Part shown: one piece after another, positions 1 to 64,000 of the stretch | How the letters are laid out: each line of letters opens with the position of its first letter | Numbering within the stretch: the stretch's first letter is position 1 | Source of the DNA: an uncultured Sulfurovum sp. | Lineage (GTDB): Bacteria > Campylobacterota > Campylobacteria > Campylobacterales > Sulfurovaceae | DNA length: 64,000 nt | Direction: 5' to 3' | Assembly (NCBI GenBank): GCA_902727895.1 | Contig: CACVAP010000059.1 | Coordinates: 1-64,000 of the forward strand | Made by a program: the position numbers and the translations under genes | Notes under the pieces: generated by a model | What the model saw: the letters and a program-made list of their open reading frames with translations, nothing else | What the model was told of the DNA's origin: nothing | Database searches by the model: none

Positions 1-643
1 ACTTTTGTTTTAACAAACGCTTATTATCAGGAAAAAGTTCAGAACCTCTACTCAATGCTTCTAAAGCACCATTATGGTCTTTTAGCTTCCAATAACACTC
101 AGCTCTTAATGTATAGAGTCCAGCTTTGTTACTTCCCATCTCACCAGCATTGTCTAAAGAGGCAATGGTATTGGCATAATCTTTTAACTTGTAGTAAGAT
201 TTTGAAAGGTTGATGTGCAGTTTTCCTAACTTTTCAGTACGAATTTTTTCAGCATCAAAAACAGGTTCGACCACTTTGGGTTTGACGGGCTCTTTTTTTT
301 CAGAAAAGAGCGAAAAAAGATACTCTTTCTTCTCTTTTTCTACAGGAGGTGCTAGGTAGACTTTAGTCTTTGTTCCTTTAACGGCTTGGTTAAAATTCAC
401 AATAGAGTCTGCATACTTTTTCTCTTTAACATCCATAACACCCAACATGGTGAAGTATTTACCAGCATCAAAATTTACGGCTGTCTGATCAACTTCATCC
501 AAGGCTTCACGTGCTTTTTCAAATTTACCATCAAAAATCATCATGGTTGCGACTGACATATGGTCAATGGTAGGAGCAGTAACATCGTTACTTCCACTCA
601 ATGACGTTAACGATAACGCCAACACCAGTGGTAAATATTTTAC
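1..643 (-). CDS. TPR-repeat protein of the TonB operon, partial, with a defective start
   Basis: Partial: the gene runs off the left edge. The open frame encodes a hydrophobic signal-like start (KYLPLVLALSLTSLSG) and then helical TPR-like repeats, for example around LHINLSKSYYKLKDYA and LYTLRAECYWKLKDHN. It is the last gene of a DUF3450-TtpC-ExbB-ExbD-TonB operon, where a periplasmic TPR protein is usual. The expected start, ATG-ATG-AAA at 655-647, is followed in frame by TAA (646-644), so the open frame begins at a GTA codon with no start of its own. The next in-frame candidates are GTG at 625, which would remove the basic end of the signal peptide, and ATG at 559. It is either a nonsense-disrupted gene or a sequencing error. 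Confidence 0.7.
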
Positions 644-666
644 TTATTTCATCATAGTACTCCTCC
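644..666 (-). other. Ribosome-binding site and start codon closed by an in-frame TAA
   Basis: On the minus strand, AAGGAGGAG sits just upstream of ATG-ATG-AAA-TAA. The Shine-Dalgarno is strong and its spacing is right for the TPR gene, but the reading frame closes after three codons and then continues open for more than 640 nt. A single T-to-A change in the stop (TAA to AAA) would restore a normal lipoprotein-type or Sec-type N-terminus. Confidence 0.75.
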
Positions 667-667
667 T

Positions 668-1315
668 TTAATTAAAGTCAAAACGAACTTTTTGTTTAGC
701 CCAAACCTTGACAGCTTGACCTTTGTATTTAGCAGGAGCAAATCGCCAAGATCTAACTCCATTAAGTGCAACAGCATCAAAAACACCAGCAGGGAACGCT
801 TCAAGTACTTGCGCTGTTTCCACACTTCCTTGTTTGTCAATCAACACATTTACAATGACATAACCTTTAATACGCTTCTTCATCGCAGCAGCTGGGTACT
901 CCATCTGAGAACGTGACAATACTTTTGGTTTAACATCAACCGTATTCCCTGTCATTACCGTGTCTTCTGAAATTTCATCCAATAAATCCGTTGCATCACC
1001 ACCAATGCTATCGGTTGCAAACTCAGGAATGTCCATGGCAATACCACTTAAACTCGCACTCAAGTTTGGCATGGGTGCTTTAGGTGGTGCTTTTTTTGGT
1101 TTCGGTTTTGGTTTAGGCTTTGACTTTGCAGCTTTTTTAACAGCTTTTTTCTCCATCTTTACATAACGGGCTTCTTTTTTAACTTTGTCTTCTTTCTTCT
1201 TAATCGGCTTATTAAACGCTACAACTAAAGCCATCATAAGTAGTCCACCCAAAAACATAAAGAAAAAGGCTTCAACAGACTTAAAGACTGTGCCATATTT
1301 TCTTCTTTGTGCCAT
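668..1315 (-). CDS. tonB: TonB energy-transducing protein
   Basis: 215 aa. One N-terminal membrane anchor (about residues 15-34), then a Lys/Pro-rich periplasmic stretch (KPKPKPKPKKAPPKAP), then a C-terminal TonB domain (about 135-215, with YPAAAMKKRIKGYVIV and SWRFAPA). TonB passes proton-motive energy from ExbB/ExbD to outer-membrane receptors. It lies 5 nt after exbD and 12 nt before the TPR gene's start codon, in one operon. The DUF3450 and TtpC-like genes upstream place it with the TonB2-type systems known from Vibrio and Shewanella. No TonB-dependent receptor is visible in this window. Confidence 0.9.
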   Translation of the reverse strand: MAQRRKYGTVFKSVEAFFFMFLGGLLMMALVVAFNKPIKKKEDKVKKEARYVKMEKKAVKKAAKSKPKPKPKPKKAPPKAPMPNLSASLSGIAMDIPEFATDSIGGDATDLLDEISEDTVMTGNTVDVKPKVLSRSQMEYPAAAMKKRIKGYVIVNVLIDKQGSVETAQVLEAFPAGVFDAVALNGVRSWRFAPAKYKGQAVKVWAKQKVRFDFN

Positions 1316-1320
1316 AAGAT

Positions 1321-1737
1321 CTATCCCATCTCTTTCGTAGTAGAAACAGCCACATCTTTAGCACCTGACATACGACACCCATCAACCACATCAATCAGTT
1401 TGTTAACAGGAATATTATCATCGGTAATCACCAAAACATTCTTTTCAGTAGCTGTTCTTAAAAGATCACGAACTTTACTCTGAATTGCCCATACTTTTAC
1501 GGGTTGGTTGTCAATATAAACTTCACCCATATTGTCAATGTAAACACGCACAATTTTAGATTCAGCCTGACTTGCTGAAGAAGCAGATGGTCGGTTAATG
1601 TCTAACTTCATGTCTTTTACAAAGGTTGTGGTTACCATGAAAAAGATAAGCAAGATAAATACCATATCAATCAATGGTGATACATCAACGTCAGTTGGGT
1701 TGTCCGTTCTTCTTTGTCTAAATCTCATGCTTTGCAT
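1321..1737 (-). CDS. exbD: ExbD-type biopolymer transport protein
   Basis: 138 aa, the usual size for ExbD/TolR. A short basic cytoplasmic N-terminus leads into one membrane helix containing the conserved Asp (VSPLIDMVFILLIFFMV, about residues 20-40), followed by a periplasmic domain. With ExbB it forms the proton-driven stator that energises TonB. The ORF overlaps the end of exbB by 20 nt; the fourth codon, also ATG, is an alternative start. The overlap suggests translational coupling. Confidence 0.9.
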   Translation of the reverse strand: MQSMRFRQRRTDNPTDVDVSPLIDMVFILLIFFMVTTTFVKDMKLDINRPSASSASQAESKIVRVYIDNMGEVYIDNQPVKVWAIQSKVRDLLRTATEKNVLVITDDNIPVNKLIDVVDGCRMSGAKDVAVSTTKEMG

Positions 1738-2344
1738 CCTTTGTGCTTAATGTATCGGCAATCTGCTCAAACTCTAAAGCAAATCTCTCCTCTTTTTTGT
1801 CTAAAATTTTTCCTAAAATAAGCCCTGGTACAGCAACAACCAATCCTAGCTCTGTTGTAAATAACGCTTTAGAAATCCCTCCAGAGATACTCGCTCCTTG
1901 TGAGAACATTGAACCTGATGTTAAAGCATCAAAGGTTTCTATCATCCCCATAACCGTTCCAAGTAACCCTACTAAAGGGGCTAAAATAACAATGGTTTTA
2001 ACCAAAGTTGAATACTTTGAAATCATTGTCATGTAAGGAAACAATGCATCATAAATATGGTTTTTAACTTTTAATCCCAACCTAGATGCCTCTCGTGTTG
2101 CCTCTAAAGCATCAGCAATGGCGTAGTCTAAAAGACCCCTCATTTTTTGTCTGTCACCACGTTTAATGTGTTTGTCAATTTGACGACGAATATTTCCCAT
2201 CGTCCCTCGTTTAAGAACTAAGTATCTATAGCCTAGTCCATACCAAAGGAAAAGGTTGAGTACAAAAAGTACCCACATTACGATTCCCCCAGCATTCATA
2301 AAGTTGACAAACATCTCTAAGTATGTTTGTAATTGATCTATCAT
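1718..2344 (-). CDS. exbB: ExbB/TolQ/MotA-family proton channel
   Basis: 208 aa with three predicted membrane helices (about 17-38, 115-138, 150-176) and the MotA/TolQ/ExbB signature region (PLVGLLGTVMGMIETF). This is the channel subunit that pairs with ExbD. It overlaps the upstream TtpC-like gene by 4 nt and ExbD by 20 nt. It is the second ExbB-family protein of the operon, which is the hallmark of TonB2/TtpC systems. Confidence 0.9.
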   Translation of the reverse strand: MIDQLQTYLEMFVNFMNAGGIVMWVLFVLNLFLWYGLGYRYLVLKRGTMGNIRRQIDKHIKRGDRQKMRGLLDYAIADALEATREASRLGLKVKNHIYDALFPYMTMISKYSTLVKTIVILAPLVGLLGTVMGMIETFDALTSGSMFSQGASISGGISKALFTTELGLVVAVPGLILGKILDKKEERFALEFEQIADTLSTKDAKHEI

Positions 2345-3663
2345 TTTGCATTGTGCTTTTCATAGATGTTAACAATATGAAGGGCACTCTGCTCCATAGA
2401 GTCTTTAATTCCTTGCGCCCAACCAGAGATTAGGTTTCCAAGTAAAAGAAGTGGAATGGCAACAATAAGACCAAACATTGTCGTAATCAGTGCTTCAGAA
2501 ATACCTCCTGAAAGCATTTTAGGGTCACCTGTTCCATACTCGGTAATCATGTCAAAGGTTGCAATCATCCCTGTTACCGTTCCCAAAAGACCAAGCAGTG
2601 GTGCAACAGCTGCTAGAACCATTACAAAGCCACCAAACTTATCAATGTGACCACTTTCATTTAAGATGTTTTCCATAACAATGTCTTCAATATGCTCACG
2701 GTCTCGTTTAATGTTTCTCAGTGTTGACTTTACAACTCTGGCTGCTGAACCTTTAAAACCTTTGATTGCTTCATACGCTTCATCACCTTCTCCATTTTCA
2801 ACTTTATAGGCAACAACTCTAGAAATCTTTTTAACGTTTGATCCAGCCCATAAAAGAATAAGTACTCTTATTACTAAAAGAAAAAGACCCAAGAGTCCAA
2901 GAGCTAAAATGATGTAACCAATAACGCCACCACCTTCAAGAATATCATCAACTGTTTTCTCTTTTTTATACTCTATCTCTTTGTCCATATTTTCATAAGT
3001 AAAGATGTCCAATGTTGGTCTCATGTCATTGGCAAACAATGCTTTAGCATCATCCGATGAACCAGCAGCATTCCATAGTTTGTAGTGTTGGTCTCCAGCA
3101 GGAGCTAAAGCACCAGCTGCTTTGTCCGAAATACCATAAGCAGCAATATTTCCAACTTTGACAATCTCACCTTCGGCTACCGAACCATTGGGTAAATAAA
3201 ATTTACCTTTTTCCGTTTGAATTGAAGAGAGCTTTGTGTATAGGTTCTCTGCATCTTTAAACGCTTGTTCCATCTTTTGAGCATTTGTTGTTTCATTGCT
3301 GTCATCAAGTGTAATGCCATATTCATCAAGCATTCCCTTCGCTTGAATCACCACTGAACCTGTAATCTCTGTATTGCCTTCTTTGTCAGTCAGTTTTTCT
3401 GAAAGCTTTTCTATTTGCGTATTTTTTACTTTAACAGCTTCATTAAGTTCCAAATACTGTTCTTGAAGTGCTTTTGTTTTCGCTTTGGCTTTGGCTAAGT
3501 CCGATTGTTGTTGTCTTTTTTCTTTATTCAATCTACTTTTTAATTCTGATTTTTGTGCCTTTAAAAAAGTATACTCTTTGTTGTAAGCATTGCTTAACTC
3601 ATCTACATGAATGGATGTTGTTAACAATAATAGTGCGACTATAACTGGGTAAAATTTGTTCAT
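2341..3663 (-). CDS. TtpC-like MotA/TolQ/ExbB protein with long coiled-coil periplasmic region
   Basis: 440 aa, much longer than a plain ExbB. A signal-like N-terminus is followed by a charged coiled coil (about 25-105), a globular linker, a first membrane helix near 245-270, and a C-terminal MotA/TolQ/ExbB core (PLLGLLGTVTGMIATFDM, about 350-370). This architecture matches TtpC, the extra ExbB-like partner required by Vibrio TonB2 systems. Its start overlaps the stop of the DUF3450 gene by 1 nt. What TtpC-like proteins contact is not settled; spanning the periplasm towards TonB is an inference from the coiled coil. Confidence 0.85.
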   Translation of the reverse strand: MNKFYPVIVALLLLTTSIHVDELSNAYNKEYTFLKAQKSELKSRLNKEKRQQQSDLAKAKAKTKALQEQYLELNEAVKVKNTQIEKLSEKLTDKEGNTEITGSVVIQAKGMLDEYGITLDDSNETTNAQKMEQAFKDAENLYTKLSSIQTEKGKFYLPNGSVAEGEIVKVGNIAAYGISDKAAGALAPAGDQHYKLWNAAGSSDDAKALFANDMRPTLDIFTYENMDKEIEYKKEKTVDDILEGGGVIGYIILALGLLGLFLLVIRVLILLWAGSNVKKISRVVAYKVENGEGDEAYEAIKGFKGSAARVVKSTLRNIKRDREHIEDIVMENILNESGHIDKFGGFVMVLAAVAPLLGLLGTVTGMIATFDMITEYGTGDPKMLSGGISEALITTMFGLIVAIPLLLLGNLISGWAQGIKDSMEQSALHIVNIYEKHNAK

Positions 3664-4433
3664 TATTTACTCTCCGATAAAATTAAAGCATTTGGAAGGC
3701 TGAAGAATCCTGTACAGATTTGTTTTTGAAGTGAGTCGAAAAGGTTAACTATTTTGGCAATGTCCTCTTTGTTACTAACTACTTTGTAGCCATAACCTTT
3801 TCCCTTTTTAATAACATAACCTACTTGGTCATCAGGTGTTGCAAAGTACATCATCACCGAACCTATTTTGGCAATCTTAGCCATTTTTGGTTCACCCTCT
3901 AACATAATCTCTTGTTTGAAAAGTCCTATCTCTTTGGTTAAACGAATGGTATCGTCATAACTTGCCCAAATAAGAAGTAAAGCTTTCTCTTCGGTTACTA
4001 CCTCATCAATAAGATTTTTTTGAAGCGTTGCCAAATCAGCCAAACGCTCTTTTGTTTTAAAAGGAATACCTTTTTCAATAATCCCTCTTAACGAATGAAT
4101 GGCATCCAATAACATTGGTTTGATACTCTTATTTTTATTAGAAGCTTCCTCAATTTTTGTTTGAACTTTTAACAATTCTAATTCAGCTAACTTAAGTGCT
4201 GTCTCTTGACGATTAATCTGTGCTTCACTGTCAGCACTTTGCATGGTATTCGATTTCATTTCAGCTTTGTAGATGTCTTTGTTATCATCAATTTTAGTAT
4301 AAAGTGCTTCTACATCAGCCCTTAATTTCATAATCGATTTAACAATATTTTCATTGTCAGCATGAAGAGATGCTGTCCCCAATGCCATACAAACTACTGT
4401 TGATAGTACTACCCTTTTATATGTTCTAAACAT
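3663..4433 (-). CDS. DUF3450-family periplasmic coiled-coil protein
   Basis: 256 aa. Signal peptide (VVLSTVVCMALGTASLHA), then a long helical, coiled-coil-rich region (about 30-140) and a small C-terminal domain ending in a PNALILSESK-like tail. DUF3450 proteins are regularly the first gene of TtpC/ExbB/ExbD/TonB operons; their role is unknown. It is the first gene of this operon, preceded by a GGAG ribosome-binding site and a four-repeat Pho-type promoter, so the whole TonB operon is expected to follow phosphate supply. Confidence 0.8.
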   Translation of the reverse strand: MFRTYKRVVLSTVVCMALGTASLHADNENIVKSIMKLRADVEALYTKIDDNKDIYKAEMKSNTMQSADSEAQINRQETALKLAELELLKVQTKIEEASNKNKSIKPMLLDAIHSLRGIIEKGIPFKTKERLADLATLQKNLIDEVVTEEKALLLIWASYDDTIRLTKEIGLFKQEIMLEGEPKMAKIAKIGSVMMYFATPDDQVGYVIKKGKGYGYKVVSNKEDIAKIVNLFDSLQKQICTGFFSLPNALILSESK

Positions 4434-4461
4434 TTACACTCCAATGTATTTTTATACTTTT

Positions 4462-4517
4462 ATACTATTACGAACTGGTAACAAGAAGGGAACAGTATGA
4501 TTACAAATCGGTTACAT
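4462..4517 (-). promoter_or_regulatory. Pho-box promoter of the TonB operon
   Basis: Read on the minus strand, four consecutive 11-nt repeats: ATGTAACCGAT (4517-4507), TTGTAATCATA (4506-4496), CTGTTCCCTTC (4495-4485) and TTGTTACCAGT (4484-4474). A 6-nt spacer then leads to the -10 hexamer TAGTAT (4467-4462). There is no good -35 box; the last repeat occupies that position, as in PhoB-activated promoters. Confidence 0.8.
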
Positions 4518-4627
4518 AATTTAAAATAAAAAAGTTTGTTTCACATAGCTATTTAAAGCTCAATGAAGAAGTTTAAAAAAGTTTATAAATGAGGTTATGA
4601 AAGTGATGAAAAAGAGAGTTTAGAAGT

Positions 4628-4655
4628 TGTAGGTAAGTCATAAAACTTACCTACA
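4628..4655 (-). terminator. Hairpin between the lipoprotein gene and the TonB operon
   Basis: Perfect 11-bp inverted repeat, TGTAGGTAAGT / ACTTACCTACA, with a 6-nt loop, 24 nt past the stop of the lipoprotein gene. A clear T-run does not follow immediately, so it may be a weak or structure-only terminator. Confidence 0.55.
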
Positions 4656-4678
4656 TGAAAAGTATAAGTAAAGAATAT

Positions 4679-5833
4679 CTACTTCGTATTGCCTGTTCCA
4701 GCATCAAACTTAGCTTCAATATCAACTGAGTTTCCACCATCTGAATGGTCTGTAAATTTATTATCCGTAGAAGTACCACTAAGCGTAACATTCTCAAAAG
4801 AAATATTTGCAACTGTTGCAATACCCTGAGAATGAATCGTACCAGCACCATCCGTTGAGTTGTCTGTTACTGTACCATTTTTAAAATGTCCACCAACACC
4901 ATCTTTCTTAAAGAAAATACCACCCTCTTTTACTGAACTTGTCTGAGTAATGTTAAATCCATCAAAAGTCGCAGCTGTTGTACCTGACATCTCAATGGCA
5001 GCATTTCCAGTACTTTGTGTAATGGTTAAATCACTTACCGTACCAGCGTAACCATCGTCAATATCAAAGTGGTCATCTGTACACTCTGAAACCATAATGT
5101 TACTCATATTTACCGTACCACCCCATGCTTCGATACAGTCATCATCTGACTTAGTCACTGTAATGTTATCAATGGTTGTACCAGAACCAACACCGACAAA
5201 ACTAAGACCATTAATTTCTTTGTCTGTCTCCATAGTAATACCTGAGTTTAAAATCTGAACATGTTTTAAGATTCCAGAGCTGTCTGTTAAATCAGAATCA
5301 TCAGCACTGTAAGCAGAGTTCACTTCGTACGCTTGTACTTGGTCATTTCCAGCTTTACCAATAAGAGTCAAACCACCCCATTGACCCACAGCTGCTGTTC
5401 CACCGTCATATGCTGTTTCCGATGTAAAAACGATGGGTTGCGCAGAAGTACCTTCAGCCATAATCTTTGCACCTTTGTCAACAATCATATAAGAAGTATT
5501 GTCTCCTGTACCATCTTTACCAACAATGGTTGTTCCAGCTTCAATGGTTAAAGTAGCCCCGTCTGTTACCGTTACCAAACCATCTAACACCCATGTTGTA
5601 TCCGAAGTTAAGGTCATATCACTGCTAATGTCTCCAGCTAAAGTCTCTTTTGGATTGCTCACGGTTGTGTCTGTATTTGTATCTGTGGTATCAGTGCTAT
5701 CATCTGTTGCACTGTCATTGTAAATATAGACTTGATTAGGAGAGTTTTTATCTTGGTCAATACAACCAGTAAAAATTACACTCCCTATAAGTAGCGAACT
5801 TAATGCTATGACTTTTCTCTGTTTTATTAACAT
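4679..5833 (-). CDS. Beta-helix-like surface or periplasmic lipoprotein (paralog 1)
   Basis: 384 aa. Lipoprotein signal with lipobox IFTGC, so the mature protein would start at Cys24. A Thr/Asp-rich linker (about 40-62) is followed by a body of short, repetitive Gly/Asp/Thr strands (LTIEAGTTIVGKDG, IDNITVTKSDDDCIEAWGG, DDHFDIDDGYAG) that looks like a right-handed parallel beta-helix. Acid clusters such as SDDDC and DDHFDIDDG could bind calcium or another cation. I do not recognise a named family or enzyme. Most of the body is nearly identical to the downstream paralog at 6024-7136. It has its own Pho-type promoter, suggesting induction at low phosphate. Confidence 0.7.
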   Translation of the reverse strand: MLIKQRKVIALSSLLIGSVIFTGCIDQDKNSPNQVYIYNDSATDDSTDTTDTNTDTTVSNPKETLAGDISSDMTLTSDTTWVLDGLVTVTDGATLTIEAGTTIVGKDGTGDNTSYMIVDKGAKIMAEGTSAQPIVFTSETAYDGGTAAVGQWGGLTLIGKAGNDQVQAYEVNSAYSADDSDLTDSSGILKHVQILNSGITMETDKEINGLSFVGVGSGTTIDNITVTKSDDDCIEAWGGTVNMSNIMVSECTDDHFDIDDGYAGTVSDLTITQSTGNAAIEMSGTTAATFDGFNITQTSSVKEGGIFFKKDGVGGHFKNGTVTDNSTDGAGTIHSQGIATVANISFENVTLSGTSTDNKFTDHSDGGNSVDIEAKFDAGTGNTK

Positions 5834-5862
5834 ATATACTCCAATGTAAAATTTAATACTTT

Positions 5863-5918
5863 ATAGTAATATGTAGTGGTAACAAGAAGGGAACACATTG
5901 ATTACAATATGATTACAA
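5863..5918 (-). promoter_or_regulatory. Pho-box promoter of beta-helix lipoprotein 1
   Basis: Minus-strand repeats TTGTAATCATA (5918-5908), TTGTAATCAAT (5907-5897), GTGTTCCCTTC (5896-5886) and TTGTTACCACT (5885-5875), then 6 nt, then -10 TACTAT (5868-5863). The last two repeats and the leader near ACATTGGAGT resemble the TonB-operon promoter closely, suggesting the two control regions share ancestry. Confidence 0.8.
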
Positions 5919-6023
5919 GGGAGAAGTTTTAGAACTACTATGTTTCAAATATTGACACATGAGTCCCATAGAAGAGTAAAAAAATCACTCTCCTATTATC
6001 AAAGTTATTATTAGAAAAATAAA

Positions 6024-7136
6024 CTATTTGCTATTTCCTGAGCCAGCATCAAATTTTGTTTCAATGTCAGCTGAGTTTCCACCATCATCATGGTCTGTAA
6101 ATCTGTTGTCTGCTGATGAACCCGTCAACGTAACATTTTCAAATGAGATATTTGCTATTGTTGCTGTACCTTGAGAATGAATCGCCCCAGCACCATCAGA
6201 AGAGTTGTCTGTTACAGTACCATTTTTAAAGTGTCCACCAATACCATCTTTTTTAAAGAATAAACCACCCTCTTTTACTGAACTATTTTGAGTAATTGTA
6301 AAGCCATCAAAAGTAGCAGCTGTTGTTCCTGACATTTCAATAGCAGCATTACCAGAAGTTTGTGTAATGGTTAAGTTACTTACTGTACCAGCATAACCGT
6401 CATCAATATCAAAGTGATCATCCGTACACTCTGAAACGCTAATATTACTCATGTTCACTGTACCACCCCATGCTTCAACACAATCATCATCGGATCTGCT
6501 TACGGTAATGTTATCAATGGTTGTACCTGAACCAACACCCACAAGGCTAAGACCATTAATCTCTTTGTCCGTTTCCATAGTAATACCAGAATTTAAGATT
6601 TGTACATGTGTTAATATACCAGAACTGTGTGTTAAGTCAGCATCCGTAGCTGCATAAGCAGAATTTACTTCATACGCTTGTACTTGATCATTTCCAGCTT
6701 GACCAATAATGGTTAAACCACCCCATTGACCAACAGCAGCCGTTCCACCATCAACAGCAGTTTTTGAAGTAAAAATAATAGGACTAGCAGCTGTACCTTC
6801 AGCCATGATTTGAGCGTCATTATCAATAATCATGTACGAAGTATTATCACCTGTACCATCTTTACCAGCAATGGTTGTTCCAGCATCAATTTTTAACGTT
6901 GTCCCTTTAACAGCCACTAAACCATCAAGAATCCAAGTTTTGTCAGCCGTTAACTGTGTACAAGTAGTAATGTCACCACTTAATGTTGTTGAAGAAGGTA
7001 TTGTGTACGTTGAACATACTGAGGTATCTGTATCTGTGTCCGTACTTGTTGTTGAAGATGAAGAACTTCCTCCACCACATCCTGTAAATAATAATGCTGC
7101 TGTTGCAGCCGAAAGTAAAATATTTGTTGCTTTCAT
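6024..7136 (-). CDS. Beta-helix-like lipoprotein (paralog 2)
   Basis: 370 aa. Lipobox LFTGC (Cys20) followed by a Gly/Ser/Thr/Asp linker and the same repetitive beta-helix-like body as the neighbour at 4679-5833. The two differ mainly in the first 60 residues. The shared motifs DDDC.EAWGGTVNMSNI and CTDDHFDIDDGYAG are conserved in both. Tandem duplication with retained acidic motifs suggests a binding function rather than decay. No catalytic signature is recognised. It is divergent from the OlsF-type gene, with abutting Pho-type repeats in the shared intergenic region. Confidence 0.7.
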   Translation of the reverse strand: MKATNILLSAATAALLFTGCGGGSSSSSTTSTDTDTDTSVCSTYTIPSSTTLSGDITTCTQLTADKTWILDGLVAVKGTTLKIDAGTTIAGKDGTGDNTSYMIIDNDAQIMAEGTAASPIIFTSKTAVDGGTAAVGQWGGLTIIGQAGNDQVQAYEVNSAYAATDADLTHSSGILTHVQILNSGITMETDKEINGLSLVGVGSGTTIDNITVSRSDDDCVEAWGGTVNMSNISVSECTDDHFDIDDGYAGTVSNLTITQTSGNAAIEMSGTTAATFDGFTITQNSSVKEGGLFFKKDGIGGHFKNGTVTDNSSDGAGAIHSQGTATIANISFENVTLTGSSADNRFTDHDDGGNSADIETKFDAGSGNSK

Positions 7137-7165
7137 GTGTAAATCCTTTGTGTTTTGATAGAGAC

Positions 7166-7221
7166 ACTTTAAACTTAATTAGTAACAGACAAAGAACAAA
7201 AGAAACAAAATTTGATTACAA
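7166..7221 (-). promoter_or_regulatory. Pho-box promoter of beta-helix lipoprotein 2
   Basis: Minus strand: TTGTAATCAAA (7221-7211), a degenerate unit (7210-7200), TTGTTCTTTGT (7199-7189) and CTGTTACTAAT (7188-7178), then 6 nt, then -10-like TAAAGT (7171-7166). Three of four units keep the 11-nt phase. It is the weakest -10 of the group. Confidence 0.65.
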
Positions 7222-7223
7222 AG

Positions 7224-7257
7224 CTGTTTCTAACTTGTTATCAAACTATTTTATAAT
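7224..7257 (+). promoter_or_regulatory. Pho-box promoter of the OlsF-type gene
   Basis: Plus-strand repeats CTGTTTCTAAC (7224-7234) and TTGTTATCAAA (7235-7245), then 6 nt, then a consensus -10 TATAAT (7252-7257). It begins 2 nt past the opposing Pho box, so one cluster of regulators could serve both genes. Confidence 0.75.
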
Positions 7258-7292
7258 ATAAAAAATTTTATAGAATATAATAAGGAAGCATT

Positions 7293-9002
7293 ATGATTAA
7301 TGTACAAGCATCTCTTATCAATAAGTACCCACAAGTAGAAACCATACCCAAACCTCTACGCCTACCATTTTTCTCTGCTATCAAAAAAATCATACATGAA
7401 AATGATATTAATATTTTTTTAGAAGAAAAACGTTATGCTGGACCTTTTACCTTTGTAGAGTCTGTTTTAGACCATTTTAACTTTTCCTATAAGTTCGCAT
7501 CAAACCAAATTGAAAACATTCCAGCTACAGGACGTGTGGTGATTATTGCAAACCATCCTTTAGGTGCTTTGGATGCACTTTCATTAATTCACTTAGTTAA
7601 ACGGGTAAGATCTGACATCAAAGTAGTTGCCAACGATATTCTTTCAAACATAGAACAACTCAAACCCATACTTGTAGGTGTCAATACCTTTGGCTCAACC
7701 CTCTCAAAAGATTCCGTTAAACAAATTTCAGATGCCTTAGAAAATGAAGAAGTGTTAATTGTTTTTCCATCGGGTGAAGTATCACGAGCAGGTGCCAATG
7801 GCATTAAAGATACCCAATGGCAAAAAGGCTTTCTAAAGTTTGTAAACAAAAGTAAATCAGCCATTGTTCCCATACATATCAATGCGAGGAACTCCACACT
7901 GTTTTACACCCTCTCTTCTTTGAACAAAAGCTTATCAGCCATTTTATTGGCGCATGAGATGTTTAAACAAAAAGAGGGCTCACTTGAATTTACTATCGGT
8001 GAAAGTATTCCTTATAAAAACTATAAGAATTCTCTTTTAGATACCAAATCTCAAGTCAAACTTTTTAAAAAACATCTCTACCGTATTGCCAAAGGTAAAA
8101 AACCTATTTTCAATACGCAAAAATGCATTGCCCATCCAGAAGATAGAGTCGCACTCAAACAAGAACTAAAAAACTCTCAACTTTTAGGGAAAACCAATGA
8201 TGATAAAAAGATTTATCTTTATGAATATGAGCAAGGCTCTATTGTCCTTCAAGAGATAAGCCGACTGCGTGAATACAGTTTTAGGAAAGTAGATGAAGGT
8301 ACTGGTAAAAAAAGAGATAAGGATGAATATGACTACTACTATAAACACATTATTTTATGGGATGATGATGCTTTAGAGATTGTAGGTTCTTATCGTATTG
8401 CTGAAAGTAATTTTGTACATGAATACTACGGAGTAGAAGGGTTTTATACCAACACTTTATTTAGATTTGACGAACAATTTGAGCCCTATCTAAATAATTC
8501 TGTTGAACTTGGTAGAAGTTTTGTGCAACCTAAATATTGGGGAAGTAGAGCTTTAGATTATCTTTGGCAAGGCATCGGTGCGTACCTAAATGAAAATCAA
8601 CATATTAAATATCTCTTTGGTGCTGTCACACTTAGTGGAACTATGAATCATAATGCCCAAGAGTTAATTCTTTATTATTACAATAAATACTATGGCAATA
8701 AACAAGAGCTACTCAATCCAAAAAATGAATTTAAATTTATGCAAAACAATCTAGATGATTTAGCCTCTATTTTTCATGCAGACAATGCAAGAGAAGACTT
8801 CATTGTTTTACGAGAGCAATTAGCCTATTATGGCGTGAGTGTTCCAACCCTCTACAAACAATATGCTGACTTATGTGAAGAAGACGGTATCTCTTTTATG
8901 GGGTATAACATAGACAAAGATTTTGAGAATTGTATAGACAGTTTTATTTTGGTAGAAGTTGATAAAATGAAAGAGAAGAAACGGAAGCGTTATATTAAGT
9001 AG
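7293..9002 (+). CDS. olsF: OlsF-type bifunctional acyltransferase for ornithine-lipid synthesis
   Basis: 569 aa with two acyltransferase parts. The N-terminal PlsC/OlsA-like domain carries NHPLGALD (87-94) and FPSGEVSRA (about 158-166). The C-terminal GNAT/OlsB-like domain (about 300-530) has LREYSFRKV and VELGRSF. This fusion is the arrangement of OlsF, which N-acylates ornithine and then O-acylates the product to make phosphorus-free ornithine lipids in the inner membrane. In several bacteria this replaces phospholipids under phosphate limitation, and a two-repeat Pho-type promoter lies directly upstream. A related hemolysin-like acyltransferase with another acceptor is possible, but the neighbourhood favours ornithine lipid. 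Confidence 0.8.
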   Translation: MINVQASLINKYPQVETIPKPLRLPFFSAIKKIIHENDINIFLEEKRYAGPFTFVESVLDHFNFSYKFASNQIENIPATGRVVIIANHPLGALDALSLIHLVKRVRSDIKVVANDILSNIEQLKPILVGVNTFGSTLSKDSVKQISDALENEEVLIVFPSGEVSRAGANGIKDTQWQKGFLKFVNKSKSAIVPIHINARNSTLFYTLSSLNKSLSAILLAHEMFKQKEGSLEFTIGESIPYKNYKNSLLDTKSQVKLFKKHLYRIAKGKKPIFNTQKCIAHPEDRVALKQELKNSQLLGKTNDDKKIYLYEYEQGSIVLQEISRLREYSFRKVDEGTGKKRDKDEYDYYYKHIILWDDDALEIVGSYRIAESNFVHEYYGVEGFYTNTLFRFDEQFEPYLNNSVELGRSFVQPKYWGSRALDYLWQGIGAYLNENQHIKYLFGAVTLSGTMNHNAQELILYYYNKYYGNKQELLNPKNEFKFMQNNLDDLASIFHADNAREDFIVLREQLAYYGVSVPTLYKQYADLCEEDGISFMGYNIDKDFENCIDSFILVEVDKMKEKKRKRYIK

Positions 9003-9097
9003 TTGGCTTTTAAATAAGCTAACTAAGACCTCACTCTTCTGAAGTGTGATTAAGTAAAAAGTAGTTATTGATGTATAGAAAGTAGGCGTTAAATAAA

Positions 9098-9166
9098 CTA
9101 TTTAACAGTTCGTGCGAGTAAAAATACAATCGTCCAAAACAGTGGGATGATAAGATTAATATCCAT
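9098..9166 (-). CDS. Putative 22-aa single-helix membrane peptide
   Basis: ATG to TAG, 22 codons: MDINLIIPLFWTIV then FLLARTVK. One hydrophobic segment followed by a basic tail is the shape of small inner-membrane regulatory peptides. AAGGAG lies 8 nt before the ATG. A consensus -10 TATAAT preceded by two Pho-type repeats is 29 nt upstream, overlapping the end of phoB-like coding sequence. I recognise no family. The combination of promoter, ribosome-binding site and membrane-like sequence makes translation plausible; coding at this length cannot be proven from sequence alone. Confidence 0.6.
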   Translation of the reverse strand: MDINLIIPLFWTIVFLLARTVK

Positions 9167-9194
9167 TGTGATGCTCCTTATGTTGATATGTAAG

Positions 9195-9228
9195 ATTATA
9201 TAAAAAATAGATAACAAATGAATAACAT
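9195..9228 (-). promoter_or_regulatory. Pho-box promoter of the 22-aa ORF
   Basis: Minus strand: ATGTTATTCAT (9228-9218) and TTGTTATCTAT (9217-9207), a 6-nt spacer, then -10 TATAAT (9200-9195). It starts just past the stop codon of the response regulator gene, so the small ORF has its own promoter as well as possible read-through. Confidence 0.75.
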
Positions 9229-9232
9229 TTTG

Positions 9233-9916
9233 TTACACCAATTTATAACCTACATTACGAATAGGAACCAGATATTCTTTTTCACCTGTTGGGTCTATTT
9301 TTTTCTTTAATCTACTGATGGTTACATTAATGGTTTTTTCATGAAAGTCCATTCCTTCATCATGCCATACTTCTTCTCTTAGAAAGTCACGTTCTAAAGC
9401 TTGATTTGGGTTCTTAATAAAAGTATATAAGAGTTCAAACTCTAAATTTGTAAGTTCAATGGCTTCGCCAGTAATGGAAATTTCATGCTTTTTAATATCC
9501 ATAACAATGTCACGATGTTTAAGTTTTTCACTTTGAAGAGCACCTGAGCGTTTTAAAACGGCTTTAACCCGTAATATTAACTCTTTAGGACTAAAAGGTT
9601 TTGTCATATAATCATCAGCACCTCGTTCAAAACCCTCTTCAAGGTCAGACTCTTTGTCTCTTGCTGTTAAAAAAATAACGGGGATAGTATAACCAAGGGA
9701 ACGAAGCTCTGCGACAAACTCTGAACCTTCAACATTGGGTAAGTTTCGATCAACAATCATAAGTGCAGGATTTTCTTCTTCTAAAAACTGTTCAACATTT
9801 TCTGTGGATAAAAAGCCCATGGTTTCAAACCCTGCTTTTTGTAAATGATATTCAACAAGCTCTAAAATATCTTCTTCATCTTCTATAATTACGATCTCTA
9901 AGGATTGATTTTTCAT
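9233..9916 (-). CDS. phoB: PhoB-like OmpR-family response regulator
   Basis: 227 aa from the ATG at 9916. Receiver domain (about 1-120) with the acidic pair EDEED, phospho-acceptor Asp in MIVDRNLP, LTAR and MTKPF; winged-helix DNA-binding domain at the C-terminus (about 135-227, ending RNVGYKLV). A longer ORF opens at 10003, but the extra 29 residues are hydrophobic and unlike any regulator, so the shorter start is preferred. Its own promoter carries the same 11-nt repeats as its neighbours. No sensor kinase adjoins it, so the PhoR partner must lie elsewhere. The PhoB identity rests mainly on the surrounding Pho-type promoters. Confidence 0.8.
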   Translation of the reverse strand: MKNQSLEIVIIEDEEDILELVEYHLQKAGFETMGFLSTENVEQFLEEENPALMIVDRNLPNVEGSEFVAELRSLGYTIPVIFLTARDKESDLEEGFERGADDYMTKPFSPKELILRVKAVLKRSGALQSEKLKHRDIVMDIKKHEISITGEAIELTNLEFELLYTFIKNPNQALERDFLREEVWHDEGMDFHEKTINVTISRLKKKIDPTGEKEYLVPIRNVGYKLV

Positions 9917-9922
9917 AAAATA

Positions 9923-9956
9923 ATTGTAACATACAATGGTAACGAAATGATAACAG
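9923..9956 (-). promoter_or_regulatory. Autoregulatory Pho-box promoter of the response regulator
   Basis: Minus strand: CTGTTATCATT (9956-9946) and TCGTTACCATT (9945-9935), a 6-nt spacer (GTATGT), then -10 TACAAT (9928-9923). Only 6 nt separate the -10 from the ATG, so a transcript started here would be leaderless or nearly so. Confidence 0.75.
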
Positions 9957-9980
9957 AAAATTGTAATAAAGAATGGATAA

Positions 9981-10014
9981 TAATCTACCAAAAGGAGAGA
10001 CAAAAGGTAGATTA
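9981..10014. terminator. Hairpin between the porin and response regulator genes
   Basis: Inverted repeat TAATCTACC / GGTAGATTA (9 bp) with a 16-nt loop; a run of six T follows on the plus strand. It separates the porin gene from the response regulator promoter, but its T-run sits on the wrong side for the porin transcript. Confidence 0.4.
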
Positions 10015-10074
10015 ATTTTTTAATTATTGAAGTGCGTATTTTTAGGTGTTATGCTTCACCCTATTTTCTAAAAA

Positions 10075-11196
10075 TTAGAATTTATAAATCATATCTAACT
10101 GTACACGCTCGTAATCAGCATCTACATCTGAACTACTTTTACTTTCATAGATTTCATTGAAGAAAAAGTTCCCTGCAAGATAAAGGTTTTTACCTGCTTT
10201 GAATTTTCCTCTAATTGCATGACCCTTCGCAGCTGTACCACCACCAAAATTATCTGAATCTGAATATGCACCAAGTACTGCATCTTCTTGAAGCTCAGTA
10301 TACGAGTACTTAACTTGCCAATCTCCAACTTTTTTAGCTTTACCTAATTGAGCTGCTACGTCGTAACCAAAGTTATTGTCGTCTGCACCAAAGTTGTATG
10401 CCACACCTGCTGCAAGTTTTAATGGTTTACCAAATACACTTTTAAGTTGTAGCTCGGCAAATCCTTCTACAAGATGGTAATCATTACTATACTCATCATT
10501 TGCATCTAAGCTATTTCCTTTTCTGCTACCAAAGAGTGTTGAATTCCCTTTAAGACCATCATAAATATAAGCACCTGCACCTAAATTAAGTTTTCCAGCA
10601 TCTACTTTTGTTTTGTGTACATATTGAGCTATTAAAAGATTCACATCGTCCTTTGCAATTGATGCTTCCTCTAATGTTGGTTGATTAATACCTAAAGTAA
10701 CTAACTTGCTATCATCTTTATATTGGTAATTTACCCCATTCATTGAAATATCATTATCCCAAACAAGTTGTGACTTAATAGGTCTATACATCATGTAAGG
10801 CTGTCTACCTATTTTGTATTTAGCATTATCAGACTTGTAAGACAGACCTAAGATATTAAATCTTAATGATTGCCAAAAGTAGTCACTCAAAGGTTGGTCA
10901 TCTTCAAAAGTTTGGTTACCCGAGGTTGGATTGGCAAAACCAGATCTCATACCCGACTCAAAAGTAAGATTATCAGTTAGGTCAACATTTAAACCTAATC
11001 TTAAACGATATCTATTTCTATACTTATTGTCTTTATCGTCTCTTTCGATACTCTCATATCTAAGTCTTAAGTCACCTTTAGCATGAATTCTGTCAAACAT
11101 AGTATTCTCAGCTTTCTCAACTGCTGCTGTTGTTACAGCTGTATCTGCTAACATAATTGTACTTAATGCGATGGTCGATAATAAAATTTTTCTCAT
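10075..11196 (-). CDS. Outer-membrane porin, probably phosphate-stress induced
   Basis: 373 aa. Signal peptide (LLSTIALSTIMLADTA), then repeated amphipathic strands with aromatic girdles and a C-terminal aromatic residue (LDMIYKF), the pattern of a 16-18-strand beta-barrel. Segments such as GDLRLRYESIERDD and YKIGRQPYMMYRP resemble Campylobacterota alginate-export/OprO-P-like barrels. Substrate is not readable from sequence; the three-repeat Pho promoter suggests anion or phosphate-ester entry under phosphate limitation. Confidence 0.7.
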   Translation of the reverse strand: MRKILLSTIALSTIMLADTAVTTAAVEKAENTMFDRIHAKGDLRLRYESIERDDKDNKYRNRYRLRLGLNVDLTDNLTFESGMRSGFANPTSGNQTFEDDQPLSDYFWQSLRFNILGLSYKSDNAKYKIGRQPYMMYRPIKSQLVWDNDISMNGVNYQYKDDSKLVTLGINQPTLEEASIAKDDVNLLIAQYVHKTKVDAGKLNLGAGAYIYDGLKGNSTLFGSRKGNSLDANDEYSNDYHLVEGFAELQLKSVFGKPLKLAAGVAYNFGADDNNFGYDVAAQLGKAKKVGDWQVKYSYTELQEDAVLGAYSDSDNFGGGTAAKGHAIRGKFKAGKNLYLAGNFFFNEIYESKSSSDVDADYERVQLDMIYKF

Positions 11197-11228
11197 GTGA
11201 AAAACCCCTTTGATTTTGTATTGAGCGA

Positions 11229-11273
11229 AGTATAAAACAAAATGGTTACAAAATGATTACACAATGATTACAA
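11229..11273 (-). promoter_or_regulatory. Pho-box promoter of the porin, clearest example
   Basis: Minus strand: TTGTAATCATT (11273-11263), GTGTAATCATT (11262-11252) and TTGTAACCATT (11251-11241), almost identical consecutive 11-mers, then 6 nt (TTGTTT) and -10 TATACT (11234-11229). This is the cleanest set and gives the working consensus TTGTAATCATT. Confidence 0.85.
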
Positions 11274-11361
11274 AGTCATTCCCCTAACAGCAAGATAGGC
11301 ACTTAAAGACTTTTTAGTTAAAATAGTACCCTTTAAAATAGATAGAGGATAACAATAATTT

Positions 11362-12675
11362 ATGATAAAAAAATACCTTATACTAACAATAAGCACCATA
11401 GGATTCTTAATGGCCAACTCCTTGCCACAACACCATACTAAAACACTTGAAAATGGTCTAGAAATAGTCGTTATTCCCATGAAAAATAACTCAAATGTTA
11501 TTACAACAGATATTTTCTACAAAGTAGGAAGTAGAAATGAGGTCATGGGTAAAAGTGGTATTGCACACATGCTTGAACATTTAAACTTTAAGTCAACAAA
11601 AAACCTAGAAGCAGGTGAGTTTGACAAGATTGTTAAATCAAAGGGAGCCACTAACAATGCAGCTACTTCTTTTGACTATACACATTACTACATAAAGTCT
11701 TCTTCAAAAAACTTGGAAACTTCAGTGGAACTTTTCGCAGAACTCATGGAAAACTTGAACCTAAAAGATGAAGAGTTTCAAATAGAACGTGATGTTGTTG
11801 CAGAAGAACGTCGTGTTCGTACCGAAAACCCACCAATTGGATACCTATACTTTAGACTATTTAACACCCATTATGTCTCACATCCTTATCACTGGACACC
11901 TATTGGGTTCATGAATGACATTCAAACTTGGACAATAGAAGACATTAAAGAGTTTCATGGAAAATACTACCAACCAAACAATGCTATCTTAATTGTTACG
12001 GGTGATATTGATGAAAAAGAAGTTTTTAAAACAGCAGAAGCAAAATTTGGGAAGATTAAAAACCATACCAAAGTTCCTGTATTAAAAATCGCTGAGCCAA
12101 AACGTGATGGAAGTATTAGACAGACCATTACTAAAGATAATAATACGATAGACACCATTGCTATTGCCTACCCTATTCCAAATTATGAGCATGAAGACCA
12201 AGTAGTTCTTTCAGCCATTTCAGAACTACTCTCTTCTGGTAAGTCATCGCGTCTATACAAAGAGATTATTGACAAGAAACAAATGGCAAATAGTCTATAT
12301 GGATACAACATGGAACTAACTGACGACGGGATTTTCATGTTTTTAGGTATGGCAAACCCTGGTATTAAGATTGAAGACTTAGAAAAAGAGATTTTAGAAG
12401 AGATAGAAAAAGTAAAATCTGGAGACGTAACAAAAGAAGAACTTGAAAAAGTAAAAATTAATACCAGAGCTGATTTCATCTATTCTTTAGAGGACTCTGC
12501 TGGAGTTAACTCACTTTTTGGTTCTTACCTAGTTAGAGGAAACTTAAAACCTTTACTTGAATATGAAGAGAATTTAGCTAAAATTACACCTGAAATGGTT
12601 ACGAAAGTAGCCAATAAGTATTTTAACAATGACTTAAGCACAACATTAATACTTAAAAAAAAGAATGAAAAGTAG
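11362..12675 (+). CDS. M16-family zinc metallopeptidase
   Basis: 437 aa with a signal peptide (LILTISTIGFLMANS). The inverted zinc motif HMLEH lies near residue 70, and the third ligand Glu is probably in ERDVVAEERR, about 75 residues later. The C-terminal half is the inactive M16 repeat. The single-copy size is typical of bacterial processing-peptidase-like enzymes. It starts a run with dapA and the SDR gene, the same order as Campylobacter jejuni Cj0805-Cj0807. A periplasmic location is inferred from the signal peptide; substrates are unknown. Confidence 0.88.
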   Translation: MIKKYLILTISTIGFLMANSLPQHHTKTLENGLEIVVIPMKNNSNVITTDIFYKVGSRNEVMGKSGIAHMLEHLNFKSTKNLEAGEFDKIVKSKGATNNAATSFDYTHYYIKSSSKNLETSVELFAELMENLNLKDEEFQIERDVVAEERRVRTENPPIGYLYFRLFNTHYVSHPYHWTPIGFMNDIQTWTIEDIKEFHGKYYQPNNAILIVTGDIDEKEVFKTAEAKFGKIKNHTKVPVLKIAEPKRDGSIRQTITKDNNTIDTIAIAYPIPNYEHEDQVVLSAISELLSSGKSSRLYKEIIDKKQMANSLYGYNMELTDDGIFMFLGMANPGIKIEDLEKEILEEIEKVKSGDVTKEELEKVKINTRADFIYSLEDSAGVNSLFGSYLVRGNLKPLLEYEENLAKITPEMVTKVANKYFNNDLSTTLILKKKNEK

Positions 12676-12690
12676 ATAGGAACAAAGTAC

Positions 12691-13584
12691 ATGAGTAACT
12701 TAATTACAGGTGCGACAACAGCACTGATTACCCCATTTAAAAATGGAACACTAGATGAAGCAACTTTTGCAAGACTAATTACACGACAGATCAACAATGG
12801 TATTGATGCTGTTTGCCCTGTAGGAACAACTGGTGAAAGTGCAACACTTAGCCATGAAGAGCATAAGAGATGTATCGAAATTGCTGTGGAAGTTTGTAAA
12901 AATACAAACACAAAGGTTCTTGCAGGTGCAGGATCTAATGCAACACATGAAGCAATTGAAATTGCACAACATGCAGAAAAATGTGGAGTAGATGCTATTT
13001 TTTCTGTAAGCCCTTACTATAATAAGCCTTCCCAAGAAGGTCTTTACCAACATTATAAAGCCATTGCAAAGTCTGTTGAGTTACCCTTTATGCTTTACAA
13101 TGTACCAGGACGAACGGGTGTAGATGTTTCAGCAGATACTGTTTGTAGACTTTTTGATGATGTTCCTAATATTTACGGAATTAAGGAAGCAACTGGTTCA
13201 ATCGAAAGAACAGTTGAACTTTTAGCAAAAAGACCAGATCTTTATGTTTTCTCTGGTGATGATGCTATTGACTATCCAATCTTAGCCAATGGTGGTAAAG
13301 GAATTACTTCAGTTACCTCCAATCTGTTACCAGACATGAAATCTGACCTTGCACACCTAGCTTTAAAGGGTGATTTTGCAGGCTCTAAAGCGATTAACGA
13401 TAAACTCTACAATATAAATAAAGTAATGTTCTGCGAGAGTAATCCTATTCCTATTAAAGCTGCCATGTATATTGCTGGTCTAATTGATACCTTAGAATAC
13501 CGATTGCCATTGGTTCCTCCTTCAATAGAAAATATGAATGCCATCGAAGACATTATGAAAAATTACAACATAGTAGGAGCGTAA
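12691..13584 (+). CDS. dapA: 4-hydroxy-tetrahydrodipicolinate synthase
   Basis: 297 aa, full length. It condenses pyruvate with aspartate semialdehyde in lysine and diaminopimelate synthesis. Visible motifs: GTTGESATLSHEEH (substrate loop), YNVPGRTGV with the catalytic Tyr, and the Schiff-base Lys in YGIKEATGS. It begins 15 nt after the M16 gene and its stop codon directly abuts the next ATG, so the three genes are probably co-transcribed. Confidence 0.95.
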   Translation: MSNLITGATTALITPFKNGTLDEATFARLITRQINNGIDAVCPVGTTGESATLSHEEHKRCIEIAVEVCKNTNTKVLAGAGSNATHEAIEIAQHAEKCGVDAIFSVSPYYNKPSQEGLYQHYKAIAKSVELPFMLYNVPGRTGVDVSADTVCRLFDDVPNIYGIKEATGSIERTVELLAKRPDLYVFSGDDAIDYPILANGGKGITSVTSNLLPDMKSDLAHLALKGDFAGSKAINDKLYNINKVMFCESNPIPIKAAMYIAGLIDTLEYRLPLVPPSIENMNAIEDIMKNYNIVGA

Positions 13585-14364
13585 ATGTCATCTAACAAAG
13601 GTAAAACAGTCGTAATTACAGGTGCAACCAAAGGTATTGGTAAAGCAATTGCAGAGAAATTTGCATCTCAAGGGGTAAATGTTGCATTTACTTACAATTC
13701 AAACGAAGTTGTAGCCAATGAAATTGCAGCAGATTTAGAATCAAGACATGGAATTAAAGCCAAAGCTTATCCTCTAAATATTTTAGAACTTGATGGTTTT
13801 AAACCTCTATTTTTAGCGATTGATGAAGACTTTGATAGAATTGACTTTTTTGTATCAAATGCAATGATTTATGGTCGCCCTGTTGTTGGTGGTTATGGTA
13901 AATTTATGAAACTTAGACCTGCTAAAGGTTTACAAAACATCTATACAGCGACTGTTGGTGCCTTTGTACGTGGTTCTCAAGAAGCTGCTGTACGTATGCA
14001 AAAAGTTGGTGGTGGTGCTATTGTTACCCTTAGTTCAACTGGTAACCTTATCTACATTGACAACTATGCTGGTCATGGAACAAACAAAGCAGCTGTTGAA
14101 GCAATGAGCCGTTATGCTGCTGTTGAACTTGGTGAAATGGGTATTAGAGTAAATGCTGTATCTGGTGGACCAATTGATACGGATGCACTTAAAGCATTTA
14201 CCAACTATGAAGAAGTAAAAGCTGAAACCATTAAGCGTTCAGCTGTAAATAGAATGGGAAGCCCAGATGATTTAGCTGGTGCTGTTTACTTCTTATGTAC
14301 AGATGAAGCATCATGGGTTACAGGTCAAACACTTGTTGTCGATGGTGGAACAACTTTTAGATAA
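13585..14364 (+). CDS. fabL: FabL-type enoyl-ACP reductase (SDR family)
   Basis: 259 aa. Rossmann motif TGATKGIG near the N-terminus. The active site reads IYIDNYAGHGTNKAA: Tyr and Lys are separated by six residues, as in FabI/FabL enoyl-ACP reductases, not by three as in ordinary SDRs. The region RYAAVELGEMGIRVNAVSGG with IDTDALKAF strongly resembles Bacillus FabL from memory. It would reduce trans-2-enoyl-ACP in the last step of fatty-acid elongation. The ATG follows the dapA stop with no gap. Orthologs in Campylobacter are often labelled only as oxidoreductase. Confidence 0.75.
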   Translation: MSSNKGKTVVITGATKGIGKAIAEKFASQGVNVAFTYNSNEVVANEIAADLESRHGIKAKAYPLNILELDGFKPLFLAIDEDFDRIDFFVSNAMIYGRPVVGGYGKFMKLRPAKGLQNIYTATVGAFVRGSQEAAVRMQKVGGGAIVTLSSTGNLIYIDNYAGHGTNKAAVEAMSRYAAVELGEMGIRVNAVSGGPIDTDALKAFTNYEEVKAETIKRSAVNRMGSPDDLAGAVYFLCTDEASWVTGQTLVVDGGTTFR

Positions 14365-14376
14365 AACCTAAAACTC

Positions 14377-14473
14377 GTAGGGTGTTGTCCCCGACAACAC
14401 CGTGTTATATACATTCTAAGTTATATGACAATTTAAATTTCATTTGATGGTGTTTTCGGGGAAAACACCCTAC
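14377..14473. repeat. REPIN-like doublet of two inverted REP palindromes
   Basis: Left unit at 14377-14401: GTAG, then GGTGTTGTC, CCC and GACAACACC. Right unit at 14449-14473 is inverted: GGTGTTTTC, GGG, GAAAACACC, then CTAC. Each is a perfect 9-bp hairpin with a 3-nt loop, each starts with GTAG on its own strand, and the two units are near-exact inverted copies (2 differences in 25) around a 47-nt AT-rich spacer. This is the form of REP doublets mobilised by RAYT transposases; no such transposase is in this window. Confidence 0.75.
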
Positions 14474-14487
14474 CTAGGAATTCTCTC

Positions 14488-15045
14488 ATGCAAAATAACA
14501 AAATTGTAAATATCCCAAATATTCTAGCTTTTATTCGCCTACTTTTAGCCCCTGTCATGTTCATGCTCTTAGTCAATCAAGATGCTGCTATATTTGAAGG
14601 CATCCATCCCTCATGGCTAAACTATGCTGCTGCTTTTATATTTGTTGTCGCTTCAGCAACTGACTTCTTTGATGGTTACATAGCACGTACCTTCAATCAG
14701 ATTACTACGATGGGTAAAATTCTTGACCCCTTAGCTGATAAAATGCTAACCCTTGCAGGGTTCTTAGGTCTAATGATGTTAGGCACAGCTTCTCCTTGGG
14801 CAGTTTTCTTAATCATTACCAGAGAGCTTTTTATTACGGGTCTTAGAGTTTCTGCTGTTGCAGAAGGAATTGACATTGCAGCTTCATGGATGGGTAAAGT
14901 TAAAACAGTGGTTCAAATGATTGCCATTGGTTTCTTACTCATGGGTTGGTATGGAGGAGAAGTTCTTCTTTGGATTGCAGTTGCTCTTACCCTTTACTCA
15001 GGATATGAGTATGTAAGAGACTTTTTTAAATCTGTTAAGATATAA
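14488..15045 (+). CDS. pgsA: CDP-diacylglycerol-glycerol-3-phosphate 3-phosphatidyltransferase
   Basis: 185 aa, with multiple membrane helices. The full CDP-alcohol phosphotransferase signature DGX2ARX8GX3DX3D is visible as DGYIAR...G...D...D (about residues 63-85). It makes phosphatidylglycerophosphate, the committed step to phosphatidylglycerol. It is separated from fabL by the REP doublet, so co-transcription would have to cross a hairpin. Confidence 0.93.
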   Translation: MQNNKIVNIPNILAFIRLLLAPVMFMLLVNQDAAIFEGIHPSWLNYAAAFIFVVASATDFFDGYIARTFNQITTMGKILDPLADKMLTLAGFLGLMMLGTASPWAVFLIITRELFITGLRVSAVAEGIDIAASWMGKVKTVVQMIAIGFLLMGWYGGEVLLWIAVALTLYSGYEYVRDFFKSVKI

Positions 15046-15065
15046 CTTCGCTAAACTCAAGCACA

Positions 15066-15108
15066 TTCGACTACGCTCAGTGACCGTAGCCGAAATCAGG
15101 TCACTAAG
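15066..15108. repeat. Palindromic repeat with two mutually exclusive hairpins
   Basis: TTCGACTACG (15066-15075) can pair with CGTAGCCGAA (15085-15094) with one mismatch. Alternatively CTCAGTGACC (15076-15085) pairs with GGTCACTAAG (15099-15108) with one mismatch. It lies between the convergent ends of pgsA and the next gene. It could be a REP-type dispersed repeat, a terminator, or both. Confidence 0.5.
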
Positions 15109-15121
15109 TGAAGTCTAAATA

Positions 15122-16117
15122 TTAATCGTAAATACGACTTAAGTACTCAGCGTAAATACCCCTAGCTGTATTTAAAGCTTGTACTGATTGAAAGTTTAAC
15201 TTTTTATCTTCTGTAATTGCTGTAGAAAGTAAATGTTCAGAAGCTCTCATGATTTTTTCTGTTTCTCTCATTACTTTCTTTGAACTTGGATGATATATTT
15301 TTTCATCATCATAAACACCTTCAACATGAATAATTCTTTTTAACACAGAAGCTTGTTCATTTAAAACTGTATCAAGATTCGTAATTTCTTCTGTTACTTC
15401 TCTTAAGTGAGCATCTACTTTTTTCATCTCTCTTTGGCAATCTTCTTGAGTCATACAATATTCAGTGGATTTATCAAAAGTCTCTTGAGCCACACGTAAA
15501 TTTTTAGTACCTTTTAAATTAATACGAATTGCATAAGCTAACCAACCCATGATGAGTGCAGAAAAACCTAGGATTAATGCACCAGCTGTCATGTTTCCAT
15601 TTGCAGAAATCATGTCTCCACCAATCCATGTTAAAATAGGATTTATTTGTGAAGTAGCATTTTCAAGATTTATTGAATTAGCATCAATACCAAGCTTAGA
15701 CATCGCAAGACAAACCCATGCTCCTACAGTTATAAGTGCTACTATGATTGCTAACATAAGTCCTGTAAACCTTCCTGAACTTAAGTCTCTAACAGAAAAC
15801 AATTCATCATCACTTGAGTCCACAGCCAATTCAAATCCATCAGCTTCTTCAAAAGTAGTATAATCAAACCCAGCGCTCTCTAATAATGTTTCACAATTAT
15901 TAAAAGTTTCCTCATTAAAAGTCTCTTTTGCAATAGCAAAATTCTTAGCTGCCTCTGAAACACCTACTTTACACTCTGCAATTTCTGAATCAACTTTTGC
16001 AACCTGCTCTTGAGATGCTTCAATTAGAGCTTTTGCTTCAGCCAATTTATTTACTTTTTTTTGACTTACAACTTCAGGTTCTCTTTTTATTTCTATTTCA
16101 TCATTATTTTCGTCCAT
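15122..16117 (-). CDS. Unknown two-helix membrane protein with flanking coiled coils
   Basis: 331 aa; not recognised. The N-terminal 110 residues are charged and helical (KLAEAKALIEASQEQVAKVD), then come two membrane helices (about 118-140 and 176-198) separated by a short Asn-rich loop, and a C-terminal charged helical domain (about 205-331) with EVTEEITNLDTVLNEQ. No signal peptide. The ends would lie in the cytoplasm if the two helices form a hairpin. It is transcribed alone, convergent with pgsA and divergent from the M50 protease gene. Confidence 0.7.
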   Translation of the reverse strand: MDENNDEIEIKREPEVVSQKKVNKLAEAKALIEASQEQVAKVDSEIAECKVGVSEAAKNFAIAKETFNEETFNNCETLLESAGFDYTTFEEADGFELAVDSSDDELFSVRDLSSGRFTGLMLAIIVALITVGAWVCLAMSKLGIDANSINLENATSQINPILTWIGGDMISANGNMTAGALILGFSALIMGWLAYAIRINLKGTKNLRVAQETFDKSTEYCMTQEDCQREMKKVDAHLREVTEEITNLDTVLNEQASVLKRIIHVEGVYDDEKIYHPSSKKVMRETEKIMRASEHLLSTAITEDKKLNFQSVQALNTARGIYAEYLSRIYD

Positions 16118-16258
16118 TTTTGCCTCTTCTTGATTTTTTTAAGTTTTCAAACTATTTTAACATAATTACATTATTTTTCATCTAAATTTTAAGCTCTACT
16201 TTTTAACCTAAGCTTGGTATAATTCATGTCAATAATTTTTGTATAGATAAGGATGTTT

Positions 16259-17314
16259 ATGGGTATTTTAATAGCCTTATTAGTATTTTCATTTTTAATA
16301 TTTTTTCATGAACTTGGACACTTTTTAGCTGCCCGTTATTTTGGAGTACATGTCGAAGTTTTTAGTATAGGTTTTGGTAAACGTATACTTACTAAAAAGT
16401 TTGGTGCAACAGAATGGAGTTTTTCCATGATTCCTCTTGGTGGATATGTCAGAATGAAGGGTCAAGATGATGCCAATCCTGAAGTAAAATCTTATGACGA
16501 AGATTCTTATAATTCTAAAACACCTTTTCAGCGTATTATCATCTCTATTGCTGGTCCATTTGCTAACTTTTTACTGGCATTTTTACTCTACTTACTTGTT
16601 TCGAGTATTGGTGTTCCCACACCTTTAGCCAATGTTGGAAAGTTTATAGAAAATTCACCTGCTGTAGAAGCTGGAATACAACTGGAAGATAGCATCACCA
16701 ATATTGATGGTAAACCTATCAAATACTGGAAAGAAATTGGTGAGAGTCTTGGACAAAGTGACCAAAGTCATCAAATAACTATTTTACGTGACAATAAATA
16801 CATTGACTTAACAATTACCCCTAAGCTCTTGGAAACAAAAAATATCTTCCAAGAAGATGAGAAGCGTTACCTAATTGGTATTAGCCCCAATCCTAATAAA
16901 GTAGAAAGTATTCCCTATGGTTTAAATGATGGTCTTATCTTTGCCTATGAACAAACCCAGCATGCTTCTCTTTATATTTTAAAAAGTTTACAGAAATTAA
17001 TCTCAGGACTGATTCCTCTTGAGAATTTAGGAGGAGTTGTGGGTATCGTTGATACAACTTCTAAAATAAGTCAAATGGGTCTTGTTACTGTCCTTATGTT
17101 TGCAGCACTTATTTCAGTAAACTTAGGAGTTATAAACCTTTTACCCATACCAGCTTTAGATGGTGGACATATAATGTTTCACCTTTATGAACTTATCACA
17201 AAAAAACCAGCGAATGAAGATATTATGTTAAAGTTAACACTCTTAGGTTGGAGTATACTTTTAAGCTTAATGCTTTTGGGTTTATATAATGATATTAATA
17301 GATTATTAGGATAA
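16259..17314 (+). CDS. rseP: RseP-type intramembrane site-2 zinc metalloprotease (M50)
   Basis: 351 aa from the ATG at 16259. An ATG two codons earlier at 16253 sits directly on the AAGG ribosome-binding site and is less likely. Zinc motif HELGH in the first membrane helix, one PDZ domain in the middle (about 115-190), and the C-terminal NLLPIPALDGGH with the third ligand Asp. Four membrane helices expected. Known family role: cleaving membrane-anchored anti-sigma factors or signal peptides. Only one PDZ domain is evident, against two in E. coli RseP. Confidence 0.9.
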   Translation: MGILIALLVFSFLIFFHELGHFLAARYFGVHVEVFSIGFGKRILTKKFGATEWSFSMIPLGGYVRMKGQDDANPEVKSYDEDSYNSKTPFQRIIISIAGPFANFLLAFLLYLLVSSIGVPTPLANVGKFIENSPAVEAGIQLEDSITNIDGKPIKYWKEIGESLGQSDQSHQITILRDNKYIDLTITPKLLETKNIFQEDEKRYLIGISPNPNKVESIPYGLNDGLIFAYEQTQHASLYILKSLQKLISGLIPLENLGGVVGIVDTTSKISQMGLVTVLMFAALISVNLGVINLLPIPALDGGHIMFHLYELITKKPANEDIMLKLTLLGWSILLSLMLLGLYNDINRLLG

Positions 17315-17320
17315 AATAAA

Positions 17321-17995
17321 ATGAAAGAAATATTAAGAAAAAATTTAGATGAAATCATCTGGAATATAGAACAAGCTCGAATTACCATTTCAGAACATCA
17401 TATAGTACAACTTGTTGCTGTAGGTAAATACTCAGATGAAGAAAACATAAAAACACTTTATGAACTGGGTCAACGTGCTTTTGGTGAGAACCAAGTTCAG
17501 CAACTAGAAACACGTATGCATAACCTAGAAGAGCTTCCTCTACAGTGGCATATGATGGGACATTTACAAAGTAATAAAATAAATAAACTTGTAGAGCTGA
17601 GACCAACACTCTTTCAATCACTAGACTCACTTAAACTTGCTACTTCATTAAACGAAAAATTAGCTCAAAAAGAGCAAAAAATGGGTTGTTTATTGCAAAT
17701 AAACTCAGCCAATGAAGAGAGTAAGTCTGGTGTTAAAGCTGAAGAAGCTTTTGATATTTATCAACAAATTCAAGAGTCTTGTCCTCAACTAAAACTTAAA
17801 GGTGTTATGAGTATTGGTGCGCATGTTGAAGAAGTAAAAACCATTCAGCAGAGTTTTGAAACAACCTATAAGATTTATGAATCACTAAAAAAAGACGGTG
17901 CGAGGATTTGTTCTATGGGTATGAGCAATGACTATGAGCTTGCTATCAAATGTGGTTCAAATCTTGTACGTATTGGTTCTAAAATATTTAACTAA
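17321..17995 (+). CDS. Pyridoxal-phosphate homeostasis protein (YggS/PLPBP family)
   Basis: 224 aa, usual length. N-terminal alanine-racemase-like barrel with the PLP Lys in VAVGKYS (about residue 30), followed by FGENQVQQ, WHMMGHLQSNK and SMGMSNDYELAI, all family signatures. It binds PLP and buffers it without known catalytic activity. It starts 6 nt after the M50 protease gene. Confidence 0.92.
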   Translation: MKEILRKNLDEIIWNIEQARITISEHHIVQLVAVGKYSDEENIKTLYELGQRAFGENQVQQLETRMHNLEELPLQWHMMGHLQSNKINKLVELRPTLFQSLDSLKLATSLNEKLAQKEQKMGCLLQINSANEESKSGVKAEEAFDIYQQIQESCPQLKLKGVMSIGAHVEEVKTIQQSFETTYKIYESLKKDGARICSMGMSNDYELAIKCGSNLVRIGSKIFN

Positions 17996-18025
17996 TTATA
18001 TAAACAACATAAAGGCTAAAAAACA

Positions 18026-20131
18026 ATGAGACAACTTGTACATTACTATTATCACCAAGAAAGATTAGTAACGTGGATTAAAGAAAATAAAATTCTATCT
18101 AATAAAAGACTATTGGTAGAAATTAATTTTCCAGATTCGGATAAAGGTAAACTAAAAAAACTTCTAAATGTTTTATCTAACCTACTTCCCAATGCAACCA
18201 TTGTGGGGATGCAAAGCTTCACCTCTTTTGTAAACCATAGAGTAACAGATATCAATCCCCAACCTGTCATCTCTATTATGCAATTTGAAAACTCTAGTAT
18301 CTCCACAGAAGTTATAGATCTAAGCCAAGAGTATAATCCTCTAACACCTCTAAACTTCTCCAAGTTAGAAAAGCATCTCCAAGCTAATACAAAAGCCCTA
18401 AAAGTCTTATCTTCTAACAATGAAGAGGAAAGCTCTAACCAAATTAATGATATTGGAGAAAAGTTTGGTCATCTTAAAGTATTTGGTGGTGGAGCAACTT
18501 CAAAAGTACAAAATGAAAAATACACATTTGTTTTTCACAATAATATTATTTATAAAAAAGCCCTTATCTTTATTTTCATGCATGGAGAAAACCTAAATGT
18601 TGAACTTTTTCAAGCATCAGACTGGAAACCTATTTCAAAGAAAAAGGTTATTACGAAAGTAGAAGGAAACTCTATTTTAACACTTGATAATAGTTTGGCC
18701 CTCGATATATATAAAAAATACTTTCCCAACATTAAAGAAGATCCATCTGTTGCCTTACAAGTACCTCTTTATATTAGTAAAAACAACATCTCAACAACAG
18801 GACATATCTTAGACATTGACTTTTCAAATCAAAGTTTAAAGATGGCACAAAAATTTACCGAAGGGGATATTGTTCAACTCTCTATTGGTAACTATGATTC
18901 CATGATGAACCGTACCGAAGAGATACATGACTTTCTTACTAACACACCTGCACAAGCTTTATGGATTGGTGCTTCAATCGCTTATGAAGCTGGATTTAGG
19001 GTTCCAATTATTCACTACATCTCTAACATAAAAGAAACTGACCAAATTTTTGGGTACAGTACTTCTCAAGAATATTTCAATACAGAGAACCAACCAAATA
19101 CCTACCATAACCATACCTTTGTCATGGCAGCTATTAGCGAATCAAATTCAGATTATATTAAACTTTCAGAATCCACAAGTACAAATATTGGTACCTTTGA
19201 GCTTGCTAATAAAAACCTGTATTCAATTATGCATAAGACCTCTTCTGAACTCACCCAATTAACTGAAAATCTAGAAAATATAGTAGAACAAAGAACCAAA
19301 GAACTAGAAACTTTTAATGCAGAACTTCAAATGAAGATTAAAAATGCTGTACGTAAAGAAAAACGTCAAAATGCTATTATGAACCAACAATCACGTTTGG
19401 CATCTATGGGTGAAATTTTAGAGAATATTGCCCACCAATGGAGACAACCACTTAATACTGTATCATGGATTATGAATGACACACTTATTAAAGCACAACT
19501 TGGTCGTGCTGATGAAGTCAACTTAGAAGAACTTGCAAAAAAAGTTAACAACTCTATTCAATTTCTATCTGAGACAGTTGAAGACTTTAGACGTTTTGTT
19601 GACCATTCTGATATGGCACAAACTTTTAACATCAAAAAAACCATTCAATCTACAATTATGCTTATTAAAGAGACACTCATAAAATCAGATATTAGCATTG
19701 ACCTTGACTGTCCAGAAGATGTAAAATATAAAGGTTATGAGAATGACTTTAAACATGTCATTATGAACCTCATTAATAATGCACGTGATGCAATGGAAGA
19801 AAATAAAATTGAAGGTGGACATATTTCTATTCGTGTCTATCATAAAAAAGATGAATTAATAATTGCAGTACAAGATAATGCTGGAGGAATTCCAAAAAAG
19901 ATTCTGAAAAATATTTTTGAACCTTACTTTACCACGAAGCATAAATCAAAAGGAACAGGTCTTGGACTTTATATGTCTAAAAACTTAATTGAGAAGGTAA
20001 AAGGAAATTTAGAAGCCTTTAGTATTCTCAACAAAAAAACAACTTTTATTATTACGCTTCCAGATGAAGGTGCTATACCTACACCACCTAAAAAGCTTGA
20101 TGAGACAGAAGAAGGAGATAAAGAAGCCTAA
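18026..20131 (+). CDS. FIST-domain histidine kinase
   Basis: 701 aa. The N-terminal 390 residues match the FIST_N/FIST_C sensory layout, in families thought to sense small ligands. A coiled coil (about 400-455, EQRTKELETFNAELQMK) leads to the dimerisation box HQWRQPLN (His near 470), the N box NNARDAMEE, DNAGGIP and TKHKSKGTGLGLY. No membrane helices, so a soluble sensor. No response regulator adjoins it, making it an orphan kinase. It ends inside a terminator hairpin. Confidence 0.88.
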   Translation: MRQLVHYYYHQERLVTWIKENKILSNKRLLVEINFPDSDKGKLKKLLNVLSNLLPNATIVGMQSFTSFVNHRVTDINPQPVISIMQFENSSISTEVIDLSQEYNPLTPLNFSKLEKHLQANTKALKVLSSNNEEESSNQINDIGEKFGHLKVFGGGATSKVQNEKYTFVFHNNIIYKKALIFIFMHGENLNVELFQASDWKPISKKKVITKVEGNSILTLDNSLALDIYKKYFPNIKEDPSVALQVPLYISKNNISTTGHILDIDFSNQSLKMAQKFTEGDIVQLSIGNYDSMMNRTEEIHDFLTNTPAQALWIGASIAYEAGFRVPIIHYISNIKETDQIFGYSTSQEYFNTENQPNTYHNHTFVMAAISESNSDYIKLSESTSTNIGTFELANKNLYSIMHKTSSELTQLTENLENIVEQRTKELETFNAELQMKIKNAVRKEKRQNAIMNQQSRLASMGEILENIAHQWRQPLNTVSWIMNDTLIKAQLGRADEVNLEELAKKVNNSIQFLSETVEDFRRFVDHSDMAQTFNIKKTIQSTIMLIKETLIKSDISIDLDCPEDVKYKGYENDFKHVIMNLINNARDAMEENKIEGGHISIRVYHKKDELIIAVQDNAGGIPKKILKNIFEPYFTTKHKSKGTGLGLYMSKNLIEKVKGNLEAFSILNKKTTFIITLPDEGAIPTPPKKLDETEEGDKEA

Positions 20132-20149
20132 AAAAGCTTCTTTATTTGT
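20121..20149 (+). terminator. Terminator overlapping the kinase stop codon
   Basis: AAGAAGC / GCTTCTT (7 bp) with an 8-nt loop containing the stop codon, followed by a T-rich tail (TTATTTGTT). It separates the kinase from the convergent argC. Confidence 0.6.
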
Positions 20150-20164
20150 TAAGGCTTTATTTAC

Positions 20165-21172
20165 TTAAGGTACGTAAGCTATTTTAGGAATTCCCAGTCC
20201 TTCAGAGTACCCACACATCAAGTTAGCAGCTACCATTGCTTGAGATGAAGCACCACGAAGTAAGTTATCTATAGCAGAACTAACAAACAATGCATTTCCA
20301 TTTTTAGCAGCAAAAATATCACAAAAATGTGTTCCAGCTGTGCTTTTAATATCTACAGGTTTTTCACGTATACGAATAAACATATCACCTGCATAATGCT
20401 TTTTAAGTACTTCTAAGGGATCAATATCTTCTTTTAAAGTTGCATAAACAGACACCAATTCCCCACGTGTAGCAGGAATGAGGTGAGGCACAAAATTAAC
20501 ATTCATCTTTTTACCATGTACTTTTTCAATCTTTTCTGCAATCTCAGGTCCATGACGATGTTTTAATGGATTATACGCAAAAATATTATCATTTATATTT
20601 ACAAAATGTGTACTCTCAGAAAGCTTTTTCCCTGCACCAGAAACACCTGATTTTGCATCCACAAAAAGAGGAGCATTCTCATCAAGATATGGAATGAAAG
20701 GTAAAATACCAAGTAGTGTCGCCGTTGGGTAACAGCCTGGACCAGCTGCAAGTCTGGCTTTTTTCAAGTCTTCACGATAGTACTCAATTAGTGCATAAAC
20801 CGACTCATCTAAATGTTCTTTGTCTTCATGTTCACAATAATGCTCTTCATAAGTATCTAAGTCCAATCTATAATCAGCAGACAAGTCAACTACTTTAACA
20901 CCTTTTTCTATTAAGTCTTTTGCAAAACCCATAGATGCTTTATGAGGAAGTGCTAAAAAAACCAATTCACAATGTTCTGCAACAGCTTCAACCGAAGCTT
21001 TCTCTACAGGATAAGTAATAACATCTTCTAAAGAGGGATGCAAGGCTTCAATAACCGTATCACCTGTTGTTGTTGCCAAATACTTTAATACAAACTCAGG
21101 ATGTGTCACCAACATCTTAACCAATTCAAGCCCTGTGTATCCACTCGCTCCTACTATACCAACCGTTGTCAT
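20165..21172 (-). CDS. argC: N-acetyl-gamma-glutamyl-phosphate reductase
   Basis: 335 aa, full length. NADPH-binding start VGIVGASGYTGLELV; catalytic Cys in GPGCYPTATLLG (about residue 145); downstream HRHGPEI motif. Third step of arginine synthesis. Its ATG overlaps the greA stop by one base (TAATG), so translation is likely coupled. Confidence 0.95.
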   Translation of the reverse strand: MTTVGIVGASGYTGLELVKMLVTHPEFVLKYLATTTGDTVIEALHPSLEDVITYPVEKASVEAVAEHCELVFLALPHKASMGFAKDLIEKGVKVVDLSADYRLDLDTYEEHYCEHEDKEHLDESVYALIEYYREDLKKARLAAGPGCYPTATLLGILPFIPYLDENAPLFVDAKSGVSGAGKKLSESTHFVNINDNIFAYNPLKHRHGPEIAEKIEKVHGKKMNVNFVPHLIPATRGELVSVYATLKEDIDPLEVLKKHYAGDMFIRIREKPVDIKSTAGTHFCDIFAAKNGNALFVSSAIDNLLRGASSQAMVAANLMCGYSEGLGIPKIAYVP

Positions 21173-21651
21173 TACAGCTCCATTGCCTCTACAGATTCTA
21201 CCTCAAACTTTTTATTTCCAGAAGGAAGTTTAATACTTACTTCATCACCCTCTTCTTTTCCCAGTAAAGCACGTGCCATAGGAGAACCTGATGAAATCCA
21301 TCCTTTAGAAAGATCTGACTCTTGTGCCCCCACAATTGTATAGGTTATTTCAGAATCATCTTCTTGATCAACTAACTCAACTGTTGAACCAAAAGAAATA
21401 CGTTCATGTGCCAATGATGAAGGATCAATAACCTGTGCGCGTCCTACTAAATCTGTCAAATCTAGTATCCGTGCTTCCATAAGCCCTTGTTTGTCTTTAG
21501 CAGCATGATACTCTGCATTTTCTTTTAAGTCTCCCAACTCTCTTGCGACATCAATAATATGTGCAATCTCTCCACGTTCTACCGTTTTTAGATGCTCTAG
21601 TTCTTTAGATAGTTTATTGAATGTCACTTTTAACATTGGTTCTTTTTCCAC
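21172..21651 (-). CDS. greA: Transcription elongation factor GreA
   Basis: 159 aa from a GTG start at 21651. The longer open frame to 21744 adds 31 hydrophobic residues foreign to GreA, whereas VEKEPMLKVTFNKL matches the family N-terminus and has AAGGGA 5 nt upstream. Coiled-coil domain with ARELGDLKENAEYHAA (the acidic tip), then the FKBP-like domain (SPMARALLGK, GDEVSIKLPSG). It rescues backtracked RNA polymerase. Confidence 0.93.
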   Translation of the reverse strand: MEKEPMLKVTFNKLSKELEHLKTVERGEIAHIIDVARELGDLKENAEYHAAKDKQGLMEARILDLTDLVGRAQVIDPSSLAHERISFGSTVELVDQEDDSEITYTIVGAQESDLSKGWISSGSPMARALLGKEEGDEVSIKLPSGNKKFEVESVEAMEL

Positions 21652-21855
21652 TTTATTTCCCTTGTGCAATATGATTTTAATTATGCTTATTATACCATAC
21701 ATCATGAAAAGAATTTTATTAATGTTCTTCTTAGCCTTTGACACATGGGCAGATAAGTTAATTGATTCTATCTTCTATGTTAATCCTCTTTTAAACTAAG
21801 AAAGTTTTATCTTTAATCGCTATGATACGAAATATCTTAATTAGGAATCTAAAAC

Positions 21856-22536
21856 ATGGCAGAAACAACTTATCAACTCAAAGCAGATCAAATGCGAACA
21901 AAAATCATTCTTTTTGATTTAGATGGTACACTTATTGACTCTACTGAAGCTATTTTAGAGAGTTTTGCAACAGCTTATGCTAAATTTGACATAGCAGTTC
22001 CAGCAGATGAAAGTATTAAACCTCTCATTGGATTACCACTAGAGACTATGTTTATAAAACTAGGAGTAGATGAAGCAAAAGCCATGGATTATGTAACAGC
22101 CTACAAAGAGCATTACCGAACCATTCATACTCAAAAAACAGTACTCTTACCAGAAGTAGAAGAAGCACTAAAAATAGCACATGAATGTGCAAGACTTGGT
22201 GTTGTTACCACTAAAACAGGTAAATATTCTCGTGAACTTCTTGAACATTTTGACATTATGAAGTACTTTGATGTTTTAATAGGAAGCGAAGATGTTACAA
22301 ACCCAAAACCTCACCCTGAACCTATAATTAAAGCTTTGAATGAGCTTCGTTATTCACATGGAACGGTTACTTACATGATTGGCGATACCATTTCGGACAT
22401 ACTAGCTGCACAAGAAGCTGGTATTGCTAGTATTGGTGTACTCTGTGGTTATGGTAATCCTGATGAGTTAGAAGAAGATGCAGACTTTGTAAGCAAAAAT
22501 GCATATGATGCTGTTAAAATTGTTGGAAATATATAA
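21856..22536 (+). CDS. HAD-family phosphatase, phosphoglycolate phosphatase-like
   Basis: 226 aa. HAD motif I in FDLDGTLIDST (about residue 20), motif II TTKTG, motif III KPHPEP, motif IV GDTISDILAA. The cap region places it in the Gph/PpaX subfamily of small-molecule phosphatases; the exact substrate cannot be read. The ATG with TTAGGA upstream is preferred over the internal ATG at codon 13. Confidence 0.85.
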   Translation: MAETTYQLKADQMRTKIILFDLDGTLIDSTEAILESFATAYAKFDIAVPADESIKPLIGLPLETMFIKLGVDEAKAMDYVTAYKEHYRTIHTQKTVLLPEVEEALKIAHECARLGVVTTKTGKYSRELLEHFDIMKYFDVLIGSEDVTNPKPHPEPIIKALNELRYSHGTVTYMIGDTISDILAAQEAGIASIGVLCGYGNPDELEEDADFVSKNAYDAVKIVGNI

Positions 22537-22551
22537 GCGAAAGTATCTAAA

Positions 22552-22585
22552 TTCGTTAAGAGCAAAAATATTCGCTCTTAACGAA
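22552..22585. repeat. Perfect 12-bp inverted repeat
   Basis: TTCGTTAAGAGC and GCTCTTAACGAA around a 10-nt AT-rich loop, just after the HAD gene. No T-run follows, so it may be a rho-independent-like structure without tail, or a dispersed palindrome. Confidence 0.6.
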
Positions 22586-22624
22586 CCTAGCAATAATTAA
22601 CAAACATTACACTACCATAGCGTC

Positions 22625-23404
22625 ATGAAAAAAATACTAATAACCAATGACGATGGTTTTGATTCCCCTGCACTTTTAGCCCTTATAGATGCCCTTAAGC
22701 CTCTGGCTGAAATTATTACTGTAGCTCCTACCCTTGAAAAATCAGCTTGTGGTCACTCTCTTACACTTACTAAACCTCTACGTTTTGTAGAAATTGAGCC
22801 TAATTTTTACAAACTAGATGATGGTACCCCAACTGACTGTGTCTTTCTAGCACTCCATAAAATTTACAATGAAAAAAACATGCCTGATCTTGTAATTTCT
22901 GGCATAAATATTGGTGCTAATATGGGTGAAGACATTACTTATTCAGGTACTGCATCTGGTGCTATGGAAGCTGTACTACAAGGAATCCCTGCCATTGCTA
23001 TTTCACAAGATTTTTCTGATGACATGATAGAAAAAAATGGTTTTGACTATGCACTTGCAAAAGAAAGTATTTATACCCTTGTAAAAAAGATTTTTGAAGG
23101 CTCATTCCCTCTTGAAGCACGCAAGTTTTTAAACGTTAATATTCCAGCATGTAAACCTTCTGAGTCAAAAGGTTTTCAAGTTACCAAAACAGGAAGCCGT
23201 GTTTATACTAATGATGCAGATTCACATATCAACCCAAGAGGTCAAGAGTTCTTTTGGATAGGACTGGTTAACCATGAATGGCGTCCAACACAAGGTCAAA
23301 TGACAGATGTTCAAGCTGTTAAAGCTGGCTATATTTCAGTAACCCCTATTCATTTAGACATGACATCACACAATGACATAAAGGATTTAGAACAATGGCT
23401 TTAG
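22625..23404 (+). CDS. surE: 5'/3'-nucleotidase SurE
   Basis: 259 aa. Metal-binding start ITNDDGFDSPAL (Asp-Asp), KSACGHSLT, and SGINIGANMGEDITYSGTA, all SurE hallmarks. It dephosphorylates nucleoside monophosphates and is linked to stationary-phase survival. Its last 10 nt overlap the next gene. Confidence 0.95.
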   Translation: MKKILITNDDGFDSPALLALIDALKPLAEIITVAPTLEKSACGHSLTLTKPLRFVEIEPNFYKLDDGTPTDCVFLALHKIYNEKNMPDLVISGINIGANMGEDITYSGTASGAMEAVLQGIPAIAISQDFSDDMIEKNGFDYALAKESIYTLVKKIFEGSFPLEARKFLNVNIPACKPSESKGFQVTKTGSRVYTNDADSHINPRGQEFFWIGLVNHEWRPTQGQMTDVQAVKAGYISVTPIHLDMTSHNDIKDLEQWL

Positions 23405-24057
23405 AAGAAAATGAATTACGATTTCAACGCTGTGAACTACTTTTTGGTGCAGAAGATTTTGCTAAAATTAAAAAAGCTAAAATCCTTATACTGGGTGTTG
23501 GTGGCGTTGGTTCTTACGCTTTAGACTGTTTATATCGTTCAGGTGTTTCAGACATTACAGTCTTAGACTACGATGTTTATGATGAAACCAACCAAAACCG
23601 TCAAATAGGTTCTGAAGCTGTGGGTGAATATAAAGTTGAAGCATTAAAGAAACTTTATCCGTGTATTACAACCATTAACCAACAAATGGACATGGCATGG
23701 GTTACAGCCTATGACTTTGAACCTTATGACTTGGTACTTGATTGTGCTGACACCACTAAAGTAAAAATAGAAATTGCTAAAAAATGCTACAAAAAACTCA
23801 TTATGTCTTTTGGTTCAGCGAAACGTTATGATGCCTCAAAGATTGAAGTGGCTTCCATTTGGAAAAGTCATGGAGATGCTTTAGGAAGAAAAATTCGTAA
23901 TGAGTTAAAAAAAGCGAATTTTGACAGAAACTTTACGGTTGTCTTCTCTCCTGAAGAAGACAAATGTAAAGAAAAAGGTTCATGTGTTGCAGTGACAGGG
24001 GCTACAGGATTAACAGTTTGCTCTGAAGCCATAAAAAGGATTTTAAAAAATAGTTAA
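23395..24057 (+). CDS. tcdA: ThiF/E1-like tRNA threonylcarbamoyladenosine dehydratase
   Basis: 220 aa. N-terminal nucleotide loop ILGVGGVGSYALDCLYRSG, substrate-side DYDVYDETNQNRQ with the key Asn/Arg, and LDCADTTKVK. This set fits TcdA (CsdL/YgdL), which cyclises t6A to ct6A at position 37 of tRNA. Slightly shorter than the E. coli enzyme (268 aa). Overlaps surE by 10 nt. Confidence 0.8.
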   Translation: MALEENELRFQRCELLFGAEDFAKIKKAKILILGVGGVGSYALDCLYRSGVSDITVLDYDVYDETNQNRQIGSEAVGEYKVEALKKLYPCITTINQQMDMAWVTAYDFEPYDLVLDCADTTKVKIEIAKKCYKKLIMSFGSAKRYDASKIEVASIWKSHGDALGRKIRNELKKANFDRNFTVVFSPEEDKCKEKGSCVAVTGATGLTVCSEAIKRILKNS

Positions 24058-24101
24058 TAAAATATTAATATTTATATCTAATTTAAATAATTTATATTTA
24101 T

Positions 24102-24611
24102 TTAGTATTTATAGGTATTAAATGCAACTCTTCTATTTTTACCATACTGTGGTCTAATAGATTGCTCAATGCTTGCAAGATGTGCAACAGCACTAGAATG
24201 CCCTGCTCTAGCTGCTTGCTTAAACCAATATCTTGCAAGTTGTGATTGCTTTCTAACGCCTATACCCTGTGAAAAGCTAAGCCCCATATAGAATTTTGCT
24301 TCTACATGTTCGTTTCTTGCTGCTTTATGAAAATAAGTAAAAGCCAATCTTTCATTTTTTCTTACCCCTTCTTCTCCCTTAGCATACATAAGCGCTAAAT
24401 CGAACTGCGCACGAGGGTTTCCTATTGCTGCTGCTCTTTTCGCATAGAAGTATTTAAGTGAAGTATTCTTTTGTGTTACACTTTTTGTATATAAGTATTG
24501 AGGTGAAAGATTCTGTTGTATTTGCTGGCTTTTTAATGCAAGTTTATTAAATGGATTTGCAGCAAAACTTATCGCTGTAGTAATGGTTAAAAGTAAAATA
24601 ATATTTTTCAT
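24102..24611 (-). CDS. Secreted Sel1-repeat protein
   Basis: 169 aa. Signal peptide (IILLLTITTAISFAA), then two to three Sel1-like repeats (GNPRAQFDLALMYAKGEEGV, EHVEAKFYMGLSFSQGIGV, GHSSAVAHLASIE) with the typical A..F.LG..Y..G.GV spacing. Sel1 repeats mediate protein binding in the periplasm. Single gene with AT-rich flanks; partner unknown. Confidence 0.8.
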   Translation of the reverse strand: MKNIILLLTITTAISFAANPFNKLALKSQQIQQNLSPQYLYTKSVTQKNTSLKYFYAKRAAAIGNPRAQFDLALMYAKGEEGVRKNERLAFTYFHKAARNEHVEAKFYMGLSFSQGIGVRKQSQLARYWFKQAARAGHSSAVAHLASIEQSIRPQYGKNRRVAFNTYKY

Positions 24612-24765
24612 TTTCTGTTCCTTAATATTTTGTTAAAATTATTATATAACAATAAATATTATTTTATACTTACATTATTAAAAAAAAATAAAATATAATA
24701 TTAATTTAAAAAATTTATTTTATAAGGATAAGAAATAACTACTATAATAAATAAAAAGAGAAAAA

Positions 24766-25095
24766 ATGAAAAAAAATCTATTTGAAATGGGTGCTGACTT
24801 TTCGGATGACTGGTCAGCAGATAACAAAGAAAAAGCTAAAAAGAAAATTTCAACCGAAATCAAAGTAGCCAATAAACATCAACTACATTTTGCAAAAGAA
24901 AAACGGAGAGGAAAAGTGGTGACCATTGTGCAACCATTTTGTTTAGCAGCTAATGACTTAAAAGAATTATTAAAGACCCTAAAGAAAAAGTTAGGAACAG
25001 GTGGAACAATCAAAGAAAATAGTTTAGAATTTCAAGGTGAAATAAAAGAACAACTAAAAGTTCAATTGGAAAAATTGGGATATGGATTAAAATAA
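24766..25095 (+). CDS. SUI1/YciH-type translation initiation factor-like protein
   Basis: 109 aa. The C-terminal 75 residues carry the SUI1/eIF1 fold signature: KVVTIVQPF, KKLGTGGTIKENSLEFQG and LEKLGYGL. The N-terminal 30 residues are acidic and variable. YciH-type proteins bind the 30S subunit and can restrict initiation under stress. The mutual spacing of GTGGT and FQG is intact. Confidence 0.85.
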   Translation: MKKNLFEMGADFSDDWSADNKEKAKKKISTEIKVANKHQLHFAKEKRRGKVVTIVQPFCLAANDLKELLKTLKKKLGTGGTIKENSLEFQGEIKEQLKVQLEKLGYGLK

Positions 25096-25125
25096 TCTGG
25101 AGGGGTATCAGTTTTATATAAATAA

Positions 25126-25153
25126 CAAAGAGTAAAGTAAGAACTACTCTTTG
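25126..25153. terminator. Bidirectional hairpin between convergent genes
   Basis: CAAAGAGTA / TACTCTTTG, 9 bp, 10-nt loop, between the SUI1-like gene and the lipoprotein gene. The minus strand has a T-rich tail (TTATTTATA). Confidence 0.6.
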
Positions 25154-25165
25154 CATAGTTTAGAA

Positions 25166-25540
25166 CTATTGACCAAGTAAGCCTTTAACCATAGATGCTT
25201 TACCATCTGTATGCTCATCAGCAATTTCTACAGCTTTATCAACAGCCATATCAGTCATTGAAGGAGTCTGAACTGCTGAACCAACAGCATCTGTAGCAGC
25301 ACCCTTAGCAGCATTTACAGCCATATCAGTTACCGAAGTATTTTGAACAGCAGCAGATACAGCAGCTCCTTGAATTCCACTAGTTGCAGAACTAACAGCA
25401 TCTGTTGCTGTAGCTGTAGCAGAGTTTACAGCTGCACTTTTAGCATCATTAGCACCAGTTTTTACGATGTTTTCAGCAACATCAGCACATCCAGAAAATA
25501 GCATCGCTGCTACAGCTGTAGATAAAATAATTTTAATCAT
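25166..25540 (-). CDS. Alanine-rich small lipoprotein with internal repeats
   Basis: 124 aa from the ATG at 25540, which has AAAAGGA upstream; the longer ORF from 25579 lacks this. Lipobox LFSGC (Cys18). The mature part is Ala/Thr/Val-rich with repeated TDAV/TDMAV units (TATDAVSSA, TSVTDMAVNAA, TPSMTDMAVDKA). Low complexity, probably helical. Function not recognised. Confidence 0.7.
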   Translation of the reverse strand: MIKIILSTAVAAMLFSGCADVAENIVKTGANDAKSAAVNSATATATDAVSSATSGIQGAAVSAAVQNTSVTDMAVNAAKGAATDAVGSAVQTPSMTDMAVDKAVEIADEHTDGKASMVKGLLGQ

Positions 25541-25591
25541 TATTGTCCTTTTAAAATTTAAAATTGTCCCTAGAGACAAATTATTATATCA

Positions 25592-25626
25592 TCTAAAACC
25601 TTTTTAATCATAAAAAAGATTTTAGA
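25592..25626. terminator. AT-rich hairpin downstream of mscL
   Basis: A 14-bp stem with one mismatch between TCTAAAACCTTTTT and the matching arm ending GATTTTAGA, loop AATCAT. Placed between mscL and the lipoprotein gene. Confidence 0.5.
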
Positions 25627-25655
25627 CTTAGAGAAGGTATATTTTACCAGTTTAC

Positions 25656-26087
25656 TTAAACGTCTGTACTTCCACAGTGTCCACATTTTTTAGCAGCCAC
25701 AGGAATTTCCATTGCACATTCATTACAATGTTTAGTTGTTGGAGCAGCTTCTTCTTCTGGTTCTTTCATTTTATTATATGCTTTGATCAACATAAACATT
25801 ACAAAACCTAAAATTATAAATGAAATAGTATCATTAATAAACATTCCATATTTAATAGCAGGAGCAGCAGCTTTATCTAATGCATCCATTGTTGCATATT
25901 CTTTTCCATCTAACGCTATAAAAAGTTGAGAAAAGTCTACATTTCCCAATAACATACCTATAGGAGGCATCATTACATTCGCAACGAATGATTTTACTAC
26001 AGTTGCAAAAGCACCACCAAAAATAAAACCTACAGCCATATCTACCATATTTCCATTAATTAGAAACTTTTTAAATTCATTTAACAT
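25656..26087 (-). CDS. mscL: Large-conductance mechanosensitive channel with C-terminal zinc ribbon
   Basis: 143 aa. N-terminal MscL core: FKKFLINGNMVDMAVGF and GGAFATVVKSFVANVMMPP (first helix), second helix near 85-108. After the usual acidic C-terminal linker the protein adds HCNECAMEIPVAAKKCGHCG, a CxxC-x10-CxxC zinc ribbon. The channel releases solutes at osmotic downshock; the ribbon would sit in the cytoplasm at the base of the pentamer. Confidence 0.92.
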   Translation of the reverse strand: MLNEFKKFLINGNMVDMAVGFIFGGAFATVVKSFVANVMMPPIGMLLGNVDFSQLFIALDGKEYATMDALDKAAAPAIKYGMFINDTISFIILGFVMFMLIKAYNKMKEPEEEAAPTTKHCNECAMEIPVAAKKCGHCGSTDV

Positions 26088-26152
26088 TGTATATCCTTTA
26101 TTGATTAAAAAAGGATTATATCAAAAATAAATAAAATAAAATAAAATACTAT

Positions 26153-26893
26153 TTAACTATATACTTCCACATGCTTTTTATGAGGCAGTTTATGCTCATA
26201 TGCTGTCAAAGATATTCCGTCATGATTTAAAGCAGCATCAACCAAGTTTTTCTGAAAGTCAGACATCTCTTCATGTGCAAAAAACTCTTCAAGAGGCATC
26301 CATAATGCAAACTCTATCTCATGGGTATCCACAACATTAATCTCAAAGTTCTCTGCTTCTAATTGAAAGACTACATACATATTGGACTTGTTAAACGTAA
26401 AAGGATGAGAGTTTAAAACAGAAACCATTTTAATAAGTTTGGCTTTGATTCCTGTCTCTTCCCAAACTTCTCTAACCACACCCTCTTCTAAACTTTGTGC
26501 ATGTTCTAACATACCTCCAGGCAGTTTGTAAATAGAGTGTGAAGTATGGATTCTATCACGAACCATTAGTAGTTCATTTTTATTATTAATGACTACAGCA
26601 CCAACACCAATAGTATGTGTTGGAGGTACAGGGATATAAGCATTTTTTGTTACTTGAAACGTCAGGGTAGTTCTTTTGGCTTCACAGTTGTGAAAGTCAA
26701 AACCCATTTGTAAAGCAATGGCAATATGCTCTGCTTGTTCAGACTGTAAGTCTATCCACAATAATGCTTTTTTTTGTGCTTTTGATGATTCTAATAATTT
26801 TTCAAGTGATGATTTAAACTCTAAGACAGAAGTTTCTATACTTTCTGTCTCTACAATCAAACCATTGTACTTATCTTCTTTCGTACTTAGCAT
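26153..26893 (-). CDS. Nudix hydrolase with N-terminal extra domain
   Basis: 246 aa from the ATG at 26893; a GTG one codon earlier is possible. Residues 1-95 form an extra domain similar in position to that of Nudix6/7-like proteins. The Nudix box reads GGMLEHAQSLEEGVVREVWEETG in two halves: GGMLEHAQSLEEG and REVWEETG, complete for GX5EX7REUXEE. Substrate unknown, probably a nucleotide diphosphate derivative. Start lies 3 nt beyond the stop of the CcsBA gene. Confidence 0.85.
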   Translation of the reverse strand: MLSTKEDKYNGLIVETESIETSVLEFKSSLEKLLESSKAQKKALLWIDLQSEQAEHIAIALQMGFDFHNCEAKRTTLTFQVTKNAYIPVPPTHTIGVGAVVINNKNELLMVRDRIHTSHSIYKLPGGMLEHAQSLEEGVVREVWEETGIKAKLIKMVSVLNSHPFTFNKSNMYVVFQLEAENFEINVVDTHEIEFALWMPLEEFFAHEEMSDFQKNLVDAALNHDGISLTAYEHKLPHKKHVEVYS

Positions 26894-26896
26894 CAC

Positions 26897-29800
26897 CTAA
26901 TACTTGTTTAACATCAATAACAGTCCAGCTACCCAAAGAATAAGTGGCGCAAGTAGTATAAATACTATTTGAATGTTCTTCCAAGATTTAGCTGAAATCA
27001 ATGTCAAAATAAACAGACCTATCACAGCAGGAATGACCCAATCAGGTAATGGCATTGGCGCACCAGCTGCATAAGAATGAAGTCCAGAAAGGTAGTAGTT
27101 AACCCCAAAGTAAGTCATAATCACCGTTGAGTAACCCCAAAGTGAAGCAACGTTAAATGCGAATGGATTGTTTAACTTTGGAATGAAACGTAAATGTAAA
27201 ATGGTTGCATAAACCAAAATGGTTACAGCAGCCCATGTCTCTTTTGCATCCCAACCCCAATAACGACCCCATGACTCATTTGCCCAAACTCCCCCAAGGA
27301 AGTTACCAATGGTCATCAAGAATAATCCAACAATAATACTCATTTCAGCAATGCTATTAAGCTCTTTAATCGCACGGTCGATATTTTCATTTTCCCCACG
27401 TTTCATGATATACAAAATAAGCACTACTAACGAGATGATTGAACCAAGCCCTAAGAAACCATCTCCAGAGATAATCGTTGCCACATGAATCATAAGCCAA
27501 TATGAGTTCAGTACAGGTACTAAGGTAGTAATCTCTGGATTAATGAAGTTCATATGAGCAACACCCATGGTAACACCAGCAAGTAATGCTGTTGCTCCTA
27601 AAGCAAATGGTGATCTTCTTGCAAAAATTAGTCCTGCTGCCACTGTTGAAGCTGCAATAAAGACTATAGATTCATAAGCATTTGACCAAGGTGCATGTCC
27701 ACCAATATACCAACGCATTCCCATAGAAACAACATGAATAACAAAGCCTAAAATCATAAGCCCCCATGAAGTCATTGCAATCCACTTTAGAACGCGATTG
27801 GGCTTAACAACATTCACAAATGCTGCTAAAAGTAAAACAATACCTACTAAAAGATAGAGAGGAACTAACTTAGAAAAGAATCCAAATTTGTTGTACTGAA
27901 TTTCAACATCAACTGCTGTTTCAGACAGAATAACTTCGGCACCAAACTTTTTTTGGTACATATTAATAAGCTTCATTGCTTTGTTAAACTTGTCTGTATC
28001 TCCAGTTTCCTGAACAATTCCTGCTCCTTGAAAGAGGTACACCGTCATCATTCGTGTCATTTCGGCAACCTCTTCTGGAAACTTAGTGATAGCATCTTGA
28101 GGGTTCATCCATTTGTTATTAGCATGATTAGGTGCTGGATATATTTGAAGTAAGGCTCCTGTATAAATCATGTAAGCAACATTTAGACGTTCATCTACTT
28201 TAACCAATTCTTTATCATAAAGATTTTTATCTAAAGGCTTTGTACGTACAGAATCATTCATCTGCTTACGTAGTTTATAGTCTCCATCAGGCGTAAAAAA
28301 GTCATAAAATTTAGCATAAGTAGTACCTTCTGCTAAACCCAGCTCTTTAGCAATTCTAATATGTTCCACTTTAATCATTGGAATATGCTGATACTTCTTA
28401 GGCTCAACTGTCATTCCTAACATCATGGCTGTAGGTTCAACACCATAAATACTACTTTTCCCAGCCAATTTAGCGATGACTTCATGTGCCATGGTATCAA
28501 GAGGCTTCATTCGTCCACGGGTATCTTGTAAAGTAAGCTTACCAAACTGACTTACTACTTCTTCAGGATATGCCTCTATCATTTTTGTCATATTAGCATC
28601 AAGTGTTGGTAACTTGGCAGCTTCCAGAGGTGATGCATATGATAAAAAGAACATAAGTGCTACAGCGACCGAAACATTTTGTACTTTTTCATTTTGTAGT
28701 TTTCTTGCACCTTTAAGTAGTTTTTGGAAACGTCCTTTACTGTCAAAAAGATTCCAAAGCATTCCAAGTGTTAGTAAGATGTATCCAATATAAGTTGGCC
28801 ATGTTCCTGGATCATGGTTTACTGAAAGTACAGTTCCTTTTTCATCTTGATCATAAGAAGACTGAAAGAATCGGTAGCTTCTATGGTCAAGTACATGGTT
28901 CATAAAAATTTTGTATGGCATTCCATCAATCCCTTTTGAACGATCTATGAGTTCAACATCAGAAGAGTAAGCAGATGGACTGTTTGAACCAGGGTAACGT
29001 TCTAGTTCAAAGTTAATAAGTTTAATAGAAAATGGAATGGCAATTCGCTTCACACCCAAATACATTGAAACATCTATACCAGCAACATTGACAGTTTGGA
29101 TCTCAGAAATAGTTCCAGGATAGGAAAGTAGATTAACTGTTTTTTCTTTACCATCAACCTTTACTAAAAAAGTAGCCAATTCGGGTTGACCACCTTTAGT
29201 CTTAAGCGATTTACTTACGTATTTCATAACAGATTTTTCATGGATCTCTTTAAGAACTACAGAGTTACCATTAAACTGATAGAGCATCTTTTTAGTAAAA
29301 GCATTTACCCCTTTAGAAAGTTCAGCCTCTTTTTGCGTTAACATAGAAAGCGTTTTCATTCCAAAATCACTTTGTACCTCTAAGGTTCCATCTGCTTTAG
29401 AACTAATACTTAAAAGAGGTTTTTTAACGGTAGTCACCTTCTTGTTAAATGATACTAGAAAAGTTCCTGCATCGTGAACTGAACCATCAGCAACAAAAAC
29501 AGGCTTTCCTTTTCCACCAGCTGCAATCATAAGCTCTAAAGTTTTCTTACCATTAACTGCATCAGGAGTTAACTCTTCGCTAGCTGTTGGCAAATAACGT
29601 ACTAAGTCTATAGAAACTTCTTTTCCATTAACATCCCAACTTTTTGATAAAGAATTTTTGGTCATGGAGGAAAAAAGAACACTCTCTTCATGATCAACAC
29701 TCTCTTTTCCATTTTCGACATGTACTTTTAAAAACTTTTCAGCAGAAATCATACTCGAAGAGATAGCATTTTCACGAATATGCATAACCCCTTCATAACC

Positions 29801-30082
29801 AACATAACGGGTAATCATTGCACCAATAGCAATAACCAGAAATGCTGTATGAAAGAGAAAAACTGAAGGTTTTGACTTGTAACTTTTATACTTTGACATG
29901 TTGAAAAGTAGTAGTAATATAAAGTAAAGTATAAAGAACTCAAACCATTGAGCATTGTAAATAAGTGCTCTTGCTGTCTGCGTACCATAATCGTTTTCAA
30001 TAAACGTGGCACCTCCAACAATAGCTCCAAAAAGGAAAAGTACCACAACGGCTACTTTAACTGAAAATATGTGCTTTAACAT
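26897..30082 (-). CDS. ccsBA: Fused ResB-CcsA cytochrome c synthase (CcsBA)
   Basis: 1061 aa from the ATG at 30082, which has AGGA 6 nt upstream; the ORF opens earlier at 30166 without a ribosome-binding site. The N-terminal half is ResB/CcsB-like with four helices and a large periplasmic region (about 120-450). A second long periplasmic section follows, and the C-terminal CcsA part holds the heme-handling WWD motif (WGRYWGWDAKETW, near 935-950). It exports heme and ligates it to CxxCH of apocytochromes. The single-chain fusion is the Campylobacterota form of system II. Confidence 0.93.
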   Translation of the reverse strand: MLKHIFSVKVAVVVLFLFGAIVGGATFIENDYGTQTARALIYNAQWFEFFILYFILLLLFNMSKYKSYKSKPSVFLFHTAFLVIAIGAMITRYVGYEGVMHIRENAISSSMISAEKFLKVHVENGKESVDHEESVLFSSMTKNSLSKSWDVNGKEVSIDLVRYLPTASEELTPDAVNGKKTLELMIAAGGKGKPVFVADGSVHDAGTFLVSFNKKVTTVKKPLLSISSKADGTLEVQSDFGMKTLSMLTQKEAELSKGVNAFTKKMLYQFNGNSVVLKEIHEKSVMKYVSKSLKTKGGQPELATFLVKVDGKEKTVNLLSYPGTISEIQTVNVAGIDVSMYLGVKRIAIPFSIKLINFELERYPGSNSPSAYSSDVELIDRSKGIDGMPYKIFMNHVLDHRSYRFFQSSYDQDEKGTVLSVNHDPGTWPTYIGYILLTLGMLWNLFDSKGRFQKLLKGARKLQNEKVQNVSVAVALMFFLSYASPLEAAKLPTLDANMTKMIEAYPEEVVSQFGKLTLQDTRGRMKPLDTMAHEVIAKLAGKSSIYGVEPTAMMLGMTVEPKKYQHIPMIKVEHIRIAKELGLAEGTTYAKFYDFFTPDGDYKLRKQMNDSVRTKPLDKNLYDKELVKVDERLNVAYMIYTGALLQIYPAPNHANNKWMNPQDAITKFPEEVAEMTRMMTVYLFQGAGIVQETGDTDKFNKAMKLINMYQKKFGAEVILSETAVDVEIQYNKFGFFSKLVPLYLLVGIVLLLAAFVNVVKPNRVLKWIAMTSWGLMILGFVIHVVSMGMRWYIGGHAPWSNAYESIVFIAASTVAAGLIFARRSPFALGATALLAGVTMGVAHMNFINPEITTLVPVLNSYWLMIHVATIISGDGFLGLGSIISLVVLILYIMKRGENENIDRAIKELNSIAEMSIIVGLFLMTIGNFLGGVWANESWGRYWGWDAKETWAAVTILVYATILHLRFIPKLNNPFAFNVASLWGYSTVIMTYFGVNYYLSGLHSYAAGAPMPLPDWVIPAVIGLFILTLISAKSWKNIQIVFILLAPLILWVAGLLLMLNKY

Positions 30083-30346
30083 GCTAGTCCTGTCTAGTAA
30101 ACTTCTTATAAAGTGTGGAAAAAATTTACTTTTAAAATTATGACTCAGATTGTAGCCAAAGTTCATTAGCTAAACATTAATTGGTTTTTTATATGTTCAA
30201 TTACTTGATTAAAATACCCATTAAACTTGACAAATATCAATAGATTTTATGAATTTCCTCTTATTTACTTTTTATCGTTAAATCCAAAAGTATATGTAAA
30301 GTTAATTGCATATAAAATATCATAAAAAAACATAAAGCGTGAAAAA

Positions 30347-30973
30347 ATGGATAAACTACAAAAAGACGGCTACTCTAAATTTATGAAACAATATTTTAAA
30401 GAGAATAAAGAACTTTTCTCTACCCTTTCAAGAAGCCAAAAACCCGAAACCATGATTATAACTTGTAGTGACAGTCGTATTGACCCTGCACTATTACTAG
30501 ATGCTCATCCTGGAGAGCTATTTATTATCAGAAATATTGGCAACATTGTGCCTCCCTATTTCCCTTCAAAAGGCTCAACCCAAGCTTCCATAGAGTATGC
30601 TGTAAATGTATTACATATTAAAAGAATTGTGATTTTAGGTCATAGTAACTGTGGTGCCTGTGCCTACATGTACCACAAGGCTAAAGAAGGTGAACAAAAA
30701 CTCAACCATGTGGATCAATGGTTAAGCCATATTACTCCAGCAAAAAGTGCTTCTATGTTAGAAGTACATGCCAATAAAAATAAAAATATCTTTCAACTGA
30801 CCGAAAAACATAATATTGTTGTTTCTCTTCAACGTCTAATGGAGTATCCGTACATCCAAGACAACTTAATTAATGATAAAATTGAATTGGAAGGTTGGTG
30901 GTACGACATTGGATCAGGTGCTGTTGAAATTTATAATTTTAACACACGACATTTTGATGATGCGATTGACTAG
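30347..30973 (+). CDS. Beta-class carbonic anhydrase
   Basis: 208 aa. Zinc ligands and the Asp-Arg dyad are visible in CSDSRIDP (about 42-49) and HSNCGAC (about 99-105). Reversible hydration of CO2, supplying bicarbonate for carboxylases. No signal peptide. Single gene, convergent with the methyltransferase gene 3 nt away. Confidence 0.93.
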   Translation: MDKLQKDGYSKFMKQYFKENKELFSTLSRSQKPETMIITCSDSRIDPALLLDAHPGELFIIRNIGNIVPPYFPSKGSTQASIEYAVNVLHIKRIVILGHSNCGACAYMYHKAKEGEQKLNHVDQWLSHITPAKSASMLEVHANKNKNIFQLTEKHNIVVSLQRLMEYPYIQDNLINDKIELEGWWYDIGSGAVEIYNFNTRHFDDAID

Positions 30974-30975
30974 TC

Positions 30976-32097
30976 TTACTTTTTCCTCAAAAACACACCC
31001 GACTCAACATGATGGGTGTGAGGAAACTGATCATAAATAGCACTATCATCTATACTATGTGTTTTTGTTAATTCTACTAAATCTCTAGCTAAAGTTTCAG
31101 GATTACAAGAAATATAAATAATATTTTCAATCCCTTGAATCAGCTTAATGCTTTCCATGTCTAATCCTGCACGAGGTGGATCAACCAATACAGTTGAAAA
31201 AGAATAAGAATCTAAATCCACCTCTTTAAGACGGGTAAACTCTCGCTCTTTATTAAGTGCTTGGGTCATCTCTTCTGAAGCAAGGCGAATGAACTCTATA
31301 TTACTTACATCATTCAACTCACAATTTTCTTTAGCAGCATAAATAGAACGTTTAGAAATCTCTGTTGCTAAAACTTTATCAAAATACTTAGAAAGAGGTA
31401 AAGTGAAATTACCTAGTCCACAGTAACTCTCTAAAAAGTCACCCTTTCCTTCTACTTTTTTAGCTTGTTTTATTGCCCACTCTATCATGTGAACATTTAC
31501 AGCTGGATTTGGCTGAGTAAATCCACTTTCATAGTGTTTATACAAATAGTCTTGACCATCTATGAAAAGTTTTTCCATTACAAATTCGTCTGTAAGTATG
31601 ACTTTTTGTTTACGACTTCGCCCCATAATCTTAGCATTTAGAAGTGTTTCAAGTTCTTTAGCTTCTGCCGTCCAGTCATCACCTAGCTTTCTATGGTAAA
31701 TCATGGTGATTAAACATTCATCTGTAGTTGTTGCCAAAAACTCAATGGAAAAAAGACGATTTTTTAAAACCGTTGAAGCATTAATTTTATCTAAAATCGG
31801 TTGCATTCTTTTTTCTATGGGAACAATAACTTTTGGACATTCACCAATGTTTACTGCACCTTTTTTATCTAAACGTCCCATAGCATATGAACAAATATCA
31901 CCATCATGCCAAATCTTAAACTCTGATCTTGCTCTATAATGTGAAGGCTCTGCTGAAAAAACTTCTAAATCTTTAACTTCAAAAGGAGACAATAATCCTA
32001 ATACACGCTCTTTTTTTTGAGCCAACTCTACTTCATAACTTACGTCATAAATACTACAAGAACCACAGGTTCCAAAATGTTCACATTCCAATGTCAC
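30976..32097 (-). CDS. 5-methyluridine methyltransferase of the TrmA/RlmD family, with Fe-S cysteines
   Basis: 373 aa. The C-terminal SAM domain has FLESYCGLGNFTLPLS, VDPPRAGLD and the catalytic YISCNPETLARDL. The extreme N-terminus carries C-X5-C-X2-C (Cys5, Cys11, Cys14), and a fourth Cys lies in IGECPKV (about 89), the arrangement of the 4Fe-4S cluster of RlmD. There is no TRAM domain before it. Campylobacter homologs are named TrmA, but the cluster is an RlmD/RlmCD trait, so tRNA U54 or 23S rRNA could be the target. Confidence 0.85.
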   Translation of the reverse strand: MTLECEHFGTCGSCSIYDVSYEVELAQKKERVLGLLSPFEVKDLEVFSAEPSHYRARSEFKIWHDGDICSYAMGRLDKKGAVNIGECPKVIVPIEKRMQPILDKINASTVLKNRLFSIEFLATTTDECLITMIYHRKLGDDWTAEAKELETLLNAKIMGRSRKQKVILTDEFVMEKLFIDGQDYLYKHYESGFTQPNPAVNVHMIEWAIKQAKKVEGKGDFLESYCGLGNFTLPLSKYFDKVLATEISKRSIYAAKENCELNDVSNIEFIRLASEEMTQALNKEREFTRLKEVDLDSYSFSTVLVDPPRAGLDMESIKLIQGIENIIYISCNPETLARDLVELTKTHSIDDSAIYDQFPHTHHVESGVFLRKK

Positions 32098-32169
32098 ACC
32101 TTCATAAATAATTAACGTATTTTAGCTAAAAGTTACTCAAGTGCAAATAGTATCTATGGAGATAAAAAA

Positions 32170-34146
<1,977 letters not shown>

Positions 34147-34172
34147 TTATCATTTAATTGTTATGATATGCC

Positions 34173-36623
34173 ATGAAAAATATAAAAAATGAGATTGAAT
34201 CACTACTCTATGACAATGCACCAGATTTTGAAATTTCGAAACTTTTAAAAGCTGACATTAAAAGCTATTTTGGAACCCTAGATGAATCATTTCGTGAGAG
34301 TTCAGGAAAAGGTTTTCTACTCAAGCACACGCATAAGATTGATACCATTTTAGAATTGGTCTATAAAGCTGCCATGCGTTCAATGTTTGGCACCTACATG
34401 CCGTTAAGTAATACCCTTCCAATTACGCTACTCGCACTTGGTTCTTATGGGCGTGAACAACTTTGTGTTCACTCAGACATTGACTTAATGATTGTCTACA
34501 AGGAGCTTCCTGGTTACAACACCCAAGAAATGATAGAGAAAATACTCTATATACTATGGGATGCTGGATTAAAACTAGGGCATAGAGTACATGAAGTTTC
34601 AACACTCCTTGAAGTTTCTCAGAGTGACATTACCATAAAAAGTTCCATGCTAGAGTCTCGTTATATTGTAGGCTCTAAACAACTTTGGGGACAAGTTCAA
34701 AATGAACTCATGCGTATGCGTAAAGACAATCCTCAAGAGTTTATTCATGCGAAAATTGAAGAGATGGCAGAATTGCATAAAAAATATCCTATGACGATGG
34801 AGCCGAACATTAAAGAGGGTGTTGGAGGCTTTAGAAATGCAAACCTTGTCTACTGGATAGGAAATGTTCTTCATAATGTAACCCGTATTAAAGATTTAGA
34901 TACTTCTATTGTCACACCTAAAGAGTATAAAGAGTTTTGGAAAGCCTTAGAATTTCTATTTCAAATACGCTCAGCACTACATCTTGCAGCAGGACAAAAA
35001 GAAGATCGATTACGTCTCCAGCTCATTCCTGAAGTATCACGTTATTTAGGCTATGAAGACAGCAAAAGAGGGCAACTTAGATTTTCAAGAAAAGTAATAA
35101 CTCATCTTAAAACAATAAAATTACATACTACTATTTGGGTTGAGGAACTTAGCCAATACCACAATAGAGAAAAGATGCTTCTACCCCAAAGTACCAGCTA
35201 CCTTGAACTTATAAAACAGATGTCAGAAAGTAAAGAAACACTTTTTCCTGTTCATCCAGATTTCCTTAAAGCACTCTACAACAGTCCCAGAACACCTCAA
35301 GTTGGTAGAGAAATTTACCCTGTCCTAACCAAGATATTTGAACATCCTCAATCTCACTTAATTTTAACAACCCTTATTGAAACACGCCTTCTAGGTTACA
35401 CCATTCCTTATCTAAAAAAAATCATCAATCTACCACAGTTTGATGGTTATCATAAATATGCCGTAGGTATCCATACAGTTAAATGTATTGAAGCACTAGA
35501 AAATATTCAAGATGAACGTGTTCAAAAAATTTATGAGTCATTAAGTCAAAGAGAAAAGACTTTTATAAAGGTAGTGACGCTCTTACATGATGCAGGAAAA
35601 GGTCGAAAAAAACCTCACTCTGAAGTAGGAACGGTTCTTATGAAGGGTATGGGTGAAAAATTAGACCTAAGTAGCGAAGAGATAAAACTAGGGAAAAACC
35701 TTATTCTACACCATTTACTGATGAGTATTACAGCCCAAAGAGAAGACTTACACTCAGAACAAACTATCTTAAAGTTTTCATCTTACTTCCCAACCCAAAA
35801 AGAGTTAGACTTTATCTATATCTTAACCTATGCCGATATGACAGGTGTTGGAACAAACACTTATAATGACTTCTCTGCCAGTCTTATTCGACAACTTTAT
35901 AACCAAGCTTCCTTAGCCATTCAAAATGTATCTCTGTTAAAGGAAACCTCTAAACGAATTAAAAAAGAAAAACAATTAGAAAAACTTTCTGATTTTAAAG
36001 CCCTACCTAAAACCTTACAAAAAAAAGTACTAAAAATTAATTCTGATATGTTTTTCATTAAAAATAAACCTCAACATGTTCTTGATATTATCACAAAAGC
36101 ACATCACTTAGAAAATCATGAATACAGCATCTCGAATGAGAACTTTTTAACCATTGAAATTCTAAGAAAAGGCAACCTTGATCTCAGTTTTTTCCTTTAT
36201 AAACTTTCTCACTTAAACCTTGTGCATATGGATATTTACAAACTTTTTAATGGAATTAAGTATTTTAGAATTGATTTTGATCAAACCATTAAGGAAGATG
36301 ACTCTTTTGCCCTTCATCAACTTATAGAAGAATCCCTTCTCCAAGTACATGATTTAAAAATAGCAAAACCCAAAATTTTAGAAGAAGATATCTTTATTGA
36401 TTGTAATCATTCAAAAGAAAATGCTTTACTAAAATTAAACTGTGCTGATCAAAGAGGATTACTCTCCTATATCATTAATCTATTCGATGGCTTAAGCATT
36501 GATATCAACTCAGCAAAGATTCACACAAAAAGCAACAGAGTCAATGACCTTTTTTTAATCGAGAAGAATGGAAACTTTTGTGATAATACTAGTCTAATCA
36601 TTAAAGAACTTACGGAGAATTAA
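34173..36623 (+). CDS. glnD: PII uridylyltransferase/uridylyl-removing enzyme
   Basis: 816 aa, slightly below the usual 850-900. Nucleotidyltransferase motif GSYGREQLCVHSDIDLM (about 88-105), HD domain with HDAGKGRKKPHSE (about 472), and C-terminal ACT-like sequence (about 745-816). It modifies PII according to glutamine level, controlling nitrogen metabolism. The first ACT repeat looks divergent. Followed 3 nt later by glmS. Confidence 0.9.
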   Translation: MKNIKNEIESLLYDNAPDFEISKLLKADIKSYFGTLDESFRESSGKGFLLKHTHKIDTILELVYKAAMRSMFGTYMPLSNTLPITLLALGSYGREQLCVHSDIDLMIVYKELPGYNTQEMIEKILYILWDAGLKLGHRVHEVSTLLEVSQSDITIKSSMLESRYIVGSKQLWGQVQNELMRMRKDNPQEFIHAKIEEMAELHKKYPMTMEPNIKEGVGGFRNANLVYWIGNVLHNVTRIKDLDTSIVTPKEYKEFWKALEFLFQIRSALHLAAGQKEDRLRLQLIPEVSRYLGYEDSKRGQLRFSRKVITHLKTIKLHTTIWVEELSQYHNREKMLLPQSTSYLELIKQMSESKETLFPVHPDFLKALYNSPRTPQVGREIYPVLTKIFEHPQSHLILTTLIETRLLGYTIPYLKKIINLPQFDGYHKYAVGIHTVKCIEALENIQDERVQKIYESLSQREKTFIKVVTLLHDAGKGRKKPHSEVGTVLMKGMGEKLDLSSEEIKLGKNLILHHLLMSITAQREDLHSEQTILKFSSYFPTQKELDFIYILTYADMTGVGTNTYNDFSASLIRQLYNQASLAIQNVSLLKETSKRIKKEKQLEKLSDFKALPKTLQKKVLKINSDMFFIKNKPQHVLDIITKAHHLENHEYSISNENFLTIEILRKGNLDLSFFLYKLSHLNLVHMDIYKLFNGIKYFRIDFDQTIKEDDSFALHQLIEESLLQVHDLKIAKPKILEEDIFIDCNHSKENALLKLNCADQRGLLSYIINLFDGLSIDINSAKIHTKSNRVNDLFLIEKNGNFCDNTSLIIKELTEN

Positions 36624-36626
36624 AAT

Positions 36627-38435
36627 ATGTGTGGAATTATTGGATACCTTGGAAAAAATGAAAAAAAAGAAATTTTACTAGATGGATTACAAGAGTTAGA
36701 ATATAGAGGCTATGACTCAGCTGGTATTGCCATTATAGAAAACAAACAACTTAAGAACTTTAAAGCAGTTGGTAGACTGAAAAACTTAAGAGAAAAAACA
36801 AAAGATTATGAAAGTGTAGGCTTTGGAGTTTCAATTGGTCATACACGTTGGGCAACACATGGTAAGCCAACTGAGCTTAATGCCCATCCACATATGGGAG
36901 CTTACTCTTTTGTTGTACATAATGGGATTATTGAAAACTATCAAGAACTAAAAAAAGAATTACAAACAGATGGTGTTAAGTTTTTAAGCCAAACAGACAC
37001 AGAAACAATTGTTCACCTTTTTGAAAAAAATCATAATATTAATAACAACCCATGGCAATCATTTCAAGATACCATTGCTAAACTTGATGGTGCTTATGCC
37101 ACTTTGTTAATAACTGAGGCTGATGAAGAAACCATCTATTTTGCTAAAAATGGTTCACCTATGCTTATTGGATTTAATGAATCAGATGTTTATTTTGCTT
37201 CATCAGATACACCAATTATTGGGAAAGCTACTGAGGTTTATTATTTAGAAGATGGTGAGTTTGGTTATGCTAAAGATGGTAAAGTATTTCTTTTTGATGC
37301 TAATGGAGAAAAAACATTTTCTAAACAAGCATTGGCTACAGACAAAGCCATGGCACAAAAAGATGGTTACCGATTTTTTATGGAAAAAGAAATCTATGAA
37401 CAAAGTCAAGTAATGAATGATACCATGATGGGTCGTGTACTTGAAGATAAAATAGACTTTGAAGAGCTAGATAAAAACCTTTTTGACAATATCTCTAACA
37501 TAAAAATTTGTGCTTGTGGAACCTCATATCATTCAGCACTTACAGCTTCATATCTTTTTGAACGTATTGCGAAAATTCCTTGTCAAGTTGAGATTGCTTC
37601 TGAGTTTAGATATAAAGAGCCCCTACTTCGTGAAGATACTCTCTTTATAACCATCTCTCAAAGTGGAGAAACAGCTGATACACTAGAAGCACTTAAAATG
37701 GCAAAAAGAGCTGGATTAAGAAGTCTAAGTATTTGTAATGTAGATAACTCATCAATAGTAAGAGAATCTGATGCAGCTGTACTTACCCGTGCAGGAATTG
37801 AGAAAGGCGTAGCAAGTACCAAAGCATTTGCTACTCAAACCATGGTACTTTGGATGCTAGCTATTTATGTAGCACAAGCTAAAAAGACTATAGATAGTGA
37901 ACTTCTAAAAGAAGAATTAAATGCTATGAGACAAACCCCTAAATCACTTTTAATTAATGACAGCATTCATCCTAAAATGACCCGTCTTTCAAAACGTTAC
38001 TTACATGGTCATGGATTTTTCTTTATAGGAAGAGACCTATTCTTTCCCTTAGCACTTGAAGGGGCTTTAAAACTAAAAGAAATTTCTTATTTACACGCTG
38101 AGGGATACCCATCTGGAGAGATGAAACATGGACCAATTGCTTTAGCCGATGCAGAGCTTTTCACCGTAGCGCTTATGCCTAAATCTTTACACTATGAAAA
38201 AATAAAATCTAATGTAGAAGAGTTATGTGCAAGAGATGCGACTGTGTTAGCCATATCCCCTGAACCTTTTGATTTAGCTGATGACTATGTTAAAACAACT
38301 TATGATTCACACCCGATGTTAGAGTTTTTTGAGATGATGGTTGTTACCCAATTACTTGCACTTGAAATTTCAGTAAGACTAGGGAATGATGTAGATATGC
38401 CAAGAAACTTAGCGAAGTCTGTAACCGTTGAATAG
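36627..38435 (+). CDS. glmS: Glutamine-fructose-6-phosphate aminotransferase
   Basis: 602 aa. N-terminal nucleophile Cys2 in MCGIIGYLG, glutaminase domain with HTRWATHGKP and HNGIIENYQ, two SIS isomerase domains (CGTSYHSALTASY, SQSGETADTLEA), and C-terminal LAKSVTVE. It makes glucosamine-6-phosphate for peptidoglycan and LPS. The order glnD-glmS suggests a joint response to glutamine. No glmS ribozyme is apparent upstream. Confidence 0.97.
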   Translation: MCGIIGYLGKNEKKEILLDGLQELEYRGYDSAGIAIIENKQLKNFKAVGRLKNLREKTKDYESVGFGVSIGHTRWATHGKPTELNAHPHMGAYSFVVHNGIIENYQELKKELQTDGVKFLSQTDTETIVHLFEKNHNINNNPWQSFQDTIAKLDGAYATLLITEADEETIYFAKNGSPMLIGFNESDVYFASSDTPIIGKATEVYYLEDGEFGYAKDGKVFLFDANGEKTFSKQALATDKAMAQKDGYRFFMEKEIYEQSQVMNDTMMGRVLEDKIDFEELDKNLFDNISNIKICACGTSYHSALTASYLFERIAKIPCQVEIASEFRYKEPLLREDTLFITISQSGETADTLEALKMAKRAGLRSLSICNVDNSSIVRESDAAVLTRAGIEKGVASTKAFATQTMVLWMLAIYVAQAKKTIDSELLKEELNAMRQTPKSLLINDSIHPKMTRLSKRYLHGHGFFFIGRDLFFPLALEGALKLKEISYLHAEGYPSGEMKHGPIALADAELFTVALMPKSLHYEKIKSNVEELCARDATVLAISPEPFDLADDYVKTTYDSHPMLEFFEMMVVTQLLALEISVRLGNDVDMPRNLAKSVTVE

Positions 38436-38456
38436 TGTCACTTCTATATAGATTTT

Positions 38457-38478
38457 TTGTGGGCTAAAAAGCCCACAA
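38457..38478. terminator. GC-rich hairpin after glmS
   Basis: TTGTGGGC / GCCCACAA, perfect 8 bp, 6-nt loop, between convergent glmS and the YfaZ-like gene. The T-run lies before, not after, the stem on the plus strand. Confidence 0.55.
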
Positions 38479-38486
38479 TGGTTAAT

Positions 38487-39068
38487 TTAATAAGTAATTT
38501 TTAACCCAGCATAATAACCAGTATCAAACAAGTCTCTACTATAACCTTTATACTCGGTATGAATATTTCTATATCCAGCATAAATCTTTACATTTTCAAT
38601 AACTTCTATATCTCCAGAAATTCTATACTCTGAATATGATTCAGAATCACTAAAACTTAATGCTGATGGTGCATATAAACCACTTGCTTCAAGAGAAATA
38701 GGAGGTATACCAAATTCTAAAGGAGGAAAAGTATAACGAACTTTTGCCATTAATGGCATTGCTGAAAAATCATCACTACCAACCTCAGCCCAAATAAACT
38801 TTGCACCTAAAGTTACTTCAACACCCTCAGCAGCTTCAAGATTATTTGTCGCACCAATACCTAAACCAATAAGCTTTTCAGTATCTGCTCGTAGAAAATT
38901 AACATCTGCTTGATATATAGTACTACTTGTTTGGAGTGCCTCTAAATTTCTTGAATCCAATACAGCTTCAATTTCTAAATCATCTTCATTAATATTTATA
39001 CCAACACCACTGTCAGCAAGTAATACTGCTGATGATAAAAGTGTTGTTACAATTGTTTTTTTAAACAT
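38487..39068 (-). CDS. YfaZ-like outer-membrane beta-barrel protein
   Basis: 193 aa. Signal peptide (VTTLLSSAVLLADS), then alternating amphipathic strands and a terminal Tyr (YYAGLKITY), consistent with an 8-10-strand barrel. The N-terminal GVGININEDDLEIEA and the internal LIGLGIGATNNLE fit the YfaZ family. Function unknown. A weak Pho-like repeat pair lies upstream but was not accepted. Confidence 0.7.
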   Translation of the reverse strand: MFKKTIVTTLLSSAVLLADSGVGININEDDLEIEAVLDSRNLEALQTSSTIYQADVNFLRADTEKLIGLGIGATNNLEAAEGVEVTLGAKFIWAEVGSDDFSAMPLMAKVRYTFPPLEFGIPPISLEASGLYAPSALSFSDSESYSEYRISGDIEVIENVKIYAGYRNIHTEYKGYSRDLFDTGYYAGLKITY

Positions 39069-39179
39069 ATAGGAATCCTCTGTTATATTTTATTTTTAAT
39101 ATTATAGCATAGCTTAATATCATTTCACAATTTCATTACAAAATTAAGATACTATGATGACTATACAAAAGGAATAACT

Positions 39180-39488
39180 ATGAGAAAAATTTTACTGCTA
39201 CTTATCACAACTTTAGCACTGGTTGCGAATAGTCAAGAACTCTATAAAAACTGTGCTGGTTGTCATGGTGAGAATGGAGAAATTCAGGCACTTAGTAAGT
39301 CAGCCATAATAGGAGGTCAAGATAAAAATCTAACCATTAAACAATTGACAGCCTATAAGAATAGTGAATTAAATAAATATGGTTTAGGGAATATTATGAA
39401 CTTACAATTAAGTACCTTCTCTGACCAAGACATCAATAAACTGGCTAATTATATCGCAACTATGGATACTAATGCTTCTTCAAAGTAA
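39180..39488 (+). CDS. Small periplasmic class I cytochrome c
   Basis: 102 aa. Signal peptide (ILLLLITTLALVANS), heme attachment CAGCH at about 25-29, and a likely axial Met in NIMNLQLSTF. Soluble electron carrier, matured by the CcsBA encoded in this window. Similar small c553-type cytochromes serve terminal oxidases in Campylobacterota. Confidence 0.88.
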   Translation: MRKILLLLITTLALVANSQELYKNCAGCHGENGEIQALSKSAIIGGQDKNLTIKQLTAYKNSELNKYGLGNIMNLQLSTFSDQDINKLANYIATMDTNASSK

Positions 39489-39555
39489 AGTAGCTTAGTA
39501 GATTAATCCCATATTAAGTTTTATATGCTATTTTCCGTTAACTCAAGGAGAAATT

Positions 39556-39828
39556 ATGACAGAACAAGAAAAATTTGCAAATATGACATTGGTTGAAAAA
39601 ATAAATGCTATTGATCAAACAATTGAAGAGAAGATAAGAGGTTTCTTACAGAAAGACAATGGTGATGTAGAGTTAGTTAATGTAGTAGAAAGATTTGACT
39701 ACCTTATGGTTTATGTAGAGTACCAAGGAGCTTGTGTATCTTGTGAATCTTCAGGTAATACATTGGCATCAATGGAAACTATTTTACAAAGAATGCATGC
39801 AGATAATATTAGAGTTATAAGCGCATAA
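39556..39828 (+). CDS. NifU C-terminal-domain Fe-S scaffold-like protein
   Basis: 90 aa. The NifU-type motif GACVSCESSGNTL carries the CxxC that binds a transient 4Fe-4S cluster, followed by TILQRM. AAGGAG precedes the ATG. A stand-alone NifU domain, as in Nfu proteins, would deliver clusters to client enzymes. Confidence 0.85.
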   Translation: MTEQEKFANMTLVEKINAIDQTIEEKIRGFLQKDNGDVELVNVVERFDYLMVYVEYQGACVSCESSGNTLASMETILQRMHADNIRVISA

Positions 39829-39885
39829 CTCCATTCATAGGTAAGCATATAAAAATGCTTACTACCTCTTCAGATGCTATTAAAA

Positions 39886-41136
39886 TTAAAGACCTAAGTA
39901 AGGTTTTAATACTTCAGGTGTATTAATGCTTCCATCTTCATTCTGATAGTTTTCCATAATGGCTACAAGTGTACGTCCTACAGCCAAAGCTGAACCATTC
40001 AAGGTATTTACTAATACATTTTTCTTTCCATCTTTGTAACGAATCTTTGCTCTTCTAGCTTGGAAATCACGTGTATTTGAAATTGATGAAATTTCTCTGT
40101 ATTTTCCTTGTCCAGGAAGCCAAACTTCAAGATCAATCGTCGTTGCAGCAGAGAAACCAAGGTCACCACCACAAAGTTCAACCACTCTATGTGGAAGACC
40201 AAGTTGAGTTAAAATATCAGAAGCATTATCTACCATCATTTTAAAAGTCTCTTCACTCTGTTCAGGTGTTGTTATGGCTACCATCTCAACTTTGTCAAAC
40301 TGATGCTGTCTTATCATACCACGTGTATCACGCCCTGCTGAGCCAGCTTCCTTTCTAAAACAAGGTGTGTATCCTGTTAATAAAATAGGTAATTCTTTTT
40401 CTGTTAAAATTTCATCATTGTAAAGATTTGTTAATGGCACTTCTGCTGTGGGAATCAAATATAAGTCTTCACCATCTATTTTAAATAAATCATCTTCAAA
40501 CTTTGGTAATTGTCCTGTTCCTTGAAGCATGGCTGCATTATTAATAAACGGAACACAAACTTCTTCAAAACCTTTCTTACGATTCACATCTAAAAAGAAG
40601 TTAATCAAAGCACGTTCTATTCTTGCTGCATCTCCACGAAGTACTGCAAAACGACTTTTAGCCAATTTTACACCACGGTCAAATTCTATCCAACCATTCA
40701 TCTCAGCCAATGCCCAATGCTCTTTTGCTTCAAAAGAAAAAGATTTTGGTTCAAGTACTTTTCTTAGCTCAACATTATCATCTTCATCTTCCCCCTCTGG
40801 AACAGAGTCATCAGGTAGATTTGGCATGGCTAAAGCAACATTTTCTAAAGCTTGTTGTGCTTCTCTAGCTGTTTCTTGTAAAGTAACTATCTCTTCTTTC
40901 TTAGCATCAACTTTAGCTTTTAATTCTCTTACATCTTTTTTCTCACGCATGTACTCACCAAAAAGTTTAGACATTTGATTTTGCTCTGCTTTAGCTTCTT
41001 CAAGAATTGCATTTTTCTCTTTAAGTGTCGCAAAAAGCTCTTTCAAGTTTTCAAGTGTCTCTAGTGCAACACCTTTTTTTATGAACTTAGCACTTGCTTC
41101 ATCAAAGTTTTTTTGTAAATATTTTAAATCAATCAT
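39886..41136 (-). CDS. serS: Seryl-tRNA synthetase
   Basis: 416 aa. N-terminal tRNA-binding coiled coil (about 25-105), then class II motifs: [10 protein letters not shown], motif 2 [15 protein letters not shown], and motif 3 [16 protein letters not shown]. Complete and essential. Confidence 0.97.
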
Positions 41137-41200
41137 AGTTTATACCTGTTTATAGTGAAAATTATTGCTGAAATTATAGTAGAAAATTGAGAAAGAGAGG

Positions 41201-41228
41201 ATTAAAGGACAGTAACTTGTCCTTTAAT
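41201..41228 (-). terminator. Hairpin between the outer-membrane gene and serS
   Basis: ATTAAAGGACA / TGTCCTTTAAT, perfect 11 bp, 6-nt loop, 10 nt past the stop of the outer-membrane gene on the minus strand. Confidence 0.6.
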
Positions 41229-41237
41229 TAAAAAATA

Positions 41238-41759
41238 TTAATATATATAGTTGGCACCAAATACAAATGAACCGAAATTATCAACACTATCTATGTCTGT
41301 TACTGTGTGTTTATACCCAAAGTCAAAATCTACTTGATCAAGTACATTTAGCGCTAACCCCATTTGTCCTCCATAGGCTAAACCGTTGTCATTTAAAGAT
41401 ATGTTATCTGTATATCTTAGCCATCCAACATGCCCACCTATATAAGGCTTAAATACTATGCTATCAGTCTCATAAAGACTAGCCCAAACAAAACGGTCAA
41501 AGTTAAGCATAACTTTTTGATAATCTCGACCATTTACTTTCATAAAGTTTGCTTGCAGCATTGTTCTCCAGTCTTCATTTTGAGCACCTAGTCGAAAACC
41601 TATCTCTACGTTACGATCTTTATTTTGTACTGTACCATCATGTGTTGTTGTAGTGGTATACCCAACTTCAATTCCAAGTAATCTTTCAGAGGAAAAATCA
41701 TCCACGGCATAAGCTACTGACATAGAAAAAAATATTGTTAGAAATATTTTATTAAACAT
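41238..41759 (-). CDS. Small outer-membrane beta-barrel protein
   Basis: 173 aa. Signal peptide (IFLTIFFSMSVAYA), then alternating strands (LLGIEVGYTTTTTHDG, NVEIGFRLGAQNEDW, LDQVDFDFGYKHTV) ending in a C-terminal aromatic (GANYIY). An 8-strand OmpA/OmpX-sized barrel. Function unknown; not part of an operon. Confidence 0.7.
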   Translation of the reverse strand: MFNKIFLTIFFSMSVAYAVDDFSSERLLGIEVGYTTTTTHDGTVQNKDRNVEIGFRLGAQNEDWRTMLQANFMKVNGRDYQKVMLNFDRFVWASLYETDSIVFKPYIGGHVGWLRYTDNISLNDNGLAYGGQMGLALNVLDQVDFDFGYKHTVTDIDSVDNFGSFVFGANYIY

Positions 41760-41958
41760 ATTATTAACCTTTCAAATTTAATTTAAAAATTATATATAAG
41801 TATACTATAAGTTTAATTAAACTTAATATGATTAATTATTATATTTTGGGTTAAAACAAATAAGATTCGACTTACATGAAAAAAAGTAGTAGAAAATTAC
41901 AAATAATTAAAGCATGAAGAATAAAAAGTGAGGTTTAAAAAATGGTGAAGTTTAAAGG

Positions 41959-42035
41959 TGGTAGTAAGAGAGGGACTCGAACCCTCGACCTCCGGCTTAT
42001 GAGACCAGCGCTCTAGCCAGCTGAGCTACCTTACC
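41959..42035 (-). tRNA. tRNA-Met (anticodon CAT)
   Basis: 77 nt cloverleaf on the minus strand. Acceptor GGTAAGG / TCTTACT with G-U ends, D arm GCTC...GAGC, anticodon loop CTCATAA, T arm GAGGG-TTCGAGT-CCCTC, then discriminator A and an encoded CCA. The anticodon stem lacks the three G-C pairs of initiator tRNA, so elongator Met is favoured; a lysidine-modified Ile tRNA with the same anticodon is less likely. Confidence 0.93.
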
Positions 42036-42193
42036 ACCTATGTTTTGAAGCGTCGGAATTATAGTTAAAAAGCCATCTCTTGTCAAGAGTTTTCTTGAAA
42101 TACTTAAAAAAATATTTTTAACTATCTATATTAGGCTGAGTTTATAGGAAAATATACTAGTATTTCAAAAATATTACTATAGAAGGAAAACCA

Positions 42194-44097
<1,904 letters not shown>

Positions 44098-44317
44098 ATT
44101 CCCCTTCTCCACCCCTCTTCTTTTTTCTTCTTCACTAATAACCTATTAAACCTTATTTTTATCAACTTCCCTATTACCTAACCTTACAAATATTTATAAC
44201 AAATTATTATTAGTTTATAAATATTATATTTTAATTTTAAATTAAACTTAATTAAATATATTAAATTATATAATTTAATATAATAAAAAAATAAAATATA
44301 ACATATAGGAATAGATT

Positions 44318-44914
44318 ATGAAAAGAACTCAAAAAAAACTATTAACTTCCATAGTACTTCTCTCTATAATTTCTCTCTTTACAGGTTGTGTTTCTAAAAA
44401 TGCAGATGGTAGCTACAGTAGTCCATATAGCTACCATCCTTATCTTAATCAGCAACAAGAGAACAAAATAATAGTCAGAAGAAGCACAAACATCCCGAAC
44501 ATCATAAGTACCCCATCAAACCAAATTAATAATAACATTGAAAAAATAGCAAAATCACTTTTAGGTACTGACTATAAATATGGAGCAAATGGTCCTTATC
44601 AATACGACTGTTCAAGTTTTACAAAACATGTTTTTTCAAAACAAGGTATTAATTTACCTAGAGTATCACGAGATCAAGCACAACGAGGAAAATTTATAAA
44701 AGCTGAACAATTAAAAAAAGGTGATTTAATCTTTTTTGATTCAAAAAAATCTACACAGGTTTCGCATGTTGGGATTTACTTAGGAAAAGATAATTTTATT
44801 CATGCTAGTTCAGGGAAAGATGAAGTCACTATTTCAAAATTAAGTTCTAATTACTATAGAAAACATTTTAAGTGGGGAAGACGTGTAACACCAGTGAATT
44901 ATGTAAGAAGATAA
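44318..44914 (+). CDS. NlpC/P60-family cell-wall hydrolase lipoprotein
   Basis: 198 aa. Lipobox LFTGC (about Cys24), a low-complexity linker (25-80), then the NlpC/P60 domain with catalytic Cys in YDCSSFTKHVF, His in VSHVGIYLG and a third polar residue near FIHAS. Cleaves peptide bonds in peptidoglycan stems. Membrane-anchored in the periplasm. Single gene after the groEL region. Confidence 0.9.
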   Translation: MKRTQKKLLTSIVLLSIISLFTGCVSKNADGSYSSPYSYHPYLNQQQENKIIVRRSTNIPNIISTPSNQINNNIEKIAKSLLGTDYKYGANGPYQYDCSSFTKHVFSKQGINLPRVSRDQAQRGKFIKAEQLKKGDLIFFDSKKSTQVSHVGIYLGKDNFIHASSGKDEVTISKLSSNYYRKHFKWGRRVTPVNYVRR

Positions 44915-44925
44915 TAGGTCAAACT

Positions 44926-44953
44926 ATGTTCAGCCATTAAACTGACTGAACAT
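44926..44953. terminator. Hairpin between convergent NlpC and outer-membrane genes
   Basis: ATGTTCAG / CTGAACAT, perfect 8 bp, 12-nt loop, followed by a short TTTC on the plus strand. Confidence 0.5.
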
Positions 44954-44960
44954 TTTCAAA

Positions 44961-45680
44961 CTAGAAGTCGTAAGTCACACCAACACTCACAGCATCTAAG
45001 TCTGGAGAGTTTTCTTTATAATAAAGTCTTTCATAGTCAGCAAACACACCAAAACCTTTTTCTTGGTCAGCTAATCCATCAAACTCTCTATCGTACCTAG
45101 CATCTTTTTTCTTATCTTCCGACAAGTCATACTCTACACCAGCACCAAAAGCTAAACCAGTAACATCAGTTCTTCGCATACTCCCTTGGGTTGTAGTTTT
45201 AGCAACTCCCCCTAAAGCATAAATATTTAAGTCTTCTGTTATAGGATACATAGGCTTAACAAATGCACCAAGGTGTTTAATCTTTCCACCATTAGATTTA
45301 ATAGTAGTTATTAGCCCTCTAGCTTCAATACCCATATACTTGTTAAAGTCATAACCAGCACGTACAAGAACGCCTCCTGTTTTGTCTACAGTACACCCTG
45401 AAGGAGTGGTAGGACATTTTGCATCATATCTCGCAGCCACAATTCCTATACCCACATAAAGTGGAGAAACATCTGCCTCAGCAGGTACTACTGGTGGCAT
45501 AACAACAACAGGTGTAGGTTCAACAACAGGTGCAGGCTCAATAACTGGTGTTACTTCTACTACTTCTGCTGCGTGGAAATCTTCAACTTCATAAGTAGTT
45601 ACACCTCCAAAGTCTCCTCCTGCCATTAACAAGTTTGTACATGTAATTAAACTAAGTACTGATAATTGTATTCTTTTCAT
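44961..45680 (-). CDS. Outer-membrane beta-barrel protein with Pro/Val-rich N-terminal linker
   Basis: 239 aa. Signal peptide (LSVLSLITCTNLLMAGG), then a Pro/Val-rich stretch (VEPAPVVEPTPVVVMPPVVP, about 38-62) and a barrel domain (about 70-239) with YVGIGIVAARYDAKC and terminal GVTYDF. Two Cys in KCPTTPSGC may form a loop disulfide. Similar barrels are frequent in Campylobacterota; function unknown. Confidence 0.75.
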   Translation of the reverse strand: MKRIQLSVLSLITCTNLLMAGGDFGGVTTYEVEDFHAAEVVEVTPVIEPAPVVEPTPVVVMPPVVPAEADVSPLYVGIGIVAARYDAKCPTTPSGCTVDKTGGVLVRAGYDFNKYMGIEARGLITTIKSNGGKIKHLGAFVKPMYPITEDLNIYALGGVAKTTTQGSMRRTDVTGLAFGAGVEYDLSEDKKKDARYDREFDGLADQEKGFGVFADYERLYYKENSPDLDAVSVGVTYDF

Positions 45681-45838
45681 TTTGATTCCTGAAATATAAA
45701 TTTGATTATATTAGGATAACTAAAAAAAATAAATTACTTATTTAAAACTTAAATATTTTATTAAATACAATAAAAAAGTTAATATTAAAAAATAATAACC
45801 ATTGATAGATATTAGCCTTTATTAAAACTGATGAATAT

Positions 45839-46648
45839 TTACCAATCTAATGCTAAGAAAATAATCGAAATAAATAAGTCAGCTATAAAGATGGTCACCG
45901 AAGCCAAAACAACTGCTTTAGTTGTAGCAATACCAACACCTTTTGCTCCACCAGAAGTATGATAACCTACATAAGTACCTATACTACCAATAAGATATCC
46001 ATAAATTAATCCCTTGATTATCCCTGTACCAATGTCTGAGAAATTCAATAACTGCTTAATACTATCGGTATAAACAACAGGGTTCATGTCTAACGCTAGC
46101 CATGCCATAAGAAAAGCTGACAGGTTAGAGATAAAATCAAAAGCTATGACCAATAAGGGTACAGCAATCGTCGTTGCAATAACACGTGGTGCAAGTAAAT
46201 ACTTCTTAGAATCAACTGCCAAGGTTTCTATGGCATCTATCTGCTCTGTAACCCTCATGGTTCCCAGCTCTGCTGACATGGAAGAAATGGCTTGAGCTGT
46301 TACCATAAGTGCAGCTAAAAGAGGAGCAAGCGCTCGGGTAATTGAGACAAAGATAGTGTATCCCATAAAGCTTTCAGCTCCAAATTTTGAAAAACCTTGA
46401 TAAAGCTGAACAGCCTCAATAAGTCCTAGAAAAAGTGCTGTTAAAAAGATAACACCAAAGGTACCAATAGCAATAACTTCAACTTGTTCAAATATCTGTT
46501 TTATACGCCATGGTCTTTTAAACATAAGTCCAATAAGCTGTAATTGAAAAATAACATATGCCCCAAAGCCTTCCATACTTTTCATAAAACGAACAAAGGG
46601 GGTACCAATAAATGCAAATAGTGTCTCTATCAAAATCTTTACTTCCAA
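45839..46648 (-). CDS. mlaE: MlaE-type ABC transporter permease (lipid trafficking)
   Basis: 269 aa with five or six membrane helices. Family regions RALAPLLAALMVTAQAISSM and the conserved MRVTEQIDAIETLAVD are visible. In E. coli MlaE is the permease of the MlaFEDB complex that moves phospholipid between membranes. The ATPase and MlaD-like genes are not beside it here. Confidence 0.88.
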   Translation of the reverse strand: MEVKILIETLFAFIGTPFVRFMKSMEGFGAYVIFQLQLIGLMFKRPWRIKQIFEQVEVIAIGTFGVIFLTALFLGLIEAVQLYQGFSKFGAESFMGYTIFVSITRALAPLLAALMVTAQAISSMSAELGTMRVTEQIDAIETLAVDSKKYLLAPRVIATTIAVPLLVIAFDFISNLSAFLMAWLALDMNPVVYTDSIKQLLNFSDIGTGIIKGLIYGYLIGSIGTYVGYHTSGGAKGVGIATTKAVVLASVTIFIADLFISIIFLALDW

Positions 46649-46707
46649 AACCTTTACATCGGTTATTTTTTATTTATTTTATCTAAAAAATCTGCTAAAC
46701 TAACTTT

Positions 46708-47067
46708 ATGAAAATAGGAACAGACATTACTGTAGTCAGTAGAATTGAAAAATCAATTAATAAATTTGGAGACAAATTTCTTGACAGATTTTTAAGTCCA
46801 TCAGAACAAGAACTTTCTAAAAGAGTAGAAAGCATTGCTGGTTATTGGGCTGCTAAAGAAGCCATAGCTAAAGCGCTAGGTTGTGGTATTTGTGCTGACC
46901 TTGGTTTTCATGATATTATTATTTATAAAGATGAAAAAGGTGCGCCTCATTTCAGGCTTACTGAACGTGCTAGAAGTATTCATAAAATGAAAAGCTCCTC
47001 CCTCTCCATAGCCCATGACGGTGGTTTTGCCATAGCCATTGCCATTGTCACTCAGATTGAGCATTAA
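46708..47067 (+). CDS. acpS: Holo-acyl carrier protein synthase
   Basis: 119 aa. Metal-binding start IGTDITVVSRIEK and YWAAKEAIAKALG are the two AcpS signatures. Transfers 4'-phosphopantetheine to ACP. Its stop codon abuts the ATG of the next response regulator, hinting at co-transcription with a signalling pair. Confidence 0.95.
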   Translation: MKIGTDITVVSRIEKSINKFGDKFLDRFLSPSEQELSKRVESIAGYWAAKEAIAKALGCGICADLGFHDIIIYKDEKGAPHFRLTERARSIHKMKSSSLSIAHDGGFAIAIAIVTQIEH

Positions 47068-47715
47068 ATGCATAAAATACTGCTTCTAGAAGATGACCTA
47101 AATCTACGTGATACCATTGTCGAAGAGTTAGAGGATGAAGGGTTTAATCTAACAGCTACAGACAAGTCTGACGAAGTCATTGATCTTACTTATGAAGAAA
47201 AATTTGACCTTTATCTTTTTGATGTCAATGTCATTGGAATGAATGGTTTTAAACTTTTAGAAGCTTTACGTGAAGCTGGAGATGAAACACCTACTATTTT
47301 TCTTACCTCTAAAAATAAAACGCAAGATGTCATAGACGGTTTTGATGTTGGGGCTTCTGATTACCTTAAAAAACCCTTTGACATAGATGAACTCATTGCC
47401 CGTATGTTTAGGTTTTTAAAACAAAAAAAAGTCCATAAACTCTCAGAAACAGTAAGCTACTTTCCTGAAAGCTTAGAAGTTCAAAACAATGACAAGAAAA
47501 TTCTACTCAATCAAAAAGATGCCAAAATACTTGAATACTTTTTAGCACATAAAGCGCAAGTTATCTCAAAAGAACAGATTTTAGAGGATGTCTATGAAGG
47601 TGAATTTATAACAGATTCAACTTTTAGAGGGTATATCAAAAAAATAAAGTCTGCCATTGGGGAAGACCACATACGTAACATACGTGGTCAAGGGTATATT
47701 TTTGAAGCGTTATGA
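47068..47715 (+). CDS. OmpR-family response regulator
   Basis: 215 aa. Receiver with LLEDD, acceptor Asp in LFDVNVIGMNG, FLTSKNK and LKKPFD; C-terminal winged helix (about 125-215, ending GQGYIFEAL). Cognate kinase gene overlaps it. Targets unknown; the porin downstream is a plausible one. Confidence 0.92.
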   Translation: MHKILLLEDDLNLRDTIVEELEDEGFNLTATDKSDEVIDLTYEEKFDLYLFDVNVIGMNGFKLLEALREAGDETPTIFLTSKNKTQDVIDGFDVGASDYLKKPFDIDELIARMFRFLKQKKVHKLSETVSYFPESLEVQNNDKKILLNQKDAKILEYFLAHKAQVISKEQILEDVYEGEFITDSTFRGYIKKIKSAIGEDHIRNIRGQGYIFEAL

Positions 47716-48640
47716 AAAAACTGCATTAGTTCGCTTTTTTGTTCTTTTTCTAGGCTCCTTCATGCTCATGTTTCTTCTCTTAGGAACACTTTACTATGTA
47801 CAAGAAAGTAGTCGTTTAACTAAAGAGTTAGAACTTACCACCCAAATGAACTACATAGAATGTATGCGACTCGAAATGGGTGGCTGCGAAAGTTACCAAA
47901 ACACCAAAGCTAACCTCTCCTCTTTGTATAAAGACATTGCTTATGCTTTAGGATTAGTACTTCTTTTGTTTGTTCCCATTAGTCTTTTTCTCTCTTTCTT
48001 CGCGCTAAAACCTGTCCGTCAAGCCTCAACCATGATTGACAATTTTATAGCCAATATTGTTCATGACATCAATACCCCTATCGCAACCATCATGCTCAAT
48101 GCTAAATCTATTTTACGTAAAAGTAAAGAAGAACCTAAAAAACTAAATCGTATCTTATCGTCTGCTAAACAACTCACCGATATGCAACATGACCTCTTAG
48201 CCCTTGCTGATGAAAAGACAAGTATAGAATTTGAAGAAGTAGAACTAAAAGAATTAGTAAAAGAGATAGTTGAAGGCTTTAAACTCCAATACCGAACGCA
48301 AGCCTTTGAGCTCAAACTAGAAGACCAAAGAGTTTTGGTTAACCCCGTTGATATACGTCGTATCATTCAGAACCTACTCTCAAATGCTGTTAAGTATAAT
48401 AGAGATGAGAATCCCATTAAAATTTATAATCAGAATAATACCTTTATCATAGAAGACAAAGGTAAAGGCATGGAACATCCTGAAAAAGTCTTTGAAAAAA
48501 ATTACCGAGAAGACTATAGCATTCAAGGTAATGGCTTGGGGTTAGCATCTGTTTTAAGTATGTTAGAACGTAATAAAATTAATATAAATGTAAAAAGTAA
48601 ACTTAATAGAGGAACACAGATAATGTTAAACTTTCGTTAA
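47702..48640 (+). CDS. Membrane histidine kinase, overlapping its regulator
   Basis: 312 aa from a TTG start (KRYEKTALVRFF) preceded by AAGGG; the open frame extends to 47657 inside the regulator gene. Two membrane helices (about 10-32 and 80-105) flank a short periplasmic loop of about 48 residues containing two Cys. Dimerisation His in IVHDINTPIATI (about 138), N box NLLSNAVKYN, DKGKGME and GNGLGLAS. No HAMP domain is evident. The sensor loop is very short, so sensing may be in the membrane. Confidence 0.88.
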   Translation: MKRYEKTALVRFFVLFLGSFMLMFLLLGTLYYVQESSRLTKELELTTQMNYIECMRLEMGGCESYQNTKANLSSLYKDIAYALGLVLLLFVPISLFLSFFALKPVRQASTMIDNFIANIVHDINTPIATIMLNAKSILRKSKEEPKKLNRILSSAKQLTDMQHDLLALADEKTSIEFEEVELKELVKEIVEGFKLQYRTQAFELKLEDQRVLVNPVDIRRIIQNLLSNAVKYNRDENPIKIYNQNNTFIIEDKGKGMEHPEKVFEKNYREDYSIQGNGLGLASVLSMLERNKININVKSKLNRGTQIMLNFR

Positions 48641-48649
48641 ACACTTCTG

Positions 48650-48910
48650 ATGTATAGTATATGTATGAAAAAAATTTATATACTAATATCATTAACACTT
48701 ATGTTAATGGCAGCACCTTTAACGGAAGAAAAAGCCTTAGAATTATTTGAGACCATTAAAAACAGCGAATATTCAAGAGTTGTCGCCCTATGGGACAATG
48801 AAATGAAAATAAAATCACAATCTCGCTCGTCTGGTCGTAAAAGCTTATGGGATGATGACGAAGACCCAATTGATGCGAAAGACAATGCAAGCCACCACGG
48901 AGCTGACTAA
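48650..48910 (+). CDS. Small secreted acidic protein in a two-component cluster
   Basis: 86 aa, or 81 aa from the ATG at 48665. Signal-like start KKIYILISLTLMLMAAPL, then a short helical part and a hydrophilic tail with SLWDDDEDP and a terminal HHGAD. No family recognised. Neither ATG has a clear ribosome-binding site. It lies between the kinase and the porin and its stop overlaps the porin start, so it is probably real and co-translated. Confidence 0.6.
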   Translation: MYSICMKKIYILISLTLMLMAAPLTEEKALELFETIKNSEYSRVVALWDNEMKIKSQSRSSGRKSLWDDDEDPIDAKDNASHHGAD

Positions 48911-49944
48911 TGAAAAAAGTAACGCCTTTATTTTTATCGCTAAGTTTAATGGCAATGGCTGGAGACAACTTTTTACAAACACAATACACCTCACTTAAAA
49001 AAGGTTCTGTACAAGATCAAGCTATTTCAATGTTTGGAAAAGCTGAACATAAAGAGAGTTTTTTAGCAGGTGACCTAGACATTGAAGCAGGTATTACAGC
49101 CAATGCTGTTCTGAAAAAAAGTAGCACCATAAACTTTTTTAATCTACTCAATGACAATGATTTTTTAATTCATCAACTCTCAGCAAACTACTACTTAAAC
49201 AATCAAAGTATGATAAGCCTTGGTAGAGAAAACATGAACCTAAACCTACTTAACGGAAGTTTTGATGGAGCATTGATCGCAAGTTCTTTTGATGATCTTT
49301 TTGTTAAAGCATTTTATTTTAAACACTATGCATACTTAGCCCCTACGCTCTACTTACATGGTGAGCTAGATGGTCTTTCAGGTTTTTCACTTAACTACTC
49401 CAAAGGTTGGTTTGACTCAGAGTTAACCTACTTCAACGAAAACGCTGAACACCGTTCGACACTTTACTTAGGTCTTTTGAAGAAGCCCTATAAAGCTGGT
49501 ATTGAACACATGCAGTATTTATCTTCAACCAATCCCAACGAACGTGCTTACAAACTACATATGGGAATGAAAGTAAAAAACTTTTATGCCGAAACAGGTT
49601 TTATGCATGTTTATGAGGGTGGACTTCAAAATATTTATGTGTTTGGAGGGTCTGAGTTTAATGCCTTTGGCTTAACCTCTTTTTTAAATAACCAAGATGC
49701 CAAAAATGGTTATATTCACCTCATCTATAATCACAAACCTCTCTACACTAAACTACACTTAGGTCAAACCGACTTTAACGTAGGTACAACTTCTTACTTA
49801 GGTAAAGAAGCTGGTGTAACAGTTGGGTATAGATACAAAGACTTTCATGCCACAGTTCAAGGTATGACCCAAAAAAGTGATGAAATAGGTTTTCTTGGGA
49901 ACCGTACCTCATGGATTCACAGCAATTTAGAATATAGGTTTTAA
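48910..49944 (+). CDS. OprD/Opr-family porin
   Basis: 344 aa. Signal peptide (PLFLSLSLMAMAGD), then amphipathic strands such as NAVLKKSSTINFF, SMISLGRENMNLNLLNGSF and a C-terminal aromatic (HSNLEYRF). This is the barrel type of the Campylobacterota Opr family. Directly downstream of the two-component pair and small secreted protein, so substrate-responsive expression is likely. Confidence 0.8.
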   Translation: MKKVTPLFLSLSLMAMAGDNFLQTQYTSLKKGSVQDQAISMFGKAEHKESFLAGDLDIEAGITANAVLKKSSTINFFNLLNDNDFLIHQLSANYYLNNQSMISLGRENMNLNLLNGSFDGALIASSFDDLFVKAFYFKHYAYLAPTLYLHGELDGLSGFSLNYSKGWFDSELTYFNENAEHRSTLYLGLLKKPYKAGIEHMQYLSSTNPNERAYKLHMGMKVKNFYAETGFMHVYEGGLQNIYVFGGSEFNAFGLTSFLNNQDAKNGYIHLIYNHKPLYTKLHLGQTDFNVGTTSYLGKEAGVTVGYRYKDFHATVQGMTQKSDEIGFLGNRTSWIHSNLEYRF

Positions 49945-49946
49945 AC

Positions 49947-50363
49947 ATGAAAAAATTACTTTTACTCATCGTCGCTGTTGTCGTACTCTATGCAGCCATC
50001 AATCATAAATTTCTTATGGCAATGACCTACTTACACGACAATGACGTTAACAACGATGCCAAAGCCGTGACGCTATTAACTGAAGCCATTAACAATGACA
50101 GTGACCGTAAATCTGCTTTTTTACTAGGCTACTACTATAAAACAGAAAAATACAATGCCATCAATATGAACTCCTCACATGAGAACTACTTAAAAGCTGC
50201 CAACTGGGGAGATGAAGAAGCCAAGATGATAGTTGCTTGGAATTTTTATAAAGGTAAAGGCTGTACTAAAGACATTGCACAAGCCAAAGAGATGCTAACC
50301 CAACTTTCTATAGCTGGTAATGCTAAAGCAAAAGAAGTTTTAAAGTTTGTGATTAGGAATTAA
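49947..50363 (+). CDS. Sel1-like repeat protein with membrane anchor
   Basis: 138 aa. Uncleaved or cleaved N-terminal hydrophobic helix (KLLLLIVAVVVLYAAIN), then Sel1/TPR-like helices (AKAVTLLTEAINND, EAKMIVAWNFYKGKGCTKD). Two nt after the porin stop, in the same run of genes. Periplasmic adaptor role is an inference. Confidence 0.75.
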   Translation: MKKLLLLIVAVVVLYAAINHKFLMAMTYLHDNDVNNDAKAVTLLTEAINNDSDRKSAFLLGYYYKTEKYNAINMNSSHENYLKAANWGDEEAKMIVAWNFYKGKGCTKDIAQAKEMLTQLSIAGNAKAKEVLKFVIRN

Positions 50364-50387
50364 TTTTCCGACATACAAACCACTCCT

Positions 50388-50411
50388 TAGGTGGGACATG
50401 GTCTCACCTAC
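50388..50411. repeat. REP-like single palindrome
   Basis: TAGGTGGGAC / GTCTCACCTA around ATG: a 10-bp stem with one G-U pair and a 3-nt loop. On the minus strand it starts with GTAG, as do the units of the doublet at 14377-14473, though the stem sequence differs. It may also terminate the preceding operon. Confidence 0.5.
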
Positions 50412-50529
50412 TTTCATATGTTTAAACCCATCAAACATTCAACAAACACAACTTTCATATAATCCACTTAAGAACAAACAAGAGACGCTTTAAAAGCCAA
50501 ACTTATTTAAATTAACTAAAGGATTTATT

Positions 50530-52800
50530 ATGAAAAACTTAACAAAATTATCACTTATTACAGCAGCTATCTTAGGACTTACAGCTTGTGGAGGAACCCA
50601 AACAAATTCAGAAACAGAAGTAAGAAAAGTAACAGGTATTCCTTCAACACAAATTTTAGGTGAGTGTGCAGATACAAATGCTAACTATGTTTGTGATACT
50701 GAAGAAGCTCAAAGTAAAACAAGTCAAAAAGTAAGTGACAATGAAAACAGAATCTTACTTCAAATTCAAGATCAAGAAAATGTTCACTACAACAATGGTA
50801 AATTTAACTTAGCCTTTGACGGAAGTAAAGAGGACTTAAACTTACTTCATACTTTTGAAATGTCATCTGAGGACTGGACAGAGATAACAGCCTTTCATGA
50901 CAAAGGTTATGAGGCTATCTTCTCTGCTATCAAAACGAATCTAAATACCTTAGGAGAAAATGGCGTAGAAGGTGATGAGGTTCAACCAGCAAACATTAAA
51001 GCCATGGCTGAGTCTTTAGTAAACCTAACTGTTCATGAACTAAATGACAACATAGCAGAAGGCTGTAACGGTGAAGACAACTGTACCAACGATGAGATGG
51101 ATACTTTAGGTACAGAACTTGTATTGAACAAAGAAGAAGCTTATGCCCTAGCAAGAGACATTCGTGGAGAAGAGAAAGGTTTGGTGAATGACAAACTGGT
51201 TCAAGACTTCACTTGTAAAGAAGGTTTAGTAAGAACGGTTCAACACTATGGCGTAGAAGATTTATTTTCAACTGCCAATGGCGCTGAAACAGCACAAGCG
51301 TCTAATGGGGTACTAACAACGTCATGGATTCAGAACTACCCCTACCCTGTAACAGGTTACGATGAAACGTCAAATGACAGAGTTTTTGCAGATACTATTG
51401 AAAACCTACCATCTGGCATTACCCAAGGGATGTTCTACATCGGTCTTAAAAGTAATGGTAGTTCATTACAAGGAAATGACAGCATCAGCATTGGTGACTA
51501 TTCAACTCTAAAACTAATGAACAGTCCATTAACAGACTTGAGCTCAGTACATGCTTGGAGTAACCAATTGGTAAGTAACACTAATCCTACGACAGACATT
51601 TATTATCAATCATTTAACGCCATTAACATGACTCAAAACGCTAATGCTACTGGAACATTACGTGACCTAGTACAGACTCAAAACCATTTTGATGTAGTGG
51701 TACAAGATGACACAGCTGTTGACTTTATAACTGTGGCAACCTGTTCAAAGCCTGAGCCTATTAAAGAGATTATAGAAATAGTTAACAAGTTTACCTGTGC
51801 TGAAAAAGAAGGTGAGCTTCTACAAGTTATAGGTGGAAGCATAGATGCCTTTGATACCACAGCAGATACAGCTGCAACACCTTCAACTACTTTAAGTGCC
51901 TTAGCTTCATACATAACAACAGACTATGATGCAACCAGACATGACCGTCATTTTTTAGAGACCTTAACCTTACCAGCTGGTACAGTTACCAAAGCCGAAC
52001 TAAATGTAGGATACAAAGGATTGGCAAACTCACTTAACAATAATGATGACATTAAGATTGGTGAGATGTACAACAACTATGTATCTGGACACCTAAATGG
52101 CAATACAAATAACGTGGTAGCACAAGGGTGGACTGCGCACAATATAGCAAACGGAGAAACAGTAGTACAAACAGACTTAACGCAAGCCAACACTGTAGGT
52201 GCATCAAATGTGTTTAACGTAATGAAAGCCAATGGATTCTTAGACATCTATGTACAAGATGACACAGCCGTAGACTTTACACAGCTTAACCTTTGTGTAC
52301 TAGCACCTTGTGGAGAAACTTATGACATTAACTTAACAGAAGCATCTAAATGGTCAGGAGACAACTTTGCAGAACTAGAGCCATCTACACTTCCAACTAC
52401 AGACAACACAGGTCGTCGTTCTTGGGCGCCAAGCATGACATGGTTTGACTTTTCAGCGAACAACCAAAGTAACAACAGTATTAACATGAAAATCTGTGCT
52501 TGTGATGACATTACACTGGACATCACACGATTTAAAGCAGACAACAGTGCTAAAGTTTACCTAGACAACACTTTAGTAGTAGACCATGTAAGAGGAACTG
52601 GACAGTCAGCATTTTCTGAAGATACTTGGACCAATAACCCAGGAAGAAGCAGTCAAGGAAACGCAACTGTTAGTATTTCAGCTGGAACACCACAGACGCA
52701 TACCATAAGAATTGATGTAGAAGACCAAAGAGTAGTAACAGGTCTAGCAATCGAAGGTACCCTTGACTTTCAAGGACATTTAGGAAAATGTGAAAAGTAA
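50530..52800 (+). CDS. Large lipoprotein with a duplicated domain of unknown function
   Basis: 756 aa. Lipobox LTACG (about Cys20). A Cys-rich helical segment (about 35-230) is followed by two related domains of about 180 residues (about 233-415 and 422-600), each opening with FTC.E and closing with VQDDTAVDF and a Cys. A third section (about 610-750) with MKICACDDITLDITRF and GNATVSISAGTPQTHTI looks like a carbohydrate-binding or jelly-roll fold. Function not recognised. Surface exposure is likely. It ends at a strong terminator. Confidence 0.75.
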   Translation: MKNLTKLSLITAAILGLTACGGTQTNSETEVRKVTGIPSTQILGECADTNANYVCDTEEAQSKTSQKVSDNENRILLQIQDQENVHYNNGKFNLAFDGSKEDLNLLHTFEMSSEDWTEITAFHDKGYEAIFSAIKTNLNTLGENGVEGDEVQPANIKAMAESLVNLTVHELNDNIAEGCNGEDNCTNDEMDTLGTELVLNKEEAYALARDIRGEEKGLVNDKLVQDFTCKEGLVRTVQHYGVEDLFSTANGAETAQASNGVLTTSWIQNYPYPVTGYDETSNDRVFADTIENLPSGITQGMFYIGLKSNGSSLQGNDSISIGDYSTLKLMNSPLTDLSSVHAWSNQLVSNTNPTTDIYYQSFNAINMTQNANATGTLRDLVQTQNHFDVVVQDDTAVDFITVATCSKPEPIKEIIEIVNKFTCAEKEGELLQVIGGSIDAFDTTADTAATPSTTLSALASYITTDYDATRHDRHFLETLTLPAGTVTKAELNVGYKGLANSLNNNDDIKIGEMYNNYVSGHLNGNTNNVVAQGWTAHNIANGETVVQTDLTQANTVGASNVFNVMKANGFLDIYVQDDTAVDFTQLNLCVLAPCGETYDINLTEASKWSGDNFAELEPSTLPTTDNTGRRSWAPSMTWFDFSANNQSNNSINMKICACDDITLDITRFKADNSAKVYLDNTLVVDHVRGTGQSAFSEDTWTNNPGRSSQGNATVSISAGTPQTHTIRIDVEDQRVVTGLAIEGTLDFQGHLGKCEK

Positions 52801-52812
52801 AAACCTTTCACA

Positions 52813-52838
52813 AGACAGAAGACTCAGCTCTTCTGTCT
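52813..52838 (+). terminator. Terminator of the large lipoprotein gene
   Basis: AGACAGAAGA / TCTTCTGTCT, perfect 10 bp, 6-nt loop CTCAGC, with a pyrimidine-rich tail (ACCTTCTCCTCCTT). Confidence 0.7.
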
Positions 52839-52904
52839 ACCTTCTCCTCCTTCAAACATTCATCAAACACTCTTTTCTTATACTTCTTTTAACAAGGAAA
52901 TATC

Positions 52905-53006
52905 ATGAAAACAAAAATCATCTTTTTATTCACAAGCATCTTAGTTCTCGACTTAGCAATCAAAGTTCTTAACAGCACAACAACTATTTCATTTGTGCTA
53001 AATTAG
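52905..53006 (+). CDS. Putative 33-aa single-helix peptide
   Basis: ATG to TAG, 33 codons, starting MKTKIIFLFTSILVLDLA, a basic start and a hydrophobic helix, followed by a Ser/Thr tail. AAGGA lies 6 nt before the ATG. Its stop overlaps the end of the convergent metallopeptidase gene by 4 nt. No family recognised; it may be an orphan signal or membrane peptide or a chance ORF. Confidence 0.45.
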   Translation: MKTKIIFLFTSILVLDLAIKVLNSTTTISFVLN

Positions 53007-53500
53007 TACAACTTCCCCTTCAAGTCAACATAAGTCAAATAAACCCTTAAGTCAAACTCCAACTGAGCATAAGAGGGTTCCATATAAATACAAAATTTAT
53101 AAAAAGCTTTGTTATGTTCTTTCTCTTTAAAGTGAGCCAACTCATGCACCACTATCATGCGTAAAAATTCTTCTGGCATATTTTTAAAAACCGTTCCCAC
53201 ACGTATCTCATTTTTAGCTTTTAACTTCCCACCCTGCACCCGTGACACAAAAGTATGGGTTCCTAAAGCATTGTTAATGACATTTATTTTTCCATCATAG
53301 ATGACTTTTGAAAGGGTAAACTTTTTGAGGTATTGATTTTTAAATTCATTGGTATATTCATACAAAGCTTTGTCATTTTGATATTCGTGTTTTGTGGGGT
53401 ACTTATTTAAAATGTAGTTTGAGAGCTTATCTTTTTCGATTAGCTCTCTTATTTGGTCTTGTAGGTTTTTTGGGTAGTTGTTTAGGTATTTTAAATTCAT
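53003..53500 (-). CDS. YgjP-like zinc metallopeptidase (DUF45/WLM-type)
   Basis: 165 aa from the ATG at 53500; two longer starts (ATG 53527, TTG 53560) overlap the upstream gene. Zinc motif HELAHFKEKEHNKAFYKFC with the HExxH core and a third His six residues later, the YgjP/DUF45 pattern. No signal peptide, so cytoplasmic. The ATG follows the NTPase stop by one base (TAA-A-ATG), which implies coupled translation and a joint function. YgjP-like genes elsewhere accompany type I restriction loci; no restriction genes are here. Confidence 0.8.
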   Translation of the reverse strand: MNLKYLNNYPKNLQDQIRELIEKDKLSNYILNKYPTKHEYQNDKALYEYTNEFKNQYLKKFTLSKVIYDGKINVINNALGTHTFVSRVQGGKLKAKNEIRVGTVFKNMPEEFLRMIVVHELAHFKEKEHNKAFYKFCIYMEPSYAQLEFDLRVYLTYVDLKGKLY

Positions 53501-53501
53501 T

Positions 53502-56500
53502 TTAACTTGACCATTTTCTATAAACATTAATTTTATTTTTCTTTGAAACAAGTTTTCCAATACAATCTTTTTCTCTTAATACCTTTAATAATAATTCATT
53601 TGTATCTGTCTTATCTATAGATACATATCCACGATTATTTTCTAAAATTTTATCATAAGGATCTCCAAATTCATCTAGGTAAACTTTAAAACTATTACAA
53701 TCATCAATATATGGTATTTGAGAAATTAATAATTCCAAGTCATACTTATTGTCTCCATAAAATAATTTATTAAATAACTCAATATCTTCAATATATTTAG
53801 AGTTGTCTATATAAAATTTAGAAATTTTTTCTTTCACGAATAGCTTATCACCAATATCAGATAAATCACTTTTTTCAATGAAAAAGAACTTATCTGAAAT
53901 CTCAAATTTACTAGAGTTAAGAAGTAAAATTAAGTCCTCTTGTGCTATTTCAAATTCATTAAATCTTTCCAAAAATTCATCTTTATAGTTTTCTATTAAA
54001 GTAATATGTTTAGGAGAAAAGTTTTCTTTTAAATTATCAATACTATTTTGAACCAAAACTATTTTATTTTCTGCTAATAGTAAATCAATTTTCATCTGAC
54101 TTAAATGAGCAACATCTAAGTTATGATACTTAGTATCCTCAATGCTTTTTATTAAATAACGATAACCTTCATCCTCAATAGTATTACATAAGAGAAGTTT
54201 ACTCTTGAAACCATTAAGTAGTAGTTCTTCAAACTGTTCATTATCTATTTTAGAATTAGACAATGCTATATAATTCTCTTCAACATTCAAATATTCAATG
54301 ATCTCTTGAGATAACTCCTCTGTCTCCTGATAAAAATAAAGTATATTATCCCAACTAGCCTCTATCTTATTATCTTTAAACAATTCAATCCAAAGCTCTT
54401 TACTTTCTATAGCATTAATATCTGATATTCTAACTTCTTCCTTTTGAATAATCTTGACTTTATTTTCAAGGCTCACCTCATCATTATTCAATAAATAAAG
54501 AACTGTTTCTTCTGACTCTTTTGTATTCCTTTCAATAGTTAAAAATATATTCTCAACATATTCTTCTATATTCGTATCTATATAAGAAATCAATTCTTCT
54601 ACTCCACTTCTTCTAATAGTTGAAAAATGTGCTTCGTTCAAATCACCTATATTTATATCTGCTTTTTCATCAAGCATAATTTGTATCATTCTTTCACTTA
54701 GTTCATAGTTCCAATTTTCATAAATATAGTTAAATAACTCTTCATTATCAGATGGGTTTTCTATATCACTAAACTCTAATTCCAACTCATCAATCAACGT
54801 TTTACATTTCTCATTTTGTGTATCTGAATATTTTGGAAGACTAGTGTGACTTTCAAGATATTTTTTTAAACTATCATCAACGTTAAGTTCTATTATTCTA
54901 TCAGTATCTAAAGTTTGAAATATTAAAATAAAATACTCATTTTCTTTATCAGTTGAGAAGTTATTATATATATACAACCATAGATTATTCCATTCCAATC
55001 TTTTAATAAACGCTTTTTTAGATGAATTTATAGTAAACTCTAAATAAGCAAAAATAAACTTTATTGACAATTCACTTCCATCTGATATTTTCTTAAAATA
55101 GATATCAGCTTTACTTGAATAATCATTCAATAAAAAGTCAGTCAAATTAAAATTGAAAGCTTCTGTTTGCTTAAAGTTTTTATCTTTTAACTTCTCTACC
55201 AACTTTTTAATATTTCTTAATTTAAATCTAAAGTCATCTAATGAACTATAAGTTTGGATACTTAATAAAAATTCTCTATCATTTTTACTAATATTTGTTT
55301 CTTGATTATGGAAATATGAAATATAATCTTCATAGTTTTCATCTATGTATCCATTACGAACTAAAAATAAAAGTAACTTTTTATCTTTTAATATATCTTT
55401 TAAATCAGATAAATGATGTATATCAAAAAGTTTTTCTAAAGAAGTATGCTCTAATTCATTTATTTGACTCTTAACTTTCTCAATCTGTTTTTTTAAACTA
55501 TTAAGCTCTTCAATATATCGACTCTCTATAGTTTTTACTCTCTCACGATACGATTGATGATTCACTTCCTCCTCAATCTCTTTAAATGAGATATGAAAGA
55601 GACTTCCTCCACTATGTTGTCCTTTATAAAAAATAGTACTATATGCACTTAAACTTTCAAAGACATCATTTGAATTTAACTCATAAGCTCTATAGGGAGT
55701 ACCTCCAATTTCATAGTAATAACTCTGATGTTTCGAAACAATTTTGCCAATATATATGAAACGAAGTTCTTCAATACTTTCAATTGTCTCTTTTATTACT
55801 TTTTCTTCTAACTCTTTTAATTCTATCATCAATTGATTTTTTTGCTTTCTATACTCTTCAATCGTATCTTGAATATATTCAGGTACATTATTAAATATAG
55901 TATATATATCCCCATCTCGATAATATAATTTTGAAAAATCTAAAGGATAAAAATTTTTATAAATTACTAAAGCCAATATTTGATTTGGTTTTGAATTATC
56001 TGTTGAGAGGTAATTTTTATAAATCATATACTCATTATAAACATTTAGAAGAAAACGCGTATCATCTATATGAAGTGACACATCGGAAATAAAGCTCTCC
56101 TCAACTCTTTTTTCAATAATTTCTTGTTCAAATTTTTTTAATAATATAACTTCTGAAGTAGAAGGATTAATATGAGGAATAATTGGTACAATAAAATCAA
56201 AGAACTTTGTACGTTCTTTATCCACAAACATATCATCTCGTATGGCATAAACAAAGCGTACTCTTCTATCTATTTGCTTAGAATTATTGATAAGATTATT
56301 TAACTCACGTAGTTTAATAAATATTTCTGTGTCATCAAACCTATCTATATCTTCAAACAAGACTACATCATATTCTGTAACTTCAAAAAAGTATAATATC
56401 TCATCAAGATGTTCATTTAAAATAGATGCTTTATCTTGACTAGCGAAGGCTATTTCTCCTTTTTTAAAATTAAATTTACTTATTTGAATATTCCATAGGT

Positions 56501-57215
56501 AAGTAAAAAGTCTATATAGATAATAAAAAAGAATTCCTACAGATATGTACGGTAAATAATTATATTCATGATTCACAAAAAAGTTATGAGAAAAAAATTC
56601 TTCAAACTTTGATGTCTTAAAAATAGAAAAACCATACAAAAAAAGAAAACCTATAACAAAACTATGATAAAAAATTATCTTTTTTTGAATGTTTCCTATT
56701 CGTTTAAATCTAGAATATGGAATTTGACTATCTTTTTCTCGATAAAAAAATTGTTGTAAAATACTTCGTTCTATATCTTGAAGTAATTCAGATTTATCCT
56801 TTCCTTTAGTATCCAAAGAAGGTGAAGAAGTATTATCTTTTGGTTCTTCTTTTTTTTCAATATCTTCATTTGTATCTTTAAAGGTTGCTAAGGAAATAGG
56901 TAAATAGTTCCATTCAGCATTTTCTTTTTCAAAAGTTCGTAAAAAACTACTTTTACCTGAACCATAAGCTCCTGTAATAGCAATATTATTTACTTTTGGT
57001 GTTTTCAATGCTACTGTAAAAGGATTGGTATAATGTTTAGCTTTATCAGCTTCCGTGTTAGGTAAAAGTACTTCATACTCATCTTTATTCTCTATACTTG
57101 AAATATCATTATACTTTTCAATAATATGCAAATGAACCTTGTTTAAAGTTCGCAAAAGCTTTACAATAACTTTATTTACACCTAATACAAACCATGAAAC
57201 TATTTTATTAATCAT
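53502..57215 (-). CDS. YobI-like membrane-associated P-loop NTPase
   Basis: 1237 aa. An N-terminal amphipathic/hydrophobic segment (about 1-25), Walker A GAYGSGKSS (about 82-90), two membrane helices (about 180-202 and 222-245) inserted in the NTPase domain, and Walker B VVLFEDIDRFDD (about 300), followed by YAIRDDMF (sensor-like). This layout fits YobI/KAP-type NTPases. The remaining 850 residues are helical, Glu/Asn/Ile-rich, with coiled coil near 445-475 and 575-605; no known effector domain seen. AT-rich composition is higher than in neighbours. GGGGGA precedes the ATG. A conflict or phage-defence role is a hypothesis from architecture. Confidence 0.75.
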   Translation of the reverse strand: MINKIVSWFVLGVNKVIVKLLRTLNKVHLHIIEKYNDISSIENKDEYEVLLPNTEADKAKHYTNPFTVALKTPKVNNIAITGAYGSGKSSFLRTFEKENAEWNYLPISLATFKDTNEDIEKKEEPKDNTSSPSLDTKGKDKSELLQDIERSILQQFFYREKDSQIPYSRFKRIGNIQKKIIFYHSFVIGFLFLYGFSIFKTSKFEEFFSHNFFVNHEYNYLPYISVGILFYYLYRLFTYLWNIQISKFNFKKGEIAFASQDKASILNEHLDEILYFFEVTEYDVVLFEDIDRFDDTEIFIKLRELNNLINNSKQIDRRVRFVYAIRDDMFVDKERTKFFDFIVPIIPHINPSTSEVILLKKFEQEIIEKRVEESFISDVSLHIDDTRFLLNVYNEYMIYKNYLSTDNSKPNQILALVIYKNFYPLDFSKLYYRDGDIYTIFNNVPEYIQDTIEEYRKQKNQLMIELKELEEKVIKETIESIEELRFIYIGKIVSKHQSYYYEIGGTPYRAYELNSNDVFESLSAYSTIFYKGQHSGGSLFHISFKEIEEEVNHQSYRERVKTIESRYIEELNSLKKQIEKVKSQINELEHTSLEKLFDIHHLSDLKDILKDKKLLLFLVRNGYIDENYEDYISYFHNQETNISKNDREFLLSIQTYSSLDDFRFKLRNIKKLVEKLKDKNFKQTEAFNFNLTDFLLNDYSSKADIYFKKISDGSELSIKFIFAYLEFTINSSKKAFIKRLEWNNLWLYIYNNFSTDKENEYFILIFQTLDTDRIIELNVDDSLKKYLESHTSLPKYSDTQNEKCKTLIDELELEFSDIENPSDNEELFNYIYENWNYELSERMIQIMLDEKADINIGDLNEAHFSTIRRSGVEELISYIDTNIEEYVENIFLTIERNTKESEETVLYLLNNDEVSLENKVKIIQKEEVRISDINAIESKELWIELFKDNKIEASWDNILYFYQETEELSQEIIEYLNVEENYIALSNSKIDNEQFEELLLNGFKSKLLLCNTIEDEGYRYLIKSIEDTKYHNLDVAHLSQMKIDLLLAENKIVLVQNSIDNLKENFSPKHITLIENYKDEFLERFNEFEIAQEDLILLLNSSKFEISDKFFFIEKSDLSDIGDKLFVKEKISKFYIDNSKYIEDIELFNKLFYGDNKYDLELLISQIPYIDDCNSFKVYLDEFGDPYDKILENNRGYVSIDKTDTNELLLKVLREKDCIGKLVSKKNKINVYRKWSS

Positions 57216-57239
57216 TATTTATCCCCCATTTATATTTTT

Positions 57240-58418
57240 CTAATACATCAACCCAAACATCCAAAGAGGAATTTTAGCTCCAAATCCAACCTCTATGTCA
57301 TCGGCAATGACATATGAGTTTTTAATATCTTTTATCTGTTTGAAGCCTTTATTTTTCCCACCTATTTCAAAAATGAATTTATCATCTATTTGAAAATCAC
57401 CTATGTTGGAGTACTTAACCGAATGATTCACTTTTATTTGAGAAACAAAGAAACTTTCTCTTAGGCTACCAGCGTTATGGTCAGAACAGAGAATATTATA
57501 CAAATTAATATTGTCCAAATATATTTTGTCAGGTTTATTCAAAAGCTTTTTGTTTTTAAAGTTCCCACCAATAATCTCAATAAGATTTGCTTTTTTAAGA
57601 TAGTACAAATAACCATACAATGTATTTCTACTCACTCCTGCACTTTTAGCTAAATTCTGAATATTTAATTCCATGGGAACTGAAGAGCAAAGTAAATGTA
57701 GTAACTTTCTAATGGTATTTATTTTGTCGCTGTCTACATTGTAAATGGTTGCCACTTCTGAGTCTAAGATAATGTTCATAATTTCATTTAAGCGTAGATT
57801 GTATCCCAATTCACCTTCTGTAAAAAAAGGATATGCTCCATACGCTTTATAGTAAGAAAAATATTCTAAAGGTTTAAATTGTTGTGCTATCTTTAGAGCA
57901 ATATCTTGATGGTTCAAAAGTACCTCTTCTAAACTTAAAGGCTCTAAATCAATTTTAAACTTTATGGCTAAAAACTCTCGAAAAGACAAAGAACCTAGCT
58001 CATAAAACAATGTTCTACGACTAAGATCGACTTTAGAATTTTCAAGTTCCAGTGCAGAAGAACCCGAAAAGATTACTTTAATGTCTACAAAATCATAAAT
58101 GGTTTTTAGTTCTAAAGCAAAATCACTAGCTTTATGAATTTCATCTATGATTAAAAGCTTCCCACCAAAAGCAGAAAACTCTATGGCAATATCACTTAAA
58201 GACTTTTTGACATTATCAGCTGAGATGTAGAGCATTTTTGAATGTTCTAAATTATACTCTTGTGCTATTTGGCGAATGAGTGTAGTTTTACCAACACCCC
58301 GTTGACCTAAAATACCAATGAGTTTAGATTCAAAATCAATCTGGGAAAAAAGATAACGTTTAAAAGTTGGTGTAGGAAGTGAAAAATAGAGGTTAGATAA
58401 TTTAATAAGTCGTTGCAT
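57240..58418 (-). CDS. AAA_14/DUF4143-type ATPase
   Basis: 392 aa from the ATG at 58418. Walker A GQRGVGKTT (about 37-45), Walker B KLLIIDEIHKA (about 88-98), sensor FSGSSALELE, then SFREFLAIKF and a winged-helix-like segment (about 235-285, SAGVSRNTLYGYLYYLKKANL). The C-terminal part ends in the DUF4143 nuclease-like fold region (FEIGGKNKG). Function of the family is uncertain; often horizontally spread. First gene of a three-gene operon, with 24 nt to the YobI-like gene. Confidence 0.8.
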   Translation of the reverse strand: MQRLIKLSNLYFSLPTPTFKRYLFSQIDFESKLIGILGQRGVGKTTLIRQIAQEYNLEHSKMLYISADNVKKSLSDIAIEFSAFGGKLLIIDEIHKASDFALELKTIYDFVDIKVIFSGSSALELENSKVDLSRRTLFYELGSLSFREFLAIKFKIDLEPLSLEEVLLNHQDIALKIAQQFKPLEYFSYYKAYGAYPFFTEGELGYNLRLNEIMNIILDSEVATIYNVDSDKINTIRKLLHLLCSSVPMELNIQNLAKSAGVSRNTLYGYLYYLKKANLIEIIGGNFKNKKLLNKPDKIYLDNINLYNILCSDHNAGSLRESFFVSQIKVNHSVKYSNIGDFQIDDKFIFEIGGKNKGFKQIKDIKNSYVIADDIEVGFGAKIPLWMFGLMY

Positions 58419-58426
58419 CGCCAAAC

Positions 58427-58452
58427 CTTTTCAATTGATTGAAAAGATTATA
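58427..58452 (-). promoter_or_regulatory. Promoter with 20-bp palindromic operator for the AAA/YobI/YgjP operon
   Basis: Minus-strand -10 TATAAT (58452-58447) is immediately followed by CTTTTCAAT-CA-ATTGAAAAG (58446-58427), a perfect palindrome with 9-bp arms. The right arm overlaps the ribosome-binding AAAGG. It can act as a DNA operator covering the transcription start, or as an mRNA hairpin hiding the ribosome-binding site. Confidence 0.7.
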
Positions 58453-58478
58453 GCATATTTTGTTTAATGGGTTTAAAA

Positions 58479-58973
58479 CTACTCAGCCCCAGCCCCAACA
58501 AAGACATCTTCGACTTTACCATCTGTCATACGAAAGAGTATGCCACCAAAAATAGAATCTACCACAAAAAGGTCGTCTCTACTTTCACCTTTATTCCAAC
58601 GAGTTTTATAGGCAGTCATTACTTCATCATAAGTACTTCCAATACCTATGCCTTTTTCTGTTGTTAATTTACTTGGACTTACTATCGTAATAGACTCAAC
58701 AACTTTAGAAGCATTTTGTTCACCAGACGTCATGTCAAAAGAAATACCACAGTCAGCATAGTTCCAATCTTGGTGGTAAAGCCCATCAGCACCCCATAAC
58801 TCGTCTTTTCCATACTTAACAATACCACAGTCTATACTTTTTTCAAGTTCTGCTTGTGAAAGTCCAAGATAAAACTTACCCTCACCAATGCTATCTTCTT
58901 TAACAGAAGTAACCTCACTAGACACACAACCTACCATCATAAACACTACAGTTACATAAAATAATCTTAACAT
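58479..58973 (-). CDS. Small BamE/SmpA-like lipoprotein
   Basis: 164 aa. Lipobox MVGC (Cys16). The mature part has two similar halves: FYLGLSQAELEKSI and IGIGSTYDEVMTAYK, the G-x-s-x-x-[DE] turn-helix seen in BamE/OmlA-type folds. Two Cys (in SIDCGIV and YADCGIS) may form a disulfide. No specific function. Stands alone before the next minus-strand gene. Confidence 0.65.
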   Translation of the reverse strand: MLRLFYVTVVFMMVGCVSSEVTSVKEDSIGEGKFYLGLSQAELEKSIDCGIVKYGKDELWGADGLYHQDWNYADCGISFDMTSGEQNASKVVESITIVSPSKLTTEKGIGIGSTYDEVMTAYKTRWNKGESRDDLFVVDSIFGGILFRMTDGKVEDVFVGAGAE

Positions 58974-59004
58974 TTTAAATTCCTTTTTATTATATTATAA
59001 CTGA

Positions 59005-59880
59005 TTAAAACCCTAAAAGTACTTTCATCTTCAAATGATGAAACTTATCTAAAACCGTCAAATTCTCACGTTTTTTACAAAATGACATATAAACATTTAC
59101 TTTGCGAAAAGCTTTGTCTCTTTTGTTAATGAACTTACCTTCTAACACAGCAAAATCATACTTTTTAAATTTTAACTCTTTGAGTAAGGGTTCAAAATAC
59201 GCTTCTTTCACAAACTTTGCACGTAAATAAATTAAATCTTTATTTTTGTATTTATTACTTTTCATACTTATTGTTTTAGTAGGATTATTTTCAATATCAA
59301 AAACGCCATTGTGTATAGGCTGATAAGTAATTTGATTATAAAGATAATCTTTATTTAACGAATACGCTACCTCTTCAAAGTTACTTTTATCAGCATAACC
59401 ACGGGTGAATACCCATAATTTTTCGATGTCATTTCGAGTTAAAATCGTATCCAATGTTTCTCTAAAAGCCTCTAGCTCTTTTAATTCAGTATCAATCTTC
59501 TTTTGAGAAGTCCAATAAGTATTAGAGTCAAAATTATTATAAGTTGCAGGAGATTGTTGATTGTTTAATATGTCTATTGTTAAAGGCAGTGTTTGGCATG
59601 TCGTGTTGTCAACAAGTATGTTAGTACTCTCTGTACCAGTAAACCATACTTTTTCATTTTCTTTTAAATTATCATAAAAGTTTTTGTTGATATTAAAGTT
59701 AAATTCTAGGACTAATATTCCAAGGACAAATACAATACTTAATAAAAATAGATAGGTACTAACAGTAAGAAAAAAATGAATAAGCTTATGAAAAAGAGAA
59801 AGAAAAGGACTAAGCATCTTTTGAGATACCGTCTTTTCTTTCATGCCTTCATCTGAGAAGTAATTGTTAGATAAAGCCAT
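59005..59880 (-). CDS. Single-pass membrane protein of unknown function
   Basis: 291 aa. A short cytoplasmic N-terminus with FLSLFHKLIHFF, a membrane helix near 38-60, and a periplasmic domain of about 230 residues with two Cys (TTCQTL, SFCKKRE) and charged, mixed alpha-beta composition. No family recognised. It follows the glutathionylspermidine synthase-like gene by 15 nt, so it may be the third gene of that operon. Confidence 0.65.
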   Translation of the reverse strand: MALSNNYFSDEGMKEKTVSQKMLSPFLSLFHKLIHFFLTVSTYLFLLSIVFVLGILVLEFNFNINKNFYDNLKENEKVWFTGTESTNILVDNTTCQTLPLTIDILNNQQSPATYNNFDSNTYWTSQKKIDTELKELEAFRETLDTILTRNDIEKLWVFTRGYADKSNFEEVAYSLNKDYLYNQITYQPIHNGVFDIENNPTKTISMKSNKYKNKDLIYLRAKFVKEAYFEPLLKELKFKKYDFAVLEGKFINKRDKAFRKVNVYMSFCKKRENLTVLDKFHHLKMKVLLGF

Positions 59881-59895
59881 AATTAAAGAAAGAAC

Positions 59896-61083
59896 TTATA
59901 GTTGCTCAACCACAACTCTATGTCCAACAAATTTAGAAGCGTTGTCTAAAATAAGACCACCTTTTCTAAAGCCTAAGCCACAACCTTCATAAGCGTAAAA
60001 TACGCCTGCTTGATAGCTTTCGCCTTTGTCGTTGGTTGGAAGTTCTACGTATTCTTGGAAAACAGATGGGAACTCACCGTATTCACCATCTGTTTGCGCC
60101 ATAACTTCTTCTTCTGCATTAACAATGGTCGTGTTAGCACCTTCACGTCCAAAGATTCTTTTTTCTACTTGTGGAATACCTTGTAGAGGTTCAAGAGATG
60201 TCTCAAGTAGTAATGGATGGTTAGGATATAAATCCCATAAAATTGCCATAAATGCTTTCGACTGGAACATTAACGTATAGGCAGGATTCAAAAAGATTCC
60301 TTTTTGGTTTTCCATTATCTGCGTAAGTAACATGGCTAAATCAGCCTCTTCAATGGCAATGTCTTCCCATGGTAAAAGTTTGAACCAGTACTCATAGTTT
60401 TCATCGTTAAAGAAGACACCTTCTTCACCGTCAAATTGAACTTCGTCTACATAAGCAAACTCTGTTACATAACCAGCTTCATTTGCAATACTTTGTAGAA
60501 GTTTTACAGTGTTTTCTTCTTCAATATTACCTTTAACAGAAGAGAAAAGAATCTTCCAACCGTCATAATTTTCTTCAAATGATTCTACTTCTTCATCCAT
60601 AGTAATCATACGTTTAAAGTTGTCTACAAGTGCTTCATGTAAGTTGTTAAACTGATGAGACTCTTCCATGCCATTGAGTTTTAATGTTGCCCATTGAACA
60701 ATAGACGTTTCAAATAATGCAGTTGGCGTATCTGCATTAAATTCTATAAGCTTAATAGGTTTACCGTCAACTCCACCAGCAAAATCAAAACGACCATACA
60801 AGTGCCAATGAACATCATTATCCCATGACATTTTTACAGCGTCTACAATGTTAAAAGGAATACCTAATTCATGAAACAATTCATTTTCGATAACATGCTC
60901 ACCAGCTTCTACGAACATGTCGTAAAGCTCGTTTGCTGCTTCATAATAAGCATCTGCTTCTTCTGAATCAATTACTACAATTTCATCTGTGATGTAAGGG
61001 GTAGAGTCATCATCTGTATGCCAGATAAAACCAATGCTCTCTAAATACGCGTCATCAGGAACTTTAATGGGTTCAAGTGTCAT
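59896..61083 (-). CDS. Glutathionylspermidine synthase-family (ATP-grasp) protein
   Basis: 395 aa. Matches the C-terminal synthetase half of glutathionylspermidine synthase: HLYGRFDFAGG, KLIEFNADTPTALFE, LLPWEDIA and FLNPAYTLMFQSKA, ATP-grasp-type sequence. It lacks the amidase half of E. coli Gss. The pairing with a UPF0323 lipoprotein 3 nt upstream matches Campylobacter Cj0371-Cj0372. The real amide-bond substrates in Campylobacterota are not established. Confidence 0.85.
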   Translation of the reverse strand: MTLEPIKVPDDAYLESIGFIWHTDDDSTPYITDEIVVIDSEEADAYYEAANELYDMFVEAGEHVIENELFHELGIPFNIVDAVKMSWDNDVHWHLYGRFDFAGGVDGKPIKLIEFNADTPTALFETSIVQWATLKLNGMEESHQFNNLHEALVDNFKRMITMDEEVESFEENYDGWKILFSSVKGNIEEENTVKLLQSIANEAGYVTEFAYVDEVQFDGEEGVFFNDENYEYWFKLLPWEDIAIEEADLAMLLTQIMENQKGIFLNPAYTLMFQSKAFMAILWDLYPNHPLLLETSLEPLQGIPQVEKRIFGREGANTTIVNAEEEVMAQTDGEYGEFPSVFQEYVELPTNDKGESYQAGVFYAYEGCGLGFRKGGLILDNASKFVGHRVVVEQL

Positions 61084-61086
61084 AAC

Positions 61087-61722
61087 TTAACCACCAAAGC
61101 TTGAAGAACGTGAAGAGGAAGATGCTTTTTTGTTGTTTCCAAAGAAACCAGACTTTTTAGAAGATCCAGCTGATTTTCTTGCAGCATTATTTGTTGCCTG
61201 AGCCTTTTGTGATCTATTATAAGAACTTGCCGACTTATGAGACGCTCTTTGGTTTTGTTTATAGTTTTGGTTATTCATAAGCTTATTCATAAGCATTGCA
61301 CCAACCATACCAGCAGCCATAGATGCCATAAGTGTTCCAGCAAGACCCATTCCACCTGATTCACTTACCTGTGCTGGATCTTGTGTTAACTTTGAAGTTC
61401 CAGCTTCTACTTTAGCTTCTTCTTCAGCTACCAGTTTGTCTATCTCTTCTTGTGTTAGAATTCTCTCAGCACCATCTTCTTTAACAATAACACGCGTAGT
61501 AGTACTTGGAAATTCATCAATAATTTTATATGAACCATCAGCTTGTTTTTCAATGGTAACCGAAGCACCTTCTTTAACAACACTTTGTTCTTGTGCAGGT
61601 TGTTCTTTAGGTTGTTCTGGAGCTTGTCCAGCATCACCACAACCTTGTAAACCAACTAAGGCTACAGCTGAAAGTCCACCTACCATTGCATAATTTGAAA
61701 TCTTATTAATATGTCTGTTCAT
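61087..61722 (-). CDS. UPF0323-family lipoprotein
   Basis: 211 aa. Lipobox GLQGC (Cys28). A Gln/Pro-rich segment (PEQPKEQPAQEQS), an acidic helical part (LTQEEIDKLVAEEEAKV), a membrane-like Gly/Ala/Met segment (about 125-145) and a basic Ser-rich tail (SKKSGFFGNNKKASSSSRSS). Matches the UPF0323 lipoprotein family of Helicobacter and Campylobacter; function unknown. Probably an outer-membrane lipoprotein. Confidence 0.85.
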   Translation of the reverse strand: MNRHINKISNYAMVGGLSAVALVGLQGCGDAGQAPEQPKEQPAQEQSVVKEGASVTIEKQADGSYKIIDEFPSTTTRVIVKEDGAERILTQEEIDKLVAEEEAKVEAGTSKLTQDPAQVSESGGMGLAGTLMASMAAGMVGAMLMNKLMNNQNYKQNQRASHKSASSYNRSQKAQATNNAARKSAGSSKKSGFFGNNKKASSSSRSSSFGG

Positions 61723-61777
61723 CTTCTCTCCTAATTGTTAAGTTAAGTTTCTAAGTAAAATCATTTCAAGTTAATAT

Positions 61778-61815
61778 GAGTTTATTCACATACTATTCAC
61801 AGAGTGAATAAACTC
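61778..61815 (-). terminator. Hairpin downstream of htpG
   Basis: GAGTTTATTCAC / GTGAATAAACTC, perfect 12 bp, 14-nt loop, starting 19 nt after the htpG stop on the minus strand. No T-run follows. Confidence 0.55.
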
Positions 61816-61833
61816 TTAACTTATGGTTAAATC

Positions 61834-63696
61834 TTAAAGCGCTTCTGTTGCTACTCTTGCAATTCTAGCTGCAAATGCAGCTTTATCTTTAGGCTCTAAA
61901 CCTTCAGATAATTTAGCCGAATCAAATAAAATCCATGCCATATCAGCAAAGATGTCATCGTTTTCTAATTTGTCAAGTTTTTTAATCATCGCATGTTCAG
62001 GATTCAACTCTAAGTATAAAGGTGTCTCTGGCATGGTTTTACCCATTTGAGCAAACATTTCTTCCATCCCAGCTAATGGGCTAGAGTTGTCTTTTACAAC
62101 ACATGATGGACTAGAAGTCAATCTACTTGTTGTTCTTACTTCTTTAACGGTTTCACCAAGAACTTCTTTGATTTTATCTGTAAGTGCTTTAAACTCTTTA
62201 GAAATTTCTTCTTTCTCTTCATCTGTTTTAGAATCAGGCGCATCAATCGCAGTAATATCTTTAAGTGTCCACTCACCATACTCGCCAATCATCGGTGCAA
62301 CAATTGTGTCTTCATTTTTGTTGTCCATAAGAAGTACTTCGATGTTTGCTTTGTTATAAGCTTCAAGAAGTGGTGAGTTTCTAAGTACTTGTTCACTTTC
62401 TCCAACCATGTAGTAAATCTCTTTCTTTTCAGAGTCTGCACGTGAAGTATAGTCAGCAAAAGAAACCATTCCTTCTTCAGTAGATGACTTATATTTAACA
62501 ATATCAAGCAGTAAATCTTTGTTAATATAGTCCGTGTAAATTCCCTCTTTAATAAGGTTATTGTACTGAGCTGTAAAAGTATCAGCATCTTCACCTTTAA
62601 GCTTTTTAATGGCTTGTAAAATCTTCTTTGTAGCATTTTGTTTAATGTTCGCCAAGATTTTATTGTCTTGAAGGATTTCACGACTTACATTTAGTGGTAA
62701 GTCTTCAGAATCAATCACACCAATTACAAAACGTAAATAAGTAGGTAAAAGTTCTTTGTCATCATCAGTAATGAATACACGTTTAACATAAAGTTTAATG
62801 TTACTTGTATAGTCAGCTCTGTTCATGTCCATTGGTGCTATCTTGGGAATGTAAAAAAGTGTTGTAAACTCTTGTCCACCCTCAACTTTGTTATGTAAGT
62901 ATTTTAAAGGCTCATCATCACCATGTGATAACGACTGATAAAACTCTACATAATCTTCTTTTTTAAGTTCAGCTTTTGGCACAGACCAAAGTGCTGTAGC
63001 AGCATTTGCTTGTTCTGATTTTCTTACTTTTTTAGTAACAGCCTCTTCACCCTCACCTGTTGTTTCATCTTCTTTGAAGTGCATCATAATTGGGTAAGCA
63101 ATATGGTTAGAGTATTTTTTAACAACTGTTTCTACACGTGCTTTTGTTAAAAACTCTTTCTCTTCTTCTTTCAGCTTAATGTACATTACTGTTCCATGCT
63201 CTTCTTTTGTTACAGGAACAATTTCAAATTCACCTGTACCATCGGTAGAGAACTTATAAGCTTGATCTTCACCAGCTTTTTTAGTAATAACTTGTACATC
63301 TTCTGAAACCATAAATACAGAGTAAAAACCAACACCAAACTGACCAATAAGATTAGAATCTTTCTTAGCATCACCTGTTAAGTTTTCAACAAATGCTTTA
63401 GTACCAGACTTAGCAATGGTACCAAGGTTGTTCATAAGGTCTTCTTCATTCATACCCACACCGTTATCGGCAATGGTTAAAGAGTTGTCTTCTTCATCAA
63501 TGTTAATGTTAACTTGACCAGACCAGTTACTATCTTTAAAGGTGTCGTCTGTTAACTTCATGTAGTTAAATTTGTCAATTGCATCTGAAGAGTTAGAGAT
63601 TAATTCTCTAATAAAAATTTCTTTATTAGAATAAAGTGAGTGAGTCATTAATTTTAAGAGTTGACCTATCTCTGTTTGAAACTGATGTTTTGCCAT
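61834..63696 (-). CDS. htpG: Chaperone HtpG (Hsp90 family)
   Basis: 620 aa. GHKL ATPase motifs ELISNSSDAIDKF, DNGVGM and GQFGVGFYS in the first 130 residues; middle domain with the catalytic Arg near DLPLNVSREILQ; C-terminal dimerisation domain. Complete. Single gene with its own promoter region. Confidence 0.97.
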   Translation of the reverse strand: MAKHQFQTEIGQLLKLMTHSLYSNKEIFIRELISNSSDAIDKFNYMKLTDDTFKDSNWSGQVNINIDEEDNSLTIADNGVGMNEEDLMNNLGTIAKSGTKAFVENLTGDAKKDSNLIGQFGVGFYSVFMVSEDVQVITKKAGEDQAYKFSTDGTGEFEIVPVTKEEHGTVMYIKLKEEEKEFLTKARVETVVKKYSNHIAYPIMMHFKEDETTGEGEEAVTKKVRKSEQANAATALWSVPKAELKKEDYVEFYQSLSHGDDEPLKYLHNKVEGGQEFTTLFYIPKIAPMDMNRADYTSNIKLYVKRVFITDDDKELLPTYLRFVIGVIDSEDLPLNVSREILQDNKILANIKQNATKKILQAIKKLKGEDADTFTAQYNNLIKEGIYTDYINKDLLLDIVKYKSSTEEGMVSFADYTSRADSEKKEIYYMVGESEQVLRNSPLLEAYNKANIEVLLMDNKNEDTIVAPMIGEYGEWTLKDITAIDAPDSKTDEEKEEISKEFKALTDKIKEVLGETVKEVRTTSRLTSSPSCVVKDNSSPLAGMEEMFAQMGKTMPETPLYLELNPEHAMIKKLDKLENDDIFADMAWILFDSAKLSEGLEPKDKAAFAARIARVATEAL

Positions 63697-63891
63697 CTGG
63701 TTATTCCTTATTTATCTATAAAATATTTTGCGAATTATATTACACTTTAGGTAAATATTCCATATTTTTGCTAAACATACATCATAATGTTTAATCTAGA
63801 AGATTAGTAGCTGGAAACTTTATAAGAATTAATAAATAATTAATAACTTTAAACTATAATTCCACCCATATTCAAAAAGGAACAAATCCAA

Positions 63892-64000
63892 ATGAACACC
63901 CTATTTAAAACAATACTTCTTCCAGCATTGCTACTACTTACATTTACAACTTCAGCTTTTTCAAAAGACAACAACATCCGAACTTATAAAGATAGAGGAA
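63892..64000 (+). CDS. Secreted protein, 5' part only
   Basis: Partial: 36 codons before the window ends. AAAGGAAC lies upstream of the ATG and the protein starts with a typical Sec signal peptide (TILLPALLLLTFTTSAFS). The mature start KDNNIRTYKDRG is too short to identify. Confidence 0.7.
   Translation, partial: MNTLFKTILLPALLLLTFTTSAFSKDNNIRTYKDRG

Follow-up and report, generated by a model that had tools for sequence, protein, structure and literature searches.

The first 4,433 positions of the window, a stretch of 64,000 nucleotides from one contig of an uncultured Sulfurovum sp., hold all six genes of a TtpC-type (TonB2) energiser in one operon, and the reading somewhat favoured here is that of a PhoB-controlled Ton machine dedicated to a single receptor/beta-helix pair for phosphorus acquisition. 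Studies of Ton motors of this type mostly concern iron uptake. Control by phosphate and not by iron, as proposed in the initial annotation, is well supported at the level of sequence, because the operon promoter carries a pst-type box, no Fur-like site was found there, and related operons are linked to pst or PiT genes.

The energiser operon and its neighbours

The operon lies on the minus strand in the order DUF3450-TtpC-ExbB-ExbD-TonB-TPR. The initial annotation had given the same order; in a Pfam scan five ORFs at 668-4433 matched TonB_C, ExbD, MotA_ExbB (twice) and DUF3450, and the TPR gene was assigned via relatives and a frame match. The features of this part of the window are:

1-655, minus: TPR protein gene (TtpD-like), truncated by the contig start (sequence, three-frame translation, relatives L054 and L055)
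668-1315, minus: TonB (PF03544, 5.1e-20)
1321-1737, minus: ExbD (PF02472, 7.9e-29)
1718-2344, minus: ExbB (PF01618, 2e-21)
2341-3663, minus: TtpC-like protein, 440 aa, periplasmic part plus MotA/ExbB domain (PF01618, 8.1e-28, residues 308-424)
3663-4433, minus: DUF3450 protein, TtpB-like (PF11932, 4.2e-29)
4477-4516, minus: four-unit Pho-type box 5' of the DUF3450 gene (28/28; matrix 15.2, 0/200 shuffles)
4679-5833, minus: beta-helix lipoprotein 1, ElpS/FI-like (lipobox FTGC; AlphaFold pLDDT 85.6)
5878-5917, minus: four-unit Pho-type box 5' of lipoprotein 1 (28/28; matrix 20.1, 0/200 shuffles)
6024-7136, minus: beta-helix lipoprotein 2 (PF13229, 4.3e-5, under the curated cut-off)
7225-7253, plus: Pho-type box 5' of OlsF (matrix 14.9, 0/200 shuffles)
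7293-9002, plus: OlsF, ornithine lipid synthase (NF052615, above cut-off)
9233-9919, minus: PhoB-type response regulator (best NCBIfam TIGR02154 PhoB, 179.6 bits, below the cut-off of 296)
9927-9955, minus: Pho-type box 5' of the response regulator, phoB (matrix 19.5, 0/200 shuffles)
10075-11196, minus: porin (PF16930, 2.9e-18)
11233-11272, minus: Pho-type box 5' of the porin (27/28; matrix 30.0, 0/200 shuffles)

The TPR gene extends past the contig start (C59:1). Its fourth codon, at 644-646, is an in-frame TAA, and in relatives L054 and L055 this codon reads Gln; TPR families were matched in relative L056. For PhoR, 36 kinase matches were obtained, none above the cut-off.

Pho-type boxes and probable control by phosphate

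The box before the DUF3450 gene (TGTAACC-N4-TGTAATC-N4-TGTTCCC-N4-TGTTACC) consists of four perfect TGTxxxC units with an 11-bp period, and its 28/28 on the four-unit scale compares with a best of 24 among five simulated windows. The matrix, of 29 columns, was trained solely on 55 pstS, pstC and PiT upstream regions from related loci. The four-repeat box at the front of the operon was correctly called in the initial annotation, and its statement that porin, OlsF and lipoproteins share the promoter type also holds, weakly for lipoprotein 2 (matrix score 9.1, still 0/200 shuffles). At the M16 gene opposite the porin the score was equalled by 18 of 200 shuffles. As expected of a Pho-regulon member, the operon has a promoter motif in common with the pst genes: by the same matrix the pstS, pstC and PiT promoters of this genome score 33.7, 24.3 and 18.1, while the motif is absent at its other Ton cluster (contig C17) and at the receptors on contigs C58 and C61. 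PhoB would be the probable binder of these 11-bp-repeat boxes.

Boxes of the E. coli type (at least 12/14 matches) were not found in loci L141-L145, and the one in L140 is far from the operon. A box drawn from three L141 promoters, TGTAAYAAAANTGTCAC, gave 5 matches against 0.73 expected, all five preceding phoB, a beta-helix gene or DUF3450, with three of them being the promoters from which the motif was drawn. Two further loci carry four-unit boxes: in L058 other genes interrupt the operon and the TonB gene, thus separated, is preceded by a near-perfect box of its own, and in L056 a box lies 44 bases before the receptor gene, giving a receptor with the same type of promoter, which the initial annotation had named as a check.

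It could be argued that the repeats are an AT-rich coincidence and that the operon is not phosphate controlled, and the matrix indeed detected no clear box in 9 of the 42 readable leaders of related operons. Such a coincidence is extremely improbable, however, given that the other 33 score above the 99th percentile of shuffles, that the boxed promoters of the window were equalled by none of 200 shuffles, and that linkage to pst genes recurs. A first control, made up of the remaining ORFs of these loci, placed only 2 of 71 beta-helix/DUF3450 upstream regions above its 95th percentile (rank test p 7e-8); it was set aside because it was judged to include porins and further pst-adjacent genes that bore no label, and was replaced by shuffles and in-operon genes.

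A sequence-level scan of the operon promoter found no Fur-like site, the best candidate reaching 10/19 and being equalled by 498 of 500 shuffles, and hence no sign of iron regulation in the style of TonB2 of Vibrio. The Vibrio TonB2/TonB3 systems (TtpB-TtpC-ExbB-ExbD-TonB-TtpD) have the same extra parts, namely the DUF3450 protein, TtpC and the TPR protein (PMC6957404, available part). TonB2 is iron-induced and serves siderophore uptake, whereas the operon described here has a Pho-type box, a dedicated downstream receptor and upstream beta-helix lipoproteins. The cargo might nevertheless be iron or another metal that is bound to or limited by phosphate, with phosphate control serving to free phosphate from iron minerals or to supply metal to starvation enzymes. 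The iron cargo and iron induction of Vibrio TtpC systems (PMC6957404, as far as its accessible text goes) and the siderophore genes near one Pseudoalteromonas copy speak for such a cargo, as would the invariant acidic residues which, in the alignment of the lipoprotein, lie one helix turn apart and could bind metal; set against the missing Fur-like site, it is judged decidedly unlikely.

The receptor and its genomic context

The initial annotation noted no receptor nearby, which is correct within the window, but its premise that the system has none is wrong: in relatives the gene right after TPR encodes a TonB-dependent receptor, some 1,050 residues long, which in most loci sits inside the operon, downstream, and its apparent lack here arises because the operon meets the assembly edge. 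A protein search located the 3' part of the receptor of this genome on contig C66, with a response regulator and pstS as neighbours; the receptor is interrupted by a multicopy repeat and contains an internal stop. Given the interrupted receptor and the stop at codon 4 of the TPR gene, the system may be decaying in this strain and possibly does not work there. PF00593 was matched at four places in this genome, none of them the operon's receptor.

Two receptors of relatives were scanned against Pfam. Both have the plug domain PF07715, CarboxypepD_reg was matched as well, and the scan gave neither PF00593 nor a signalling domain of the STN type. The stretch LxPASxELEExxVLAP, invariant in 38 receptors, is taken as the TonB box. 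The receptor model has a plug and a barrel, completing the features of a TonB-dependent transporter, and it gives 191 matches in the PDB with E no higher than 0.001. TonB-dependent transporters that are ordinary importers are among the structures matched, XusA (9gbc) included; in sequence the receptor profile matches XusA alone, along its CarboxypepD_reg part.

Full-length TtpC (E <1e-100) co-occurs exactly with the receptor (E up to 1e-60): both are present in the same 16 of 149 genomes of relatives and neither in the remaining 133 (Fisher 8e-22, uncorrected for kinship). The beta-helix protein is present in 14 of the 16, and the operons of the other two start at contig ends. Where at least 7 kb is readable before the receptor, all 27 loci have at least four of the six energiser genes, and a beta-helix gene is present in 25; among loci of at least 18 kb, 19 of 26 have pst or PiT genes. 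An Alteromonas plasmid has the order phoB-phoR-pstS-like-betahelix-receptor-DUF3450-TtpC-ExbB-ExbD-TonB-TPR. The set also occurs in the two Pseudoalteromonas loci examined, where no phosphate gene was found up to about 14 kb from the receptor; one of these loci adjoins siderophore genes. The neighbourhood map labels Ton, Pho and lipid genes only, and iron genes are possible among the unlabelled ORFs. By clustering, unlabelled ORFs recur near the operon in related loci.

In many loci an OmpR-type regulator follows the receptor, and the phosphorylated Asp is missing in 2 of 4 aligned copies. This regulator, and the box common to OlsF and the porin, could point away from a nutrient importer and to a device for envelope maintenance or signalling, linked to phosphate stress and to the exchange of membrane lipids, whose output is the regulator. 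Such a device is very unlikely, for two reasons: the two scanned receptors show no STN-type domain, and the lipoprotein partner argues for the handling of a ligand.

The beta-helix lipoproteins and related systems

Lipoprotein 1 is modelled as a right-handed beta-helix, with Z of about 24 against folds of that kind, and in the alignment lipoprotein 2 is 76% identical to it. Of the 35 related ORFs that reach 330 aa, 23 have a lipobox pattern, several of the others being cut or mis-started. The protein is probably at the cell surface. The fold matches are alginate epimerases, tailspikes and lyases, which on the model is a likeness in fold only and assigns no function; a PDB sequence search with the beta-helix profile gave no match below E 0.4. 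The SusD family, the partner in SusCD/PusCD pairs, was not found in Pfam scans of the window and relatives. Lipoprotein and receptor are adjacent in Campylobacterota, Gamma- and Alphaproteobacteria and Bacteroidota, and in 20 of 21 plasmid records that contain a beta-helix relative, a receptor match lies no more than about 3.4 kb away.

As a right-handed beta-helix lipoprotein adjoining a TonB-dependent receptor, the window protein is placed with ElpS of Caulobacter and FI/FII of Flavobacterium, a kinship that for ElpS is drawn from gene order and a link printed in PMC8115612. Both ElpS and FI/FII lie beside receptors and are induced by phosphate starvation (PMC2996285 and PMC8115612, available parts). 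In Caulobacter the starvation lipoprotein ElpS (CC0170) adjoins the TonB-dependent receptor CC0171, as here, the latter being reported as constitutive in the accessible part of PMC2996285; the locus neighbour is a type II secretion system there and an energiser here. In F. johnsoniae, which has Pi-inducible receptors (PUSIII, PUSIV), FI/FII are polygalacturonase-like lipoproteins by a Plug + CarbopepD_reg receptor or phoBR and are induced by low phosphate, and the available part of that account (PMC8115612) reports no TtpC-type energiser, unlike the present operon. XusA-XusB of Bacteroides likewise joins a CarboxypepD_reg receptor to a surface lipoprotein, a comparison that covers the receptor, and its cargo is a siderophore.

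The machine could also work outwards, TonB and receptor depositing the beta-helix lipoprotein on the outer membrane, or carrying it through, in phosphate starvation, as Oar of Myxococcus xanthus does for the protease PopC. Oar is a protein exporter for which we know of no beta-helix partner or Pho control. Export would fit the CarboxypepD_reg domain, which the receptor has in common with Oar, itself of the TonB-dependent class (PMC6434023, available part), and the neighbourhood of lipoprotein and receptor across these phyla. It would also fit two alphaproteobacterial plasmids in which the pair is followed, in the energiser's place, by type II secretion genes, the order of Caulobacter ElpS, and the passage of ElpS through the outer membrane independently of type II secretion (PMC2996285, in the part available). 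However, the same order of domains occurs in importers such as SusC (PMC6434023, same part), and the receptor model finds matches among ordinary importers that have a plug and a barrel. Export is considered unlikely, though a serious rival.

Proposed function

In the favoured reading, that of a dedicated Ton machine for phosphorus acquisition, phosphate starvation would lead PhoB to bind the 11-bp-repeat boxes and switch on one regulon segment, comprising the beta-helix surface lipoproteins, the complete TtpC-type energiser and the dedicated downstream receptor, with porin, PiT, pst and ornithine-lipid genes around it. The energiser would power that single receptor, and the surface lipoprotein would capture a phosphorus-containing or phosphate-complexed ligand and pass it to the receptor for uptake, in the manner of SusD-like or XusB-like lipoproteins. 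The initial annotation had suggested TonB-powered uptake of phosphate esters or nucleotides. A link of the operon to phosphorus acquisition is likely, but no result backs that specific cargo, and phosphate esters are unsupported because the PhoX, PhoA and PhoD families had no match in the genome. It is a doubtful, speculative suggestion that the lipoprotein itself, by an acidic metal site on the helix face, is a phosphate-releasing or -binding catalyst in bacteria without PhoX, PhoA and PhoD, and that the TtpC-TonB-receptor machine both brings it to the surface and takes up its product; if true, this would be a new self-contained phosphorus-scavenging system common to Campylobacterota and Alteromonadales.

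A phosphate-controlled TtpC system was not found in a literature search with thin coverage of subscription journals and preprints, and in the literature searched TtpC-type energisers appear only as iron systems. The role of low-phosphate beta-helix lipoproteins such as ElpS and FI/FII is unsettled, though FI is among the most abundant low-phosphate exoproteins. Here such a lipoprotein and a TtpC-type energiser are united in one operon with their own receptor, and a direct genetic test of the low-phosphate role is therefore possible; the dedicated machine proposed would widen the range of uses of TonB machines in sulfur-oxidising Campylobacterota.

The energiser operon and its Pho-type promoter

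The window starts at the first base of its contig (C59) and carries the features listed below; among named genomes, the nearest to its source are Campylobacterota, with titles mostly of Sulfurovum.

3663-4433, minus strand: DUF3450, first gene of the operon
2341-3663, minus strand: TtpC, next after DUF3450
1718-2344, minus strand: ExbB, next after TtpC
1321-1737, minus strand: ExbD, next after ExbB
668-1315, minus strand: TonB, next after ExbD
past TonB, minus strand: TPR gene, running off the contig end
4679-5833 and 6024-7136: two beta-helix lipoprotein genes, behind the operon start
7293-9002: OlsF, beyond the lipoprotein genes
9233-9919: PhoB-type regulator, beyond OlsF
10075-11196: porin, beyond the regulator
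4477-4516, minus strand: box before DUF3450, four perfect TGTxxxC units, period 11
5878-5917, minus strand: second box, four perfect TGTxxxC units
11233-11272, minus strand: box scoring 27 of 28

On this scale the best of five simulated windows scored 24. A three-unit pattern drawn from the window boxes has 20 matches in the same genome when as many as 3 mismatches are allowed; the reversed pattern has 2. The weaker of the 20 include sites before pstC, PiT and pstS. Given the need to avoid circularity, a 29-column matrix was trained without operon promoters, solely on 55 pstS, pstC and PiT upstream regions of related loci; its consensus, TGTAACCAAAnTGTAACC..., is the same repeat as in the window boxes. 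The matrix scored the promoters of DUF3450 at 15.2, the first lipoprotein at 20.1, phoB at 19.5, porin at 30.0 and OlsF at 14.9, none of which was matched in 200 shuffles. The four-repeat Pho box placed by the initial annotation at the operon front is thus confirmed, as is the shared promoter type of the lipoprotein, porin and OlsF neighbours. An operon leader was readable in 42 of the 55 related loci. Measured against shuffles, 33 score above the 99th percentile, with nine short of it, and 36 above the 95th; measured against 277 in-operon genes, 35 pass the 99th percentile. With a first control of 103 other ORFs from the same loci only 2/71 lay above its 95th percentile, an outcome put down to genes beside pst within that ORF set.

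Natural splits of the cluster help to support the association between box and operon: in locus L058 other genes separate ExbD from TonB, and the detached TonB keeps a near-perfect four-unit box of its own; in L056 a four-unit box lies 44 bases before the receptor gene. The initial annotation suggested a search for receptors with the same box, and the L056 site is one; in the source genome the receptors on contigs C17, C58 and C61 have no such box, nor does the C17 Ton cluster. No Fur-like site was found at the operon; that at C17 ExbB scores 14/19 and is equalled by 15/500 shuffles. Two PhoB-like regulators of the source genome, at 9233-9919 in the window and beside PiT-phoU-pstBAC (L070:13775-14452), are 59% identical, and a third regulator stands after the receptor.

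A receptor belongs to the operon

In relatives the TPR gene is followed by a receptor of about 1,000-1,100 residues, often then by a response regulator, and many loci continue with porin, PiT, phoB, pstS and pstCAB. Both receptors scanned contain CarboxypepD_reg and Plug domains, and both plug and barrel are visible in an AlphaFold model (pLDDT 80.6), which 191 solved chains match at E up to 0.001, including PhuR, FecA and XusA. The stretch LxPASxELEExxVLAP, invariant across all 38 aligned receptors, is taken as the putative TonB box. Given this gene order, and that contig C66 of the source genome carries the last 735 receptor residues with a regulator and pstS, the apparent lack of a nearby receptor reported initially is an effect of the assembly edge. 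The post-receptor regulator has Asn in place of the phosphorylated Asp of PhoB in L073:1359-2051 (on C66) and L056:16405-17076, and keeps Asp in L059 and L064.

Among 149 genomes of relatives, the source genome included, full-length TtpC (E below 1e-100) occurs in 16, the receptor (E up to 1e-60) occurs in the identical 16, and both are absent from the other 133 (Fisher 8e-22, not corrected for kinship). Weak TtpC matches in most other genomes cover the ExbB-like domain only and were left out of the count. The Ton machine is probably dedicated to its receptor, not general. The beta-helix protein is found in 14 of the 16; in the other two (G008, G052) the operons begin at contig ends, and two weak matches fall outside the 16. 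The 55 named loci come from Campylobacterota-titled or unplaced bacterial records, with one exception whose title names an archaeal bin. In 52 the receptor has one or more energiser genes beside it, and the remaining three start within 150 bases of a contig end. The comparison of TtpC neighbourhoods called for by the initial annotation returned beta-helix and pst genes: where at least 7 kb is readable upstream, at least four of the six energiser genes are present in 27/27 loci and the beta-helix gene in 25/27, and pst or PiT genes occur in 19 of the 26 loci of at least 18 kb. The exception, L096 (Candidatus Bathyarchaeota archaeon), holds the whole Campylobacterota-type cluster and is probably a mis-binned contig.

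On C66 (L073, 4226-4346 and 2032-4218) the receptor frame ceases to match at residue 356, at the start of a repeat present at nine places (121 bases tested), several at contig ends; the repeat starts a transposase-like frame, and an in-frame TAG lies further along the gene, which seems to be disrupted in this population. The TPR gene has an in-frame TAA (644-646) as its fourth codon, where L054 and L055 have Gln. Either this population is losing the system or the bin is a mix of strains.

Occurrence beyond Campylobacterota

Among 72,556 plasmid records, a lipoprotein relative occurs in 21, and in 20 of these a receptor match lies no more than about 3.4 kb away; in Marinobacter the receptor side consists of fragments only, labelled CarboxypepD_reg. 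TtpC relatives occur in 25 records: lipoprotein, receptor and TtpC lie within about 11 kb in 12 Pseudoalteromonas and one Alteromonas records, and the other 12 (Salinivibrio, Vibrio, Photobacterium, Aeromonas, Phocaeicola, Fusobacterium) have no lipoprotein match. Alteromonas macleodii pBGP9 reads phoB-phoR-phosphate-binding protein-2OG oxygenase-betahelix-receptor-DUF3450-TtpC-ExbB-ExbD-TonB-TPR. Identities to the window (or L056) are 35-39% for the lipoprotein, 37% for TtpC and 31% for the receptor; for the Alteromonas DUF3450 and TPR proteins, blastp at E 1e-4 returned nothing. All sites of the Alteromonas box TGTAAYAAAANTGTCAC in L141:5421-16708 precede phoB, the beta-helix gene or DUF3450; there are 5 matches against 0.73 expected, the pattern being drawn from these very sites. 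Two Pseudoalteromonas regions read have the same parts without phosphate genes, and one adjoins a siderophore locus.

The lipoprotein and the proposed role

The most conserved lipoprotein residues are D231, D232, E235 and W237; D253, D254, D257 and D259; and E281. Given that the invariant acidic residues are spaced 22 apart and 22 residues make one turn, they would stack as an acidic ladder on successive beta-helix turns, which suggests a candidate site for a metal or ligand. Relatives from Pseudoalteromonas, Sphingomonas and Parabacteroides also contain the DDxxDxDxG part, and in some relatives the unit is repeated about three times per protein of ~1,165-1,175 residues (L056:4279-7770; L059:11435-14950; L062:4789-8316).

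Type II secretion genes come next after the lipoprotein-receptor pair in Indioceanicola and Sphingomonas, the same order as described for Caulobacter CC0170-CC0171 (PMC2996285). According to that source, ElpS (CC0170) is a lipoprotein of the cell surface that phosphate-starved cells produce, and overproducing it is accompanied by more secreted alkaline phosphatase activity. Flavobacterium FI/FII, reported as 31-36% identical to CC0170, have models with polygalacturonase-like folds and adjoin low-phosphate receptors or phoBR, FI being the most abundant low-phosphate exoprotein (PMC8115612). The most likely reading is a PhoB-controlled, receptor-dedicated Ton machine that would serve phosphorus acquisition. 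The machine may import a ligand or may export the lipoprotein. PhoX, PhoA and PhoD have no match in the source genome (96% complete), and therefore ester hydrolysis by these three enzymes seems unavailable to it. In Vibrio, TonB2 iron transport is reported to require TtpB2/TtpD2, which are iron-induced (PMC6957404). The present analysis adds that the ElpS/FI-type lipoprotein line and the TtpC-type line are joined in a single Pho-type operon that has a receptor of its own.

Follow-up and report, generated by a model that had tools for sequence, protein, structure and literature searches.

A candidate 22-residue Pho-regulon membrane peptide from a Sulfurovum-like genus of the Campylobacterota

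The DNA analyzed here (a stretch of 64,000 nucleotides from an uncultured Sulfurovum sp., referred to as the window) contains, past the gene for a PhoB-like regulator, a micro-ORF of 22 codons that is, judged from its sequence and from that of its relatives, very probably a real protein-coding gene under Pho control. We suggest, with a probability of roughly one half, that its product would be a phosphate-starvation-induced, single-pass peptide of the inner membrane that tunes a larger, phosphate-saving membrane protein, with the ornithine lipid synthase OlsF, or the remodelled membrane, as the first candidate. The expression signals and the reading frame are arranged as follows:

9211..9227, minus strand: Pho box TGTTAT-N5-TGTTAT, an 11-bp repeat with the spacer TCATT, an exact match to the Pho promoter pattern
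9195..9200, minus strand: -10 hexamer TATAAT, 10 nt past the second Pho repeat and 28 nt upstream of the ATG
9174..9179, minus strand: Shine-Dalgarno (SD) sequence AAGGAG, 7 nt upstream of the ATG of the micro-ORF
9098..9166, minus strand: micro-ORF of 22 codons plus stop, encoding MDINLIIPLFWTIVFLLARTVK

Read along the minus strand, TGTTATTCATTTGTTATCTATTTTTTATATAATCTTACATATCAACATAAGGAGCATCACAATG is followed by the 22 codons for MDINLIIPLFWTIVFLLARTVK, which extend from the ATG at 9164-9166 to the TAG stop codon at 9098-9100. An earlier note on this DNA had described a Pho box, a TATAAT hexamer, an AAGGAG sequence and an ORF lined up past the regulator gene, and each of these elements was recovered at its place; the note had given no strand for them and had left the convergent gene downstream, olsF, unnamed. 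A further, imperfect copy of the repeat, TGTAAC at 9232-9237, shares bases with the stop codon of the regulator gene. The leader, about 20-28 nt long, is unstructured in RNA folding and leaves the SD sequence exposed. With its 22 codons the ORF is too small for gene finders; it has no match in Pfam or NCBIfam, nor in Rfam at the position of the ORF, and a six-row profile of the peptide matched no solved chain in the PDB.

The promoter was assessed with a scoring matrix trained on 13 Pho promoters from which the micro-ORF site had been left out. This site reaches 22.0 bits and ranks seventh among all positions of the 64-kb window; the six higher-scoring sites, five of which belonged to the training set, all precede other genes of the same cluster, and the maximum in ten simulated 64-kb sequences was 15.4 bits. 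The exact pattern TGTTAY-N5-TGTTAY-N10-TANAWT occurs only twice in the 2.96-Mb draft genome, in the promoters of the micro-ORF and of pstC, so that the dedicated two-repeat Pho promoter claimed in the earlier note is well borne out. Allowing up to two mismatches, the same geometry is present in the genome of the window before the regulator gene, olsF, pstS, pstC, an ankyrin-repeat gene and further genes of the cluster, and with TATAAT as the -10 hexamer it also lies upstream of pstS in five relatives. The micro-ORF thus has the Pho box in place of the -35 element and the fixed distance to the -10 hexamer that characterize the Pho regulon, with a spacing equal to that of the pstS, olsF and regulator promoters. 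Its distance between -10 hexamer and start codon (28 nt) compares with 27-36 nt for most other Pho genes of the genome, the regulator gene having a shorter one. A search for Pho promoter, SD sequence and ATG combined gave 27 matches in 175 genomes of the family and none for the reversed control. The promoter is absent from the list of a generic sigma-70 scanner, as is to be expected because in a Pho promoter the Pho box replaces the -35 element.

Relatives of 22-23 aa are present in six of the 34 genomes of the genus, the genome of the window (G000) included. A tblastn search with the 22-mer in 175 genomes of the family yielded four of them, all within the genus of the window, and a further one was found promoter-first, directly behind an 81-aa Pho gene and with an additional Pho promoter of its own:

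G016, MDLYYIVPIFWTLLFLLAKTIK: tblastn E 9.9e-6, 59%
G013, MEINFIIPIFWTVVFLIAKLMSK: tblastn E 1.0e-5, 65%
G024, MEAYFIIPIFWTIVFLFASRVK: tblastn E 3.7e-4, 62%
G009, MDIYFMIPIIWLSIFALARTIK: tblastn E 0.004, 55%
G011, METYILIPLLWSLIFFVLVHTSK: recognised by its Pho promoter, SD sequence, length and K terminus; E only 0.77 by profile search

M1, P8, W11 and F15 are invariant in the six members, which are also alike in their acidic second residue, hydrophobic core and basic tail. A strong SD sequence (AAGGAG or AAAGGAG) lies at the equivalent place in each of them, a few bases before the ATG, and in five (G000, G016, G013, G024 and G011) a dedicated Pho promoter precedes the ORF, whose start codon is found 28-30 nt past the -10 hexamer. 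The Pho box of G013 is weaker (7.7 bits, inside the chance range), yet its spacing is identical. The G009 peptide directly follows the 81-aa gene, which bears the Pho promoter there, and is probably cotranscribed with it. ORF and promoter are hence conserved together, which is what the earlier note had proposed to look for in relatives. It had also proposed an analysis of synonymous over nonsynonymous changes: nucleotide identity by codon position (1/2/3) is 58/81/52%, and pN/pS is 0.53 as compared with 0.87 in column shuffles (as low in 5 of 1000 shuffles), a value that is biased downward in that the relatives had been found by protein similarity. The shared start, SD sequence, length and promoter were not used to find the first relatives and are free of this bias. 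Together with the conserved amino acids and the synonymous excess, to which the ascertainment bias applies, they give the six members the features of a protein-coding microgene. Conservation was judged on the protein and its promoter because a nucleotide search with a 216-nt region was uninformative, as it returned only short, AT-rich chance pieces.

The family has a patchy distribution inside one genus. On the tree of the regulator, the presence of the peptide requires six changes, and it has therefore been lost or moved repeatedly. Weak profile matches in other genera (E 0.0086 at best in the family and 0.0027 in the order) were rejected, as the loci inspected were without the combination of Met start, SD sequence and motif; how far the family extends past its genus was judged by profile searches, and the search of the order at E<=0.02 would miss a divergence like that of the G011 member.

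The genes that accompany the micro-ORF in the window are these:

9233..9916, minus strand: gene for a PhoB/OmpR-family response regulator (Pfam Response_reg and Trans_reg_C)
9923..9955, minus strand: Pho promoter of the regulator gene itself, one mismatch, 31.1 bits, in the training set
10075..11196, minus strand: gene for a Porin_5 outer-membrane porin (PF16930) of the same Pho cluster
11229-11261: Pho site of the Porin_5 gene, 28.5 bits, outside the training set
7293..9002, plus strand: olsF, encoding the bifunctional ornithine lipid synthase and facing the micro-ORF in convergent orientation (783.6 bits with NCBIfam NF052615, cut-off 620)
7225..7257, plus strand: Pho promoter of olsF, one mismatch, start codon 35 nt downstream
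9000..9025, strand unassigned: inverted repeat between the micro-ORF and olsF, overlapping the olsF stop codon and forming a stem in the RNA fold

The best NCBIfam match of the regulator is TIGR02154 (PhoB; 179.6 bits, under the cut-off of 296.2). Its named relatives are headed by a protein of a Sulfurovum sp. MAG, in agreement with a Sulfurovum-like organism. In G013, the orthologous gene comes after pstB and phoU, all on one strand, and in five genomes the regulator gene is succeeded by a Pho box and pstS; from this genomic context, it is probably the PhoB/PhosR-type phosphate regulator of the genus. The inverted repeat might serve, on slender indications, as a shared terminator of the micro-ORF and olsF; a terminator scan detected none at this position.

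All six neighbourhoods of the peptide are phosphate-starvation contexts that hold Pho genes. The order is regulator, peptide and convergent olsF in G000; pstB-phoU-regulator, ankyrin-repeat gene, peptide and convergent olsF in G013; and a PlcP-like metallophosphoesterase gene, an ankyrin-repeat gene, the peptide, convergent olsF and the start of a PstC-like gene in G016. In G024 the peptide follows psiE, and in G009 and G011 it follows the 81-aa gene, with a glycosyltransferase gene and a PlcP-like gene further upstream in G009. The convergent olsF gene thus adjoins the peptide in three of the six members (G000, G016 and G013, as opposed to G024, G009 and G011). As a gene of the genome, olsF is present in all six peptide-bearing genomes (in G013 and G024 as fragments at contig ends) as compared with 11 of the 34 genomes of the genus, a co-occurrence with a hypergeometric probability of 0.0003 when kinship is left uncorrected; corrected for kinship, there are too few independent pairs to call the association significant. 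Five genomes possess olsF and no detectable peptide (G031, G032, G001, G007 and G003, the last with a distant OlsF), and the peptide is therefore not needed for OlsF. In G031, the closest relative, two olsF copies lie in the same orientation (L148 1693-3405 and 4887-6617; G031:C58), and the place of the micro-ORF past the regulator gene is taken by a gene for a PiT phosphate permease.

The ankyrin-repeat gene and the PlcP-like gene were considered as better partners than olsF and rejected, since each of them occurs in only some of the peptide-bearing genomes. The former, present in 7 of the 34 genomes, encodes a 170-aa family that is Pho-promoted in the genome of the window (L302, G000:C6:314) and elsewhere adjoins olsF or the peptide (L145 2575-3084, L146 470-988). 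Given olsF, and the plcP-like and glycosyltransferase genes nearby in some relatives, the context points to the synthesis of phosphorus-free lipids at least as much as to transport. The modulator of a transporter, channel or sensor kinase that the earlier note had suggested is a hypothetical role. One study (PMC5193443) states that OlsF and Agt matter for low-phosphate growth in Desulfovibrio and notes agt homologues in Sulfurovum.

The peptide itself consists of one hydrophobic helix segment with a basic C-terminus. The hydrophobic helix and basic tail noted earlier recur throughout the family: GRAVY values range from 1.28 to 1.47, and in all six members the N-terminal end carries a charge of -1 (the acidic residue 2) and the C-terminal end one of +1 or +2. 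This single hydrophobic segment with asymmetric charge is typical of small single-pass membrane proteins, the spanning length being marginal; the core, some 16 residues long and with a proline at position 8, would barely suffice to cross the membrane, which counts against a membrane-spanning reading. Most small proteins with a single helix and a known function bind a larger protein of the membrane, and we consider it fairly probable that the peptide acts in this way as well.

In the mechanism that we envision, the PhoB-like regulator, encoded immediately upstream by a gene that is itself Pho-promoted, would in its phosphorylated form respond to phosphate shortage by inducing a short mRNA. The ribosome-binding site of this mRNA is very strong, and the 22-residue peptide would be translated from it. 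The peptide would insert into the inner membrane as one short helix, with its acidic N-terminus probably outside and its K/R tail inside, an orientation suggested by the positive-inside rule, the acidic residue 2 and the basic end. There it would most likely bind a larger inner-membrane protein of the phosphate-saving response and tune its activity or stability, the first candidate being OlsF, or else the membrane in which OlsF makes ornithine lipid. We favour this target, and place feedback on phosphate signalling or uptake second, because olsF is the most consistent companion of the peptide and is itself Pho-promoted. That the partner is OlsF or another lipid-remodelling enzyme can be put forward only tentatively, and the more specific notion that the peptide activates, stabilizes or localizes OlsF, or gates its use, while phospholipids are being replaced is a conjecture with perhaps a minor chance of being right.

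A feedback or connector peptide, the helix of which would bind the phosphate sensor kinase, the Pst/PhoU complex or another kinase in the manner of MgrB with PhoQ or as proposed for YoaI with EnvZ, is unlikely. The position of the micro-ORF directly behind the regulator gene in the window and its vicinity to pstB-phoU-phoB in G013 speak for it, as does the example of YoaI, a PhoB-regulated protein of 34 aa that activates EnvZ-OmpR (PMC11853020). However, the peptide is not adjacent to the regulator gene in the four other members, no kinase gene lies beside it in any of the six, and regulators of the PhoB/OmpR family are found in all 34 genomes of the genus whereas the peptide is confined to six. 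Less probable still is a helper of the bulk membrane that would have no protein partner and would adjust the packing or curvature of membranes in which ornithine lipid or a glycolipid replaces phospholipids. The strong SD sequence and promoter suggest abundance, the conserved proline, tryptophan and basic tail fit positions at the membrane interface, and lipid-remodelling genes are near (convergent olsF in half of the members, plcP-like or glycosyltransferase genes in G016 and G009); yet a generic lipid-packing helix would not require residues as specific as the invariant P8, W11 and F15, and the family is small and limited to one genus although lipid remodelling is widespread.

The size and hydrophobicity of the peptide fall into the range that is covered by type I toxins, but a toxin-like peptide induced by phosphate starvation is very improbable. 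A scan of the peptide members for an antisense promoter that could serve an antitoxin RNA gene revealed none that is conserved over the ORF (a 10/12 match occurs only in G000; elsewhere there are 9/12 matches at other places or none), the short leader leaves the SD sequence exposed, and there is one copy of the peptide per genome. The chances are slighter again for the reading in which the locus makes a small RNA under Pho induction, perhaps directed at the mRNA of the convergent olsF gene, and the ORF is incidental. The convergence with olsF in three genomes and hairpins past the stop codon in several members would suit such an RNA; three members, however, are not beside olsF, and Rfam has no match at the ORF. 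A small RNA would be expected to conserve sequence outside the ORF, while here identity is 64% over the ORF and falls to 31%, near background, in the 3' flank, with codon positions 1 and 2, start, stop and SD sequence being kept. The outcome that the earlier note had named as pointing to a small RNA, a conserved promoter with an ORF that is not, is thereby contradicted. As for a relic, in which the leftover Pho promoter of a lost gene would precede a chance ORF, the slot behind the regulator gene does hold other Pho genes in relatives (a Pho box and pstS in five, the PiT permease gene in G031 and G007, the PlcP-like gene in G009, G011 and G032), but the six-member family contradicts it, with G016, G013, G024 and G011 encoding the same peptide elsewhere, each time under a Pho promoter of its own, and this idea can be dismissed.

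Several other Pho-promoted genes were encountered. The 81-aa protein, which has its own Pho promoter and precedes the 22-23-aa peptide at L298 (G011:C139) and L144 4963-5265 (G009:C67), matches nothing in Pfam; it is likely another unannotated Pho gene and possibly a functional partner of the peptide. A soluble-looking family of 69 aa (MNDELWISSKKLEDLAQELAKTFSLDEEEAMGLVYEEWDLVEDLF...HTYRIA), for which no Pfam family scores above cut-off, lies directly behind an exact Pho promoter in six genomes of the family that belong to genus g10 (L276, L277, L278, L280, L281 and L282); possibly related to it is a 68-aa ORF that adjoins the peptide in G016 (L113 2231-2434). A Pho-like promoter also precedes a malate/lactate-dehydrogenase-like gene (MAKGKKVTVIGTGNFGSTVAFILAMNG...), an unexpected Pho target, in two genomes (L238, G000:C65:20825-20857; L283, G001:C29:9387-9456). 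Within the window, a minus-strand cluster at 668-7136 encodes TonB, an ExbB-like protein, a DUF3450 protein and two secreted beta-helix-like proteins; with Pho promoters before the DUF3450 gene (4462-4494) and both beta-helix-like genes (5863-5895 and 7166-7198), it looks like a Pho-induced, TonB-energized uptake or surface system.

A stress-regulon microprotein of only 22 residues can be recognised without experiment here because the geometry of the Pho promoter and the SD sequence mark it. The promoter-first search also gave the unannotated, Pho-driven small proteins of 69 and 81 aa in the family, and several small components are therefore probably overlooked when the phosphate-starvation genes of these Campylobacterota are annotated. 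An action of the peptide on OlsF or on the remodelled membrane would mean a further level of regulation in the synthesis of phosphorus-free lipids, a trait of wide ecological weight, and a helix acting on OlsF would be the first microprotein dedicated to lipid remodelling in bacteria; with signalling as its target, the peptide would instead provide a parallel to YoaI in a distant phylum.

Short single-pass helices that stabilize or tune a larger membrane protein are known from KdpF, CydX and AcrZ, and several subunits of this type are encoded in the operon of their partner; compared by description, the peptide differs from them in having its own promoter and changing neighbours. MgrB, likewise a protein with a single helix, is produced under the control of the regulon whose kinase it holds in check; it is longer than 22 aa and has a periplasmic part. 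Regulators of the MgrB type (the MgrB-PhoQ pair is cited in PMC6194859) are a possible working model, again by description, with no link to a kinase gene found for the peptide. Lipid remodelling under Pho control by OlsF and by PlcP-Agt (PMC9239053, PMC5193443) shares both the stimulus and the neighbourhood with the peptide; these are enzymes, unlike the peptide, and the available parts of the two sources mention no small protein. YoaI of Escherichia coli (34 aa), which is transcribed under PhoR-PhoB and has been proposed as a connector that activates EnvZ-OmpR (PMC11853020), is likewise small and Pho-controlled, and its sequence also has a hydrophobic core. It exceeds the 22-23 aa of the peptide and stems from a different phylum and context; BLASTP gave no match between the two at E<=100 and a profile comparison a probability of 0.5%, values that do not place the peptide in the YoaI family. 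YoaI is nevertheless its closest functional precedent, one without similarity in sequence. The statement of the earlier note that nothing like the peptide was known therefore holds with respect to curated families but not for the kind of protein, of which the PhoB-controlled YoaI is an example. In our view, the peptide appears to represent a new family of Pho-regulon microproteins, found so far only in one Sulfurovum-like genus, of a kind that is itself known.
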